Assembly: GCF_900155735.1 (NCBI RefSeq) | Contig: NZ_LT707049.1 | Span: 46,408-88,240 of the forward strand | Direction: 5' to 3' | DNA length: 41,833 nt | Origin: Intestinibacillus massiliensis | Lineage (GTDB): Bacteria > Bacillota > Clostridia > Oscillospirales > Butyricicoccaceae | Shown here: in pieces, positions 1 to 41,833 of the stretch | Position numbering within the stretch: the first letter of the stretch is position 1 | Layout of the letters: each line of letters starts with the position of its first letter | Position numbers and translations under genes: made by a program | The notes under the pieces: generated by a model | Databases searched by the model: none | Told to the model about the DNA's origin: nothing | The model's input: only the letters and a program-made list of their open reading frames with translations

Positions 1-753
1 TTCCGCAAGCTGCCGGGCAAAATAACCGGCGTTGTTGCCGAAAAACGTGCGGCTGCCGATGACCGTCGGGTAGCCCGCGTTGGGCATGACCGCAAGCGGC
101 TTTGTAAACCCTCCGAGCGTCGCAAGGTACCGGTGCAGGTGATACGGGCCGGACATGCAGTTGAGCCCCACCGCATCGACCGCATCCTCCTGCTGCGCGC
201 GTTCCAGCAGCGCCGCGCCGGGCACGCCTTCCGCGGTGAAACCGTCCGGCGAAACCGCAAACGACACGAGGATGAACGCTTCCGGGCGCCGCGCCTTGAT
301 ATACCGCGTGATACCGGGCAGCTCCCGGTCGTCCGCAAACGTTTCAAACAGGAAATGCCGTGCGCCCAGCCCCAGGAACACATCCGCAATGCGCCGGTAT
401 TCCTCGGCGATGCCGGCTTCCCGCGTGCCCGATATCGGCCCGATATCGGCAAACACATATGCGCCGTGCGGCTTTGCGGCGCCTTCCGCCAGCCGCCAGC
501 CGGCTTCCAGCACCTCCTGCACCCGCTCAAACGGCAGGCCGAGGGCAAAGGTGTTCGCGGCAAAGGTATTCGTTTTGACCGCGCGGCACCCGGCCTCGAG
601 GTATTCCCCATGGATGCGGCGGATGAGCGCCGGGTTTTGCAGGTTCGCAAGCTCGCAGCGCACGAGCGGGTCGTCGTTTAAGGAGGCAAAATAGGTGCCC
701 ATGCCGCCGTCAAACAGCAGCGGCCCCTGTTTGACTTCTTCCAAGATTCCCAT
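1..753 (-). CDS. Homocysteine S-methyltransferase domain protein (partial, C-terminus outside window)
   Basis: The first 251 codons are present; the gene runs off the left edge. The N-terminus has the homocysteine S-methyltransferase barrel start (FDGGMGT near residue 15) and further family motifs (KTNTFAAN, ADIGPISG, FETFAD, GLNCMSGP). The Cys of GLNC would be the first zinc ligand; the later GGCC pair lies beyond the edge. Family knowledge: in Bacillota such a domain is often fused to methylenetetrahydrofolate reductase (YitJ type, about 600 residues), but this cannot be seen here. The ATG lies 11 bases after the metH stop, so the gene is the third of a methionine operon. It may transfer a methyl group from another donor or feed methyl-THF to MetH. 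Sure of the domain, unsure of the full architecture. Confidence 0.85.
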   Translation of the reverse strand, partial: MGILEEVKQGPLLFDGGMGTYFASLNDDPLVRCELANLQNPALIRRIHGEYLEAGCRAVKTNTFAANTFALGLPFERVQEVLEAGWRLAEGAAKPHGAYVFADIGPISGTREAGIAEEYRRIADVFLGLGARHFLFETFADDRELPGITRYIKARRPEAFILVSFAVSPDGFTAEGVPGAALLERAQQEDAVDAVGLNCMSGPYHLHRYLATLGGFTKPLAVMPNAGYPTVIGSRTFFGNNAGYFARQLAE

Positions 754-764
754 ACGTATCCCCC

Positions 765-3131
765 TTAGCCCAGGACCTTCTTCGCGATGTCCACAGATTG
801 TTTTGCGTCTTTTGCATAATAGTCCGCGCCAATTTCCGCGGCATACTCCGGCGTGAGCACCGCGCCGCCGACAAACACCGTGCACGGGTGCCCGCTTCCG
901 CGCAGCGCGGCGATCGTTTCCGCCATGCTGGGCAGCGTCGTCGTCATAAGGGCGGACAGGCCGACCAGGTGTACATCCTGCTGCACCGCGGCGTCCACAA
1001 CCGCCTGTACCGGCACGTCGCGCCCCAGGTCGATTACCTGGTAGCCGTAATTCTCCAGGATAACCTTGACGATATTTTTGCCGATATCGTGGATGTCGCC
1101 CTTGACGGTGGCCACAATGATCTTACCCTTGGAGACCGACGGCGCGCCCTTTTGGAGGATGCTGTCCTTAATGACGTCGAACGCCTCGCAGGAAGCGCCC
1201 GCGGCGTTGATCAGCTGCGGCAGGAAGATTTCGCCCTTCTCAAAGCGGTCGCCCACGCGGTCGAGCGCCGGGATCAGCATGGTGTTGATGATCGTCAGCT
1301 CATCGTGCTCCTTCAGCAGCTCGCGCGTCAGGCGGCGCGCGTCCTCCTTAAGCCCCTTGGCGACCGCATAGCCGATATCCATGCCGCCCGCGCCCGTGCC
1401 AGTTGGCTGCGGCGCGGCGGCGGGCGCCTCCGCAAAGCGCGCAATATAGGCCTCGCTGTCGCGGTCGACGTTATAGAGTACGTTGAAGGCCGAAACCGCG
1501 TCCATCATCGCGTCGAGGTTCGGGTTCAGGATGGGCAGATCCAGCCCGTGCGCCATGGCGAGCGTCAAAAAGCTGTGGTTAATCAGTTGGCGGTTCGGCA
1601 AGCCAAAAGAAATGTTGGACACGCCGAGCACGGTGTGCAGGCCGAGCCGGTCTCGCACCATGCGGAGCGCCTTGAGCGTCTCCAGCGCACCCGCCTGCTG
1701 GGCGGATACCGTCAGCGTCAGGCAGTCGATAAAGACGTTTTCCCGCGGGATGCCGTGTGCCAGCGCGGCTTGCAGGATGCGCTCCGCAATCGCAAAGCGC
1801 GCCTCCGCGGTTTCCGGGATGCCGCCCGCGTCGAGCGCCAGCCCGACGACGCACGCGCCGTATTTTTTGACGATCGGCAAGATCCTGTCCAAAACCTCAG
1901 GCTCGCCATTGACCGAGTTGACGATTGCGCGGCCGCTGTAGGCGCGCAGCCCGGCTTCGATCGCGTCCGGGTTGGAGGAATCGATCTGCAGCGGCAGGTC
2001 GACGACGCCCTGCAGGCTTTTGACCACGCGGCGCATCATCTCCGGCTCATCCACGCCGGGCAGGCCGACGTTAACGTCCAGGATATGCGCCCCGGCTTCG
2101 GCCTGCTGCACGCCCTGGGACAGGATATAATCCAGATCCCCCTCGCGCAGCGCCTGCTGGAACCGCTTTTTGCCGGTCGGGTTGATGCGCTCGCCGATGA
2201 CGCGCACGCCGTCCACCGTGACTGCCTGCGTCGGGGAGCAGACGACCGTCTTGCGCACGATGGCGGGCGCGGCCGCCCCCTTGCCTTCAAGCGCCGCGCG
2301 GATCTCCCGGATGTAATCCGGCGTTGTGCCGCAGCACCCACCGACATACCGCAGCCCGAGCGCGGCGTACTGCACCATCTGCGATGCGAAATCCGCGGGG
2401 CTGATATCGTACAGCCCGGTTTCCGGGTCGGGCAGCCCCGCGTTCGCCTTGATGATGAGCGGCAGGTTCGTGCATTCCGAAAGCTGTTTCGCAATCGGGA
2501 AAATCTCGTCCGGCCCGAGCGAACAGTTGATGCCGAGCGCGTCCACGCCCAGCCCTTCCAGCACTGCCGCCATGGATGCAACGCAGCAGCCCGTAAACGT
2601 GCGGTGGTTCGGCTCAAAGGTCATGGTGACAAAGACCGGGAGGGTGGTGTGCTCCTTTGCGGCGAGCACGCCGGCTTTGACCTCGTAAAGGTCGGTCATG
2701 GTTTCAAAGACGACGAGATCCGCGCCCGCGCGCTCGCCCGCAACCAGCATCTCCCGGAACAGCGCATACGCCTCCTCAAAGGCAAGCGTGCCCGCCGGCT
2801 CCAGCAGTTCGCCGATCGGGCCGACGTCCAGCGCGACCCTTGCCGCGCGCCCCGCGCAGGCGCGCTTCGCGGTACGCACCGCGGCGGACACGACCTCTTC
2901 GGCCGAATGTCCGGTGCCGTCGAGCTTATGCGCGTTCGCCCCGAAGGTGTTGGCATAGATGATTTCGCTGCCCGCGTCCAGGTACATCCGGTGGATGTTT
3001 TCCACCGTCTCCGGATGGGTCAGGCACAGCAGTTCTGGGCGCTCGCCGAGCTTTAAGCCGCTTTTTTGCAGCATCGTGCCCATGGCGCCGTCCAGAAAAG
3101 TAATTTTATGATTTTCCACAGGTTGTTCCAT
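765..3131 (-). CDS. metH: Cobalamin-dependent methionine synthase lacking the reactivation domain
   Basis: This 788-residue protein makes methionine from homocysteine and methyl-THF through B12. Domains in order: homocysteine-binding barrel with GINCS and YVGGCCGTTP zinc cysteines; pterin-binding barrel (IGERINPTGKK); cap domain; and cobalamin-binding domain with GDIHDIGKN, where His681 is the expected lower cobalt ligand. It ends right after the B12 domain, whereas the E. coli enzyme (about 1,230 residues) carries a further AdoMet-binding reactivation domain. That domain is supplied by the gene just upstream. I chose the ATG at 3131 because GAAAGG precedes it; an in-frame ATG at 3215 would add 28 residues that only shadow the upstream gene. 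The start overlaps the end of the upstream gene by 26 bases, which suggests translational coupling. Confidence 0.95.
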   Translation of the reverse strand: MEQPVENHKITFLDGAMGTMLQKSGLKLGERPELLCLTHPETVENIHRMYLDAGSEIIYANTFGANAHKLDGTGHSAEEVVSAAVRTAKRACAGRAARVALDVGPIGELLEPAGTLAFEEAYALFREMLVAGERAGADLVVFETMTDLYEVKAGVLAAKEHTTLPVFVTMTFEPNHRTFTGCCVASMAAVLEGLGVDALGINCSLGPDEIFPIAKQLSECTNLPLIIKANAGLPDPETGLYDISPADFASQMVQYAALGLRYVGGCCGTTPDYIREIRAALEGKGAAAPAIVRKTVVCSPTQAVTVDGVRVIGERINPTGKKRFQQALREGDLDYILSQGVQQAEAGAHILDVNVGLPGVDEPEMMRRVVKSLQGVVDLPLQIDSSNPDAIEAGLRAYSGRAIVNSVNGEPEVLDRILPIVKKYGACVVGLALDAGGIPETAEARFAIAERILQAALAHGIPRENVFIDCLTLTVSAQQAGALETLKALRMVRDRLGLHTVLGVSNISFGLPNRQLINHSFLTLAMAHGLDLPILNPNLDAMMDAVSAFNVLYNVDRDSEAYIARFAEAPAAAPQPTGTGAGGMDIGYAVAKGLKEDARRLTRELLKEHDELTIINTMLIPALDRVGDRFEKGEIFLPQLINAAGASCEAFDVIKDSILQKGAPSVSKGKIIVATVKGDIHDIGKNIVKVILENYGYQVIDLGRDVPVQAVVDAAVQQDVHLVGLSALMTTTLPSMAETIAALRGSGHPCTVFVGGAVLTPEYAAEIGADYYAKDAKQSVDIAKKVLG

Positions 3132-3783
3132 CCTTTCTGAAAGCACAGGTTGCAAACAGGCTGCAATACTCGCAGCCGCGAAAGCGCTTGGGCTGCGGCC
3201 TGCCCGCCAGCCCAATGACCGCGGTCACGGACTTGCGCGGGATCAGGATACCGCTGGCCGAGACCGTCAGGCCGATTTTGCGGCTGGTATCCATCACTTC
3301 GCAAAAGGCGCGCTGCACCGTGATCGGCATGTCGCCGTAGCCCGGCGAAAAACGGTCGGTCAGGTGCATCCCGGGATGCTGCGCGAGGATTTCCGTTTCG
3401 ATGTTGTCGCACACGTTTTCAATCGCCGAGCTGGCGCATGCGTCCAGGATCACCGCGCGCGCCATATCCGTAAGCTGCGCGCGCCGCAGCAGGCTTTCGA
3501 TCTCCCCGCCCAGCGTTGCGGCGAGCAGGACGCAGTGCGTACATTCCCCGAGCAGCGACGCAACTTCTTCCCCGGGCAGCGTAAACGACGTGCCCGCGAG
3601 CCGCAGTCCGTCCGCACGCTCGATCCCGAACGCCTGGAAACGGTAGCGCGGCCGCGCGGTGCGCAGCACCGTATCCATTGCCTCCTGGAGCTGCGCCTCG
3701 GTCTCCGGCGGCACTTCGCCGCCCCGGTAATGCAAATATTTTAAAACCTCGTTCCGGTTGACGGCAGTCAGTACAGGTTCCAT
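3106..3783 (-). CDS. Stand-alone methionine synthase reactivation-domain protein
   Basis: A 225-residue protein resembling only the C-terminal AdoMet-binding reactivation domain of MetH. It carries RFSPGYGD at residues 144-151, fitting the RxxxGY AdoMet-binding motif of that domain, and a Cys-rich tail (CEYCSLFATCAF). Family knowledge: the domain re-methylates cob(II)alamin with AdoMet and an electron donor; in some bacteria, for example Thermotoga, it is a separate polypeptide. Being directly upstream of and overlapping a metH without this domain supports the assignment. The ATG at 3783 follows AGGAAGGGAAC; an earlier in-frame ATG 21 bases upstream has a poorer site. It is the first gene of the methionine operon. 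No SAM riboswitch or T-box is visible upstream. Confidence 0.88.
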   Translation of the reverse strand: MEPVLTAVNRNEVLKYLHYRGGEVPPETEAQLQEAMDTVLRTARPRYRFQAFGIERADGLRLAGTSFTLPGEEVASLLGECTHCVLLAATLGGEIESLLRRAQLTDMARAVILDACASSAIENVCDNIETEILAQHPGMHLTDRFSPGYGDMPITVQRAFCEVMDTSRKIGLTVSASGILIPRKSVTAVIGLAGRPQPKRFRGCEYCSLFATCAFRKDGTTCGKS

Positions 3784-3818
3784 AGTTCCCTTCCTATCAT
3801 ACAAATTCCTATAAAAAA

Positions 3819-3848
3819 AGTATAAATTTATCCTGGGTGCAAAGTAAA
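3819..3848 (-). promoter_or_regulatory. Sigma-A promoter of the methionine operon
   Basis: On the minus strand TTTACT (3843-3848) and TATACT (3819-3824) are 18 bases apart, about 35 bases upstream of the first start codon. The space between this and the dinB terminator is too short for a SAM riboswitch. Confidence 0.55.
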
Positions 3849-3892
3849 CGGCATTTTATACAAGATTCCCGCAGAAATTGCACGCAATTTGT

Positions 3893-3926
3893 AAACGCCC
3901 CTGTTTTGTATGATAAACAGGGGCGT
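3893..3926 (-). terminator. Hairpin after dinB
   Basis: A perfect inverted repeat with arms AACGCCCCTGTTT starts 4 bases past the dinB stop. The T tract after it is weak on the minus strand (TTTACAAATT) and better on the plus strand (GTTTTTTATT). No plus-strand gene ends here, so it most likely ends dinB. Confidence 0.7.
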
Positions 3927-3929
3927 TTT

Positions 3930-5117
3930 TTATTCGATTTCGTAGTTTTGCAGCAGGGACGCCGGCTTCACCGCGCCCTTGCCGAATTTTTCGTTCAGGC
4001 GGTCGCGCACCTGCTCCAGCTTTTCGCGTTTGGGGTCCGCAAACAGGCAAAGCTGCTCCTCCCCCGCTTCGGCCAGGTTGATCGCCGTGACCGTAATGAG
4101 CCGGATCGGCTTTTCCGTCCCCACCGCCCAGTTCCGTTCGATGATTTGCAGCGCCGCCCGGTATATCTCCTGCGTCACGTTGGTCGGGCGTTCGAGCTGC
4201 TGCTGGCGGTCGATCACGCGGAATTGGGGGTCCTTGATCGTGACCTGCACGCCGCGGCACTTTTCCCCGGTGCGGCGCAGGCGCGCCCCCACCGATTCGC
4301 AAAGCCGCATGACGCCCGCACGCACCTCCTCCAAAGTCGTCAGGTTGTGCGCAAACGTCATGCCGTTGCCGACGGATTTCGCCTTTTCCTGCTCGTCCGG
4401 CCGACGTACCGGGCCGTCGTCCAGCCCGCGCACCGCACGGAACAGCATCGCGCCGTGCTTGCCGAATTTCGCGCGCAGCACCGGCTCTTCCAGCCTCGCA
4501 AGGTCGCCGATCGTGCGCACGCCGATCTCTTGCAGCCGCCGCGCCGTGACGCGCCCGACGGAAATCAGGTCGCCCACGGGGAGCGGGTACAGCAGCGCGC
4601 GGAAGTTTTCGCGCGTGATGACGGTCGTCGCGTCCGGTTTCTTGTAATCGCTGCCCATTTTGGCAAACAGCTTGCAAAACGACACCCCGACTGATACCGT
4701 CAGCCCCAGTTCCCCTTTTACGGCGGCGCGGATTGCATCCGCCATCTCACGGCCGCTGCCGTAAAGCGCCATACTGCCCGTCACGTCGAGGAAGGATTCG
4801 TCGATGCTGACCGGCTCCACCCGGTCGGTGAAGCGGCTGTAAATCGCGTTGGCTTTGCGGGAAAAAGCCCTGTATACGTCATGGTGCGGCGGCAGGAGCA
4901 GCAGCCTCGGGCACTTTTTCTGCGCCTGCCACACGGCTTCGCCGGTTTTGACGCCGGCGGCCTTTGCCAGCTCGTTCTTGGCGAGGATGACGCCGCGCCG
5001 CTTTTCCGCGTCCCCGCACACCGCCATCGGCCGCCCCGCCGCCTCGGGGTGGCTCAGCGTTTCGACCGAGGCGTAAAACGCATTCATATCCACATGCAAA
5101 ATCGTCCTCTCGCCCAC
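3930..5117 (-). CDS. dinB: Y-family DNA polymerase IV
   Basis: A 395-residue translesion polymerase. The metal-binding motif HVDMNAFYASVE starts at residue 8, and SIDESFLDV supplies the second pair (Asp106, Glu107). A helix-hairpin-helix region (VGDLISVGRVTARRLQEIGVRTIGDLA) and a little-finger domain with PTNVTQEIY follow. Length is normal for bacterial Pol IV. The start is uncertain: a GTG at 5126 lies inside the Shine-Dalgarno AGGAGG, so I prefer the GTG at 5117, 8 bases after it. It is a single gene with its own promoter. It does not end in an obvious beta-clamp motif that I could pick out by eye. Confidence 0.95.
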   Translation of the reverse strand: MGERTILHVDMNAFYASVETLSHPEAAGRPMAVCGDAEKRRGVILAKNELAKAAGVKTGEAVWQAQKKCPRLLLLPPHHDVYRAFSRKANAIYSRFTDRVEPVSIDESFLDVTGSMALYGSGREMADAIRAAVKGELGLTVSVGVSFCKLFAKMGSDYKKPDATTVITRENFRALLYPLPVGDLISVGRVTARRLQEIGVRTIGDLARLEEPVLRAKFGKHGAMLFRAVRGLDDGPVRRPDEQEKAKSVGNGMTFAHNLTTLEEVRAGVMRLCESVGARLRRTGEKCRGVQVTIKDPQFRVIDRQQQLERPTNVTQEIYRAALQIIERNWAVGTEKPIRLITVTAINLAEAGEEQLCLFADPKREKLEQVRDRLNEKFGKGAVKPASLLQNYEIE

Positions 5118-5141
5118 GCGCGCCACCTCCTGTCCGGCCTT

Positions 5142-5170
5142 ATTTTATCATATCCGCAGCGCCATTTCCA
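5142..5170 (-). promoter_or_regulatory. Sigma-A promoter of dinB
   Basis: TGGAAA (5165-5170) and TAAAAT (5142-5147) are spaced 17 bases apart on the minus strand, 25 bases before the start. I see no convincing LexA (Cheo) box overlapping it. Confidence 0.5.
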
Positions 5171-5183
5171 CCCGGGACGGGAA

Positions 5184-5213
5184 ACAGGGTCCCCGCCATC
5201 GCGGGAACCCTGT
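5184..5213 (-). terminator. Hairpin after ridA
   Basis: Inverted repeat ACAGGGT-CCCCGC with a four-base loop, 23 bases past the ridA stop. The following T tract is short (TTTC), so termination may be weak. Confidence 0.55.
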
Positions 5214-5236
5214 GAAACGGCTCCGGAAATGTGTAT

Positions 5237-5611
5237 TTACTTTACCGCAATGACTTCTACTTCCAGCTTGGCGCCCATCGGCAGGCCAGCCACCGCAAAG
5301 CAGGAACGCGCCGGCGCATCGCCCGGGAAATACTTGCCGTACACCGCGTTAAACGCCGCAAAGTCGTTCAGGTCGGCCAGGAAGCAGGTCGTCTTGACGA
5401 CGCGGTCAAAGCTTACGCCGGCCTCGGCCAGCACGGCCTGCAGGTTCTTCATCACCTGCTCCGCCTGCCCCTCGATGGTGTCGGCTACGATTTTGCCCTG
5501 CGAAGGGTCGATCGGGATCTGCCCCGACGTAAAAACAAAGCCGTTTGCCTCAATGCCCTGGGAATACGGCCCGATTGCCGCGGGCGCGAGCGGGGTGGAA
5601 ATCTTCTTCAT
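5237..5611 (-). CDS. ridA: RidA family enamine/imine deaminase
   Basis: A 124-residue RidA/YjgF/UK114 protein. Family knowledge: it hydrolyses reactive 2-aminoacrylate and related imines released by PLP enzymes. Visible signatures are GPYSQGI near the N-terminus, SGQIPIDP, and the end region PARSCFAVAGLPMGAKLEVEVIAV, which contains the Arg that binds the substrate carboxylate and a C-terminal Glu. The ATG at 5611 is 11 bases after AAGGAG; an upstream GTG at 5623 overlaps the ribosome binding site and is unlikely. It follows typA after only 31 bases, so the two are probably co-transcribed. Confidence 0.93.
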   Translation of the reverse strand: MKKISTPLAPAAIGPYSQGIEANGFVFTSGQIPIDPSQGKIVADTIEGQAEQVMKNLQAVLAEAGVSFDRVVKTTCFLADLNDFAAFNAVYGKYFPGDAPARSCFAVAGLPMGAKLEVEVIAVK

Positions 5612-5642
5612 GATCGTACACACTCCTTGACAAATTCGATGG

Positions 5643-7466
<1,824 letters not shown>

Positions 7467-7518
7467 AGTTCCTCCCAGCAGGATTGTTTCTCATAACTGC
7501 CTAAAAATTCACCTTATT

Positions 7519-7547
7519 ATTATACTCTGTCAATTCCTACATTTCCA
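7519..7547 (-). promoter_or_regulatory. Sigma-A promoter of typA
   Basis: TGGAAA (7542-7547), 17 bases, TATAAT (7519-7524) on the minus strand, about 50 bases before the typA start. The -10 is a perfect match and the -35 matches four of six. Confidence 0.6.
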
Positions 7548-7587
7548 GACATGGAATTATCAAATTTTTTGCAATTTGCAAAACAAA

Positions 7588-7631
7588 AACTGTAAGAACG
7601 GACATGCAGTGCGCCTGCCGTTCCTACAGTT
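7588..7631 (-). terminator. Intrinsic terminator after the HD-GYP gene
   Basis: A long hairpin with outer arms AACTGTA/TACAGTT and inner arms GAACGG/CCGTTC, followed on the minus strand by TTTTTGTTTTG, 25 bases past the stop codon. Confidence 0.75.
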
Positions 7632-7656
7632 CCCTGCGCCGCCGGGCGGGACCGGT

Positions 7657-8949
7657 TCAAAAACGGACCGCTTCCAGCGTCCGGCTGCGGATATCCTCTG
7701 TAAAGCACGCCCTGATTTCGGCATACTCCTGATGCATCCGGTGGTACATTTCCAGCACCGGTACGCACTTCCGGCTGACCGCCTCCATAATGCCGTCGAA
7801 ACGGTCGGATAGCAAAGTCACTACCTGCGGGTCGAGCAGCCCCTGCGCGGCCTGCGCTTTCAGGATGGATAGGGCTTTTGCCTTTGGATACGCCTCTTTA
7901 TAGCTGCGCGTCCCGCACAGCGCGCTGACGATGTCGGCAACCGCGACAATGCGCTCCGCCATTGACAGGTCGTCCGCGCAAAGCCCGGCGGGATATCCCG
8001 AGCCATCCAGCTTTTCATGGTGGCGCACCGCAATGCGCTTGACTGCAGGGTCGATGCAGTCCCCGAGTATCTCATCTGTGATCATGACGTGCGTGCGCAT
8101 GACTGCCATCGCCTGCGGGCTGAGTTTTCCCGCGAACTCCAGGATTTCGACCGGGATGCCGATTTTACCGATGTCGTGCAGCAGCGCCCCCAGGAAGACC
8201 TTTTCCTGCCCCTGCCCGTCAAAGCCCATGATGCGGGAGAGCTGCAGGCTGATCTGCGTAGTTGTAATCGTGTGCGTGACCGTGTGCTGGCTACGGAAAT
8301 CGATCGCGTAAATGAGCATTTCCAGGTATCCCACCACTTCGTCCGGCGCAAGCACCGTATCGCCGGCGAACGCCGGGAAATCGTCCGGCGCGTATTGGCC
8401 CTCCAAAATCCCGCTGGACGCCTCCGCCCGCCAGAGCAGGTCGATGGCCTCGGGGGAAAACTGCGTGCCGCGCTTCTGCCCCAGGTATTCTGCCAGCCGT
8501 TTTTTATCCAAGCCTACGTTTTCCAAGAATACGTCGACCCGATCCGCCAGGCTCAGGATTTCGGTCAAAAATACATGCGCCGTATCCATCGTCCGCAGCC
8601 AGTCGTACCGCAAATGATGGAACAGGATGGCCTGTGCGTATTCAGACAGCGGGGAAAGGTCGCGGATAAACAGGTATCCATAAATCGAGTGGTCCCAGAC
8701 GTCCTCGGTCTCAAAACGGAGCATGCTGCTGATTTCCTCGGTTTTGTAGGCGCCCACATCGTGCAGCAGCGCCACCATGCCGAAATCCTGGATTTGGCGC
8801 TGCGTGTACCCGCCGTGCGCCCGCGCAAGGCCGGTGACAAGAAGCGCCACGCGCTTGCCGTGCTCCACCAGCCGCGGGTCGACGTGATCCAGCGTCCTCT
8901 GGATCAGCTTTGCCATATCACGTAAATCTTCAAGGCGCATGCCACACAC
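7657..8949 (-). CDS. Two-domain HD / HD-GYP phosphohydrolase-like protein
   Basis: A 430-residue soluble protein with two HD-type domains. The first (about residues 25-150) has LLHDVGAYK with His63-Asp64 and FHH near 110. The second (about 220-390) is a classical HD-GYP domain: [11 protein letters not shown] (His258-Asp259) and [14 protein letters not shown] (310-322). Family knowledge: HD-GYP enzymes degrade cyclic di-GMP, and some act on other cyclic dinucleotides. No receiver, PAS or membrane segment is seen. The GTG at 8949 is 7 bases after GGAGG; the ATG at 8940 is the alternative. It stands alone between terminators, so its signal input is unknown. Confident of the fold, not of the substrate. 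Confidence 0.88.
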
Positions 8950-9082
8950 TTCCGTTCCTCCCGCCCGGCGCGCAAACCAGCCTGCCGGCGGCGTTTTTTT
9001 AAGATATCCCTATTCTAACGGATATCCGCCGGTTTTAAAAGTGTTTTCTTTATTTAAAATTTATATATTTTTGTAACGCCCT

Positions 9083-10006
9083 TCACCGGTTGGCCAGGCG
9101 GTACATTCTCACGCCGGCCGTGCCCCCCTGGTGCTGAAACTGCTCAAGCACCGCGCAAAAGCGTTCTATTGTTGCATTGATCAGCTTATTCTTATGATAT
9201 ACCAGGTTAAACGTACGGTCCCAGTCCGCCCCCTCGTTGCGGAAAAGGCGTACGCCGCCGTCCCGCGCCGCATCCTCAAACAGCCGCGCGGAAACCACGG
9301 CCAGGCAGTTGTTGACGCTGACCGCCTGCCGGATCGCGTCAAAATTGTTATACTCAAACACGGTGCGGAACGCAATGCGCTGCTCCGCGGCATACTGTTC
9401 AAACAGCTCCCGCGTGCCGCTGCCCTGTTCCCGCATGGCAAATTCCATCCCGTTGAGCTCGTGGCTATAGACGGTTTCCTGGCTGAAAAACGGGTGCCCG
9501 CGCCCGCAGGCAAGCACCAGGTAATCCGGGAGCATCGGGATGCTGATCAGTTCCGGATCCTTCACGCGCCCTTCGACCAGCGCGATGTCCAGCTCGTTTT
9601 TCATCAGCTTGCTGCAAATTTCCGCCGTGTTGTTGGTCGTACCGTAAACCTCCACTTGTGGGTACTGCGAGCGGAACGCCTGCATGACCCGCGGGAAAAT
9701 GCTGCTGCCGATCGTGAGCGTTGCGCCGACCCGTAGCCGCGTGCGGTGATGTTCCCCCTCCATAAACTCCTCGAGGAACTCAAACCGGGCGACGAGGTCG
9801 CGCGCCATATCCAGCAGCTTTTCGCCGGATTCCGTAATATGCAGGCGGTTGCCTAGGCGCTCGAACAGCAGCACGCCGTAATGCTTTTCCAGCTCCGCGA
9901 CCTTTTGGCTGACCGATGGCTGCCGCACCCTGTTCTTTGCCGCCGCCGCGCTGATGCTGCCCAGCTCCGCCACATCCACAAACAGTTTTAAATGCCAAAC
10001 CGTCAT
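9083..10006 (-). CDS. LysR-family regulator, divergent from the sulfur genes
   Basis: A 307-residue LysR regulator. The winged helix lies at residues 1-60 (HLKLFVDVAELGSISAAAA, QPSVSQKVAELE, LFERLGN), and a periplasmic-binding-protein-like effector domain spans about 90-300. The ATG follows GGAGGGGTCAAG. It faces the CoA-disulfide-reductase/rhodanese gene across 122 bases that contain a palindrome, the usual arrangement for LysR activators that also repress themselves. The likely target is the divergent sulfur pair. By family habit the effector may be a sulfur metabolite such as O-acetylserine, sulfite or a CoA thiol, but that is speculative. The sequence looks CysL/CbbR-like to me, but I cannot assign a subfamily. 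Confidence 0.92.
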   Translation of the reverse strand: MTVWHLKLFVDVAELGSISAAAAKNRVRQPSVSQKVAELEKHYGVLLFERLGNRLHITESGEKLLDMARDLVARFEFLEEFMEGEHHRTRLRVGATLTIGSSIFPRVMQAFRSQYPQVEVYGTTNNTAEICSKLMKNELDIALVEGRVKDPELISIPMLPDYLVLACGRGHPFFSQETVYSHELNGMEFAMREQGSGTRELFEQYAAEQRIAFRTVFEYNNFDAIRQAVSVNNCLAVVSARLFEDAARDGGVRLFRNEGADWDRTFNLVYHKNKLINATIERFCAVLEQFQHQGGTAGVRMYRLANR

Positions 10007-10027
10007 CTTGACCCCTCCATAGTTTTT

Positions 10028-10055
10028 CCCTATACCTATTATAATTATTATAGGG
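10028..10055. promoter_or_regulatory. Palindromic LysR operator candidate
   Basis: A 28-base imperfect palindrome with outer arms CCCTATA/TATAGGG; 11 of 14 positions in each half pair. It contains T-N11-A type spacing typical of LysR boxes. On the minus strand it carries a TATAAT that fits the lysR -10. On the plus strand TTGACC (10009-10014) lies just upstream and TATACC falls inside the palindrome, so a bound regulator could control both directions. Confidence 0.55.
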
Positions 10056-10128
10056 CTATACGAATGCTTTTACAAGTGTTATGGTATTAACAAAGAGAAG
10101 CCTATGCTTTATGAAAGGGTTGTTTATC

Positions 10129-11754
10129 ATGAAAGTGCTGATTATCGGCGGCGTGGCTGCCGGCACCAAGACCGCAGCCAAGCTCAAAAGGGAGCACCGC
10201 GACTGGGACGTCCAGATCCTCACCAAGGACAGGGAGATTTCCTATGCCGGCTGTGGGCTGCCGTACTATGTAGGCCATGTGATTGAAGACCGCGCCGAAT
10301 TGATTGTCAATTCCCCCGAAAGCTTCGCTGCGCAAACCGGCGCCTCCGTGCGCACCCGCACCGAAGTCACCGCGGTCAACCGCGTGGAGAAAACGGTTTC
10401 CGCCATCGACCTGGAATCAGGCGACTGCAGCACTTATACATACGATAAACTGGTCATTGCCACCGGCGCGCGCCCCTTCGTCCCGCCGGTACCGGGCACC
10501 GGCCTGAAAAACGTCTTTCTCATGCGCACCCCGGAAGACGCCTACGCGCTGCGCGACGCAGTGGACGGCGGCGGCATCCGCCGCGCGGTCATTGTCGGCG
10601 GCGGCTTCATCGGCCTGGAGGTTGCGGAAAACCTGCTCGCGCGCGGCGTGAAAGTCAGCGTGATCGATATGGCCGACCATATCCTGCCCGGCTTTGACCC
10701 CGAAGTGCAGAACCATGTCGAAAACCGCCTTACCGACCAGGGCGTCATGACCTTTACCGGTACCCGGTTCGAAGGGATCGAGGGCGACGGCAAGGTGGAG
10801 AAGGTGCTGACCAGCCGCCGCGCGTTTAAGGCGGATGCGGCGATCCTCTCCATCGGTATCCGCGCGAATACGGAATTCCTCGCGGACACCGGCATTGCGC
10901 TTATGCCCAACCGCACCGTGCAGGTCAATGCGCAGATGCAGACCAGCGATCCGGACATCTTCGCGGTCGGCGACTGCGCCTGCGTTGTAAACGCGCTGAC
11001 GCACGAGCCGCAGTGGGCGCCGATGGGTTCGGCCGCCAACCTGGAGGGCCGCCTGCTGGCGCGCCACCTCGCCGGGCATGAAGTCGCTTTCCGCGGCGTG
11101 CTTGGCACCGGCATCTGCCAGCTCCCGGGCTTTGCCGCCGGCCACACCGGCCTGACGGAGGCCCAGGCTGCCGCCGCAGGCTTTGACGCGGTTTCGGTCG
11201 TGTGCGCAGTGGACGACAAGGCGCATTACTTCCCCGGCGCGGGCGCGATGCTGATCAAGCTGGTTGCAGACCGCGCGACGCGCCGTGTGCTCGGCGTGCA
11301 GGCGCTCGGCGGCTACGCGGTCGACAAGGTGGTCGATATTGTAGTAACCGCGCTCTACCTCGGCGCGACAATCGACCAGCTTGCGGATATGGATCTTGCA
11401 TACGCGCCCCCGTTCTCCACGGCAATCCACCCGCTTGACCATGCGGTCAACATCCTGATGAATAAGCTGGACGGCACGCTTGAGACCTTCACCCCTGCGG
11501 AATACCTCGCAGGCGCGGCGGAAGGCTACCAGGTCCTGGACGCCTCCATGCAGCCGACCATCGAGGGCGCGGTCTATGTCGACCTTGCCACGGTGAACGG
11601 CCCGCTCCCCGAATTCCCGCTGGACGCCAAGCTGATGCTGGTGTGCGCCAAGGGCAAGCGCGCCTACATGCTGCAGAACCGCCTGAAGTTCTACGGCTAC
11701 ACCAACACCCGCGTCCTGGAAGGCGGCTCGCTGTTTAACGGCACTTCGTATTAA
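10129..11754 (+). CDS. CoA-disulfide reductase fused to a rhodanese domain (NAD(P)H sulfur reductase type)
   Basis: A 541-residue flavoprotein. An FAD Rossmann motif (IIGGVAAGTKTA) starts at residue 5, and SYAGCGLPYY holds the single redox Cys42 typical of CoA-disulfide reductases and NADH oxidases. A second Rossmann motif (VIVGGGFIGLEVAE) follows, then the FAD signature IFAVGDCA and a dimerisation domain. The last ~95 residues look like a rhodanese domain with active-site Cys506 in VCAKGKRAY. Family knowledge: this fusion (CoADR-RHD) reduces CoA disulfides, CoA persulfide or polysulfide. I start at the ATG at 10129, 9 bases after AAAGGG, where the Rossmann fold begins. It is first of a two-gene plus-strand operon. 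Confidence 0.9.
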   Translation: MKVLIIGGVAAGTKTAAKLKREHRDWDVQILTKDREISYAGCGLPYYVGHVIEDRAELIVNSPESFAAQTGASVRTRTEVTAVNRVEKTVSAIDLESGDCSTYTYDKLVIATGARPFVPPVPGTGLKNVFLMRTPEDAYALRDAVDGGGIRRAVIVGGGFIGLEVAENLLARGVKVSVIDMADHILPGFDPEVQNHVENRLTDQGVMTFTGTRFEGIEGDGKVEKVLTSRRAFKADAAILSIGIRANTEFLADTGIALMPNRTVQVNAQMQTSDPDIFAVGDCACVVNALTHEPQWAPMGSAANLEGRLLARHLAGHEVAFRGVLGTGICQLPGFAAGHTGLTEAQAAAAGFDAVSVVCAVDDKAHYFPGAGAMLIKLVADRATRRVLGVQALGGYAVDKVVDIVVTALYLGATIDQLADMDLAYAPPFSTAIHPLDHAVNILMNKLDGTLETFTPAEYLAGAAEGYQVLDASMQPTIEGAVYVDLATVNGPLPEFPLDAKLMLVCAKGKRAYMLQNRLKFYGYTNTRVLEGGSLFNGTSY

Positions 11755-11789
11755 TCCCATAAAGTGAAATGCAGGAGGAATAAGATTTT

Positions 11790-12743
11790 ATGGCAACTTT
11801 GACGGTAAGCCCGCTCGAAGAGAAACGCGTGAAGGCGCTTGGTTTCCTGAGCAACAAAGGCACCGATAATTTTTCCGCCCGTATTATTACGGTAAACGGT
11901 AAAATCACCGCAGCACAGCAAAAGTGCATCGCCGAAGCCGCTGAGAAATTCGGCAACGGCATCGTTACTTTTACGACCCGGCTCACCATCGAGGTGCAGG
12001 GCGTCCCCTTTGAAAAAGTTGAGGATTTCCGCGCCTATATCGCCAAGGAAGGCCTTGTCACCGGCGGCACCGGCTCCAAGGTGCGCCCCGTGGTATCCTG
12101 CAAGGGTACGACCTGCCAGTACGGCCTGATCGACACGTTCGCCCTGTCCGAGGAAATCCACCACCTCTTTTTTGAAGGCTACCATGATGTCAAGCTGCCG
12201 CACAAATTCAAAATTGCGGTCGGTGGCTGCCCGAACAACTGCGTAAAGCCCGACCTGAACGACCTCGGCATTATCGGCCAGATGATCCCGCAGTACGACG
12301 AAGAGGAATGCATGGGCTGCAAAAAGTGCAGTGTGGAGGAATCGTGCCCGGTGGGCGCGGCGCAGCTCAAGGACGGCCTGCTCGCCATTGACCCGGCCGC
12401 TTGCAACAACTGTGGCCGCTGCATCGACAAGTGCCGCTTCGACGCATTGCCGGGCGGCGTCAACGGCTATAAGATTTACATCGGCGGCCGCTGGGGCAAG
12501 CGCATCGCGCAAGGGCGCGCGCTCAACCGTGTTTTCACCGACAAGGCGGAAGCGCTATCCATCATCGAGAAAGCCCTCCTCCTCTTCCGGGAACAGGGCA
12601 AGACCGGCGAGCGTTTCTCCCAGACCATCGAGCGCCTGGGCTTTGAAAATGTCGAGCAGCAGCTCCTCGCGGACGACCTGCTCGCGCGCAAGGACGAGAT
12701 CATTTCGGCGAAGCTCCACGAAACTGGTGGCGCGACCTGTTAA
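11790..12743 (+). CDS. Siroheme nitrite/sulfite reductase-like protein with inserted ferredoxin domain
   Basis: A 317-residue compact reductase. An N-terminal ferredoxin-like half domain (about 1-75) is followed by the siroheme/[4Fe-4S] cysteines: Cys104-x4-Cys109 in CKGTTCQYG and Cys147-x3-Cys151 in GGCPNNC. An inserted ferredoxin holds two more clusters (Cys174, 177, 180, 186 and Cys205, 208, 211, 215), and a C-terminal tail completes it. The layout resembles AsrC, the catalytic subunit of anaerobic sulfite reductase, but no asrA or asrB lies nearby. It follows the CoA-disulfide-reductase/rhodanese gene by 35 bases, with an AGGAGG site. Inference: it reduces sulfite or a related sulfur oxyanion in the cytoplasm. 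The electron donor is not evident. Confidence 0.88.
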   Translation: MATLTVSPLEEKRVKALGFLSNKGTDNFSARIITVNGKITAAQQKCIAEAAEKFGNGIVTFTTRLTIEVQGVPFEKVEDFRAYIAKEGLVTGGTGSKVRPVVSCKGTTCQYGLIDTFALSEEIHHLFFEGYHDVKLPHKFKIAVGGCPNNCVKPDLNDLGIIGQMIPQYDEEECMGCKKCSVEESCPVGAAQLKDGLLAIDPAACNNCGRCIDKCRFDALPGGVNGYKIYIGGRWGKRIAQGRALNRVFTDKAEALSIIEKALLLFREQGKTGERFSQTIERLGFENVEQQLLADDLLARKDEIISAKLHETGGATC

Positions 12744-12782
12744 ACCGGCCTCATCATCTTTCTATATTATTTCCTTTTTTCC

Positions 12783-12822
12783 AAAAGCAGCAGCCCGGCA
12801 TTTTTGCCGGGCTGCTGCTTTT
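12783..12822 (+). terminator. Intrinsic terminator of the sulfur operon
   Basis: A perfect 18-base inverted repeat (arms begin AAAAGCAGCAGCCC) with a four-base loop and a T-rich 3' arm, 39 bases after the reductase stop. Confidence 0.85.
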
Positions 12823-12833
12823 CCACAAATAAA

Positions 12834-12858
12834 CGGCCTCCCCGGTTTGGGGAGGCCG
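12834..12858 (-). terminator. Intrinsic terminator of folT
   Basis: Stem CGGCCTCCCC/GGGGAGGCCG, followed on the minus strand by GTTTATTTG; it starts 8 bases past the folT stop. Confidence 0.75.
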
Positions 12859-12866
12859 TCACTGGT

Positions 12867-13466
12867 TTAAACTTTTGGTTTTACGGGATTTACCACCGGA
12901 ACCGGCGGCGTGGACGCGCGCATCCTTTCGTACAGGTCTGCGATCAGGTTGGTCGCCAGATAAAGCAGGATCGCTTCAAACGGCAATAGCAGGACATTCT
13001 TTGCCAGGCGCGCGGGGAGCAGCAGCGCCATGGCCTTGCCGCCGGTCATGGACAGCCAAAGGGTGTTCAGGCCGACGTTACACACCAGGTTGATGCACGC
13101 CTTTGCGCCGAACGCACGCAAGCGGTTCGGGCGGCGGCCATAGAACCACAGGCCATAAATCAGGCCGCCCATGATCGCCGTGATGGTGTAGCCCGGGAAA
13201 TACGCGCCGCCCACCGGGTTGACCAGATAGCCGAGCACATCGGTGCAGAAACCGGCCATCATGCCGACCGTGGGGCCGAACAGCATCGCGATGCTGGCGT
13301 TCAGCAGAAAGCCGATGCCGACGCGCAGGTCGGGCGACAGCCAGATACGGATGTTCAGCAGGTCCATCGCCACATTCAGCGCGATGAGCAGGGCGGTAAG
13401 CGCGATGCACCGCACGCTTTTCAGCTCATGCAGCGACGCAACAAAGGGGTTGCGGTTTTTTTGCAT
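12867..13466 (-). CDS. folT: ECF transporter substrate-binding subunit, folate family
   Basis: A 199-residue membrane protein with about six hydrophobic segments, a typical S-component size. The family pattern is visible (LTALLIALNVAMDLL, VGIGFLLNASIAMLFGP, GGLIYGLWFY, RLAKNVLLLPFE). S components bind a vitamin and are driven by a shared EcfA/EcfA'/EcfT module that must lie elsewhere. The substrate call rests mainly on the THF riboswitch directly upstream. The ATG at 13466 is 8 bases after GGAGGTG, and that Shine-Dalgarno lies inside the terminator-like stem of the riboswitch. The gene has its own promoter overlapping the stop codon of the upstream phosphatase gene. Confidence 0.88.
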   Translation of the reverse strand: MQKNRNPFVASLHELKSVRCIALTALLIALNVAMDLLNIRIWLSPDLRVGIGFLLNASIAMLFGPTVGMMAGFCTDVLGYLVNPVGGAYFPGYTITAIMGGLIYGLWFYGRRPNRLRAFGAKACINLVCNVGLNTLWLSMTGGKAMALLLPARLAKNVLLLPFEAILLYLATNLIADLYERMRASTPPVPVVNPVKPKV

Positions 13467-13467
13467 A

Positions 13468-13524
13468 GAAAAAACACCTCCAAAATTTGTTGCTACAAAT
13501 TAAGAGGTGTCTCGCCTCAAAATA
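13468..13524 (-). promoter_or_regulatory. Expression platform of the THF riboswitch
   Basis: On the minus strand a hairpin (13474-13510) pairs ACACCTC, then TTAATTTG, with CAAATT and GGAGGTGT, and is followed by six T residues. The 3' arm is also the folT ribosome binding site, so folding would both end transcription and hide the start. A competing small hairpin (13504-13518, GAGG/CCTC) uses the same CCTC and would free the site. Which ligand state favours which fold is inferred from the usual OFF behaviour of the family. Confidence 0.7.
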
Positions 13525-13633
13525 TGCAGCAGCGGGATGCGACACCCGTACCGCAAGGAGGGACACTCCCTTTCGTCCGCCGGACAACTCCCCGTTCCGT
13601 CGGCACTTTACGCACGGATATCTACTCTGCCAA
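13525..13633 (-). ncRNA. Tetrahydrofolate (THF) riboswitch aptamer
   Basis: The minus-strand sequence carries the conserved blocks of the THF riboswitch in order: GCAGAGTAG, CGTAAAGTGCC, ACGGGGAGTTG, GGACGAAAGG, GCGGTACGG and CGCATCCCGCTGC. The first and last blocks close the P1 helix (GCAG/CTGC). It lies between a strong promoter and folT. Family knowledge: the RNA binds reduced folates and lowers expression of folate transport or synthesis genes. Confidence 0.93.
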
Positions 13634-13644
13634 TGTTTCGTCTT

Positions 13645-13673
13645 ATTTTATCGCTTCCTGCCGGGTTTGTCAA
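13645..13673 (-). promoter_or_regulatory. Sigma-A promoter of the riboswitch-folT unit
   Basis: A perfect TTGACA (13668-13673), 17 bases, then TAAAAT (13645-13650). The -35 overlaps the TGA stop of the upstream phosphatase gene. The predicted start site is just 5' of the aptamer. Confidence 0.8.
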
Positions 13674-14467
13674 CCGGGCAGGCCGAATTCGCGCAGCAGC
13701 ACCTGCGTGACCCCGTCCTCGTCGTTGGAGGGCGCTTCATAGCGGCACAGGCGGCGCAGGCCGGGGTGCGCGTTTGCCATGGCGTAGGAATGCGTGACCG
13801 CCTGCATCAGCTCGCAGTCGTTCAGGTAATCGCCGAAAGCCATGCACTCGTCCGGCGTGATATGCAGCCGCTGCTGGATCTGCCGCATCGCGCCACCCTT
13901 ATTGGTGCCCGGCTCCATCAGGTCGACCCAGCTGTCGCCCGACAGCACGACCTGGAACCGCGCCGCACAGGGCGCCAGCGCCGGGTATGCCGTCCGCTCC
14001 GCGCTGTGATGCTGGAAGACCGCCACCTTGCAGATGACGTCCTGTTCCGCCGCCGCAAGCACATCCGGCACGCGCTGCAAACGCGCATAATACATCCCGG
14101 CGTTTTCGTTAAAAACCGGGTCGCCGTCCTCGAGGTAGGCCGACTTCGCGCCGCACAGGATGACATGCGCACCCAGCAGCGCGCGCACCAGCTTCACCGG
14201 CGCAGCCAAGTCGGCCGCCGGGATTTCGCAGGTATAGAGCGGCTTCCGGCCGTCGAACACCATTGCGCCATTTTCGCTGATAAATAGCATTTCATCCTCA
14301 AAACCCGCAAAATTCTGGAGCAGGTTATAATATTGCCGCCCGCTCGCCGCGGCAAACCGCACGCCGCGCGCACGCAGCGCATGGATCACTGGGAACAGGC
14401 GCGGGGAAAGGCGTTTCCGGCTGTCCAGCAGCGTGCCGTCCATATCCGCGGCCACTAATTTAATCAC
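13670..14467 (-). CDS. HAD-superfamily (Cof type) phosphatase
   Basis: A 265-residue IIB-type HAD phosphatase. Motif I is AADMDGTLLDS near residue 8, with the nucleophile Asp and the general acid two residues later. Motif II is AAASGR (about 40), a Lys of motif III lies in TNKGGAM (about 195), and motif IV is MAFGDYLNDCELM. The large cap domain sits between motifs II and III. Family knowledge: members dephosphorylate sugar phosphates, flavin or PLP precursors; the substrate here is unknown. I chose the GTG at 14467, 6 bases after GGGGTGA; a TTG at 14473 sits too close to that site. Being just upstream of the folate transport unit is probably incidental, since folT has its own promoter. Confidence 0.9.
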   Translation of the reverse strand: MIKLVAADMDGTLLDSRKRLSPRLFPVIHALRARGVRFAAASGRQYYNLLQNFAGFEDEMLFISENGAMVFDGRKPLYTCEIPAADLAAPVKLVRALLGAHVILCGAKSAYLEDGDPVFNENAGMYYARLQRVPDVLAAAEQDVICKVAVFQHHSAERTAYPALAPCAARFQVVLSGDSWVDLMEPGTNKGGAMRQIQQRLHITPDECMAFGDYLNDCELMQAVTHSYAMANAHPGLRRLCRYEAPSNDEDGVTQVLLREFGLPG

Positions 14468-14490
14468 AAGCAATCACCCCTGTCCCCCTT

Positions 14491-14520
14491 ATTGTATCCG
14501 GCTTCCGCCCTATAAATCAA
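14491..14520 (-). promoter_or_regulatory. Sigma-A promoter of the HAD phosphatase gene
   Basis: TTGATT (14515-14520), 18 bases, TACAAT (14491-14496) on the minus strand, 24 bases before the GTG start. Confidence 0.6.
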
Positions 14521-14551
14521 GCGGCAACCGCCGGGCTTTCGGAATTTCAGC

Positions 14552-14585
14552 AAAAAAGAGACCCGCAGCGTGTAAACGCTGCGGG
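14552..14585 (-). terminator. Intrinsic terminator of the feo operon
   Basis: Stem CCCGCAGCG/CGCTGCGGG with a six-base loop, followed on the minus strand by TCTCTTTTTTG. It begins 7 bases after the dtxR-family stop. Confidence 0.85.
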
Positions 14586-14591
14586 CTTTGG

Positions 14592-14978
14592 TTATTTTTC
14601 CGCCTTTTCCTTTTGGTACAGCCAGCGTGACACGTGCGCGAGCAGCTCCCGGCTGACCACATGCTCGATACGGCAGGCGTCCCGCTCCGCAATTTCCTGC
14701 GCAACGCCCAGGCCGTCGCGCAAAAAACGGAGCAGCAGGTCGTGGCGGGCGCGCACCTCTTTGGCGCGCTTGACCCCTTCCCCGGTCAGCACCACCTCGC
14801 CGTAAAACGAAGGCTCCACCAGCCCCGCCTCCCGCAGCACGCCGAGCGCCTTGCTCACGCTGGCGCGGGATACGCCTACCCGGCGCGCCACCTCCACCGA
14901 GCGCACATGCCCTTGCTCGCGCTGGATGTCCCAGATGACCTCGAGGTAATTCTCGCCCGATTCATGCAATTCTTTCAC
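14592..14978 (-). CDS. DtxR/MntR-family metal-dependent repressor, last gene of the feo operon
   Basis: A 128-residue regulator: a winged helix (about 1-65; VARRVGVSRASVSKALGVLREAGL) plus the dimerisation/metal-binding domain, without the SH3-like C-terminal domain, as in MntR. By-eye alignment puts putative ligands at Glu13, His79, Cys102, Glu105 and His106. Cys102 is DtxR-like (iron), while Glu13 is MntR-like. Residue 10 is Asn, where DtxR has Met and MntR has Asp. The GTG start lies 6 bases after AGGAGG, and that site overlaps the feoB stop, so it is translationally coupled to feoB. The operon context suggests it senses Fe(II) and represses feoAB and itself. Confidence 0.88.
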   Translation of the reverse strand: MKELHESGENYLEVIWDIQREQGHVRSVEVARRVGVSRASVSKALGVLREAGLVEPSFYGEVVLTGEGVKRAKEVRARHDLLLRFLRDGLGVAQEIAERDACRIEHVVSRELLAHVSRWLYQKEKAEK

Positions 14979-14988
14979 GCGGCACCTC

Positions 14989-17001
14989 CTAGAAAAACAG
15001 GCTGCCGGCCTGGAAAATCAGCAGCGCCACAAGGTACGCGAGCACGGTTTGGAACGCGGCCGCGCCAAGCGCCCATTTCATGCCGCCCATCTCCCTGCGG
15101 ATCGTCGCAAACGCGGACATGCAGGGCATATACAGCAGCGTGAATACCAGGAAGGAATATCCCGCCAGCGGGCTGAACACCTGCCCCAGGACGCCGCTGA
15201 GCGCGGCCGTGCTACCCGCGCCGTAAAGCACGCTCATGGTGGATACGACCGCTTCCTTGGCCACGAGGCCGGTCAGCAGGGAGACCGAAGCCTGCCACTG
15301 CCCAAACCCGAGCGGCGCAAAAACCGGCGCGATTACCGTGCCCAGCACGCCGAGGATGCTGTCTGCGGAGGAGGCCGCCACCTGGAAGGTGGGCGTAAAG
15401 TTCTGCAGCAGCCAGATGATGATGCTCATCAGGAAGATGATCGTACCGGCCTTGGTGATAAAGTCCTTTGCCTTTTCCCACATGTTGAGGACCGTGCCCT
15501 TGAAGGTGGGCATGCGGTACGGCGGCAGCTCGAGCACGAACCCGGCCGAAACGCCCCGGAACACGGTCTTTTTCAGCAGGAAGCCCGCCAGGATCGCCAC
15601 TACGATGCCGAGTATGTACAGGCTGAACGTCACAGCGCCCGCATGGTCCGGGAACAGCGCCGCGGAAAACAGCGCGTAGACCGGGAGCTTCGCCCCGCAG
15701 GACATAAAGGGCGTGAGCATGATGGTCATGCGGCGGTCCTTTTCATTTTCCATGGTACGCGCCGCCATGACCGCGGGCGTCGTGCAGCCAAAGCCCATCA
15801 GCATCGGGACGAACGATTTGCCGGACAGGCCGATCTTGCGTAGCAGGGTGTCCATAATAAAAGCGATACGCGCCAAATAGCCCGTGTCCTCCAGGATGGA
15901 CAGGAAGAAAAACAGGATGACGATCTGCGGCAGGAAGCTGACCACACCGCCCACGCCGGCAATCACGCCGTCGCAGATCAGGCCGACCAGCCACGGCGCG
16001 GCGCCCACATGCGTCAGCGCGCCCTCTACCGACGGGGACAGCCATCCGTTGATCGCCCCCTCCAGCAGGTCTTTCAGGAAGCCGCCGACCGGCCCAAAGG
16101 TCGTCGCAAACATCAAAAACATCAGGAACGCAAAAATGGGCAACGCGAGCCACTTGTTGATAATGATACGGTCGAGCTTTTCCGTCGTCGTGAGCGGCGG
16201 GTCCTCCGGCCGCGTTACCGACTGCCGGACCGCGTCCTCCACAAAATCATACAGCGCGTCGGCGAAGATCATTTCGCGATCCTCGCTGTTCATATGGCTC
16301 GACAGCCCCGAAGCGATCCGTTCCACCTCCGCGGCGGCTGCGGGCGGCAGCTCCACCTGCGCCTTCATCGCCGCATCCCCTTCCAGCAGCTTCGCGCTGT
16401 AAAACGGCAGGCTTGCGCGCCGCACCGGCAGGCACTCCAGCACCTTTGCCGCGCGCGTGATCGCAGAACCGACGCCGTGCAGGTAAGCGGGCTGCCTGCG
16501 CGGCGCTTCCATCTCCCCGACAAGCATCCCCATCAGCTCGTCCATATTTTCGCCGCGTTTCGCGGAAATCGGCACGACCTTTACGCCAAGCAGTTCCGAA
16601 AGGCGGTTACAGTCGATTTCAATGCCCTGCGCGCGGCAGTCGTCAATAAAGTTCAGCGCAACCACCATCGGCATGCCGAGCGCAATGAGCTGCAGGGTCA
16701 AATACAGGTTGCGTTCCAGGTTCGCGGCGTCCACGATATTGAGGATGCCGTCCAGCTCGTCCGAAAGCACGAAGGAGCGCGCGATGATCTCTTCCTGCGT
16801 ATAGGGCGACAGCGAATAGATGCCCGGCAGGTCGACCATGTCGGCGGCCTTGCCCCCGTACTTGACCTGGCCGGTTTTGCGGTCGACCGTCACCCCCGGC
16901 CAGTTGCCGACATGCTGGTTGGAGCCGGTCAGCCGGTTGAACAGCGTGGTTTTGCCGCTGTTCGGGTTGCCGATAATGGCAAGCGTCTTATTTTTTCCCA
17001 T
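14989..17001 (-). CDS. feoB: Ferrous iron transporter FeoB
   Basis: A 670-residue Fe(II) transporter. An N-terminal G domain has G1 GNPNSGKT (11-18), G3 DLPG (57-60) and a G4-like NFID (117-120), where the usual second residue is Met or Lys. A helical regulatory region (about 170-270) and a polytopic membrane domain with two Gate-type repeats follow; the FeoB cysteine motifs GFGCTTPAVMAART and SCGAKLPVY, and YMPCMSAFATI near the end, are visible. Length is slightly under E. coli FeoB (773). The ATG at 17001 follows feoA by 7 bases. It imports iron under anoxic conditions. Confidence 0.96.
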   Translation of the reverse strand: MGKNKTLAIIGNPNSGKTTLFNRLTGSNQHVGNWPGVTVDRKTGQVKYGGKAADMVDLPGIYSLSPYTQEEIIARSFVLSDELDGILNIVDAANLERNLYLTLQLIALGMPMVVALNFIDDCRAQGIEIDCNRLSELLGVKVVPISAKRGENMDELMGMLVGEMEAPRRQPAYLHGVGSAITRAAKVLECLPVRRASLPFYSAKLLEGDAAMKAQVELPPAAAAEVERIASGLSSHMNSEDREMIFADALYDFVEDAVRQSVTRPEDPPLTTTEKLDRIIINKWLALPIFAFLMFLMFATTFGPVGGFLKDLLEGAINGWLSPSVEGALTHVGAAPWLVGLICDGVIAGVGGVVSFLPQIVILFFFLSILEDTGYLARIAFIMDTLLRKIGLSGKSFVPMLMGFGCTTPAVMAARTMENEKDRRMTIMLTPFMSCGAKLPVYALFSAALFPDHAGAVTFSLYILGIVVAILAGFLLKKTVFRGVSAGFVLELPPYRMPTFKGTVLNMWEKAKDFITKAGTIIFLMSIIIWLLQNFTPTFQVAASSADSILGVLGTVIAPVFAPLGFGQWQASVSLLTGLVAKEAVVSTMSVLYGAGSTAALSGVLGQVFSPLAGYSFLVFTLLYMPCMSAFATIRREMGGMKWALGAAAFQTVLAYLVALLIFQAGSLFF

Positions 17002-17008
17002 TTTCCTC

Positions 17009-17230
17009 TTACCTCAAACAGATTTTGCGCGCTTCCTCGCGCCGCAGGGACAGGCTGTACCCACGCAGCCGAACGGCAACCGGGTCGCCGAACGGCGCGA
17101 TGCGTTCCATTGTGATCGGCACGCCCTTGGTGATGCCCATATCGAGGAAATGCCGTTTCATCGCGCCCTCCGCCGTGATACTGTCCACAATGCCGGACTC
17201 CCCGGGCTTTAATGTATTCAGGGTCTTCAT
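17009..17230 (-). CDS. feoA: FeoA family SH3-like protein
   Basis: A 73-residue FeoA domain protein (LKPGESGIVDSITAEGAMKRHFLDMGITKGVPITMERIAPFGDPVAVRLRG in short motifs), the usual partner of FeoB. Family knowledge: FeoA is a small cytoplasmic SH3-like protein needed for FeoB activity. Start ATG at 17230 follows GGGGATAGAG. It is the first gene of feoA-feoB-dtxR; the promoter and operator lie 85-135 bases upstream. Confidence 0.94.
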   Translation of the reverse strand: MKTLNTLKPGESGIVDSITAEGAMKRHFLDMGITKGVPITMERIAPFGDPVAVRLRGYSLSLRREEARKICLR

Positions 17231-17315
17231 CTCTATCCCCGCTCCCCCTTATATGCCAAAAATCCGGCCAGCGCGCATTCCCCATACCGAATGCCCGGCG
17301 CTCCCGGCGCAATTT

Positions 17316-17331
17316 GTTAACTATGGTTAAC
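17316..17331. promoter_or_regulatory. Palindromic iron-regulator operator candidate
   Basis: An inverted repeat GTTAAC-N4-GTTAAC lies directly after the feo -10, over the expected start site. Its location suggests repression by the DtxR-family protein encoded at the end of the operon. The arms differ from the Corynebacterium DtxR box, so recognition is inferred from position only. Confidence 0.6.
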
Positions 17332-17334
17332 ATT

Positions 17335-17363
17335 ATTGTATGCCATCGCTAACATATTGTCAA
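17335..17363 (-). promoter_or_regulatory. Sigma-A promoter of feoAB-dtxR
   Basis: A perfect TTGACA (17358-17363), 17 bases, TACAAT (17335-17340) on the minus strand. A strong constitutive-looking promoter fits control by repression. Confidence 0.8.
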
Positions 17364-17414
17364 CCCTACCCACCGTTTTGTATGTACAAAATAGGGCAGC
17401 CCGAGGGGGCTGTT

Positions 17415-17783
17415 TTATAACATATGTGCAGGGCACGGAAAAAAGACCGCCCCTCCCCGTTTGGGGAGGAGCGGTCTCATGTCCTGATACCTGCGCCGCA
17501 GGCGGTAGCATACGGTGCAGGCCTGTTCCCTACGTGCTTTCCACACGGATAGGTGCGACGGGCAGCCGCAGCGCGCCCCTTCCGGGCAGCCGGTGCAGAT
17601 GCGGGCGGCCGGGCGGGAAGGAAGGCGCCGCCCGATGCGCCGGACGTCCTGCCGCCCGGCTGCGATTTCCAGCGTCTGGTTCTCGTGCTGCCGCAGGCCG
17701 GCATACAGCCTGCACACCCCGCAGATCGCCGCCGCTAGCAGCAGCACCGCCGCGAGCTGGCGCAAGGTTTCCGCCCTTCTCAT
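17415..17783 (-). CDS. Unknown small single-span membrane protein, fourth gene of the GntR/ABC operon
   Basis: I do not recognise this 122-residue product. It has one N-terminal hydrophobic segment (about residues 9-30), a short charged stretch, and a cysteine-rich tail (CTGCPEGARCGC, then CTVC). The ATG at 17783 is 9 bases after GGAGGT and 24 bases after the permease stop, and codon use is GC-rich at third positions like its neighbours. Oddly, the last ~20 codons run through a strong intrinsic terminator hairpin (17439-17476), so much of the message may lack a stop codon. It could be a real protein with a terminator inside its end, or a gene whose reading frame has drifted. Confidence 0.5.
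   Translation of the reverse strand: MRRAETLRQLAAVLLLAAAICGVCRLYAGLRQHENQTLEIAAGRQDVRRIGRRLPSRPAARICTGCPEGARCGCPSHLSVWKARREQACTVCYRLRRRYQDMRPLLPKRGGAVFFPCPAHML
17439..17476 (-). terminator. Intrinsic terminator of the GntR/ABC operon
   Basis: Stem GACCGC-CCTCCCC/GGGGAGG-GCGGTC with a short loop, followed by six T residues on the minus strand. It lies inside the last reading frame of the operon. Confidence 0.8.
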
Positions 17784-17807
17784 CCCGTCTCCACCTCCGT
17801 CCATTGT

Positions 17808-20003
17808 TTACTGCTGGGGAAAGTATTTTGCAAACACCTGCTCCGGCGCCTTGCCTTCCGGGTAGTACAGGTGCGTTCCCTGGCCATTTTTGAACTGCGC
17901 TATAATTTCAAAGCCCTTTTCGCCCAAAACATAGGCATCCGCATCGAACATGACGTCCGCCGAGGAAAGTTCCGCGTCGGTGACCGCATCCTGCAGCAGC
18001 GCTTCCAGATCCGCGCGGTCGGTTACATTGGCCGTCTCTTCCCCGGCGTTTTTACCCTGATACCGCATCTGCCCACTGTAAGTGGTATCGTCCTCATGGT
18101 TATAGAGGTGCAGCTCCGCGGAGATGACGTTGTCAGGCGTCAGGCGCACCGGGGTAACGCCGGTATAGCGTTCGATGCAGGCCAACGTCTCCTTATAGCT
18201 CGGATACACCGCGATATCCTGGGACGTGGACCGGATCGTGTAGCCGTCGCCATATCCCGTCATCGCCTCCATCCCGTTGCGGATCGCCAGTTCCTCTTCC
18301 CGCGTCGTCAGGTTGAGGAACACCAAACGCAACACCGGCGCTTCCGTGCGCGCCTGTCCGGGCGTAAACTGCAGCATATCCTTCCGCAGCGCCTCCAGGA
18401 TCGCTTCGACCTCGTCCTGGTTGCTGTTAGAAGCTGCGGCGTTGGCATTATTATAGGACGTATACGGCTGCAGGCTGGTATAGACATCGACTTCGTCGCG
18501 GCCTGTCAGCGCATAGGTGAAGGCCGGCGCGCGCTTTGTGATATATTCCTCGGAAAAACGGATCTGGTCAAACAGCCGGTCGTCCGCCTCGTCGTGCGGG
18601 ATCACATACGTACGGCTGGCCTCCCCGCCGCCCTTCTTGAGATAGTTTACGGTCAGGCGGACCGTACGGTCGGGCTCAGTCCCCAGGGAATCCACGCCCT
18701 TGCGCGCGAGCGAGAGCACCGCATCGATATTTTCCGGGTCGGTCAGGTCGGCATATTCGCTGGTGGCTGGCTGCCACGCGCCGCCGCCGCCGTCGCCTTC
18801 ATAGCCGCGGTACTCCACGCCGACCGCTTGCAGATCGCCGGCTGCCGGCAAGTAGCGGTCGTAGCCCGTGATATCAAAGGCCATACAGGCGATACATACG
18901 GCAAATACGGCGCCGTAAACCAGCAGGGATTTCCAGTGCCGGAAAATGGCCTTGAAATCAAAGCTGTAGATGATTTCCATCAGGAAATGCGTCAGCACAC
19001 CGCCGGCGAGGAAGCCGAAGAAAAGCCAAAGCTTGCTGTTGTCGACGATGTTATAGAAAATCCAGCCCACGCCGACCGCCATAACGGTGCAGCACCAGAA
19101 CTTAAGCGGCGCGCGCAGCCCATTAAACGCAATGGCCATCCCCGCACATTCGCTCTTACGGCGCTTGAACAGGAAGAACGCCAGCGCGGTCAGCAGCACC
19201 GCGACTGCCAGATACGCCAGCAACAGCAGCCAAACGCTAGTATCGCCCGTTGTGGCATACATGGCCTTGCCCTGATACTGGTACGGGATCAAAAACAGGT
19301 ACTGTATGACCGGCGATAGGCGCATCATGAGGTTGCTGCTGAAACCTGCCAAGTCCGTGTAGGTCTGATAGAACGTCATGCAAAGCGTTTCCCATAGCAT
19401 CACCGCCGCCGACAAGGAAAAGGCCGACCAGCCGAACAGCAGCAGGGTGACGATCGTATTGCCGCACAGCACGGTGCAGGCCACCGCGAGCGCATACACG
19501 GCAAAGAAAAAGATCAGGTTCGCGCCGATGGTGACCAGCGGCTGTGATGCGGCGACCGCATCCCCGCACCCGCTCGCCAGCGCGATCAGGTAGGCGACAA
19601 GCTGCATCACGATATAACACGGCAGGACAATGACCGCGCCCGCCGCGTAATTGCAGGCGAACAGCTTGCCCCGGCTGACGGGCAGGCTATGGTAAAAGTC
19701 CGTGCGCTGGCGCGAATGCAGGTAGGAGAAGATCGCGACCGCGCATACTACAGCCAGCACAATCATGACGGCCTTTGCAAGCGGGCTTTGCAGGCCGATG
19801 AACCCTTGGATCTTCTCCTTCATCTCCAGATGCTTGATCATCGGGACGGCATAGTCCCGGTTGTTGATTGTCTGTACCGACATTGCCACCGGCAGGGGCA
19901 GTGTAAAGGCAAAGCCCAGAACGGCCAGCGTGACCGCCCAGATATTGCGGCGCAGCGTTTCCCGCAGCAGCCCCGCATTAAAGGATGAGTTTTTTAATGT
20001 CAT
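17808..20003 (-). CDS. ABC transporter permease with large extracytoplasmic domain (YtrC/D-like)
   Basis: A 731-residue protein. The N-terminal half (about 1-385) is a polytopic ABC-2 type permease with roughly eight to nine hydrophobic segments, including an FSYLHSRQRTDFYHSLPVSR region that recalls YtrC/YtrD-type permeases. The C-terminal ~340 residues look soluble and external, resembling the DUF6449-type domain of such permeases. The ATG at 20003 follows GGAGG by 9 bases; longer reading only shadows the ATPase gene. It overlaps the ATPase end by 26 bases. Family knowledge: GntR (YtrA)-ABC operons in Bacillota respond to cell-wall stress such as lipid II-binding antibiotics. The substrate here is not known. 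Confidence 0.85.
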   Translation of the reverse strand: MTLKNSSFNAGLLRETLRRNIWAVTLAVLGFAFTLPLPVAMSVQTINNRDYAVPMIKHLEMKEKIQGFIGLQSPLAKAVMIVLAVVCAVAIFSYLHSRQRTDFYHSLPVSRGKLFACNYAAGAVIVLPCYIVMQLVAYLIALASGCGDAVAASQPLVTIGANLIFFFAVYALAVACTVLCGNTIVTLLLFGWSAFSLSAAVMLWETLCMTFYQTYTDLAGFSSNLMMRLSPVIQYLFLIPYQYQGKAMYATTGDTSVWLLLLAYLAVAVLLTALAFFLFKRRKSECAGMAIAFNGLRAPLKFWCCTVMAVGVGWIFYNIVDNSKLWLFFGFLAGGVLTHFLMEIIYSFDFKAIFRHWKSLLVYGAVFAVCIACMAFDITGYDRYLPAAGDLQAVGVEYRGYEGDGGGGAWQPATSEYADLTDPENIDAVLSLARKGVDSLGTEPDRTVRLTVNYLKKGGGEASRTYVIPHDEADDRLFDQIRFSEEYITKRAPAFTYALTGRDEVDVYTSLQPYTSYNNANAAASNSNQDEVEAILEALRKDMLQFTPGQARTEAPVLRLVFLNLTTREEELAIRNGMEAMTGYGDGYTIRSTSQDIAVYPSYKETLACIERYTGVTPVRLTPDNVISAELHLYNHEDDTTYSGQMRYQGKNAGEETANVTDRADLEALLQDAVTDAELSSADVMFDADAYVLGEKGFEIIAQFKNGQGTHLYYPEGKAPEQVFAKYFPQQ

Positions 20004-20877
20004 AACCGACCACCTCCGTTTCGCTGATAAAGATCTCCTCGAGGGAGAGCGGGAGCAGTTCGAAAAATATCGGCTGCAACGCCGCCACACGGTTTTGCAG
20101 CAGCTCGCGCGAGCCGCGTGCCGTAATCGTATAGAGCGAGCCCCGCTGGTCGATCTGCAGGATTTCCACGCCGTCCAGCATCGTGCGCTCAAACGGGCGG
20201 TCAAAGATGCACTGCAGCTTGTGGATGCCAAGCTTCATATCGTCCAGGTCGCGGGAAAACAGGATGCCGCCCTTGTGCAGCAGGCCCACATGGTCGCATA
20301 TGTCCTCTAATTCGCGCAGGTTGTGCGACGCGATGATGGGCGTCATGCCGCGCTCGGCCACGTCGGCCGCAAACAGACCCTTGACCGCCTGCCGCACGAC
20401 CGGGTCAAGCCCGTCGAAGGTCTCGTCGCAGAACAGGTAGTCCACGCCCGCGCACACGCCGCAGATAACGGAGACCTGCTTTTTCATGCCCTTGGAAAAG
20501 GTGCGGATTTTGCGGTTGCCGTCCAGGCCGAAGCCTTCCATCAGTTGGCGGTACCGCGCGCCGTCAAACTTCGGGTACAGTTTTTTATAGAAATCGCGCA
20601 TTTCATCCGGCGTGCAGTTGGAGAAAAAGTACTGCTCGTCGGAGATATAGAAGCAGCGCCCCTTGAGCGGTACGTTTTCATAAATATCCTGCCCGTCGAT
20701 GGTTACACGGCCGGCGTCCGGCCGCAGGATGCCGGCAAGCATCCGTAAAAATGTCGACTTGCCCGCGCCGTTCGAGCCGATCAGCCCAAAGACCGAGCCG
20801 TCGCGTATCTCCGCGCTCACCTCATGGATCGCGTTGATATCGCCAAAGCGCTTGGTCGCGCCTGCCGCTTGTATCAT
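19978..20877 (-). CDS. ABC transporter ATP-binding protein (YtrB-like)
   Basis: A 299-residue ATPase. Walker A is GSNGAGKST (about 33-41), the signature region is TFSKGMKKQ, Walker B is YLFCDETFDGLDP, and the switch His is in ASHNLRE. The C-terminal ~80 residues are the usual extension of drug/peptide exporter ATPases. The ATG overlaps the GntR stop (ATGA), so translation is coupled; the site AGGAGGGGAAACC precedes it. It pairs with the following permease. Confidence 0.93.
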   Translation of the reverse strand: MIQAAGATKRFGDINAIHEVSAEIRDGSVFGLIGSNGAGKSTFLRMLAGILRPDAGRVTIDGQDIYENVPLKGRCFYISDEQYFFSNCTPDEMRDFYKKLYPKFDGARYRQLMEGFGLDGNRKIRTFSKGMKKQVSVICGVCAGVDYLFCDETFDGLDPVVRQAVKGLFAADVAERGMTPIIASHNLRELEDICDHVGLLHKGGILFSRDLDDMKLGIHKLQCIFDRPFERTMLDGVEILQIDQRGSLYTITARGSRELLQNRVAALQPIFFELLPLSLEEIFISETEVVGYDIKKLIL

Positions 20878-21251
20878 GGTTTCCCCTCCTTTATGCCTGT
20901 CGGGATGACCCAGCTGATCAGCATCTGGTCATCCGCCCCCAATTCGCGCGCTTCCTTCGCCCGCACGGTGATTTCCGTTTCCAGCTCCTGCAGCCGCCGT
21001 TCCCGCAAGGTTACGCAATCCGCCGAGATAAAGTTGCCCTTACCCTTGACGGAATAGACGACGCCGCGTTTTTCCAGTTCGCCGTACGCCCTTTGAATGG
21101 TATTGGGGTTGATGGAAAGCTCCATGGCAAGCTGGCGCACGGACGGCAGCTGGCTGTCCGGCGCGAGCGCGCCGCAGATTGCCATCCGCTCAAAGCTGTC
21201 CGCCACCTGCTCATAGATCGGCCGGCCGTCCCGGTAGTCGATATGCAGCAT
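20874..21251 (-). CDS. GntR-family (YtrA subfamily) repressor
   Basis: A 125-residue regulator with an N-terminal winged helix (GRPIYEQVADSFERMAICG, LPSVRQLAMELSINPNTIQRAYGELEKRGV) and a short C-terminal tail of about 45 residues, the layout of the YtrA subfamily. It lacks the large effector domain of other GntR proteins. Start at ATG 21251, 9 bases after GGAGG. First gene of a four-gene operon with the ABC ATPase and permease; probably autorepressing through inverted repeats downstream of its promoter. Confidence 0.92.
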   Translation of the reverse strand: MLHIDYRDGRPIYEQVADSFERMAICGALAPDSQLPSVRQLAMELSINPNTIQRAYGELEKRGVVYSVKGKGNFISADCVTLRERRLQELETEITVRAKEARELGADDQMLISWVIPTGIKEGKP

Positions 21252-21270
21252 GCGTGCCCGCCTCCTTTCT

Positions 21271-21305
21271 GTACGGTGTATTATCCGTACTATGTGTCTT
21301 AGTAC
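21271..21305. promoter_or_regulatory. Two overlapping inverted repeats, candidate YtrA-type operators
   Basis: One repeat is GTACGG-N8-CCGTAC (21271-21290) and the other GTACTA-N7-TAGTAC (21287-21305); they share the GTAC at 21287-21290. Both lie between the -10 and the GntR start codon, where binding would block transcription. Confidence 0.6.
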
Positions 21306-21311
21306 ACTTAG

Positions 21312-21339
21312 ATTATAGCACATGCCCGCCGCTTGTCAA
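21312..21339 (-). promoter_or_regulatory. Sigma-A promoter of the GntR/ABC operon
   Basis: Perfect TTGACA (21334-21339) and TATAAT (21312-21317), 16 bases apart, with a TGTG extension upstream of the -10. Confidence 0.82.
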
Positions 21340-21437
21340 CAGATTTTTCCTGCCTATCTATAACACGATGGAGCCCGCCTTTTTGTTTCAGCGCCTGCAA
21401 AAACATTTTCATCCTGGCCGGATGCGCCCCAATATGG

Positions 21438-21443
21438 TATAAT
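21438..21443 (+). promoter_or_regulatory. Extended -10 of ung
   Basis: TATAAT preceded by TATGG (extended -10 type) 66 bases before the ung start. I see no good -35 at the right distance. Confidence 0.5.
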
Positions 21444-21509
21444 AGCCGCAAAGCATCATTTTTCACACATTTTCCGCCGGGATACCGGCAAAAGGAGCAC
21501 ATAATCATT

Positions 21510-22196
21510 ATGGTACAGCTTGGGAACGAATGGGACGCGCTTTTAAAAGAGGAATTTGAAAGCGGCTACTATCAGAAAATCCGCGCCTTCCTCAAGGAAG
21601 AATACGCGCAGCATCATGTATATCCCCCGATGAAGGACATTTTTAACGCCCTGCGTTATACGTCCTACTCCGACGTCAAGGTCGTCCTGCTTGGGCAGGA
21701 CCCCTATCACGGCCCCGGCCAGGCGCACGGGCTGTGTTTTTCCGTCCGCGCGGGGGTCGAGCCGCCGCCGAGCCTGCGGAATATTTTTAAAGAGCTGCAG
21801 AGCGACCTTTACACCGACACGCCCCCTTCCGGCGAACTGACGGCATGGGCAAAACGCGGCGTGCTGCTGCTCAACACGGTGTTGACCGTTCGGGAAGGCC
21901 AGGCAAACAGCCACAAAACGATCGGCTGGACGCAATTTACGGACGCGGTCATCCGCAAGCTCAACGGGCGCGAGCAGCCGATGGTGTTCCTGCTCTGGGG
22001 CGGCAATGCGCGCAGCAAGAAGGCGTTGATTACCAACCCCAACCATCTGGTGCTGGAGACCGTGCACCCTTCCCCGCTGTCGGCATATAACGGTTTTTTC
22101 GGCTGCCACCATTTTTCACAGGCCAACCAGTTCCTGTACGACCATGGCGTCCAGCCGGTCAATTGGGATCTTTGCGACACCTCCGACGTGCTGTAA
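21510..22196 (+). CDS. ung: Uracil-DNA glycosylase, family 1
   Basis: A 228-residue enzyme that removes uracil from DNA. The catalytic water-activating motif GQDPYHGPGQAHGLCFSV starts at residue 62 (Asp64), and the DNA-intercalating motif HPSPLSAY starts at His186. LLLNTVLTV and FLLWGGNA are also typical. Length is normal. The start is the ATG at 21510; AAAGGAG lies about 12 bases upstream, a slightly long spacing. A longer in-frame upstream extension is not coding-like. Single gene, convergent with the tautomerase gene. Confidence 0.97.
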   Translation: MVQLGNEWDALLKEEFESGYYQKIRAFLKEEYAQHHVYPPMKDIFNALRYTSYSDVKVVLLGQDPYHGPGQAHGLCFSVRAGVEPPPSLRNIFKELQSDLYTDTPPSGELTAWAKRGVLLLNTVLTVREGQANSHKTIGWTQFTDAVIRKLNGREQPMVFLLWGGNARSKKALITNPNHLVLETVHPSPLSAYNGFFGCHHFSQANQFLYDHGVQPVNWDLCDTSDVL

Positions 22197-22212
22197 GCAC
22201 GTGTAAAAGCAC

Positions 22213-22256
22213 AAAAAAGCCGTCCGGCACACAGCAATGCGCCGGACGGCTTTTTT
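22213..22256. terminator. Bidirectional terminator between ung and the tautomerase gene
   Basis: Stem AAAAAGCCGTCCGGC paired with GCCGGACGGCTTTTTT, loop of about 12 bases, U-rich on both strands. Confidence 0.88.
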
Positions 22257-22265
22257 ATCCGCTTC

Positions 22266-22610
22266 TTACTTCATGGAACCCTTGGTGCCCCAATTTTCAA
22301 ACTGGCTGAAAGTCAGGTACATCTGGTCTGCCGGGATGCCGGTCGCATCCGCGACGACCTGGAACGCGGCTTCCGTAAATGCCTTTTTGTAGGCAAACTC
22401 GGTCTCTCCATAGATTTTGACGTCGAGATAGGCGAGTTCCTCACGGCGCGTACCTGCAAGGTACATGGTATGCCCATCGGTTACATCGATCATAAGCGCC
22501 GCTTCGTTCTTGCCGGGGATCACGGTAATCTTTTCCCCCAGGCCCTTCATAATAGCGTCCTTCTGTGCGTCGGAAAGCGTTTTTGTTACATTTACACTGA
22601 TATATGGCAT
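22266..22610 (-). CDS. MIF / tautomerase superfamily protein
   Basis: A 114-residue protein of the macrophage migration inhibitory factor branch. The start is set at the ATG at 22610, 8 bases after GAGGTG, so that Pro follows Met directly; in this superfamily that N-terminal Pro is the catalytic base. The length (about 115) fits the MIF type rather than the 60-residue 4-oxalocrotonate type. Lys32-region (VIPGKNEAALMIDV) and ITxxxPxDQMYLTF-like end match the pattern by eye. Likely a tautomerase of phenylpyruvate-like enols; the physiological role in bacteria is unclear. Monocistronic. Confidence 0.85.
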   Translation of the reverse strand: MPYISVNVTKTLSDAQKDAIMKGLGEKITVIPGKNEAALMIDVTDGHTMYLAGTRREELAYLDVKIYGETEFAYKKAFTEAAFQVVADATGIPADQMYLTFSQFENWGTKGSMK

Positions 22611-22816
22611 GTTTTTCACCTCATCTAATTTTTACCGCCGTATGCCCTTATTATAGCTTGCCAACCTATGAAAAACAAGGGATTGCCGCGCAAATTTTTA
22701 AACCATCTGTAAACTTTGACAAAATCTCTCGCCGCATGCATACATTTGTGGTATGATAGTTACAGATTTAACCGCCTGTCCCTATGGCAATCATTCCAAC
22801 GTTAAGGATTGATTTT

Positions 22817-23818
22817 ATGAATATCAAATGCACCCAAAACATGTTTAAAAGCGCCAACGGTACGGCCGGGATCACCTATTACATCCTCCAGCCCGAAGGG
22901 GTGGAGCTGCGCGGCATTATCCAGTTGTCCCACGGGATGTGCGAGTATTTTTCCCGCTACACCACGTTCGCAAAATACCTTTGCGGACTGGGGTTTATTG
23001 TGTGCGGCAACGACCACCTCGGGCACGGCAGTTCGGTTTCCAAAACCGCCGACCTCGGCTTTTTCGCCCCGCGTAACGGCTGGCAGTACCTCGTGCAGGA
23101 CATGCAGCACCTGACCGACATCATGCAGCAGCGCTACCCCGACCTGCCCTACTTCGTGCTGGGGCATTCCATGGGTTCGCTCATCACCCGGCTTTATATT
23201 ACCGAATACGGCGACCGCCTGCGCGGCTGCATCCTATGCGGCACCGTCGGCCCCCACCCCTTTGCCCGCACGGCAATGCGGATGGCAAATTCCGTTGCAC
23301 ATTCCCGCGGTACCACCTACCGCAGCGCGTTCCTTTCCAAAGTCGTATTTAAAAACTTCAACCGTAAAATCAAAAACAGCCAGTCGCCTTTCGACTGGAT
23401 TTCCCGCGACAAGCAGGTCGTGGCGCTGTACCAGTCGGATGAAAAGTGCAACTTTATCTTTACCGCAACCGGCTTCCGCGACCTGTTCAACCTGATGCTG
23501 TGCGCCAATAACGCCAAATGCTTCCGCAGTACCCCCAAGGGGCTGCCGATCCTGATGCTTGCGGGCGATATGGATCCTGTGGGCAACTACGGGGAAGGCG
23601 TGCGCCAGGTCGCCAATTTTTACCGTGCCGCCGGGATCAGCGACCTCGACGTGATTTTTTACAAGGACGGGCGGCATGAACTGCTGAACGAAACCAACCG
23701 CCGCGAAGTTTTCGGCGACATCTCACGCTGGCTCGAACGCCAGCTGGGTGTGGCGCAGGACTTCCCCGACGGTACGTGCAGTCCAAAGGAGGACGAAAAT
23801 GCTACTGACAACCACTGA
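22817..23818 (+). CDS. Alpha/beta hydrolase, monoacylglycerol-lipase-like
   Basis: A 333-residue serine hydrolase of the Hydrolase_4 (MGL/lysophospholipase) type. LSHGMCEYFSRY gives the oxyanion region, DHLGHGSS is typical of MGL proteins, the nucleophile elbow is GHSMGS with Ser118, and the acid and base are likely in AGDMDPVG and DGRHELLNE. No signal peptide, so cytoplasmic. The ATG at 22817 follows AAGGA by 8 bases. The end overlaps the next gene by 20 bases. Probably hydrolyses a lipid ester, but the substrate is not evident. Confidence 0.9.
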   Translation: MNIKCTQNMFKSANGTAGITYYILQPEGVELRGIIQLSHGMCEYFSRYTTFAKYLCGLGFIVCGNDHLGHGSSVSKTADLGFFAPRNGWQYLVQDMQHLTDIMQQRYPDLPYFVLGHSMGSLITRLYITEYGDRLRGCILCGTVGPHPFARTAMRMANSVAHSRGTTYRSAFLSKVVFKNFNRKIKNSQSPFDWISRDKQVVALYQSDEKCNFIFTATGFRDLFNLMLCANNAKCFRSTPKGLPILMLAGDMDPVGNYGEGVRQVANFYRAAGISDLDVIFYKDGRHELLNETNRREVFGDISRWLERQLGVAQDFPDGTCSPKEDENATDNH

Positions 23819-24110
23819 AAACATCCCCGGCAAGGCCTACACCGCGCTCGGCCTTGTGCGCGGCAGCACGATCCAGTCCAAGAATATCGGCCGCGACATC
23901 ACGCAAAGCTTTAAGACCATTGTTGGCGGCGAGCTGGGCGCCTACACCAAAATGATGAACGAGGCGCGCGACCTCGCGGTAGAGCGTATGACGGCCGAAG
24001 CGCAGCAGCTCGGCGCGGATGCGGTGGTCATGGTCCGTTTTGCTTCCGCCTCCGTCATGCAGGGCGCGGCCGAGGTCATGGCCTACGGCACGGCGGTCAA
24101 GTTTGACTGA
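23799..24110 (+). CDS. YbjQ / UPF0145 family protein
   Basis: A 103-residue YbjQ-type protein (formerly called heavy-metal-binding domain): IPGKAYTALGLVRGSTIQSKNIGRDI, GGELGAYTKMMNEARDLAVERM, GADAVVMVRFASASVM. Homologues form oligomeric rings; the function is not established. The ATG at 23799 has AAAGGAGG at good spacing, inside the end of the hydrolase gene, so the two are translationally linked. Confidence 0.9.
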   Translation: MLLTTTENIPGKAYTALGLVRGSTIQSKNIGRDITQSFKTIVGGELGAYTKMMNEARDLAVERMTAEAQQLGADAVVMVRFASASVMQGAAEVMAYGTAVKFD

Positions 24111-24196
24111 TCCGCAGGGCGCGCCTGGAACTTAAATATGCGGCACGGCCATCATTCACCGTATATGGCCTTGTGCACAAGCGGCTGTTTGCCTTC

Positions 24197-24238
24197 AAAA
24201 AAGCCCCTCCGTTCCTCATATGAACGGAGGGGCTTTTT
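24197..24238. terminator. Bidirectional terminator between the YbjQ-type gene and rpe
   Basis: Stem AAAAAGCCCCTCCGTTC paired with GAACGGAGGGGCTTTTT, U-rich on both strands; it ends immediately before the rpe stop. Confidence 0.88.
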
Positions 24239-24239
24239 C

Positions 24240-24920
24240 TTACTTTGTCCAGTCCGCCTTGGCGGCGCCTTCCTCAAATTTCTCGTGGAACGCCTTGACA
24301 TTGCCCGCAATGTCCCCGCCGAATACGGCCGACCCCGCGACGATCACGTCCGCGCCCGCCGCGACGATGTCCACGACGTTCGTCAGCTTGGCGCCGCCGT
24401 CGATCTCCAGCTCGCACTGATAACCGTTCTCCTGAATCGCCTTGCGGACGAGCCGGATCTTGTCCATGCATTCCGGGATGAAGCCCTGTCCGCCGAAGCC
24501 CGGCTCTACCGTCATAATGAGCACCATGTCGCAATAGGGCAGCAGCGGCAGCAGCACGTCCGCCGGGGTGCCGGGCTTAATGGTGCAGCTCGCCTTGATC
24601 CCCGCAGCCTTGATCTTCTTGAGCTGCCCAAGCGTGTCGCCGTTCGACTCATAGTGCACCGTAATGATGTCGGAACCCGCCGCGATGAAATCGTCCAGGT
24701 ACTTGTCCGGGTCGGAAATCATCAGATGCACGTCGAGTACAGAATCGGTGGCCTTGCGCAGCGCCTTGACCACCGGCGCACCAATTGTAATATTCGGCAC
24801 AAAGTGGCCGTCCATTACGTCGACATGCACATATTCCGCGCCCGCGTCGACAGCGGTCTTCACGTCGCGCGCAAGGTTTGCAAAATCCGCGGACAGAATG
24901 GATGGGGACAGCTTAATCAT
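24240..24920 (-). CDS. rpe: Ribulose-phosphate 3-epimerase
   Basis: A 226-residue TIM-barrel epimerase interconverting ribulose 5-phosphate and xylulose 5-phosphate. Signatures: LSPSILSADFANL at the start, HVDVMDGHFVPNITIG (metal His and catalytic Asp), DVHLMI, VEPGFGGQGF, and EIDGGAKLTNV with the second catalytic Asp, then VAGSAVFG. Length is normal. Start at ATG 24920, with AGGAGG 10 bases upstream; reading further upstream enters the GC-rich leader and is not typical coding sequence. It is the only gene of its transcript in this window; no ribosome-GTPase (rsgA) neighbour, which often accompanies it, is present here. Confidence 0.96.
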   Translation of the reverse strand: MIKLSPSILSADFANLARDVKTAVDAGAEYVHVDVMDGHFVPNITIGAPVVKALRKATDSVLDVHLMISDPDKYLDDFIAAGSDIITVHYESNGDTLGQLKKIKAAGIKASCTIKPGTPADVLLPLLPYCDMVLIMTVEPGFGGQGFIPECMDKIRLVRKAIQENGYQCELEIDGGAKLTNVVDIVAAGADVIVAGSAVFGGDIAGNVKAFHEKFEEGAAKADWTK

Positions 24921-25110
24921 ATGTTCTTTTCCTCCTAAGTTCGCCCGTATGAACCCGCGCGCCCCGCGCGGCATAGGCTGGTAATACAGCGGCGGTAAGC
25001 CGCAGGGGCGTGATGCAAACCGGATACCCGGTTGCCGCCAGCCTGCCCCGCCGCTTTTTGAATATGGGGGCTGCGCCAGCCGGTGCGGCCCCCCTTTGCA
25101 TTTCTTAAGC
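24921..25110 (-). other. Long GC-rich, hairpin-rich leader before rpe (possible structured RNA)
   Basis: About 185 bases separate a candidate promoter from the rpe start. On the minus strand they can form a GGGGGC/GCCCCC hairpin near 25070-25097, a long-range stem GCGGCGG/CCGCCGC (about 24989-25052) enclosing GGGGC/GCCCC and a tight AACCGG/CCGGTT hairpin, and a GC-palindromic hairpin near 24958-24972. I cannot match it to a riboswitch class I know (not TPP, FMN, B12, T-box, THF, ZTP, guanidine, fluoride or c-di-GMP). No reading frame in it looks coding. Confidence 0.4.
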
Positions 25111-25140
25111 ATAGTATACACCAACGCGCCCCAATTTTAA
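25111..25140 (-). promoter_or_regulatory. Candidate promoter of rpe and its leader
   Basis: TTTAAA then 17 bases then TATACT on the minus strand, with TGGTG just upstream of the -10. The predicted start gives the long leader. The end coordinates are approximate. Confidence 0.45.
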
Positions 25141-25162
25141 AGTGGTTTCGTCATACGCTTCC

Positions 25163-25191
25163 TTGATTTTTACATAAAAAGACGGTATCAT
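25163..25191 (+). promoter_or_regulatory. Sigma-A promoter of purL
   Basis: TTGATT (25163-25168), 17 bases, TATCAT (25186-25191), about 50 bases before the purL start. I see no PurR box or guanine riboswitch. Confidence 0.65.
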
Positions 25192-25241
25192 ATATGTATA
25201 TGCGAAATAAAAGAATTTTCCGCTGAAAAAGGAGTCTCAAT

Positions 25242-28200
25242 ATGGCAGTTTTAAGATGCTTTGCAGAAAAACGCCCCGGTTTTGACGTAGAGGCCCGCAG
25301 CCTGTTCGCCAGCCTGCACGACCTTCTGGAAATCAAGTCCCTGACCGGCGTGCGGTACCTGTGCCGTTACGATGTGGAGGGGATCGACGGCGATACATAC
25401 GAAAAGGCCAAGAACATCGTCTTTTCCGAGCCGATGGCCGACGTGTGCTACGACGAGGACTTCCCCCGCCCGCAGGGCGCGCATACCGTGCTTGCCGTCG
25501 AGCCGCTGCCCGGCCAGTACGACCAGCGCGCCGATTCCTGCGCCCAGTGCATCCAGCTCATGACGCAGGGCGAGCGCCCGGCCGTCGCCGCCGCAAAGGT
25601 CTATATCCTCGAGGGCGGCCTTTCTGCCGCGGAGCTTGAAAAGGTCAAAAACTACCTGATCAACCCGGTCGATACCCGCGAAGCCCCCCTTGCGAAGCCT
25701 GCGACCCTGAAAGCGGTTTATGAAATCCCGACGGCGGTCGACACCGTCGCCGGCTTTACCACGATGGACGAGGGCGCGCTGTCCGCGCTGCTCAAGTCGC
25801 TCGGCCTCGCCATGGACCTGGACGACCTCAAGTTCCTGCAGCGCTACTTTGCCGAGGACGAAAAGCGCGACCCGACCATCACCGAAGTCCGCATGGTCGA
25901 TACCTATTGGTCCGACCATTGCCGCCATACGACCTTCCTGACCGAAGTCGACAACGTCACGCTGGACGACCCGCAGGTACAGGAGGCGTTCGACCGTTAC
26001 CTCGCCGCCCGCGTCGAGGTCTACGGCGAGGAGAAAGCCGCAAAGCGCCCGGTCACGCTGATGGATATCGCGACCGCGGCGGCCAAGGTGCTGAAAAAGC
26101 GCGGCTACCTCAAAAACCTAGACGAATCCGAGGAAATCAACGCTTGCTCCATCCGCGTCGACGCCACGGTCGACGGCAAGAAGGAACCCTGGCTCCTGAT
26201 GTTTAAAAACGAGACCCACAACCACCCGACTGAAATCGAGCCCTTCGGCGGCGCGGCGACCTGCCTGGGCGGCGCGATCCGCGACCCGCTCTCCGGCCGC
26301 AGCTATGTTTACCAGGCGATGCGTGTCACCGGCGCGGGCGACCCGACCGTCCCCCTGTCCGAAACGCTCGAGCACAAGCTGCCGCAGCGTAAGCTTGTGA
26401 CGACCGCGGCCGCGGGCTATTCGTCCTACGGCAACCAGATTGGCCTGGCCACCGGCCTTGTGCACGAGATTTACCATCCCGGCTATGTCGCCAAGCGGCT
26501 CGAGATCGGCGCGGTCGTCGGCGCGGCGCCGGCGGGGAATGTGATCCGTGAAGTGCCTGACCCGGGCGATATCGTCATCCTGCTCGGCGGCCGTACCGGC
26601 CGCGACGGCTGCGGCGGCGCGACCGGCTCCTCCAAGAGCCACACGGCGGAATCCCTTGAGACCTGCGGCGCCGAGGTACAGAAGGGCAACCCGCCCGAGG
26701 AGCGCAAGATCCAGCGCCTGTTCCGCAACCCGGAGGTCACCCGTATGATCCGCCGCTGCAACGATTTCGGCGCGGGCGGCGTGTCGGTCGCGATCGGCGA
26801 GCTGGCGGACGGCCTGGACATCAACCTCGACGCCGTCCCCAAGAAGTACGACGGCCTGGACGGCACCGAGCTGGCGATCTCCGAATCCCAGGAGCGCATG
26901 GCGGTTGTCGTGGCACCGGAAAACGCGGACAAATTCATCGAGGCTGCGCGCCAGGAAAACCTGGAGGCGGTCGTCGTCGCGACGGTCACCGACCGGAACC
27001 GCCTGCGCATGACCTGGAACGGCAACCGGATCGTGGACGTTTCGCGCGATTTCCTGAACACTAACGGCTGCGCCAAGCATGCGGACGCCGTCGTCCCCAA
27101 GATGGACGTGCCGTCCTTCTTCTGCTACCCCGCGGGCGACAGCCTGAACGAGCAGCTTCTGAACCATGCGGCCTCGCTGGGCATCTGCCTGGAGCGCGGC
27201 CTGGTCGAGCGCTTCGACGGCTCGATCGGCGCCTCCTCGGTCTTCATGCCCTTCGGCGGCAAAAACCAGCTCACCCCCGCACAGGCCATGGCGGCGACCA
27301 TGCCCGCCCTGCACGGCCAGTGCTCGACCGCTTCGGTCATGGCTTACGGCTTTGACCCCTACTTCACCGAGGAAAACCCCTTCCTCGGCGCGTCGTGCGC
27401 AGTCCTCGAGTCCGTCGCGAAGCTCGTCGCCGCAGGCTGCGATTACAAGGACGCATACCTGACCTTCCAGGAATATTTCGAGCGCCTGAACCGCGACCCC
27501 AAGCGCTTCGGCAAGCCGCTCGCCGCGCTGCTCGGCGCATACAAGGCGCAAGAAGAGCTGCACCTCGGCGCGATCGGCGGCAAGGATTCGATGTCCGGCT
27601 CCTATAACGAGATGGACGTCCCGCCCACGCTGGTGTCCTTTGCCATTGCGCCGCAGGAAGCGGACAAGCTCATCTCCCCCGAATTCAAGGCCGCCGGCCA
27701 CCCGGTCTACTGCTTCGACGCGCAGTTTGACACCGACGGCGTGCCGGATTACGCCTCCATTATGGAAATGTGGGAGCTGGTGCAAAACCTGATCGCAGAA
27801 GGCAAGGCGGTGTCCGCCTGGGCGCTGTCGGTCGGCGGCATCGCGGAAGGCGTCATGAAAATGGCCGTCGGCAACGACGTCGGCTTTACCTTTGACGATA
27901 TGTTCCCCATCGAAGCGCTGTTCGGCAAAAACTTCGGCGGCATCCTGATCGAGGCGGCGGAGGACCTGCCGGGCTACTGGCTGGTCGGCCGCACGTCCGA
28001 AGCCCCAGCCATCACGGTCGAGGGCGCGTCTGTCGCCCTTTCTGAGGTCAAGGCCGCGCTGGAAGGCACGCTGGAGGGCGTGTTCCCGACCCGCGCCGCC
28101 GCTTCTGACAGCAACCTGCGCACGGTTTCCTATACGGCGCGCGGCACGGCCGCCCCGGCGGTCAAGTCCGTGAAGCCGCTTGCGGTCATCCCGGTGTTCC

Positions 28201-28973
28201 CGGGCACGAACTGCGAGTACGACACCGCCAAGGCGGTGGAACACGCCGGCGGCGCGGCCGAGATCATCGTCGTGCGCAACTTCTCCCACGAGGCGCTGGC
28301 ACAGTCCGCCGAGGCGCTGGAGGCAGCGATCCGCCGCAGCCAGATGGTCATCCTGCCGGGCGGCTTCTCCGGCGGCGACGAACCGGACGGCTCGGGCAAA
28401 TTCATCGCCTCCTTCCTGCGCAACCCGGCCATCCGCGACGCGGTGCACGAGCTGCTGCGCCAGCGCGACGGCCTGATGCTCGGCATCTGCAACGGCTTCC
28501 AGGCGCTCGTCAAGCTCGGCCTGGTGCCTTACGGCGAAATCCGCGACGAGATGACGGCGGACGACCCGACCCTGACCTTCAACCTGATCGGCCGCCACCA
28601 GTCCCGCTATGTGACGACGCGCGTTTCCTCCGTCAAAAGCCCGTGGCTGTCCTCCTGCGAGGTCGGCGACCTGCATTCGATCGCGGTCTCCCACGGCGAG
28701 GGCCGCTTTGTCGCCCCGCAGCACGTGATCGACAGCCTGGTGGAAAACGGCCAGGTGGCGTTCCAGTATACCGACCTTTCGGGCGCGCCGTCCATGGACA
28801 TCGCCTATAACCCCAACGGCTCGATGTGCGCCATTGAGGGCATCACCTCCCCCGACGGCCGCGTCCTCGGCAAGATGGGACATACGGAGCGCTTCAGCCC
28901 CTATGTCGCCCGCAATATCTACGGCGAAAAGTACCAGCCGATATTCGAAAACGGCGTCCGCTATTTCAAATAA
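25242..28973 (+). CDS. purL: Phosphoribosylformylglycinamidine synthase, single-chain (PurL + PurQ fused)
   Basis: A 1,243-residue enzyme of purine synthesis that converts FGAR to FGAM with ATP and glutamine. Two AIRS-type synthase halves are seen (SDHCRHTTFLTEV near residue 222, NETHNHPTEIEPFGGAATCLGG, GGRTGRDGCGG). A C-terminal class I glutamine amidotransferase follows from about residue 975, with PGTNCEYD, GGFSGGDEPDGS and nucleophile LGICNG (Cys about 1083), and His/Glu in GHTERFS. This is the long form found in proteobacteria and many Clostridia, whereas Bacillus uses separate PurS, PurL and PurQ. The ATG is preceded by AAAAGGAG. Codon use is very GC-rich at third positions, consistent with high expression. 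It stands alone, not in a pur operon here. Confidence 0.96.
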   Translation: MAVLRCFAEKRPGFDVEARSLFASLHDLLEIKSLTGVRYLCRYDVEGIDGDTYEKAKNIVFSEPMADVCYDEDFPRPQGAHTVLAVEPLPGQYDQRADSCAQCIQLMTQGERPAVAAAKVYILEGGLSAAELEKVKNYLINPVDTREAPLAKPATLKAVYEIPTAVDTVAGFTTMDEGALSALLKSLGLAMDLDDLKFLQRYFAEDEKRDPTITEVRMVDTYWSDHCRHTTFLTEVDNVTLDDPQVQEAFDRYLAARVEVYGEEKAAKRPVTLMDIATAAAKVLKKRGYLKNLDESEEINACSIRVDATVDGKKEPWLLMFKNETHNHPTEIEPFGGAATCLGGAIRDPLSGRSYVYQAMRVTGAGDPTVPLSETLEHKLPQRKLVTTAAAGYSSYGNQIGLATGLVHEIYHPGYVAKRLEIGAVVGAAPAGNVIREVPDPGDIVILLGGRTGRDGCGGATGSSKSHTAESLETCGAEVQKGNPPEERKIQRLFRNPEVTRMIRRCNDFGAGGVSVAIGELADGLDINLDAVPKKYDGLDGTELAISESQERMAVVVAPENADKFIEAARQENLEAVVVATVTDRNRLRMTWNGNRIVDVSRDFLNTNGCAKHADAVVPKMDVPSFFCYPAGDSLNEQLLNHAASLGICLERGLVERFDGSIGASSVFMPFGGKNQLTPAQAMAATMPALHGQCSTASVMAYGFDPYFTEENPFLGASCAVLESVAKLVAAGCDYKDAYLTFQEYFERLNRDPKRFGKPLAALLGAYKAQEELHLGAIGGKDSMSGSYNEMDVPPTLVSFAIAPQEADKLISPEFKAAGHPVYCFDAQFDTDGVPDYASIMEMWELVQNLIAEGKAVSAWALSVGGIAEGVMKMAVGNDVGFTFDDMFPIEALFGKNFGGILIEAAEDLPGYWLVGRTSEAPAITVEGASVALSEVKAALEGTLEGVFPTRAAASDSNLRTVSYTARGTAAPAVKSVKPLAVIPVFPGTNCEYDTAKAVEHAGGAAEIIVVRNFSHEALAQSAEALEAAIRRSQMVILPGGFSGGDEPDGSGKFIASFLRNPAIRDAVHELLRQRDGLMLGICNGFQALVKLGLVPYGEIRDEMTADDPTLTFNLIGRHQSRYVTTRVSSVKSPWLSSCEVGDLHSIAVSHGEGRFVAPQHVIDSLVENGQVAFQYTDLSGAPSMDIAYNPNGSMCAIEGITSPDGRVLGKMGHTERFSPYVARNIYGEKYQPIFENGVRYFK

Positions 28974-28980
28974 TGATAAA

Positions 28981-29020
28981 AATCCCCCGCTGCCCGTCCC
29001 GTACGGCGCCGCGGGGGATT
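28981..29020 (+). terminator. Terminator after purL
   Basis: Stem AATCCCCCGC/GCGGGGGATT with a 20-base loop, followed by CCTTT; 7 bases after the stop codon. Confidence 0.7.
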
Positions 29021-29041
29021 CCTTTATGTCCACAAAACGAT

Positions 29042-29070
29042 GCGGCGCGCCCAAATGTTGGGCGCGCCGC
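29042..29070 (-). terminator. Hairpin after the cytidylate-kinase-like gene
   Basis: Stem GCGGCGCGCCCAA/TTGGGCGCGCCGC; on the minus strand TCGTTTTG follows within two bases of the stem. It contains two copies of GGCGCGCC. It lies 34 bases past the stop. Confidence 0.6.
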
Positions 29071-29104
29071 CATATTCCCTCTCTCTTCTCTCTTCCCGCC
29101 GGGA

Positions 29105-29716
29105 TTACTTGCGTACAGCGTCGATGTAATGCATAATCACGTCCACGGATTTATCTACACCGATGCGGCCAGCATTCACGCACAGGTCATAGTGGTCGCA
29201 CTTGCCCCATACCTTGCCGGTATAATAGTTATAGTATGTAGAGCGCTGTTTATCCATTTTCTCCAGCGCCGCTTGCGGGGTCTTGCCGGAAATCTCATAG
29301 TCGCCGCACGTCTGGATACGGTGGATGCGCGCTTCCAGGTCGCCGTGGATAAAGAAATCATAGCGGTTGGGGTATTCCCGCAGCACATGGTCGGCACAGC
29401 GCCCCACAATGACGCACGGGCCGTCGTCCGCGACCTCCCGGATAATCTTGCACTGTGCAAGGAAAAGCTGGTCGGTCAGCGTCATACCGTTGCTGCCGGT
29501 GGAACCAAACATAGTCAGCGAGTACAGGAAGCTGTTGGTCGCGCGCTTATCGAGCTGATCAAACAGTTCTTCGGAGAATCCGGTTTTCTTTGCTGCGCGG
29601 GCAATGATTTCACGGTCATAGTATGCGATGCCGAGCCGTTCCGCCAACTTTTTGCCGACTTCACGGCCACCGGTGCCATATTCACGGCTGATAGTGATAA
29701 TCATGTTATCTGTCAT
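29105..29716 (-). CDS. Cytidylate kinase-like family protein
   Basis: A 203-residue P-loop protein of the cytidylate_kin2 family, common in gut Clostridia. It has the family's glycine-rich loop (ISREYGTGGREVGKKLAERL, starting near residue 8) in place of the canonical GxxGxGK of Cmk, then YYDREII, and VIVGRCADHVL about mid-protein. Family function is unproven; nucleotide or nucleoside monophosphate phosphorylation is assumed. Start at ATG 29716, 8 bases after GGAG; a GTG 9 bases upstream overlaps the site. A symmetrical operator candidate lies between its promoter and start. Confidence 0.85.
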   Translation of the reverse strand: MTDNMIITISREYGTGGREVGKKLAERLGIAYYDREIIARAAKKTGFSEELFDQLDKRATNSFLYSLTMFGSTGSNGMTLTDQLFLAQCKIIREVADDGPCVIVGRCADHVLREYPNRYDFFIHGDLEARIHRIQTCGDYEISGKTPQAALEKMDKQRSTYYNYYTGKVWGKCDHYDLCVNAGRIGVDKSVDVIMHYIDAVRK

Positions 29717-29745
29717 AGTACTCACTCCATTTCCGACTGATCATG

Positions 29746-29768
29746 TACAAAGTGCATAAATCTTTGTA
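29746..29768. promoter_or_regulatory. Inverted repeat at the cytidylate-kinase-like promoter
   Basis: TACAAAG-N9-CTTTGTA, a perfect 7-base repeat over the expected start site. It may be an operator for an unknown regulator. Confidence 0.5.
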
Positions 29769-29773
29769 TCTTT

Positions 29774-29802
29774 ATGATAAGTCCGATTATGGAAAATGTC
29801 AA
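29774..29802 (-). promoter_or_regulatory. Sigma-A promoter of the cytidylate-kinase-like gene
   Basis: Perfect TTGACA (29797-29802), 17 bases, TATCAT (29774-29779) on the minus strand, about 20 bases after the murC stop. Confidence 0.75.
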
Positions 29803-29821
29803 GCCCTTCCCCAGAAATTTA

Positions 29822-31210
29822 TCAAATTTTCCCTTCTTCCACCAAAAGCCGCCCCACGCGGTCAATATCGCCCGCCCCCATGGTTAAAATGAGGTCGCCT
29901 TCCCGTGCAATGGAGCGTAAATACGCCGCAATCTCCTCAAATGTCCCGAGGCTGACCGCGCCTTCGATCTTGGCCGCAAGGTCGGCGGAGGAAATGCCGA
30001 CGGTATTTTTTTCGCGCGCGGCATAGATCGGCGCAAGGACGGCCTGGTCGCACATGCCAAGCGCCTCGACAAATTCGTTGAACAGCGCCTTGGTGCGCGT
30101 ATAGGTGTGCGGCTGGAACGCGCAGATGATCCGCGAAAAATCCATCTGCCGTGCCGCCGACAGGGTCGCGCGCATCTCGCTCGGGTGATGCGCATAATCG
30201 TCCACCACAACTGCGCCTGACGCCATGCGGCCGGTCAGCTGGAAGCGGCGCGACGAGCCCGTAAACGCGGCAAGCCCCAGGCGCACCTGTTCCGGGTCGA
30301 TCTTCAAAAACAGCGAAATCGCGCAGCACGCCAGCGCGTTCATCATATTATGGTATCCCGGCACCGAAAGCGTGACCGATGTGAACATTTCGCCGCCCGC
30401 CATCACATCAAAGCTGTAATAGCCGTTGCGGATGCTGATATGCTCCGGGCGCACATGCGCGCCCGCGCCCGTGCCGAAGGTGATCGTCTCGCGCCCGACG
30501 CCCTGTACTGCGCGCATGGCGTTTTCGTCGTCCGCGTTGACGACGACCGCGCCGTTTTCCGGCGTCAGCAGGCAGAATTCGTGGAAGGAATGGATGATAT
30601 CGTCAATATCCTTGAAGAAATCCAGATGGTCGGCCTCCACATTCAGGATTGCGGCGACCGTCGGGCAAAAGTTCAGGAAAGAATTGCAGTATTCGCAGGA
30701 TTCCGCGACAAAGTACCCTTTTTCCCCGATCCGGAGGGTGCCGCCGATCGCAGGGAGCTGGCTGCCCACCATTACCGTCGGGTCCAGCCCCGCTTGCATC
30801 GTGATCATGGCCATCATGGAAGTGGTCGTCGTTTTGCCATGCGTGCCGGACAGGCAGATGACGTTGTCGTAGTCCGCCATCAGGCAGCCCCAGGCGGCCG
30901 CGCGCTCGACTACGGGGATGGAAAGCTGGTTTGCCCGGACAATTTCCGGGTTTTCATCGTGGATGGCCGAGGTACGGATAATAAGCGCCGCGCCTTCCAC
31001 GTTTTCAGGCTGGTGCGCATAGGTGATCCGCGCGCCCAGGCGCTCCAGCCGCTCGGTCACGGCGGTCTCCTGCCGGTCCGACCCGGTGACCCTTGCCCCA
31101 AGGGACAGCAGCAGTTCCGCCAGCGAGTTCATGGATACGCCGCCGATCCCGATCAGGTGGATGACGTTGTGGTTCTCTATATATGGTTTAATGGACAGTA
31201 TATGATTCAT
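29822..31210 (-). CDS. murC: UDP-N-acetylmuramate--L-alanine ligase
   Basis: A 462-residue Mur ligase that adds the first L-Ala of the peptidoglycan stem peptide in the cytoplasm. It has an N-terminal UDP-binding Rossmann domain (IHLIGIGGVSMNSLAELL, near 17), the ATP loop GTHGKTTTTSM, a central domain with NVEADHLDFF, and the C-terminal ligase domain with VDDYAHHPSEMRATL and TYTRTKAL. Length is normal. The ATG at 31210 follows GGGGGTTTCTTC. Not in a dcw-type cluster here; the neighbour downstream is the cytidylate-kinase-like gene, which has its own promoter. Confidence 0.96.
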   Translation of the reverse strand: MNHILSIKPYIENHNVIHLIGIGGVSMNSLAELLLSLGARVTGSDRQETAVTERLERLGARITYAHQPENVEGAALIIRTSAIHDENPEIVRANQLSIPVVERAAAWGCLMADYDNVICLSGTHGKTTTTSMMAMITMQAGLDPTVMVGSQLPAIGGTLRIGEKGYFVAESCEYCNSFLNFCPTVAAILNVEADHLDFFKDIDDIIHSFHEFCLLTPENGAVVVNADDENAMRAVQGVGRETITFGTGAGAHVRPEHISIRNGYYSFDVMAGGEMFTSVTLSVPGYHNMMNALACCAISLFLKIDPEQVRLGLAAFTGSSRRFQLTGRMASGAVVVDDYAHHPSEMRATLSAARQMDFSRIICAFQPHTYTRTKALFNEFVEALGMCDQAVLAPIYAAREKNTVGISSADLAAKIEGAVSLGTFEEIAAYLRSIAREGDLILTMGAGDIDRVGRLLVEEGKI

Positions 31211-31252
31211 GAAGAAACCCCCAGATTTTGAAAAAACTCTGCGCTGTGTATT

Positions 31253-31281
31253 ATTATATGATATTTTCATTAAAATATAAA
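31253..31281 (-). promoter_or_regulatory. Candidate murC-proximal promoter
   Basis: TATAAT (31253-31258) with TTTATA (31276-31281) 17 bases upstream. A second candidate with TGTGTTATACTA lies near 31372-31384 and would give a long leader. Confidence 0.45.
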
Positions 31282-31430
31282 TAGCTACTTTCCACACTAT
31301 TTGAAAATAAGGGACGGCTTTTTTAGCCGCCGCGCGTCCGGCGCGCCGCTGTCCCGTATATAGGGTACCCGCCTAGTATAACACAAAACACCGCCGCGGT
31401 ACACATTTAGCGCCCTTATCCGCCCCGCGG

Positions 31431-31604
31431 CTAGCGCTGCACCATCCACCAGGCGTGCTCCTTCCCGACCTGCTTGCCCTTCAAGTACTGGAGCGCCGCC
31501 ACACGGCTCCGGAACGCCTTGGCGTAATCCGGCAGATAAACAGCCAGGCGCTCGTTATATAAATATTTGCACTTCCCGTCGACTACCAGCCTGATATAAT
31601 ACAT
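31431..31604 (-). CDS. Small unknown protein, 57 residues
   Basis: I do not recognise a function. The ATG at 31604 has an ideal site (GGAGG, 7 bases), and the frame is open for 57 codons with GC-rich third positions before TAG. The product begins MYYIRLVVDGKCKYLYNERL, a beta-hairpin-like start, has a helical middle (DYAKAFRSRVAALQYLKG) and ends AWWMVQR; it is basic and aromatic. It lies upstream of murC in the same direction, separated by 220 bases with a partial hairpin, so co-transcription is possible but not shown. A -10 candidate TATCAT lies at 31646-31651. Confidence 0.65.
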   Translation of the reverse strand: MYYIRLVVDGKCKYLYNERLAVYLPDYAKAFRSRVAALQYLKGKQVGKEHAWWMVQR

Positions 31605-31908
31605 GCGACCGCCTCCGATGTCCTGTGTGTCCTGTTTTCCCCTTTATGATAAGCTTGGACAAATTTCCCGGTAATTACACATGGTACGCCTATTTTATCC
31701 TTATGTGCCGCCTATCGGGATTATGCCGCCGTCCGGGAAACGCCCCAAATTTTCTCCGTTTGTGCAAATGATGTTTAGCGCTGCAAGATCTGGGCAAGAT
31801 AAGGCTATCGGCCGAACAGCATCCCCTGCAGCGCGTGCAAAGGCCGTGCCGCCGTAACTACCAACGAAGCAGGAACAAAAACGACATTTTTCAAAGGAGT
31901 CATGAAGT
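31605..31908. other. Intergenic region between the small gene and spoVG
   Basis: About 300 bases of lower coding character holding the divergent promoters. On the minus strand AGGACA occurs twice just before the small gene. On the plus strand there is no clear sigma-A promoter for spoVG. Reading frames here do not look coding. I see no riboswitch match; a GCAAAG stretch near 31834-31843 recalls c-di-GMP aptamers, but the rest does not fit. Confidence 0.4.
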
Positions 31909-32169
31909 ATGCAGATCACAGACGTAAAATTCCGCCATTTACAGGACGAAGGAAAGCTGAAAGCGCTCGTTTCCGTCACCTTTGACGGCGTATTCGCCGT
32001 CCACGATATCAAGCTGATCGACGGCCACGACCGCCTTTTCCTCGCCATGCCCTCCCGGCGTATGCCGGACGGCAAATACCGCGATATCGTGCACCCGATC
32101 GGCAGTGAGCTGCGCGACCTGTTGGAAGACCGCGTGATTACCGAATATAACAATACGCTGAAGCAATGA
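31909..32169 (+). CDS. spoVG: Septation / RNA-binding regulator SpoVG
   Basis: An 86-residue SpoVG: MQITDVKFRHL at the start, KALVSVTFDGVFAVHDIKLIDG, LFLAMPSRRMPDGKYRDIVHPIGSELRD. Length fits the family (84-100). SpoVG binds nucleic acid and affects septation and many genes in Bacillota, and it also occurs in non-sporulating species, so its presence does not prove sporulation. ATG at 31909 follows AAAGGAG. Monocistronic with its own terminator. Confidence 0.96.
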   Translation: MQITDVKFRHLQDEGKLKALVSVTFDGVFAVHDIKLIDGHDRLFLAMPSRRMPDGKYRDIVHPIGSELRDLLEDRVITEYNNTLKQ

Positions 32170-32178
32170 CCCCTTTCC

Positions 32179-32211
32179 AAGCGCCTGCTCCGCCGGGCGC
32201 TTGCTTTTTTT
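32179..32211 (+). terminator. Intrinsic terminator of spoVG
   Basis: Stem AAGCGCC/GGCGCTT followed by GCTTTTTTT, 10 bases after the stop. Confidence 0.85.
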
Positions 32212-32254
32212 CACCATATACGTTACAATATCCTTCTATAGGGGGATTTTTTGT

Positions 32255-33391
32255 ATGAAAGTTCTGATTCTATCCGTTACAGCCGGGTTTGGGCACCACG
32301 CCACCGCACGCGCCGTGAGCGATATGCTGCTTGCCAAGGGCGCGGAACCGCTCACGATGGATATCTACAAATATATCAACCGCGCCGTGCAGCACACGAT
32401 TGATAAGGGCTACCTGTTTTCCTCCAAGCACACGCCGGAACTCTACCGGCTTTGCTACGCGTTGGCGGAAAACCATGGGCAGAGCTATTTCAGCATCCCG
32501 AAGCTCAATATTATCAATATCGTCAATGCGCTGGGAACGACCAAGTTTGAACGCGTTATTTCGGATTTTGCGCCGGACGCGATTATCTGCACCCATGTTT
32601 TTGCCGCCCAGCTCATCAACGAGATGAAAAAACACCAGATGGTGACAGCCCCCGCCGTCGGTATCGTGACCGATTACACGATGCACCCTTACTGGGAGGA
32701 CGTCCCGTATATCGAGTATATCGTCACGGCAAGCGAGCTGCTCAACCACCGCGCCGTAAAACGCGGCATCGCCGCACACCGCCTGCTGCCCTTCGGCATC
32801 CCGATCCATCCCAAATTCAACACCGTGATCAGCCGGGAGGACGCCTGCGCCAAGCTCGGCATCGATCCAAATCGCCCCACCGTCCTGATGATGGGCGGCA
32901 GCATGGGGTATTCCAACAATAAGCGCCTGATTTCCCAGCTCCAGTCGGTCGGCCTGCCGTTCCAGCTGCTCGCGGTCTGCGGCAACAACAAAAAGCAGTA
33001 CCAGCAGCTGTTGGCCATGGAAGCCTCGATTAACGGCCCCTGCACGCTGCACCCTTATGGGTTCGTCAACAATGTCGAGGTGATGATGAGCGCGGCGGAC
33101 TGCATCATTACCAAGCCCGGCGGCCTGACCGTGTCCGAGGCGCTCGCCAAGAACCTGCCCATGATCCTGGTCGACCCCATCCCGGGGCACGAGGAGCGCA
33201 ACGTCGAATTCCTCGTCAACAACGGCATTGCCTCCCTTGTGACCAAGACCTTCCCGATCGACGAGGCGGTCTACCACCTGTTTACCAACCCTGTCCGGCT
33301 GCAGACCGTGCGCGAAACCATGCGCGCGATCAGCCACCCCAACGCGACCGAACAGCTCGCCGACTTTGTCCTTGCAATCGACCAGATATAA
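32255..33391 (+). CDS. GT28-type glycolipid glycosyltransferase (UgtP / MGDG synthase family)
   Basis: A 378-residue glycosyltransferase. The N-terminal MGDG_synth motif (SVTAGFGHHATARAV) starts near residue 7, CTHVFAAQLI and IVTDYTMHPYW follow, and the donor-binding domain shows MMGGSMGY, HPYGFVNNVEVMMSAADCIITKPGGLTVSEAL and DPIPGHEERN. Family knowledge: such enzymes put glucose or galactose onto diacylglycerol from UDP-sugars at the inner membrane face, making glycolipids and lipoteichoic acid anchors. The sugar cannot be told from sequence. The ATG at 32255 follows GGGGGAT by 8 bases. Confidence 0.92.
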   Translation: MKVLILSVTAGFGHHATARAVSDMLLAKGAEPLTMDIYKYINRAVQHTIDKGYLFSSKHTPELYRLCYALAENHGQSYFSIPKLNIINIVNALGTTKFERVISDFAPDAIICTHVFAAQLINEMKKHQMVTAPAVGIVTDYTMHPYWEDVPYIEYIVTASELLNHRAVKRGIAAHRLLPFGIPIHPKFNTVISREDACAKLGIDPNRPTVLMMGGSMGYSNNKRLISQLQSVGLPFQLLAVCGNNKKQYQQLLAMEASINGPCTLHPYGFVNNVEVMMSAADCIITKPGGLTVSEALAKNLPMILVDPIPGHEERNVEFLVNNGIASLVTKTFPIDEAVYHLFTNPVRLQTVRETMRAISHPNATEQLADFVLAIDQI

Positions 33392-33430
33392 AAAAAGCCG
33401 CTGCATACCGGGGTATGCAGCGGCTTTCTT
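33390..33430. terminator. Bidirectional terminator between glycosyltransferase and CPBP genes
   Basis: Stem AGCCGCTGCATACC/GGTATGCAGCGGCT, with seven T residues after it on the minus strand and TTTCTT on the plus strand. Confidence 0.88.
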
Positions 33431-33440
33431 ATGTGTTTGC

Positions 33441-34433
33441 CTAGATAAAATTGAATACAAACATGCAGACGATGGATACGAGGAACAGAATCATCCCCAC
33501 GTTGCCAAAAACGGTGCCGAACCGGCGGCCGCGCGGCAGCGGGCATTCCCCTGCCTCCACCCGGAATTTTTTGATGTTGACAATGACGAGCACGACGCCC
33601 GCGACCGCGCTGCCCAGAATCGCAAACCCATAGAGCGAAACCCACAGCATCTGCGGCAGCACCTGCAAAACGGCGGCCGGATCCTCGAGGTCGAGCCGTT
33701 CGGTCACCCGCAGCACCAGCGGGGCGATGACCGCGCCCATAAAATTGATGATCATATGCAGAGCGACCGGGTAGCGCAGGCGGCCTGTCCGCACATAGAG
33801 GTACGCCAGCAGGATGCCCAGCCCGCAGGCATAAAAGAACTGATAGAAGTTGCCGTGGAACAGGCCGAACAGCACGCCCGACAGCACCACCGCAAGCCCT
33901 TCGCCAAACTGGCGGGTACGGTCGATCAGCAGCTTGCGGAACAGCAGCTCCTCGATGGCCGGCGCAAGCAGCACCGTCACCAGGAAATTCATGAATAGGC
34001 TGGAGTTCTCCAGCATGAGGTCAAGGCTGCTGTCCACCGGCGCGCCGCGCAGCGCCCCGACCAGGTTCATCAGGCATACGCCGATCAGGTTGCCCGTATA
34101 CATGATACCGATACACATCAGCAGGCAAACCCAAAAACGGCCGAAACCCAGGCGGTGCGTTTCCGGCGCACGGCTTGGCACCCGCCGCATCATGGCGATG
34201 CAGACCGGCACCGCGACGCAGTACATCGGGATAAACGAAGCCGCCCAAAATTGCCAGCTTCCCACGCCCGCTTCCGGCGCGGCCAAAACCAGCACAACCC
34301 CGCCGACAAGCTGCAAGCCGATGGTGATGGCCGTCATTACAAAGTAGGCCATACCGATCCGCGAAAAACACTGTTTTTCCGTAATTATTTTAATGCCCGG
34401 CTCCGGAGCAGCCGTAACCCCTATTTCGTCCAT
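33441..34433 (-). CDS. CPBP-family intramembrane metalloprotease
   Basis: A 330-residue polytopic protein with about eight hydrophobic segments. CPBP/Abi motifs are intact: EELLFRKLL (EExxxR, about 165), GLFHGNF with the second His, and HMIINF (third site). Family knowledge: relatives of Rce1 that act as membrane proteases, some in bacteriocin immunity or signalling. No bacteriocin gene is nearby. ATG at 34433 follows GGAGGG. The region upstream has a TGTGCTATACT extended -10 near 34478. It may instead act in the adjoining sigma/anti-sigma pathway (for example cleaving an anti-sigma factor), but that is only a guess from proximity. Confidence 0.9.
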   Translation of the reverse strand: MDEIGVTAAPEPGIKIITEKQCFSRIGMAYFVMTAITIGLQLVGGVVLVLAAPEAGVGSWQFWAASFIPMYCVAVPVCIAMMRRVPSRAPETHRLGFGRFWVCLLMCIGIMYTGNLIGVCLMNLVGALRGAPVDSSLDLMLENSSLFMNFLVTVLLAPAIEELLFRKLLIDRTRQFGEGLAVVLSGVLFGLFHGNFYQFFYACGLGILLAYLYVRTGRLRYPVALHMIINFMGAVIAPLVLRVTERLDLEDPAAVLQVLPQMLWVSLYGFAILGSAVAGVVLVIVNIKKFRVEAGECPLPRGRRFGTVFGNVGMILFLVSIVCMFVFNFI

Positions 34434-34516
34434 ATCGTTCCCTCCACATCGGCCAAACCCTGCCTATTCCCCAGTATAGCACATCCCGATACAAAAATAC
34501 AGGGGATAGGAGATGG

Positions 34517-34550
34517 AAAGCCCGGGCGCATTTCCATGCGTCCGGGCTTT
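34517..34550 (-). terminator. Terminator of the sigma/anti-sigma operon
   Basis: Stem AAAGCCCGG-CGCA/TGCG-CCGGGCTTT, 9 bases past the stop. The T tract after it is short. Confidence 0.65.
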
Positions 34551-34559
34551 GGCGGCTTT

Positions 34560-35867
34560 TTATTGCAGCGGGACGGTCACGCCGTCCAAATTGATGGATA
34601 CCAGATCCGCCGGATCAATCGGCTCGTCAAACACCCACTGGTCGTACGAGTGCCCGACCGTGTCGCCGTTGAGCTCGCCCGAGGAATAGGAAGCGTTCAC
34701 GACGTTTTTCGTCAGGATGAGCTTTGTCCCGTCGCGCAGCATTGCGTAAGCCGGGCGGTTGCCGAACAGGATCGACGCGTCGTTGTCCGACATCACAAAC
34801 ACCGATATCGGCGACACCCGGACTTGCGACACGACCGCGCCGCCGACCTGCGTATGGGTGGCATAGGTGATCTGTTCCGGAATCTGGATGGTCACATCGA
34901 GATCCCATTCCCCCTTGACCTCCGGCTTTGTAAAGAGCGTGCCGTACAGCGGGTCGAGCACAAGGTCGCCTACATCCTGCACCCCGGCGCTAAAGGCGAT
35001 GTCATAGTAGTGCGTCCCATCCTGCACAAAGGACGCGTCCGTCAAATCCTGATTGTACGTTTCAAAATCCTTTCCCGAACGGCTGCGCACGGTGGTGATC
35101 ATGTAGCTCTGGTCATTGCCCGCGCTGCCTGCGAAGGCGACCTGCACGTGCAGCCTGCCGTCCTCGGCAAACCCGATGGAGGACAGCCGCACGAGGCCGG
35201 TGCCTACAAACGCATGCGGCGTCTGCTCCGGGGCGAGCACTTTGCCGCCGTCCGCCAGGGTGATGGTCTTGCGCGTTTCCGCCGTCAGCACGCCGTCCGG
35301 CAGCGGCAAGCCGTCGATATCCTGTATGGCCTGGAAGCTGGAAAAGCTGACCGTCGCCGGGGTGTCGCCCGTCAAATGGTTGCCGTCGGCGGTTAACTCC
35401 ACCAGCGCGGTGCGCGTGTCGCCGTCGTAACTGATGACCTTCGCCCCTCCGCTACTGATGCCGCTGTCATTCGGCAGGCCTTCAACCCAGCCCCATATCC
35501 GCATCTCGCCGCCCAGGCGGTCGCCCGCCTTGTCCTGCACCTCACAGTAGACCCGGGTTAGGCTGCTATCCGCCAGCGCGGAAACCACGCGGACCTCGAT
35601 CCCTTCCGCCTGTGTGGAAACGCCGCTGATCGCCTGGCTTTGCGGCGCAAGCCCGCCGAGCGCCTGCATCAGCGCCGCGCGCAGGCCCGTGCTCGCCATG
35701 ACGAGCATCGACGCTGTGAGCATTACGCACACCGCAGCCGCGGCAATGCGGGCGCCCCGTGTAAATCGCGGCCGCTTTTTAGCCGCCCCATGCAGGATTG
35801 CCTGCCGGCGCGCCTCCGTCAGTACAATATCTTGCATCGCCCGATCCAGTTCACTCCTCATCTTCAT
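34560..35867 (-). CDS. Membrane anti-sigma factor, DUF4179-like
   Basis: A 435-residue protein: a cytoplasmic N-terminus of ~36 residues with basic clusters (TEARRQAILHGAAKKRPRF), one membrane segment (IAAAAVCVMLTASMLVMAS, about 40-60), and a large external domain of about 370 residues with beta-rich repeats. This matches DUF4179-type anti-sigma partners of Clostridial ECF factors. The start ATG at 35867 lies inside the sigma gene (17-base overlap), so the two are co-translated. It likely binds the sigma factor and releases it on an envelope signal. The target signal is unknown. Confidence 0.82.
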   Translation of the reverse strand: MKMRSELDRAMQDIVLTEARRQAILHGAAKKRPRFTRGARIAAAAVCVMLTASMLVMASTGLRAALMQALGGLAPQSQAISGVSTQAEGIEVRVVSALADSSLTRVYCEVQDKAGDRLGGEMRIWGWVEGLPNDSGISSGGAKVISYDGDTRTALVELTADGNHLTGDTPATVSFSSFQAIQDIDGLPLPDGVLTAETRKTITLADGGKVLAPEQTPHAFVGTGLVRLSSIGFAEDGRLHVQVAFAGSAGNDQSYMITTVRSRSGKDFETYNQDLTDASFVQDGTHYYDIAFSAGVQDVGDLVLDPLYGTLFTKPEVKGEWDLDVTIQIPEQITYATHTQVGGAVVSQVRVSPISVFVMSDNDASILFGNRPAYAMLRDGTKLILTKNVVNASYSSGELNGDTVGHSYDQWVFDEPIDPADLVSINLDGVTVPLQ

Positions 35868-36381
35868 CGTAATACCATCCTTTCAGCGCATCCTTGAGCT
35901 GCGCCCGCGCGCGTGCCAGGCGCACCGTCACCCCCGAGACCGACAGCCCGAGCAGCGCCGCGATTTCGCGCGCCTTTAACTCCTGGTAATAGTGCAGGAG
36001 GACGACCTCCCGGTACTTGCGCGGCAACGCCATGATCGCACGCGGCAGGGTATCGTCCGGAAGGCGCAGTTCGCCGCCAGCAGGCAACCCGTCCATCGCC
36101 TCCGCGGCCACGCGGCGGCGCTTCCACGGGCTGCGCAGGTAACTCCTGCATACGTTGATGGCGATACCGGTCAGCCAGGTCAGTTCGGTGCTGTCCCCTC
36201 GGAAGGACGGCCATGCACGGTACGCGCGCAGCAGCGCGTCCTGTACCGCGTCTTCCGCCAGATAGGGATCCTTCAAATATAACGTGCACATGCGCAGGAG
36301 CCGGTCGCCATATTGCTCCAGCCAGGACGCCAGGTCCGCTTCCGTCCTGCCCTCTTCCCATGCCGCCGTTTGACCGCTCAT
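35851..36381 (-). CDS. ECF-type RNA polymerase sigma factor
   Basis: A 176-residue sigma-70 family factor. Region 2 (LLRMCTLYLKDPYLAEDAVQDALLRAYRAWPSFRG) spans about 28-63 and region 4 (LPRKYREVVLLHYYQELKAREIAALLGLSVSGVTVRLARARAQLKDAL) about 118-166. No region 1 or 3. Start at ATG 36381, 9 bases after GGGGAG; an upstream ATG at 36408 would add nine residues. It overlaps the anti-sigma gene and is probably autoregulated, since an ECF-like promoter (TGTAGC-N17-CGTC) lies upstream. Confidence 0.93.
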   Translation of the reverse strand: MSGQTAAWEEGRTEADLASWLEQYGDRLLRMCTLYLKDPYLAEDAVQDALLRAYRAWPSFRGDSTELTWLTGIAINVCRSYLRSPWKRRRVAAEAMDGLPAGGELRLPDDTLPRAIMALPRKYREVVLLHYYQELKAREIAALLGLSVSGVTVRLARARAQLKDALKGWYYDEDEE

Positions 36382-36414
36382 AATAAACCACTCCCCTTTC
36401 GCCGTCATCCCTTT

Positions 36415-36441
36415 GACGCGCGGCTGTGCAAAATTGCTACA
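36415..36441 (-). promoter_or_regulatory. Candidate ECF (autoregulated) promoter
   Basis: TGTAGC (36436-36441), then 17 bases, then CGTC (36415-36418), resembling the TGNAAC...CGTC pattern of many Bacillota ECF promoters, 35 bases upstream of the start codon. Confidence 0.4.
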
Positions 36442-36558
36442 ACTGCTGCATCCCTTTTCCATCCTGTCATATCTTTTAAATCGCACGTGGTTTTTTGTTA
36501 ATCCCTCACAATTACACCAGCAGCAGAAACACCCCAATTGTTAATTTTTTTAATTCCC

Positions 36559-36586
36559 TTGCCTACCTCATACAATGTGCTATACT
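36559..36586 (+). promoter_or_regulatory. Sigma-A promoter of the nucleotidyltransferase-like gene
   Basis: TTGCCT (36559-36564), 16 bases, TATACT (36581-36586) with TGTG just upstream of the -10. Confidence 0.65.
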
Positions 36587-36618
36587 AAAGTTAAGGATCG
36601 ACGGAGGTGATCTGGAAC

Positions 36619-37188
36619 ATGCATAACCAAAAGGAAAACGTGCTCGCAAAAGTTGCCGCACTGCTCAGCGAACAGCAAATCATCTGGGCTTTGGGCGGCT
36701 CGATGCTCTTACACTGCAACGGTGTTACGGACAATGTGGAATCTATCGAGCTGGTAGTCGTTCCGGAGGACTTTGAAAAGCTGGATCAGGTGCTCTCCCC
36801 CCTGGGTGAAAAACGCCCGCGTGTCCCTTCCCCGTTTTACGCAACCCGTTTTTTCAGCGAATATATCATTGACGGCGTCGAGTTCGACGTCATGAGCGGC
36901 CTTATGCTCCATTTTAAGGGGTTCCTATACCGCTATCAGTTCGACCGGTCCGCGATCGTCTCGATGCTGCCGGTAGGCGGGGTATTCGTCCCCTGCACCG
37001 CGCTGGAGGACTGGTACGTCCTTTACCAGATGATGCCCTGGCGGCACGACCGCGTCGAGGCACTCGAGCGGTATTTCGCTTCCCATGGGCCGCAACATCC
37101 CGAACGTTTTTCCGTCCTGCGGCAACAGCCGCTCCCCCCTGCGGTACTCACCAGCATCCTGCGTTTCCTGGGGCTGGCGCGTGCCTAG
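36619..37188 (+). CDS. Unknown, nucleotidyltransferase-fold-like protein
   Basis: A 189-residue protein I cannot place in a named family. IIWALGGSMLLHCNGV near residue 22 resembles the GG-S motif of minimal nucleotidyltransferases such as AbiEii, and DNVESIELVVVPEDF could hold the acidic residues; EFDVMSG gives a second acidic strand. No HEPN partner or AbiEi-type antitoxin sits next to it, so a toxin-antitoxin role is not supported. It has a good GGAGG site 11 bases before the ATG at 36619 and its own promoter and terminator. The GTG at 36607 overlaps the site and is unlikely. Confidence 0.7.
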   Translation: MHNQKENVLAKVAALLSEQQIIWALGGSMLLHCNGVTDNVESIELVVVPEDFEKLDQVLSPLGEKRPRVPSPFYATRFFSEYIIDGVEFDVMSGLMLHFKGFLYRYQFDRSAIVSMLPVGGVFVPCTALEDWYVLYQMMPWRHDRVEALERYFASHGPQHPERFSVLRQQPLPPAVLTSILRFLGLARA

Positions 37189-37205
37189 GCGCCACTTATA
37201 AAATA

Positions 37206-37251
37206 GCAAAACCCGCCTGCGGCTGCAAGTGCCGTAGGCGGGTTGTTTTTT
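37206..37251. terminator. Bidirectional terminator between the nucleotidyltransferase-like and S41 genes
   Basis: Stem AACCCGCCTNCGGC/GCCGNAGGCGGGTT followed by GTTTTTT on the plus strand; also fits termination of the minus-strand peptidase gene. Confidence 0.85.
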
Positions 37252-37261
37252 CCATCCAGGG

Positions 37262-38557
37262 TTATTTGCCTTCGCGGATCGCGCGCAGGCAGGTTTCGAG
37301 CGGCGTTTCGCCTTCGGGCGAGACGATGTCCGGCGTCGTGCCGTACTCCTCGCTGCCCAACCCCTCCTGCGTCACCCCGTAAATCGGGCTGAAGCGGACG
37401 ATCAGCCCGCTGTTCGGCAGCACGACGGGGATCGGGTCGGTGCCGATGCCGTCGCCGCCGGTCTGCGTACCGACCAACGTGGCGAACCCGGTCGCCTTGG
37501 ACACCATGGCCGCCCATTCCGACGAGGAATAGACCCTGCCGCTGACGAGCAGCCAAATCCTGCCCTTAAACATCTTTTCCTGCCCCGCAGACGGGCTTTC
37601 GGTCATCTCCTGCTTGATGAAATAATCGACGTCCCCAAGATCCTTGCGGTTAAACGTCTCAAACTGCGGGAAGTTGTCCGCCTTTTCGCACCAGCCCTCG
37701 CGCACCATCTTGTCCGTCCCCACAAACTTCTGGATCATCGGGCCGTTTTTAAACAAATCGTAGAAGTAGAACGTCTTAGGCTCGTCGATATTCGGCTCCA
37801 TGATCAGGTTGTCAAAATAGGACATGCCGCCCCCGCCGTTCTCCGAAATGTCGATAATCAGGTGGTCATAATCGGCAACCTGTTTATAAAACCCCTTGAG
37901 CGTTTTCTCGTCGTCGTCATAGCACATCATATCGAACGAGCGGATATTGACATATGCGATCTTGCCCGGCTCGAGGATCTTGGTTTCCACATTGGGCACC
38001 TGCCCGGCTTCTTCCGTGGTATCTTGCCCATAATACGCCATTACCCGGTCCCATACCGGGTTGAACAGCTTGCCGAAGCCCCCATAGCTTTTTTTGACCT
38101 TATCGCTGTTATAGGCTTCATCATACGGGGAACCGGGCGAAAGCTCGTGGTACACCTCGCCAAACGCCTCCGGCGTGCCCGGCATCAGCACGCCGAGGTG
38201 CCCGGCCGACGCGCCGTCCGTCCGCAGCCAGTCGTCCAGCAGCAGGAAAAAATCCATATCCGAGCCGCAGTCCTTCAATTCCTCCCGCTTTGCGGCGTAG
38301 GTATCCCGCAGCCCGGCGCCGCCGCTCATGCGTTTGCCGACCTCAAAATAGGGATAGTTTTCGTCCAGCGCCTGATACAGGTAATCAAAATCCTCGAGCA
38401 TCTGCGCGCCCGTCAGCCCGTTCCAGTTTTTCTCCGGCAGCTTGGCCAGTTCCCCGGTGACGGTAATGCGTTCCGGCTCCGGCAGGCCGCCGCCCACCGT
38501 GCCGATTGGGGTCGCGGCCAGCAGCGCTGCAAGCAGCCCCGCAATCAATTGGTGCAT
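37262..38557 (-). CDS. S41-family peptidase, tricorn/IRBP-like
   Basis: A 431-residue protein with a short hydrophobic start (about residues 2-18) that may be a signal peptide. The C-terminal half is an S41 core: LIIDISENGGGG, then VSGRVYSSSEWAAMVSKATGF, where the nucleophile would be one of the three Ser residues, and LVGTQTGGDG. The Lys of the Ser-Lys dyad seen in CtpA-type proteases (EKT) is replaced by Gln, so it is closer to the tricorn/IRBP type, which uses a Ser-His-Ser-Glu set. No PDZ domain is evident. ATG at 38557 follows AAGG. Extended -10 TGGTATCAT at 38591-38599. Substrate unknown; probably at the cell surface. Confidence 0.85.
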   Translation of the reverse strand: MHQLIAGLLAALLAATPIGTVGGGLPEPERITVTGELAKLPEKNWNGLTGAQMLEDFDYLYQALDENYPYFEVGKRMSGGAGLRDTYAAKREELKDCGSDMDFFLLLDDWLRTDGASAGHLGVLMPGTPEAFGEVYHELSPGSPYDEAYNSDKVKKSYGGFGKLFNPVWDRVMAYYGQDTTEEAGQVPNVETKILEPGKIAYVNIRSFDMMCYDDDEKTLKGFYKQVADYDHLIIDISENGGGGMSYFDNLIMEPNIDEPKTFYFYDLFKNGPMIQKFVGTDKMVREGWCEKADNFPQFETFNRKDLGDVDYFIKQEMTESPSAGQEKMFKGRIWLLVSGRVYSSSEWAAMVSKATGFATLVGTQTGGDGIGTDPIPVVLPNSGLIVRFSPIYGVTQEGLGSEEYGTTPDIVSPEGETPLETCLRAIREGK

Positions 38558-38660
38558 GCAAAAACCTTCTTTCCTAATAATACTATCCTAATGATACCAC
38601 CTGCCCGGCTGGAAATCCATGGGTTGCATACAATCGAAAGGAATCCGTAAGAACTGGGAA

Positions 38661-38682
38661 AGGGCGCCCAACCGGGCGCCCT
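38661..38682 (-). terminator. Hairpin after the uracil permease gene
   Basis: Perfect inverted repeat AGGGCGCCC/GGGCGCCCT with a four-base loop, 4 bases past the stop; short T tract (TTTCCC). Confidence 0.6.
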
Positions 38683-38686
38683 TGGA

Positions 38687-39973
38687 TCAGCCGTTTTCTT
38701 CGAGGTCGTTCGACCAGTGCAGTTTGTCAAATACATAGAACAGCAGGCTGAGCACCATGCCGACGATGCAGGCCAGCACCATGCCCTTGAGTTCCACGTT
38801 CCCAAAATTCAGCGCAATCCCGGACAGGCCGACGACGAACACCACCGAGGTCAGCGTCAGGTTGCGGTTGCGCCCGTAATCGACGTGGTTGTCCACCAGG
38901 ATGCGGATACCGGAAGTGCCGATCATGCCGTACAGCAGGAAGGAGATGCCGCCAATGACCGGCCCCGGGATGGTCTGGATGAGCGCCGCCAGCGGGCCTA
39001 CGAACGAGCAGATGATCGACAGCACCGCCGCGCCCGCGATCACGCGGACGGAATACACCTTGGTCATCGCCATGACGCCGATGTTTTCGCCGTACGTCGT
39101 GGTCGGCACGGAGCCGATGCAGCCGGACAGCATGGTCGAGAAGTTGTCCGCAAACAGGGAACGGTGCAGGCCGGGGTCCTTCAACAGGTCGCGGCCGATG
39201 ATCTTGCCTGTGACGAGCTGGTGCCCGATGTGCTCGGACGCGATTACCAGGATGACCGGCAGGATGATGAGCACCGCTTCCAGGTTGAATTTCGGCGCGG
39301 AGAAGTTCGGCATGGAGAACAGCGGCGCATGGACGGCCGCCCAAAGCTGCTCGCCCGTGACGACGCCCGTCAGCCACGCGGTAAAATAGCCGCAGATGAT
39401 CGCAATCAGGATCGGGATGACCGACAGGAACTTGCGGAACAGCACGTTCCCGAATACCGCAACGCCCAGCGTGACGCAGAATACGATGACATTCGCAACC
39501 TGTACCTCCGGCACGTCCGCCGTCGGCACGACAAGGCCGGTGGAAGCCGCGCTGCCCGCAAGCTCCAAGCCGATCAGCGCGACGACCGGCCCCATGGCCG
39601 CAGGCGGCAGCACCACGTTGATCCACTTCGTGCCGAACTTCCAAATGACGACCGACAGGATACAGCCGACCGCGCCGACCGCCACGAACCCGCCGAGCGC
39701 GTAGCTATAGCCCCATTTGGCGATGACGATGCTGGCAGGCGCCAGGAACGCAAAGCTCGAGCCGAGGTACGCCGGCGCCTTCCCCTTGGTGATCGCGATG
39801 AAAAGCAGCGTGCCCACGCCGTTCATGAACAGGACGATCGCCGGGTTGATGCCGAAAAGGAACGGCACCAGGACGGACGCGCCAAACATCGCAAACATAT
39901 GCTGGATTGACAGCGGCACCAGCAGCTTTGCGGGTACCTTGTCCTCTACCTGGATAATTTTCCGGTTATCCAA
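38687..39973 (-). CDS. uraA: Uracil/xanthine permease (NCS2 family)
   Basis: A 428-residue NCS2 transporter with about 12-14 hydrophobic segments. Typical UraA sequence is present: QHMFAMFGASVLVPFL, a central SEHIGHQLVTGKIIGRDLLKDPGLHRSLFADN with the substrate-binding Glu/His region, SGCIGSVPTTTYGENIGVMAMTKVYSVRV, and the late AGAAVLSII. It imports uracil with protons for nucleotide salvage. The start is a TTG at 39973, 8 bases after GGGGGG. The promoter TGTGTTATACTAGG lies near 40003-40016. No PyrR box or attenuator is visible in the 40-base leader. Confidence 0.93.
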   Translation of the reverse strand: MDNRKIIQVEDKVPAKLLVPLSIQHMFAMFGASVLVPFLFGINPAIVLFMNGVGTLLFIAITKGKAPAYLGSSFAFLAPASIVIAKWGYSYALGGFVAVGAVGCILSVVIWKFGTKWINVVLPPAAMGPVVALIGLELAGSAASTGLVVPTADVPEVQVANVIVFCVTLGVAVFGNVLFRKFLSVIPILIAIICGYFTAWLTGVVTGEQLWAAVHAPLFSMPNFSAPKFNLEAVLIILPVILVIASEHIGHQLVTGKIIGRDLLKDPGLHRSLFADNFSTMLSGCIGSVPTTTYGENIGVMAMTKVYSVRVIAGAAVLSIICSFVGPLAALIQTIPGPVIGGISFLLYGMIGTSGIRILVDNHVDYGRNRNLTLTSVVFVVGLSGIALNFGNVELKGMVLACIVGMVLSLLFYVFDKLHWSNDLEENG

Positions 39974-40124
39974 TCTTTTTACCCCCCAAATAACTTAATG
40001 CTCCTAGTATAACACAATGCATGCCCCATTTCCACCGCTTACGCGCATTTCCGCGCAAAAAAGAACAGCCGCACCCATCACGGCGCGGCGGCATAGCATG
40101 TTGCAGAGGGGAGGAGTTTTGTCT

Positions 40125-40529
40125 ATGAAAAAAGCGGCAGCCCTCGCAGTCGTCGGCGGCGACCTGCGGCAGGCTTACCTGGCGCGCCTCCTGCGCGCCG
40201 ACGGGCACGAAGTCTCGGTCTATGCGCTGGAACGGCAGGCGATGGATCCGAAAATCCATGTCATCCACGATCCCAAAACGGATTTTGCAGAGGCCGAGGC
40301 AGTCATCCTGCCGATGCCGGTGCTGCAGGATGAAAAGCACCTGAACGCGCCGTTATCCAACGCGCCGCACCGGATCGAAACCATTTTCGACTGCATCCCA
40401 TCCGGCAAACTGGCGCTTGGCGGTTCCGTACAGCCGTCCGTCCGCGAACGCGCGGCAGTCTGCCATGTGGAGCTTCGGGATTACTTAACGCGTGAGGAAC
40501 TCGCGATCAAAAATGCCGTCCCTGCGGCA
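40125..40529 (+). pseudogene. dpaA: Truncated dipicolinate synthase subunit A, N-terminal domain only
   Basis: The first ~135 codons read as the N-terminal domain of SpoVFA/DpaA: LAVVGGDLRQAYLARLL at the start, ILPMPVLQDE and the end DYLTREELAIKNAVPA. In intact proteins TAEG and then a Rossmann-fold NAD(P)H domain should follow (total about 280-300 residues). Here the frame instead enters ALAKIPRYG and continues antisense to a convergent kinase gene as far as 41099, without domain sense. A good ribosome site (GGAGG) precedes the ATG. No dpaB follows. Most likely a decayed or recombined sporulation gene; a short functional domain cannot be fully excluded. Confidence 0.7.
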
Positions 40530-41075
40530 TTAGCGAAAATACCACGTTACGGTATCGTCCGCAAACTCCCGGTCGAGCACCACCTCAAAAAACGCGTGCA
40601 CGTTTTCCGCAAGCTGTTCCAGCGGCCCGTCGTTGTCAAAATAGTAATCGTAGCGGTAGTCGAGGACGGAATCGTCCGACCGGTTGCCGAGCGCGCCCTC
40701 GGCTTCGACGATGCGGCGGCGCACCAACAGCGTGTGGCAGCACCCGCCCACCGCCTTGCGGAAGCGCTCGATTTCCTCGGGCTCGCGGATGTGCACGAAC
40801 AGCACCTGCTCGTCCCCTTCGAGGAACTCGATATACTGCCGCATGCAGTAGGAAAAAGACAGGTCGTTATATTCGGTAAATACCTCTTTCAGGCGGGAAA
40901 GCAGGCGGCGCGCCGCCGGGGTCTTTTCCCCGTCCCAGCCCGCGAACCGGGCGATCTCCACGATCGGCGTAATGGAAGAGATATTCCGCACCTTATAAAA
41001 TTGCCCCGCCAGCGCGCACACGGTGTCCTTCCCGACCCCGCCGCGCCCATTGACGACGATCACTCGCTTGTCCAC
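40530..41075 (-). CDS. P-loop nucleoside/nucleotide kinase-like protein
   Basis: A 181-residue P-loop NTPase. Walker A is NGRGGVGKDT (residues 9-18), a layout like deoxynucleotide or adenylylsulfate kinases. FVHIREPEEIERFRK resembles the LID/Arg region of phosphotransferases, and LLVRRRIVEAEGALGNRSDD a later one. I cannot name the substrate. The start is a GTG at 41075, after GGGGGACGTGGGAA. It is convergent with the dpaA fragment: the kinase stop codon lies exactly where dpaA homology ends. Promoter TGTGGTATAAT at 41109-41118 region. I see no partner gene in its operon. Confidence 0.75.
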   Translation of the reverse strand: MDKRVIVVNGRGGVGKDTVCALAGQFYKVRNISSITPIVEIARFAGWDGEKTPAARRLLSRLKEVFTEYNDLSFSYCMRQYIEFLEGDEQVLFVHIREPEEIERFRKAVGGCCHTLLVRRRIVEAEGALGNRSDDSVLDYRYDYYFDNDGPLEQLAENVHAFFEVVLDREFADDTVTWYFR

Positions 41076-41108
41076 TTCCCACGTCCCCCTATTTGCTGAT
41101 ACTGTTTT

Positions 41109-41114
41109 ATTATA
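41109..41114 (-). promoter_or_regulatory. Extended -10 of the P-loop kinase gene
   Basis: TATAAT on the minus strand with TGTGG upstream; no convincing -35. Confidence 0.5.
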
Positions 41115-41198
41115 CCACACAGGCCCGGAGAAGGCTATGTCATTTTTACGTTGTGCCCCGCGCGTGCAAATGGTATCCTGAAAAAAGATCAAGCCGCA

Positions 41199-41227
41199 TG
41201 AAAAATTCCGGCCATCTGGTTTGTATA
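41199..41227 (+). promoter_or_regulatory. Candidate promoter of the second ECF sigma gene
   Basis: TGAAAA (41199-41204), 16 bases, then TTGTATA (41221-41227). It could be an autoregulated ECF promoter. TATTTT and TATAAG nearby give sigma-A alternatives. Confidence 0.35.
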
Positions 41228-41252
41228 TTTTATAAGAGAGGGGGTGTGTGCC

Positions 41253-41711
41253 TTGGATACGGCGCAAATGGAGATGGCCGTCGCCCGTTACGGCGAAAAC
41301 CTGCTGCGGCTGGCCTTTACCTATACCCGCAATATGGCGGACGCGCAGGACGCCGTGCAGGATGTTTTTGTCAGCCTGCTGACGCGCGCCCCCGCCTTTG
41401 CAGACGAGGGGCACCGCCGCGCCTGGCTCATCCGCGCGACCATCAACCGCTGCAAAAACCTGCTGCGGTCGGCCTGGTTCCGCAAGACGGTACCGCTCCC
41501 GGACGACCTTGGGTATCTGCCCCCGGAACAGGACGCCGTACTGTCCGCCGTGCTCGCCCTGCCCGAAAAATACCGTGCGGCCATCCACCTGTATTATTAC
41601 GAAGATTGCTCCATCCGGGAAATCGCCGCGCTGCTGGGCAAAAAACCGGCCACCGTTGGCACGCTGCTCGCGCGCGGGCGGACGCTTTTAAAGGGGGTGC
41701 TGTCCGAATGA
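41253..41711 (+). CDS. ECF-type RNA polymerase sigma factor (second copy)
   Basis: A 152-residue sigma-70 family factor with region 2 (LLRLAFTYTRNMADAQDAVQDVFVSLLTRAPAFADEG, about 17-55) and region 4 (LPEKYRAAIHLYYYEDCSIREIAALLGKKPATVGTLLARGRTLLKG, about 105-150). I prefer the TTG at 41253, 8 bases after GAGAGGGGG, over the GTG at 41244 that overlaps the site. Its stop overlaps the next start (ATGA). Only about 4.9 kb separates it from the other ECF module. Confidence 0.92.
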   Translation: MDTAQMEMAVARYGENLLRLAFTYTRNMADAQDAVQDVFVSLLTRAPAFADEGHRRAWLIRATINRCKNLLRSAWFRKTVPLPDDLGYLPPEQDAVLSAVLALPEKYRAAIHLYYYEDCSIREIAALLGKKPATVGTLLARGRTLLKGVLSE

Positions 41712-41833
41712 AAGGGAACTATAAAGCCGCCATGGACAGCCTGCATATCCCCGCGGATTTTCAGGCAAGCACGGTGCGCGCGATGCAAAACGCCAGGCCG
41801 CGCCGCCGGCGGCGCGCGGTGCGCCTCGCCCCC
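41708..41833 (+). CDS. Putative anti-sigma factor (partial, C-terminus outside window)
   Basis: Forty-two codons are present. The start is MKGNYKAAMDSLHIPADF, a helical N-terminus followed by a very basic RPRRRRRAVR stretch that would precede a membrane segment. The ATGA overlap with the sigma stop and this pattern are typical of ECF anti-sigma genes. The rest is outside the window, so the family is not certain. Confidence 0.6.
   Translation, partial: MKGNYKAAMDSLHIPADFQASTVRAMQNARPRRRRRAVRLAP

Follow-up and report, generated by a model that had tools for sequence, protein, structure and literature searches.

At the right end of the window, the whole stretch of 41,833 nucleotides from Intestinibacillus massiliensis analysed here, a short open reading frame with homology to dpaA is very probably the 5' half of a functional dpaA gene into which a skin-like gene-intervening element has been inserted, the junction between gene and element being the attL site of the latter. 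This reading draws on static genomes, many of them MAGs, and its basis is the presence of both halves of the gene, the exact codon at which they part, their rejoining in frame, a recombinase gene, the recurrence of the break at one codon and the selection seen in relatives. In the mechanism we propose, attL and attR would be joined across the CC of the NAVP proline codon by a large serine recombinase whose gene sits next to attR, at the element's right end; the interval would be released as a circle, and an uninterrupted dpaA followed by dpaB would be restored. A protein of ~45 aa encoded upstream of the recombinase may act as the directionality factor. Excision would presumably be confined to the terminal mother cell, the spore keeping the interrupted gene, and dipicolinate synthesis would start only after the cut. 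The proposed mechanism is strongly indicated by the anatomy of the locus.

Both halves of dpaA and the junction between gene and element

The 5' half of dpaA (spoVFA) occupies 40125-40523 on the plus strand, with 133 codons of which the last encodes proline (CCT), and was assigned with PF16924 and NF006162. Domain searches found a complete DpaA_N domain in the ORF starting at 40125 (PF16924, residues 7-121, E 9.5e-27), the single match to this domain in the whole genome at E 0.001. As the earlier note had claimed, dpaA homology stops at the KNAVPA motif, the last common codon being the CCT at 40521-40523 (the proline of KNAVP), and the sequence from 40530 onward is antisense to a kinase-like gene. 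The accompanying statement that the protein is reduced to its N-terminal domain held only in part: homology does end there, but the reading frame from 40125 runs on, open until 41099 (324 codons), so that dpaA, if left unexcised, would encode a chimeric protein. We also considered a stand-alone short DpaA conserved in relatives, a case the same note had raised, and rejected it: at 14 split loci only a few codons after NAVP are alike, beyond which the sequences diverge and the frames stop 5 to 386 codons on. Nor is the ORF a duplicate fragment of an intact gene located elsewhere, since the genome search returned no second intact dpaA.

The catalytic Rossmann domain, initially taken to be lost, was found beyond the right edge of the window at C23:96253-96729, downstream of the 5' half and on the same scaffold and strand. 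The gene next to this C-terminal half is dpaB, also presumed lost but present and intact (TIGR02852, 235 bits, cut-off 229). The halves are separated by 9322 bp, a scaffold-based distance because two joins of a single N lie between them, one at L056 2342, immediately after the window's final base, and one at L056 3514. The second of these joins is flanked by a duplicated stretch, which suggests that it was made over a repeat.

The two halves cover adjoining parts of the NF006162 (DpsA) model, positions 3-135 and 136-291, and when rejoined at the proline codon they give a DpaA of 292 aa that scores 282.8 bits and passes the cut-off of 261; the N- and C-terminal halves taken separately score 75.5 and 189.5 bits, and the uninterrupted dpaA of the sister genome (G001, a MAG of I. 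massiliensis) scores 284.0 bits. The equivalog cut-off of TIGR02853 (319.65) was reached neither by the joined protein (216.0) nor by the uninterrupted sister gene (233.6), and since this intact gene fails too, TIGR02853 does not separate split from intact dpaA here. Removing the interval restored the frame exactly in all eight complete elements, and rejoining was in frame in all 21 pairs read from the 22 split genomes described below (G237 was left out of this reading, which also covered the att sites, and the 5' half of G012 is cut by a contig end).

The same 21 pairs were used to define the attachment sites. The CC of the proline codon stands at both ends in 21 of 21 pairs, mostly as CCT, and the attP reconstructed from them is an imperfect dyad whose left arm has the consensus CGC-x-AACG and whose right arm has TT-x-GCGA; centred on this CC the dyad reached 59% complementarity, and no other centre tried exceeded 42%. 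From this comparison and the dyad we place attL, the junction of dpaA and element, at 40500-40547, with CC at 40521-40522 as the probable central dinucleotide. Directional joining by large serine recombinases needs a non-palindromic central dinucleotide. The element's left end is at 40524, and the element fills the rest of the window (40524-41833) and runs past it to attR at about C23:96252 (L056 about 10353), as placed from the position of the C-terminal half. A recombination junction, one of two explanations offered in the earlier note, is the right reading of the locus, whose anatomy is that of a serine-recombinase attL.

Could the step from 40523 to 40524 instead be an assembly chimera, joining two unrelated contigs? 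The two single-N joins further right and a gene order around the dpaA halves that differs from that of the sister genome would fit such an error. However, there is no N at the junction itself, nor in the stretch that holds the recombinase, the C-terminal half and dpaB, and similar junctions, in which NAVP runs into a short series of like codons from the end of the element, are present in assemblies made independently, for instance in a 3.2-Mb contig of the isolate Agathobaculum massiliense Marseille-P4005 (G002) and in A. butyriciproducens DSM 100391 (G003), which makes a chimera extremely improbable.

The other explanation offered initially was erosion of spore maturation genes, by which the C-terminal domain and dpaB would have been deleted and the N-terminal domain left as a remnant. 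Within the window the N-terminal domain alone is indeed visible, but the other half of dpaA and an intact dpaB were found, purifying selection acts on both halves in the split genomes compared (see below), and both Spo0A and a sigK-like gene are present, so that erosion is refuted and keeps practically no probability. Specifically, this genome has one Spo0A match (C28) and, with the sigma-K model TIGR02846, one full-length match at C34:449455, taken as sigE, and one partial match on C33 (205 bits). No match in six genomes, nor in the B. subtilis control, reached the cut-off of this model (298.65), and therefore the name sigK rests on a sequence pattern. This sigK-like gene is split too, with its 5' half at C33:103521-103724 and its 3' half at C33:91111-91608, ~11.9 kb apart, and a serine recombinase adjoins the 3' half (G000:C33:91111-103724; L236:1112-13725). 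At least two spore genes of this genome thus seem, from their arrangement, to depend on DNA rejoining. In the sister genome dpaA is uninterrupted, yet the sigK-like gene is again in two pieces, which lie about 78 kb apart and are divided at another codon (C1:194044-272815; L242, L243).

Recurrence at one codon and selection on the halves

The break in dpaA is not peculiar to this genome. At least 22 of the sampled genomes, spread over four families and including Agathobaculum isolates, have dpaA cut at codon 134, and the same break at the same codon in 22 genomes argues for more than chance; the count is a lower bound because the order and class surveys were samples and the order counts rest on the matches listed. 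Among 87 genomes of the family, which we took to be Butyricicoccaceae, dpaA is uninterrupted in 33 and split at codon 134 in 15; three more (G052, G053 and G082) have the split at a second site, near residue 247. In G081 the 5' half lies near a contig end, G068 also meets a contig end and was left unclassified, and in the rest of the 87 the DpaA match is divergent, partial or absent, 13 genomes having no match to the DpaA alignment. Outside the family, the matches listed include first-site splits in G138, G247 and G237 (f13) and in G244 (f2), as well as one genome, G216 (f13), split at the second site, and a sample of 196 genomes of the class added first-site splits in G401, G456 and G543 (f36).

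Some further genomes showed related arrangements. In G431, from the same class sample, the two parts of dpaA are on separate contigs (L259, L260) and adjoin near residue 190, a possible third site, G429 is a possible second-site case in which no 3' half was seen, and partial DpaA matches occur in G198, G185 and G129 (family f2). The second site near residue 247 follows the motif DLASKPGG (loci L185, L186, L188 and L184), and its recombinases belong to another clade.

The halves lie on one contig in 16 of the 22 first-site genomes and on two contigs in the other six, and all 16 same-contig pairs are in direct order. Interval length ranges from 2487 bp (G013) to about 45 kb in Butyricicoccus faecihominis DFI.6.109 (G005). 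When the C-terminal half of the DpaA of the sister species was used as query, this half was present in 17 of 17 genomes (14 split genomes and three intact controls).

Both dpaA halves are open and stop-free in the 14 split genomes compared, and in the five split pairs reported dN/dS is below 1 for the N-terminal as well as the C-terminal half, a comparison in which dS comes near saturation in some pairs. As examples, the pair G009/G026 gave dN/dS values of 0.075/0.684 for the N-terminal and 0.079/1.185 for the C-terminal half, and the highest ratio among split pairs was that of the C-terminal half of G013/G014 (0.179/0.551); three intact pairs gave values similar to or lower than those of the split pairs. 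For this genome the only pair available was that with its intact sister (N-terminal half 0.357/1.597, C-terminal half 0.196/0.953). Judged by these substitution patterns, selection on the two halves is purifying in the split genomes compared. We also asked about quicker decay of split dpaA by dividing the changes at codon positions 1+2 by those at position 3. For the N- and C-terminal halves respectively, this ratio was 0.368 and 0.380 in 91 split-split pairs, 0.357/0.346 (102 pairs) and 0.445/0.427 (24 pairs) in split-intact comparisons, and 0.341/0.343 in 36 intact-intact pairs; it is slightly higher in split pairs, with no sign of decay, and the idea was dropped.

Recombinase, promoter boxes and cargo of the interval

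A large serine recombinase gene was found in the fetched flanks of 21 of the 22 split genomes; none was seen in the flanks of G401, which were fetched in part only. In this genome the gene (L056:8603-10141) is antisense to dpaA, abuts the C-terminal half and lies about 200 bp from attR, and its product carries Resolvase (PF00239), Recombinase (PF07508) and zinc ribbon (PF13408) domains, all above cut-off. The zinc ribbon falls below cut-off in the recombinase of G013, and in G032, G244 and G247 the gene stands at the attL side instead. The nearest solved structure is a recombinase domain from a conjugative transposon (3g13, E 7.1e-43); the match to SPbeta YokA is much weaker (9.9e-12).

Searching a set of 22 genomes with this recombinase, we found that the ten best foreign matches all lie at dpaA, with 51-62% identity, and that they represent all ten other first-site genomes in that set; relatives away from dpaA begin at 57% identity and go downwards, over shorter stretches. 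A tree placed 19 of 20 first-site recombinase rows (from 19 genomes, G237 contributing two) in one clade with support of 100/98, with G244 outside it and the three second-site recombinases in a clade far from it. A tree that included the f36 rows but lacked the sigK recombinase of G001, the partial row of G026 and G039 grouped 20 of 21 dpaA rows together with support of 94/95; the dpaA group was not resolved in a tree that contained the long-branched G001 sigK recombinase and from which the second-site rows and two long rows had been removed. Overall, the phylogeny points to an old recombinase lineage faithful to one target. The element of G237 holds two related recombinases (L179:3807-5405 and L179:7733-9361), each with its own small upstream ORF.

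Directly upstream of the recombinase, a script identified an ORF of 37 to 54 codons (~45 aa) with a common pattern at 17 of 20 loci; the one in G138 was identified by eye in addition, and at the G247 and G244 loci the script found none. Family searches gave no confident match for this small ORF, and a SHOCT domain suspected by eye was rejected (PF09851, 14.5 bits versus a cut-off of 27). By analogy with CD1234 and GirX, small factors discussed below, its product is a candidate directionality factor.

The timing of excision was approached through promoter boxes. A candidate sigma-K-like promoter of dpaA lies at 40073-40100 on the plus strand, with AC at 40073-40074, a 17-bp spacer and CATAgcATG, the box GCATAGCATG being at 40091-40100; the dpaA box was read against the sigma-K promoter consensus. 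The pattern GCATAnnnT[AG], whose background in the window is 0.143 per kb per strand, occurs within 48 nt before dpaA in 26 of the 29 genes read (of 30 loci), and AC-N16/17-CATA stands upstream of dpaA in 21 of these 29. The same GCATAnnnT[AG] pattern was found within 45 nt before the small ORF in 15 of 19 recombinase operons (two of the four without it, those of G138 and G247, are mis-picked ORFs), and AC at sigma-K spacing precedes the operon in three of the 19 only. The rows are related, and these counts are therefore not independent. Since most recombinase operons, like dpaA, are preceded by a CATA-type box, a mother-cell timing of excision is supported at the level of promoter motifs. In C. 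difficile, dpaAB is described as a sigma-K-dependent mother-cell operon in the text available from PMC3789822. The 5' half of the split sigK-like gene has the same GCATAGGATG box upstream.

These results bear on a further alternative, that of a dead or selfish insertion: dpaA would be permanently broken, the host would either not sporulate or form spores poor in DPA, and the halves would still be there because the insertion is recent. Excision is deduced here from static genomes, and since 13 of the 87 family genomes have no DpaA match and others only a divergent short one, dpaA can evidently be lost or replaced. Such a view is at odds, however, with halves that are open throughout the split genomes compared and evolve at dN/dS below 1, with a mother-cell-type box kept before dpaA and most recombinase operons, and with dpaA recombinases that have diverged from each other, which argues that their association with dpaA is not recent. 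We consider a dead insertion improbable, and return to the excisable element as the preferred reading.

Its cargo begins with a P-loop kinase-like gene (40530-41078, minus strand), identified from its sequence, which is interval cargo here and an ordinary chromosomal gene elsewhere. Its product matches a deoxynucleoside monophosphate kinase PHROG (E 1.4e-11) and had no Pfam or NCBIfam match in domain searches, and relatives are present in 35 of the 87 family genomes. In the sister genome the kinase gene adjoins a uracil permease gene, and here the 5' half of dpaA separates the two; likewise, the MMPL-p689 pair is within the interval here and just upstream of dpaA in G025. Because the kinase and MMPL-p689 have these other chromosomal settings in G001 and G025, the interval seems to have taken up host genes by rearrangement, with the reservation of the scaffold joins noted above. 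The interval also carries an ECF sigma factor gene (41256-41711, plus strand; TIGR02937, 71.4 bits, cut-off 42.9; Sigma70_r2 and Sigma70_r4_2 above cut-off). The ORF list of the window contains a second ECF-type sigma factor gene at 35851-36537.

In seven genomes of genus g2, which is Agathobaculum by its named members (G002, G003, G009, G013, G014, G015 and G026), a second, divergent Spo0A-like protein is encoded inside the dpaA element; the elements of G009 and G026 are divided between contigs, and for these two 'inside' refers to gene order on the contig. These proteins score 67.6-84.9 bits with Spo0A_C, each genome having its best Spo0A match elsewhere, and the three that were scanned reached 93.0-112.5 bits with TIGR02875, under the cut-off of 200. 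Loci of this regulator include L057:2429-3187, L059:1366-2115 and L069:2353-3096, and where it shares a contig with the recombinase it lies downstream on the same strand. The second-site elements of G052 and G053 appear, from their translations, to hold purine-biosynthesis genes. Phage content, scanned in ten proteins of four elements with the larger elements left aside, was limited to the recombinase (phage integrase PHROG) and a coiled-coil protein with a tail tape measure match (E 1.5e-7). Prophage-like content is common in sporulation gene-intervening elements but no requirement, since gin (below) does without it.

This cargo is also relevant to a reversible switching in growing cells, by active lysogeny or phase variation, which would leave only part of the population making DPA. 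Uninterrupted dpaA in 33 of the 53 dpaA-type family genomes would agree with it, and the C. botulinum yin element was excised at all time points according to the text seen of PMC10747680. Intervals holding chromosomal genes (the kinase here and, apparently, purine biosynthesis in the two second-site elements) would nevertheless be costly to lose for a growing cell, and the promoter boxes are of the mother-cell type, so that we regard switching as unlikely.

Known intervening elements and the meaning of the dpaA split

Intervened spore genes on record comprise sigK, spsM, spoVFB, spoVR, gerE and yabG, as listed in the portions available of PMC10747680, PMC5595907, PMC5025042, PMC4191935 and PMC3789822. 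An interrupted dpaA (spoVFA) had no mention among the matches listed in the open-licence literature, of which partial text was available, and a report may exist elsewhere. The closest parallel is vfbin in spoVFB (dpaB) of Bacillus weihenstephanensis, which, like the element described here, sits within the dipicolinate synthase operon; it is excised during sporulation, as we propose for dpaA (excerpts of PMC10747680, PMC4191935 and PMC5595907). In those excerpts, however, vfbin targets dpaB and has phage-related genes, whereas here the target is codon 134 of dpaA, intervals go down to 2.5 kb and the hosts are Clostridia.

The skin elements in sigK of Bacillus subtilis and Clostridioides difficile have a recombinase of the element rejoin a mother-cell gene, as we propose for dpaA, and differ in their target; excision of the C. 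difficile element needs the small directionality factor CD1234 (both from the text available of PMC5025042 and PMC3789822). The gin element in gerE of Bacillus cereus is likewise gene-intervening, lacks phage genes, has a short common core and needs the small GirX, but at 28.6 kb it carries three serine recombinases where the dpaA elements usually have one and can be as short as 2.5 kb (PMC5595907, in part). In Clostridium botulinum, yin in yabG is likewise a clostridial gene-intervening element, with a SpoIVCA-related recombinase and a putative small directionality factor; it is prophage-like and known from one strain in the sections seen of PMC10747680, whereas the dpaA site is used in many species. 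The sigK skin element has been termed an exception in clostridia (PMC5025042, partial text). Set beside these systems, dpaA is a new target, and its element a compact and recurrent variant of the gene-intervening system.

A broader reading is conceivable, and we put it forward tentatively. The element may be an excision switch dedicated to dpaA, in which an old recombinase lineage has stayed at one codon across several Clostridia families and now serves as a regular checkpoint in the maturation of the spore; in places the switch would have shrunk to a 2.5-kb module made up of the recombinase, its ~45-aa partner and a Spo0A-like regulator. As the interval takes up chromosomal genes, the mother cell would then discard working genes when it commits to dipicolinate filling.

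The dpaA recombinases come with natural attL/attR pairs, and the named cultured strains A. butyriciproducens DSM 100391 and A. massiliense Marseille-P4005 make the timing and directionality of excision and the role of the Spo0A-like regulator testable. In the genomes sampled, 22 from four families have dpaA interrupted at one codon, several gut bacteria being among them, and the gene has a second site as well. Where annotation or sporulation surveys score dpaA or sigK as broken in genomes of this kind, they may wrongly class the organisms as non-sporulating.
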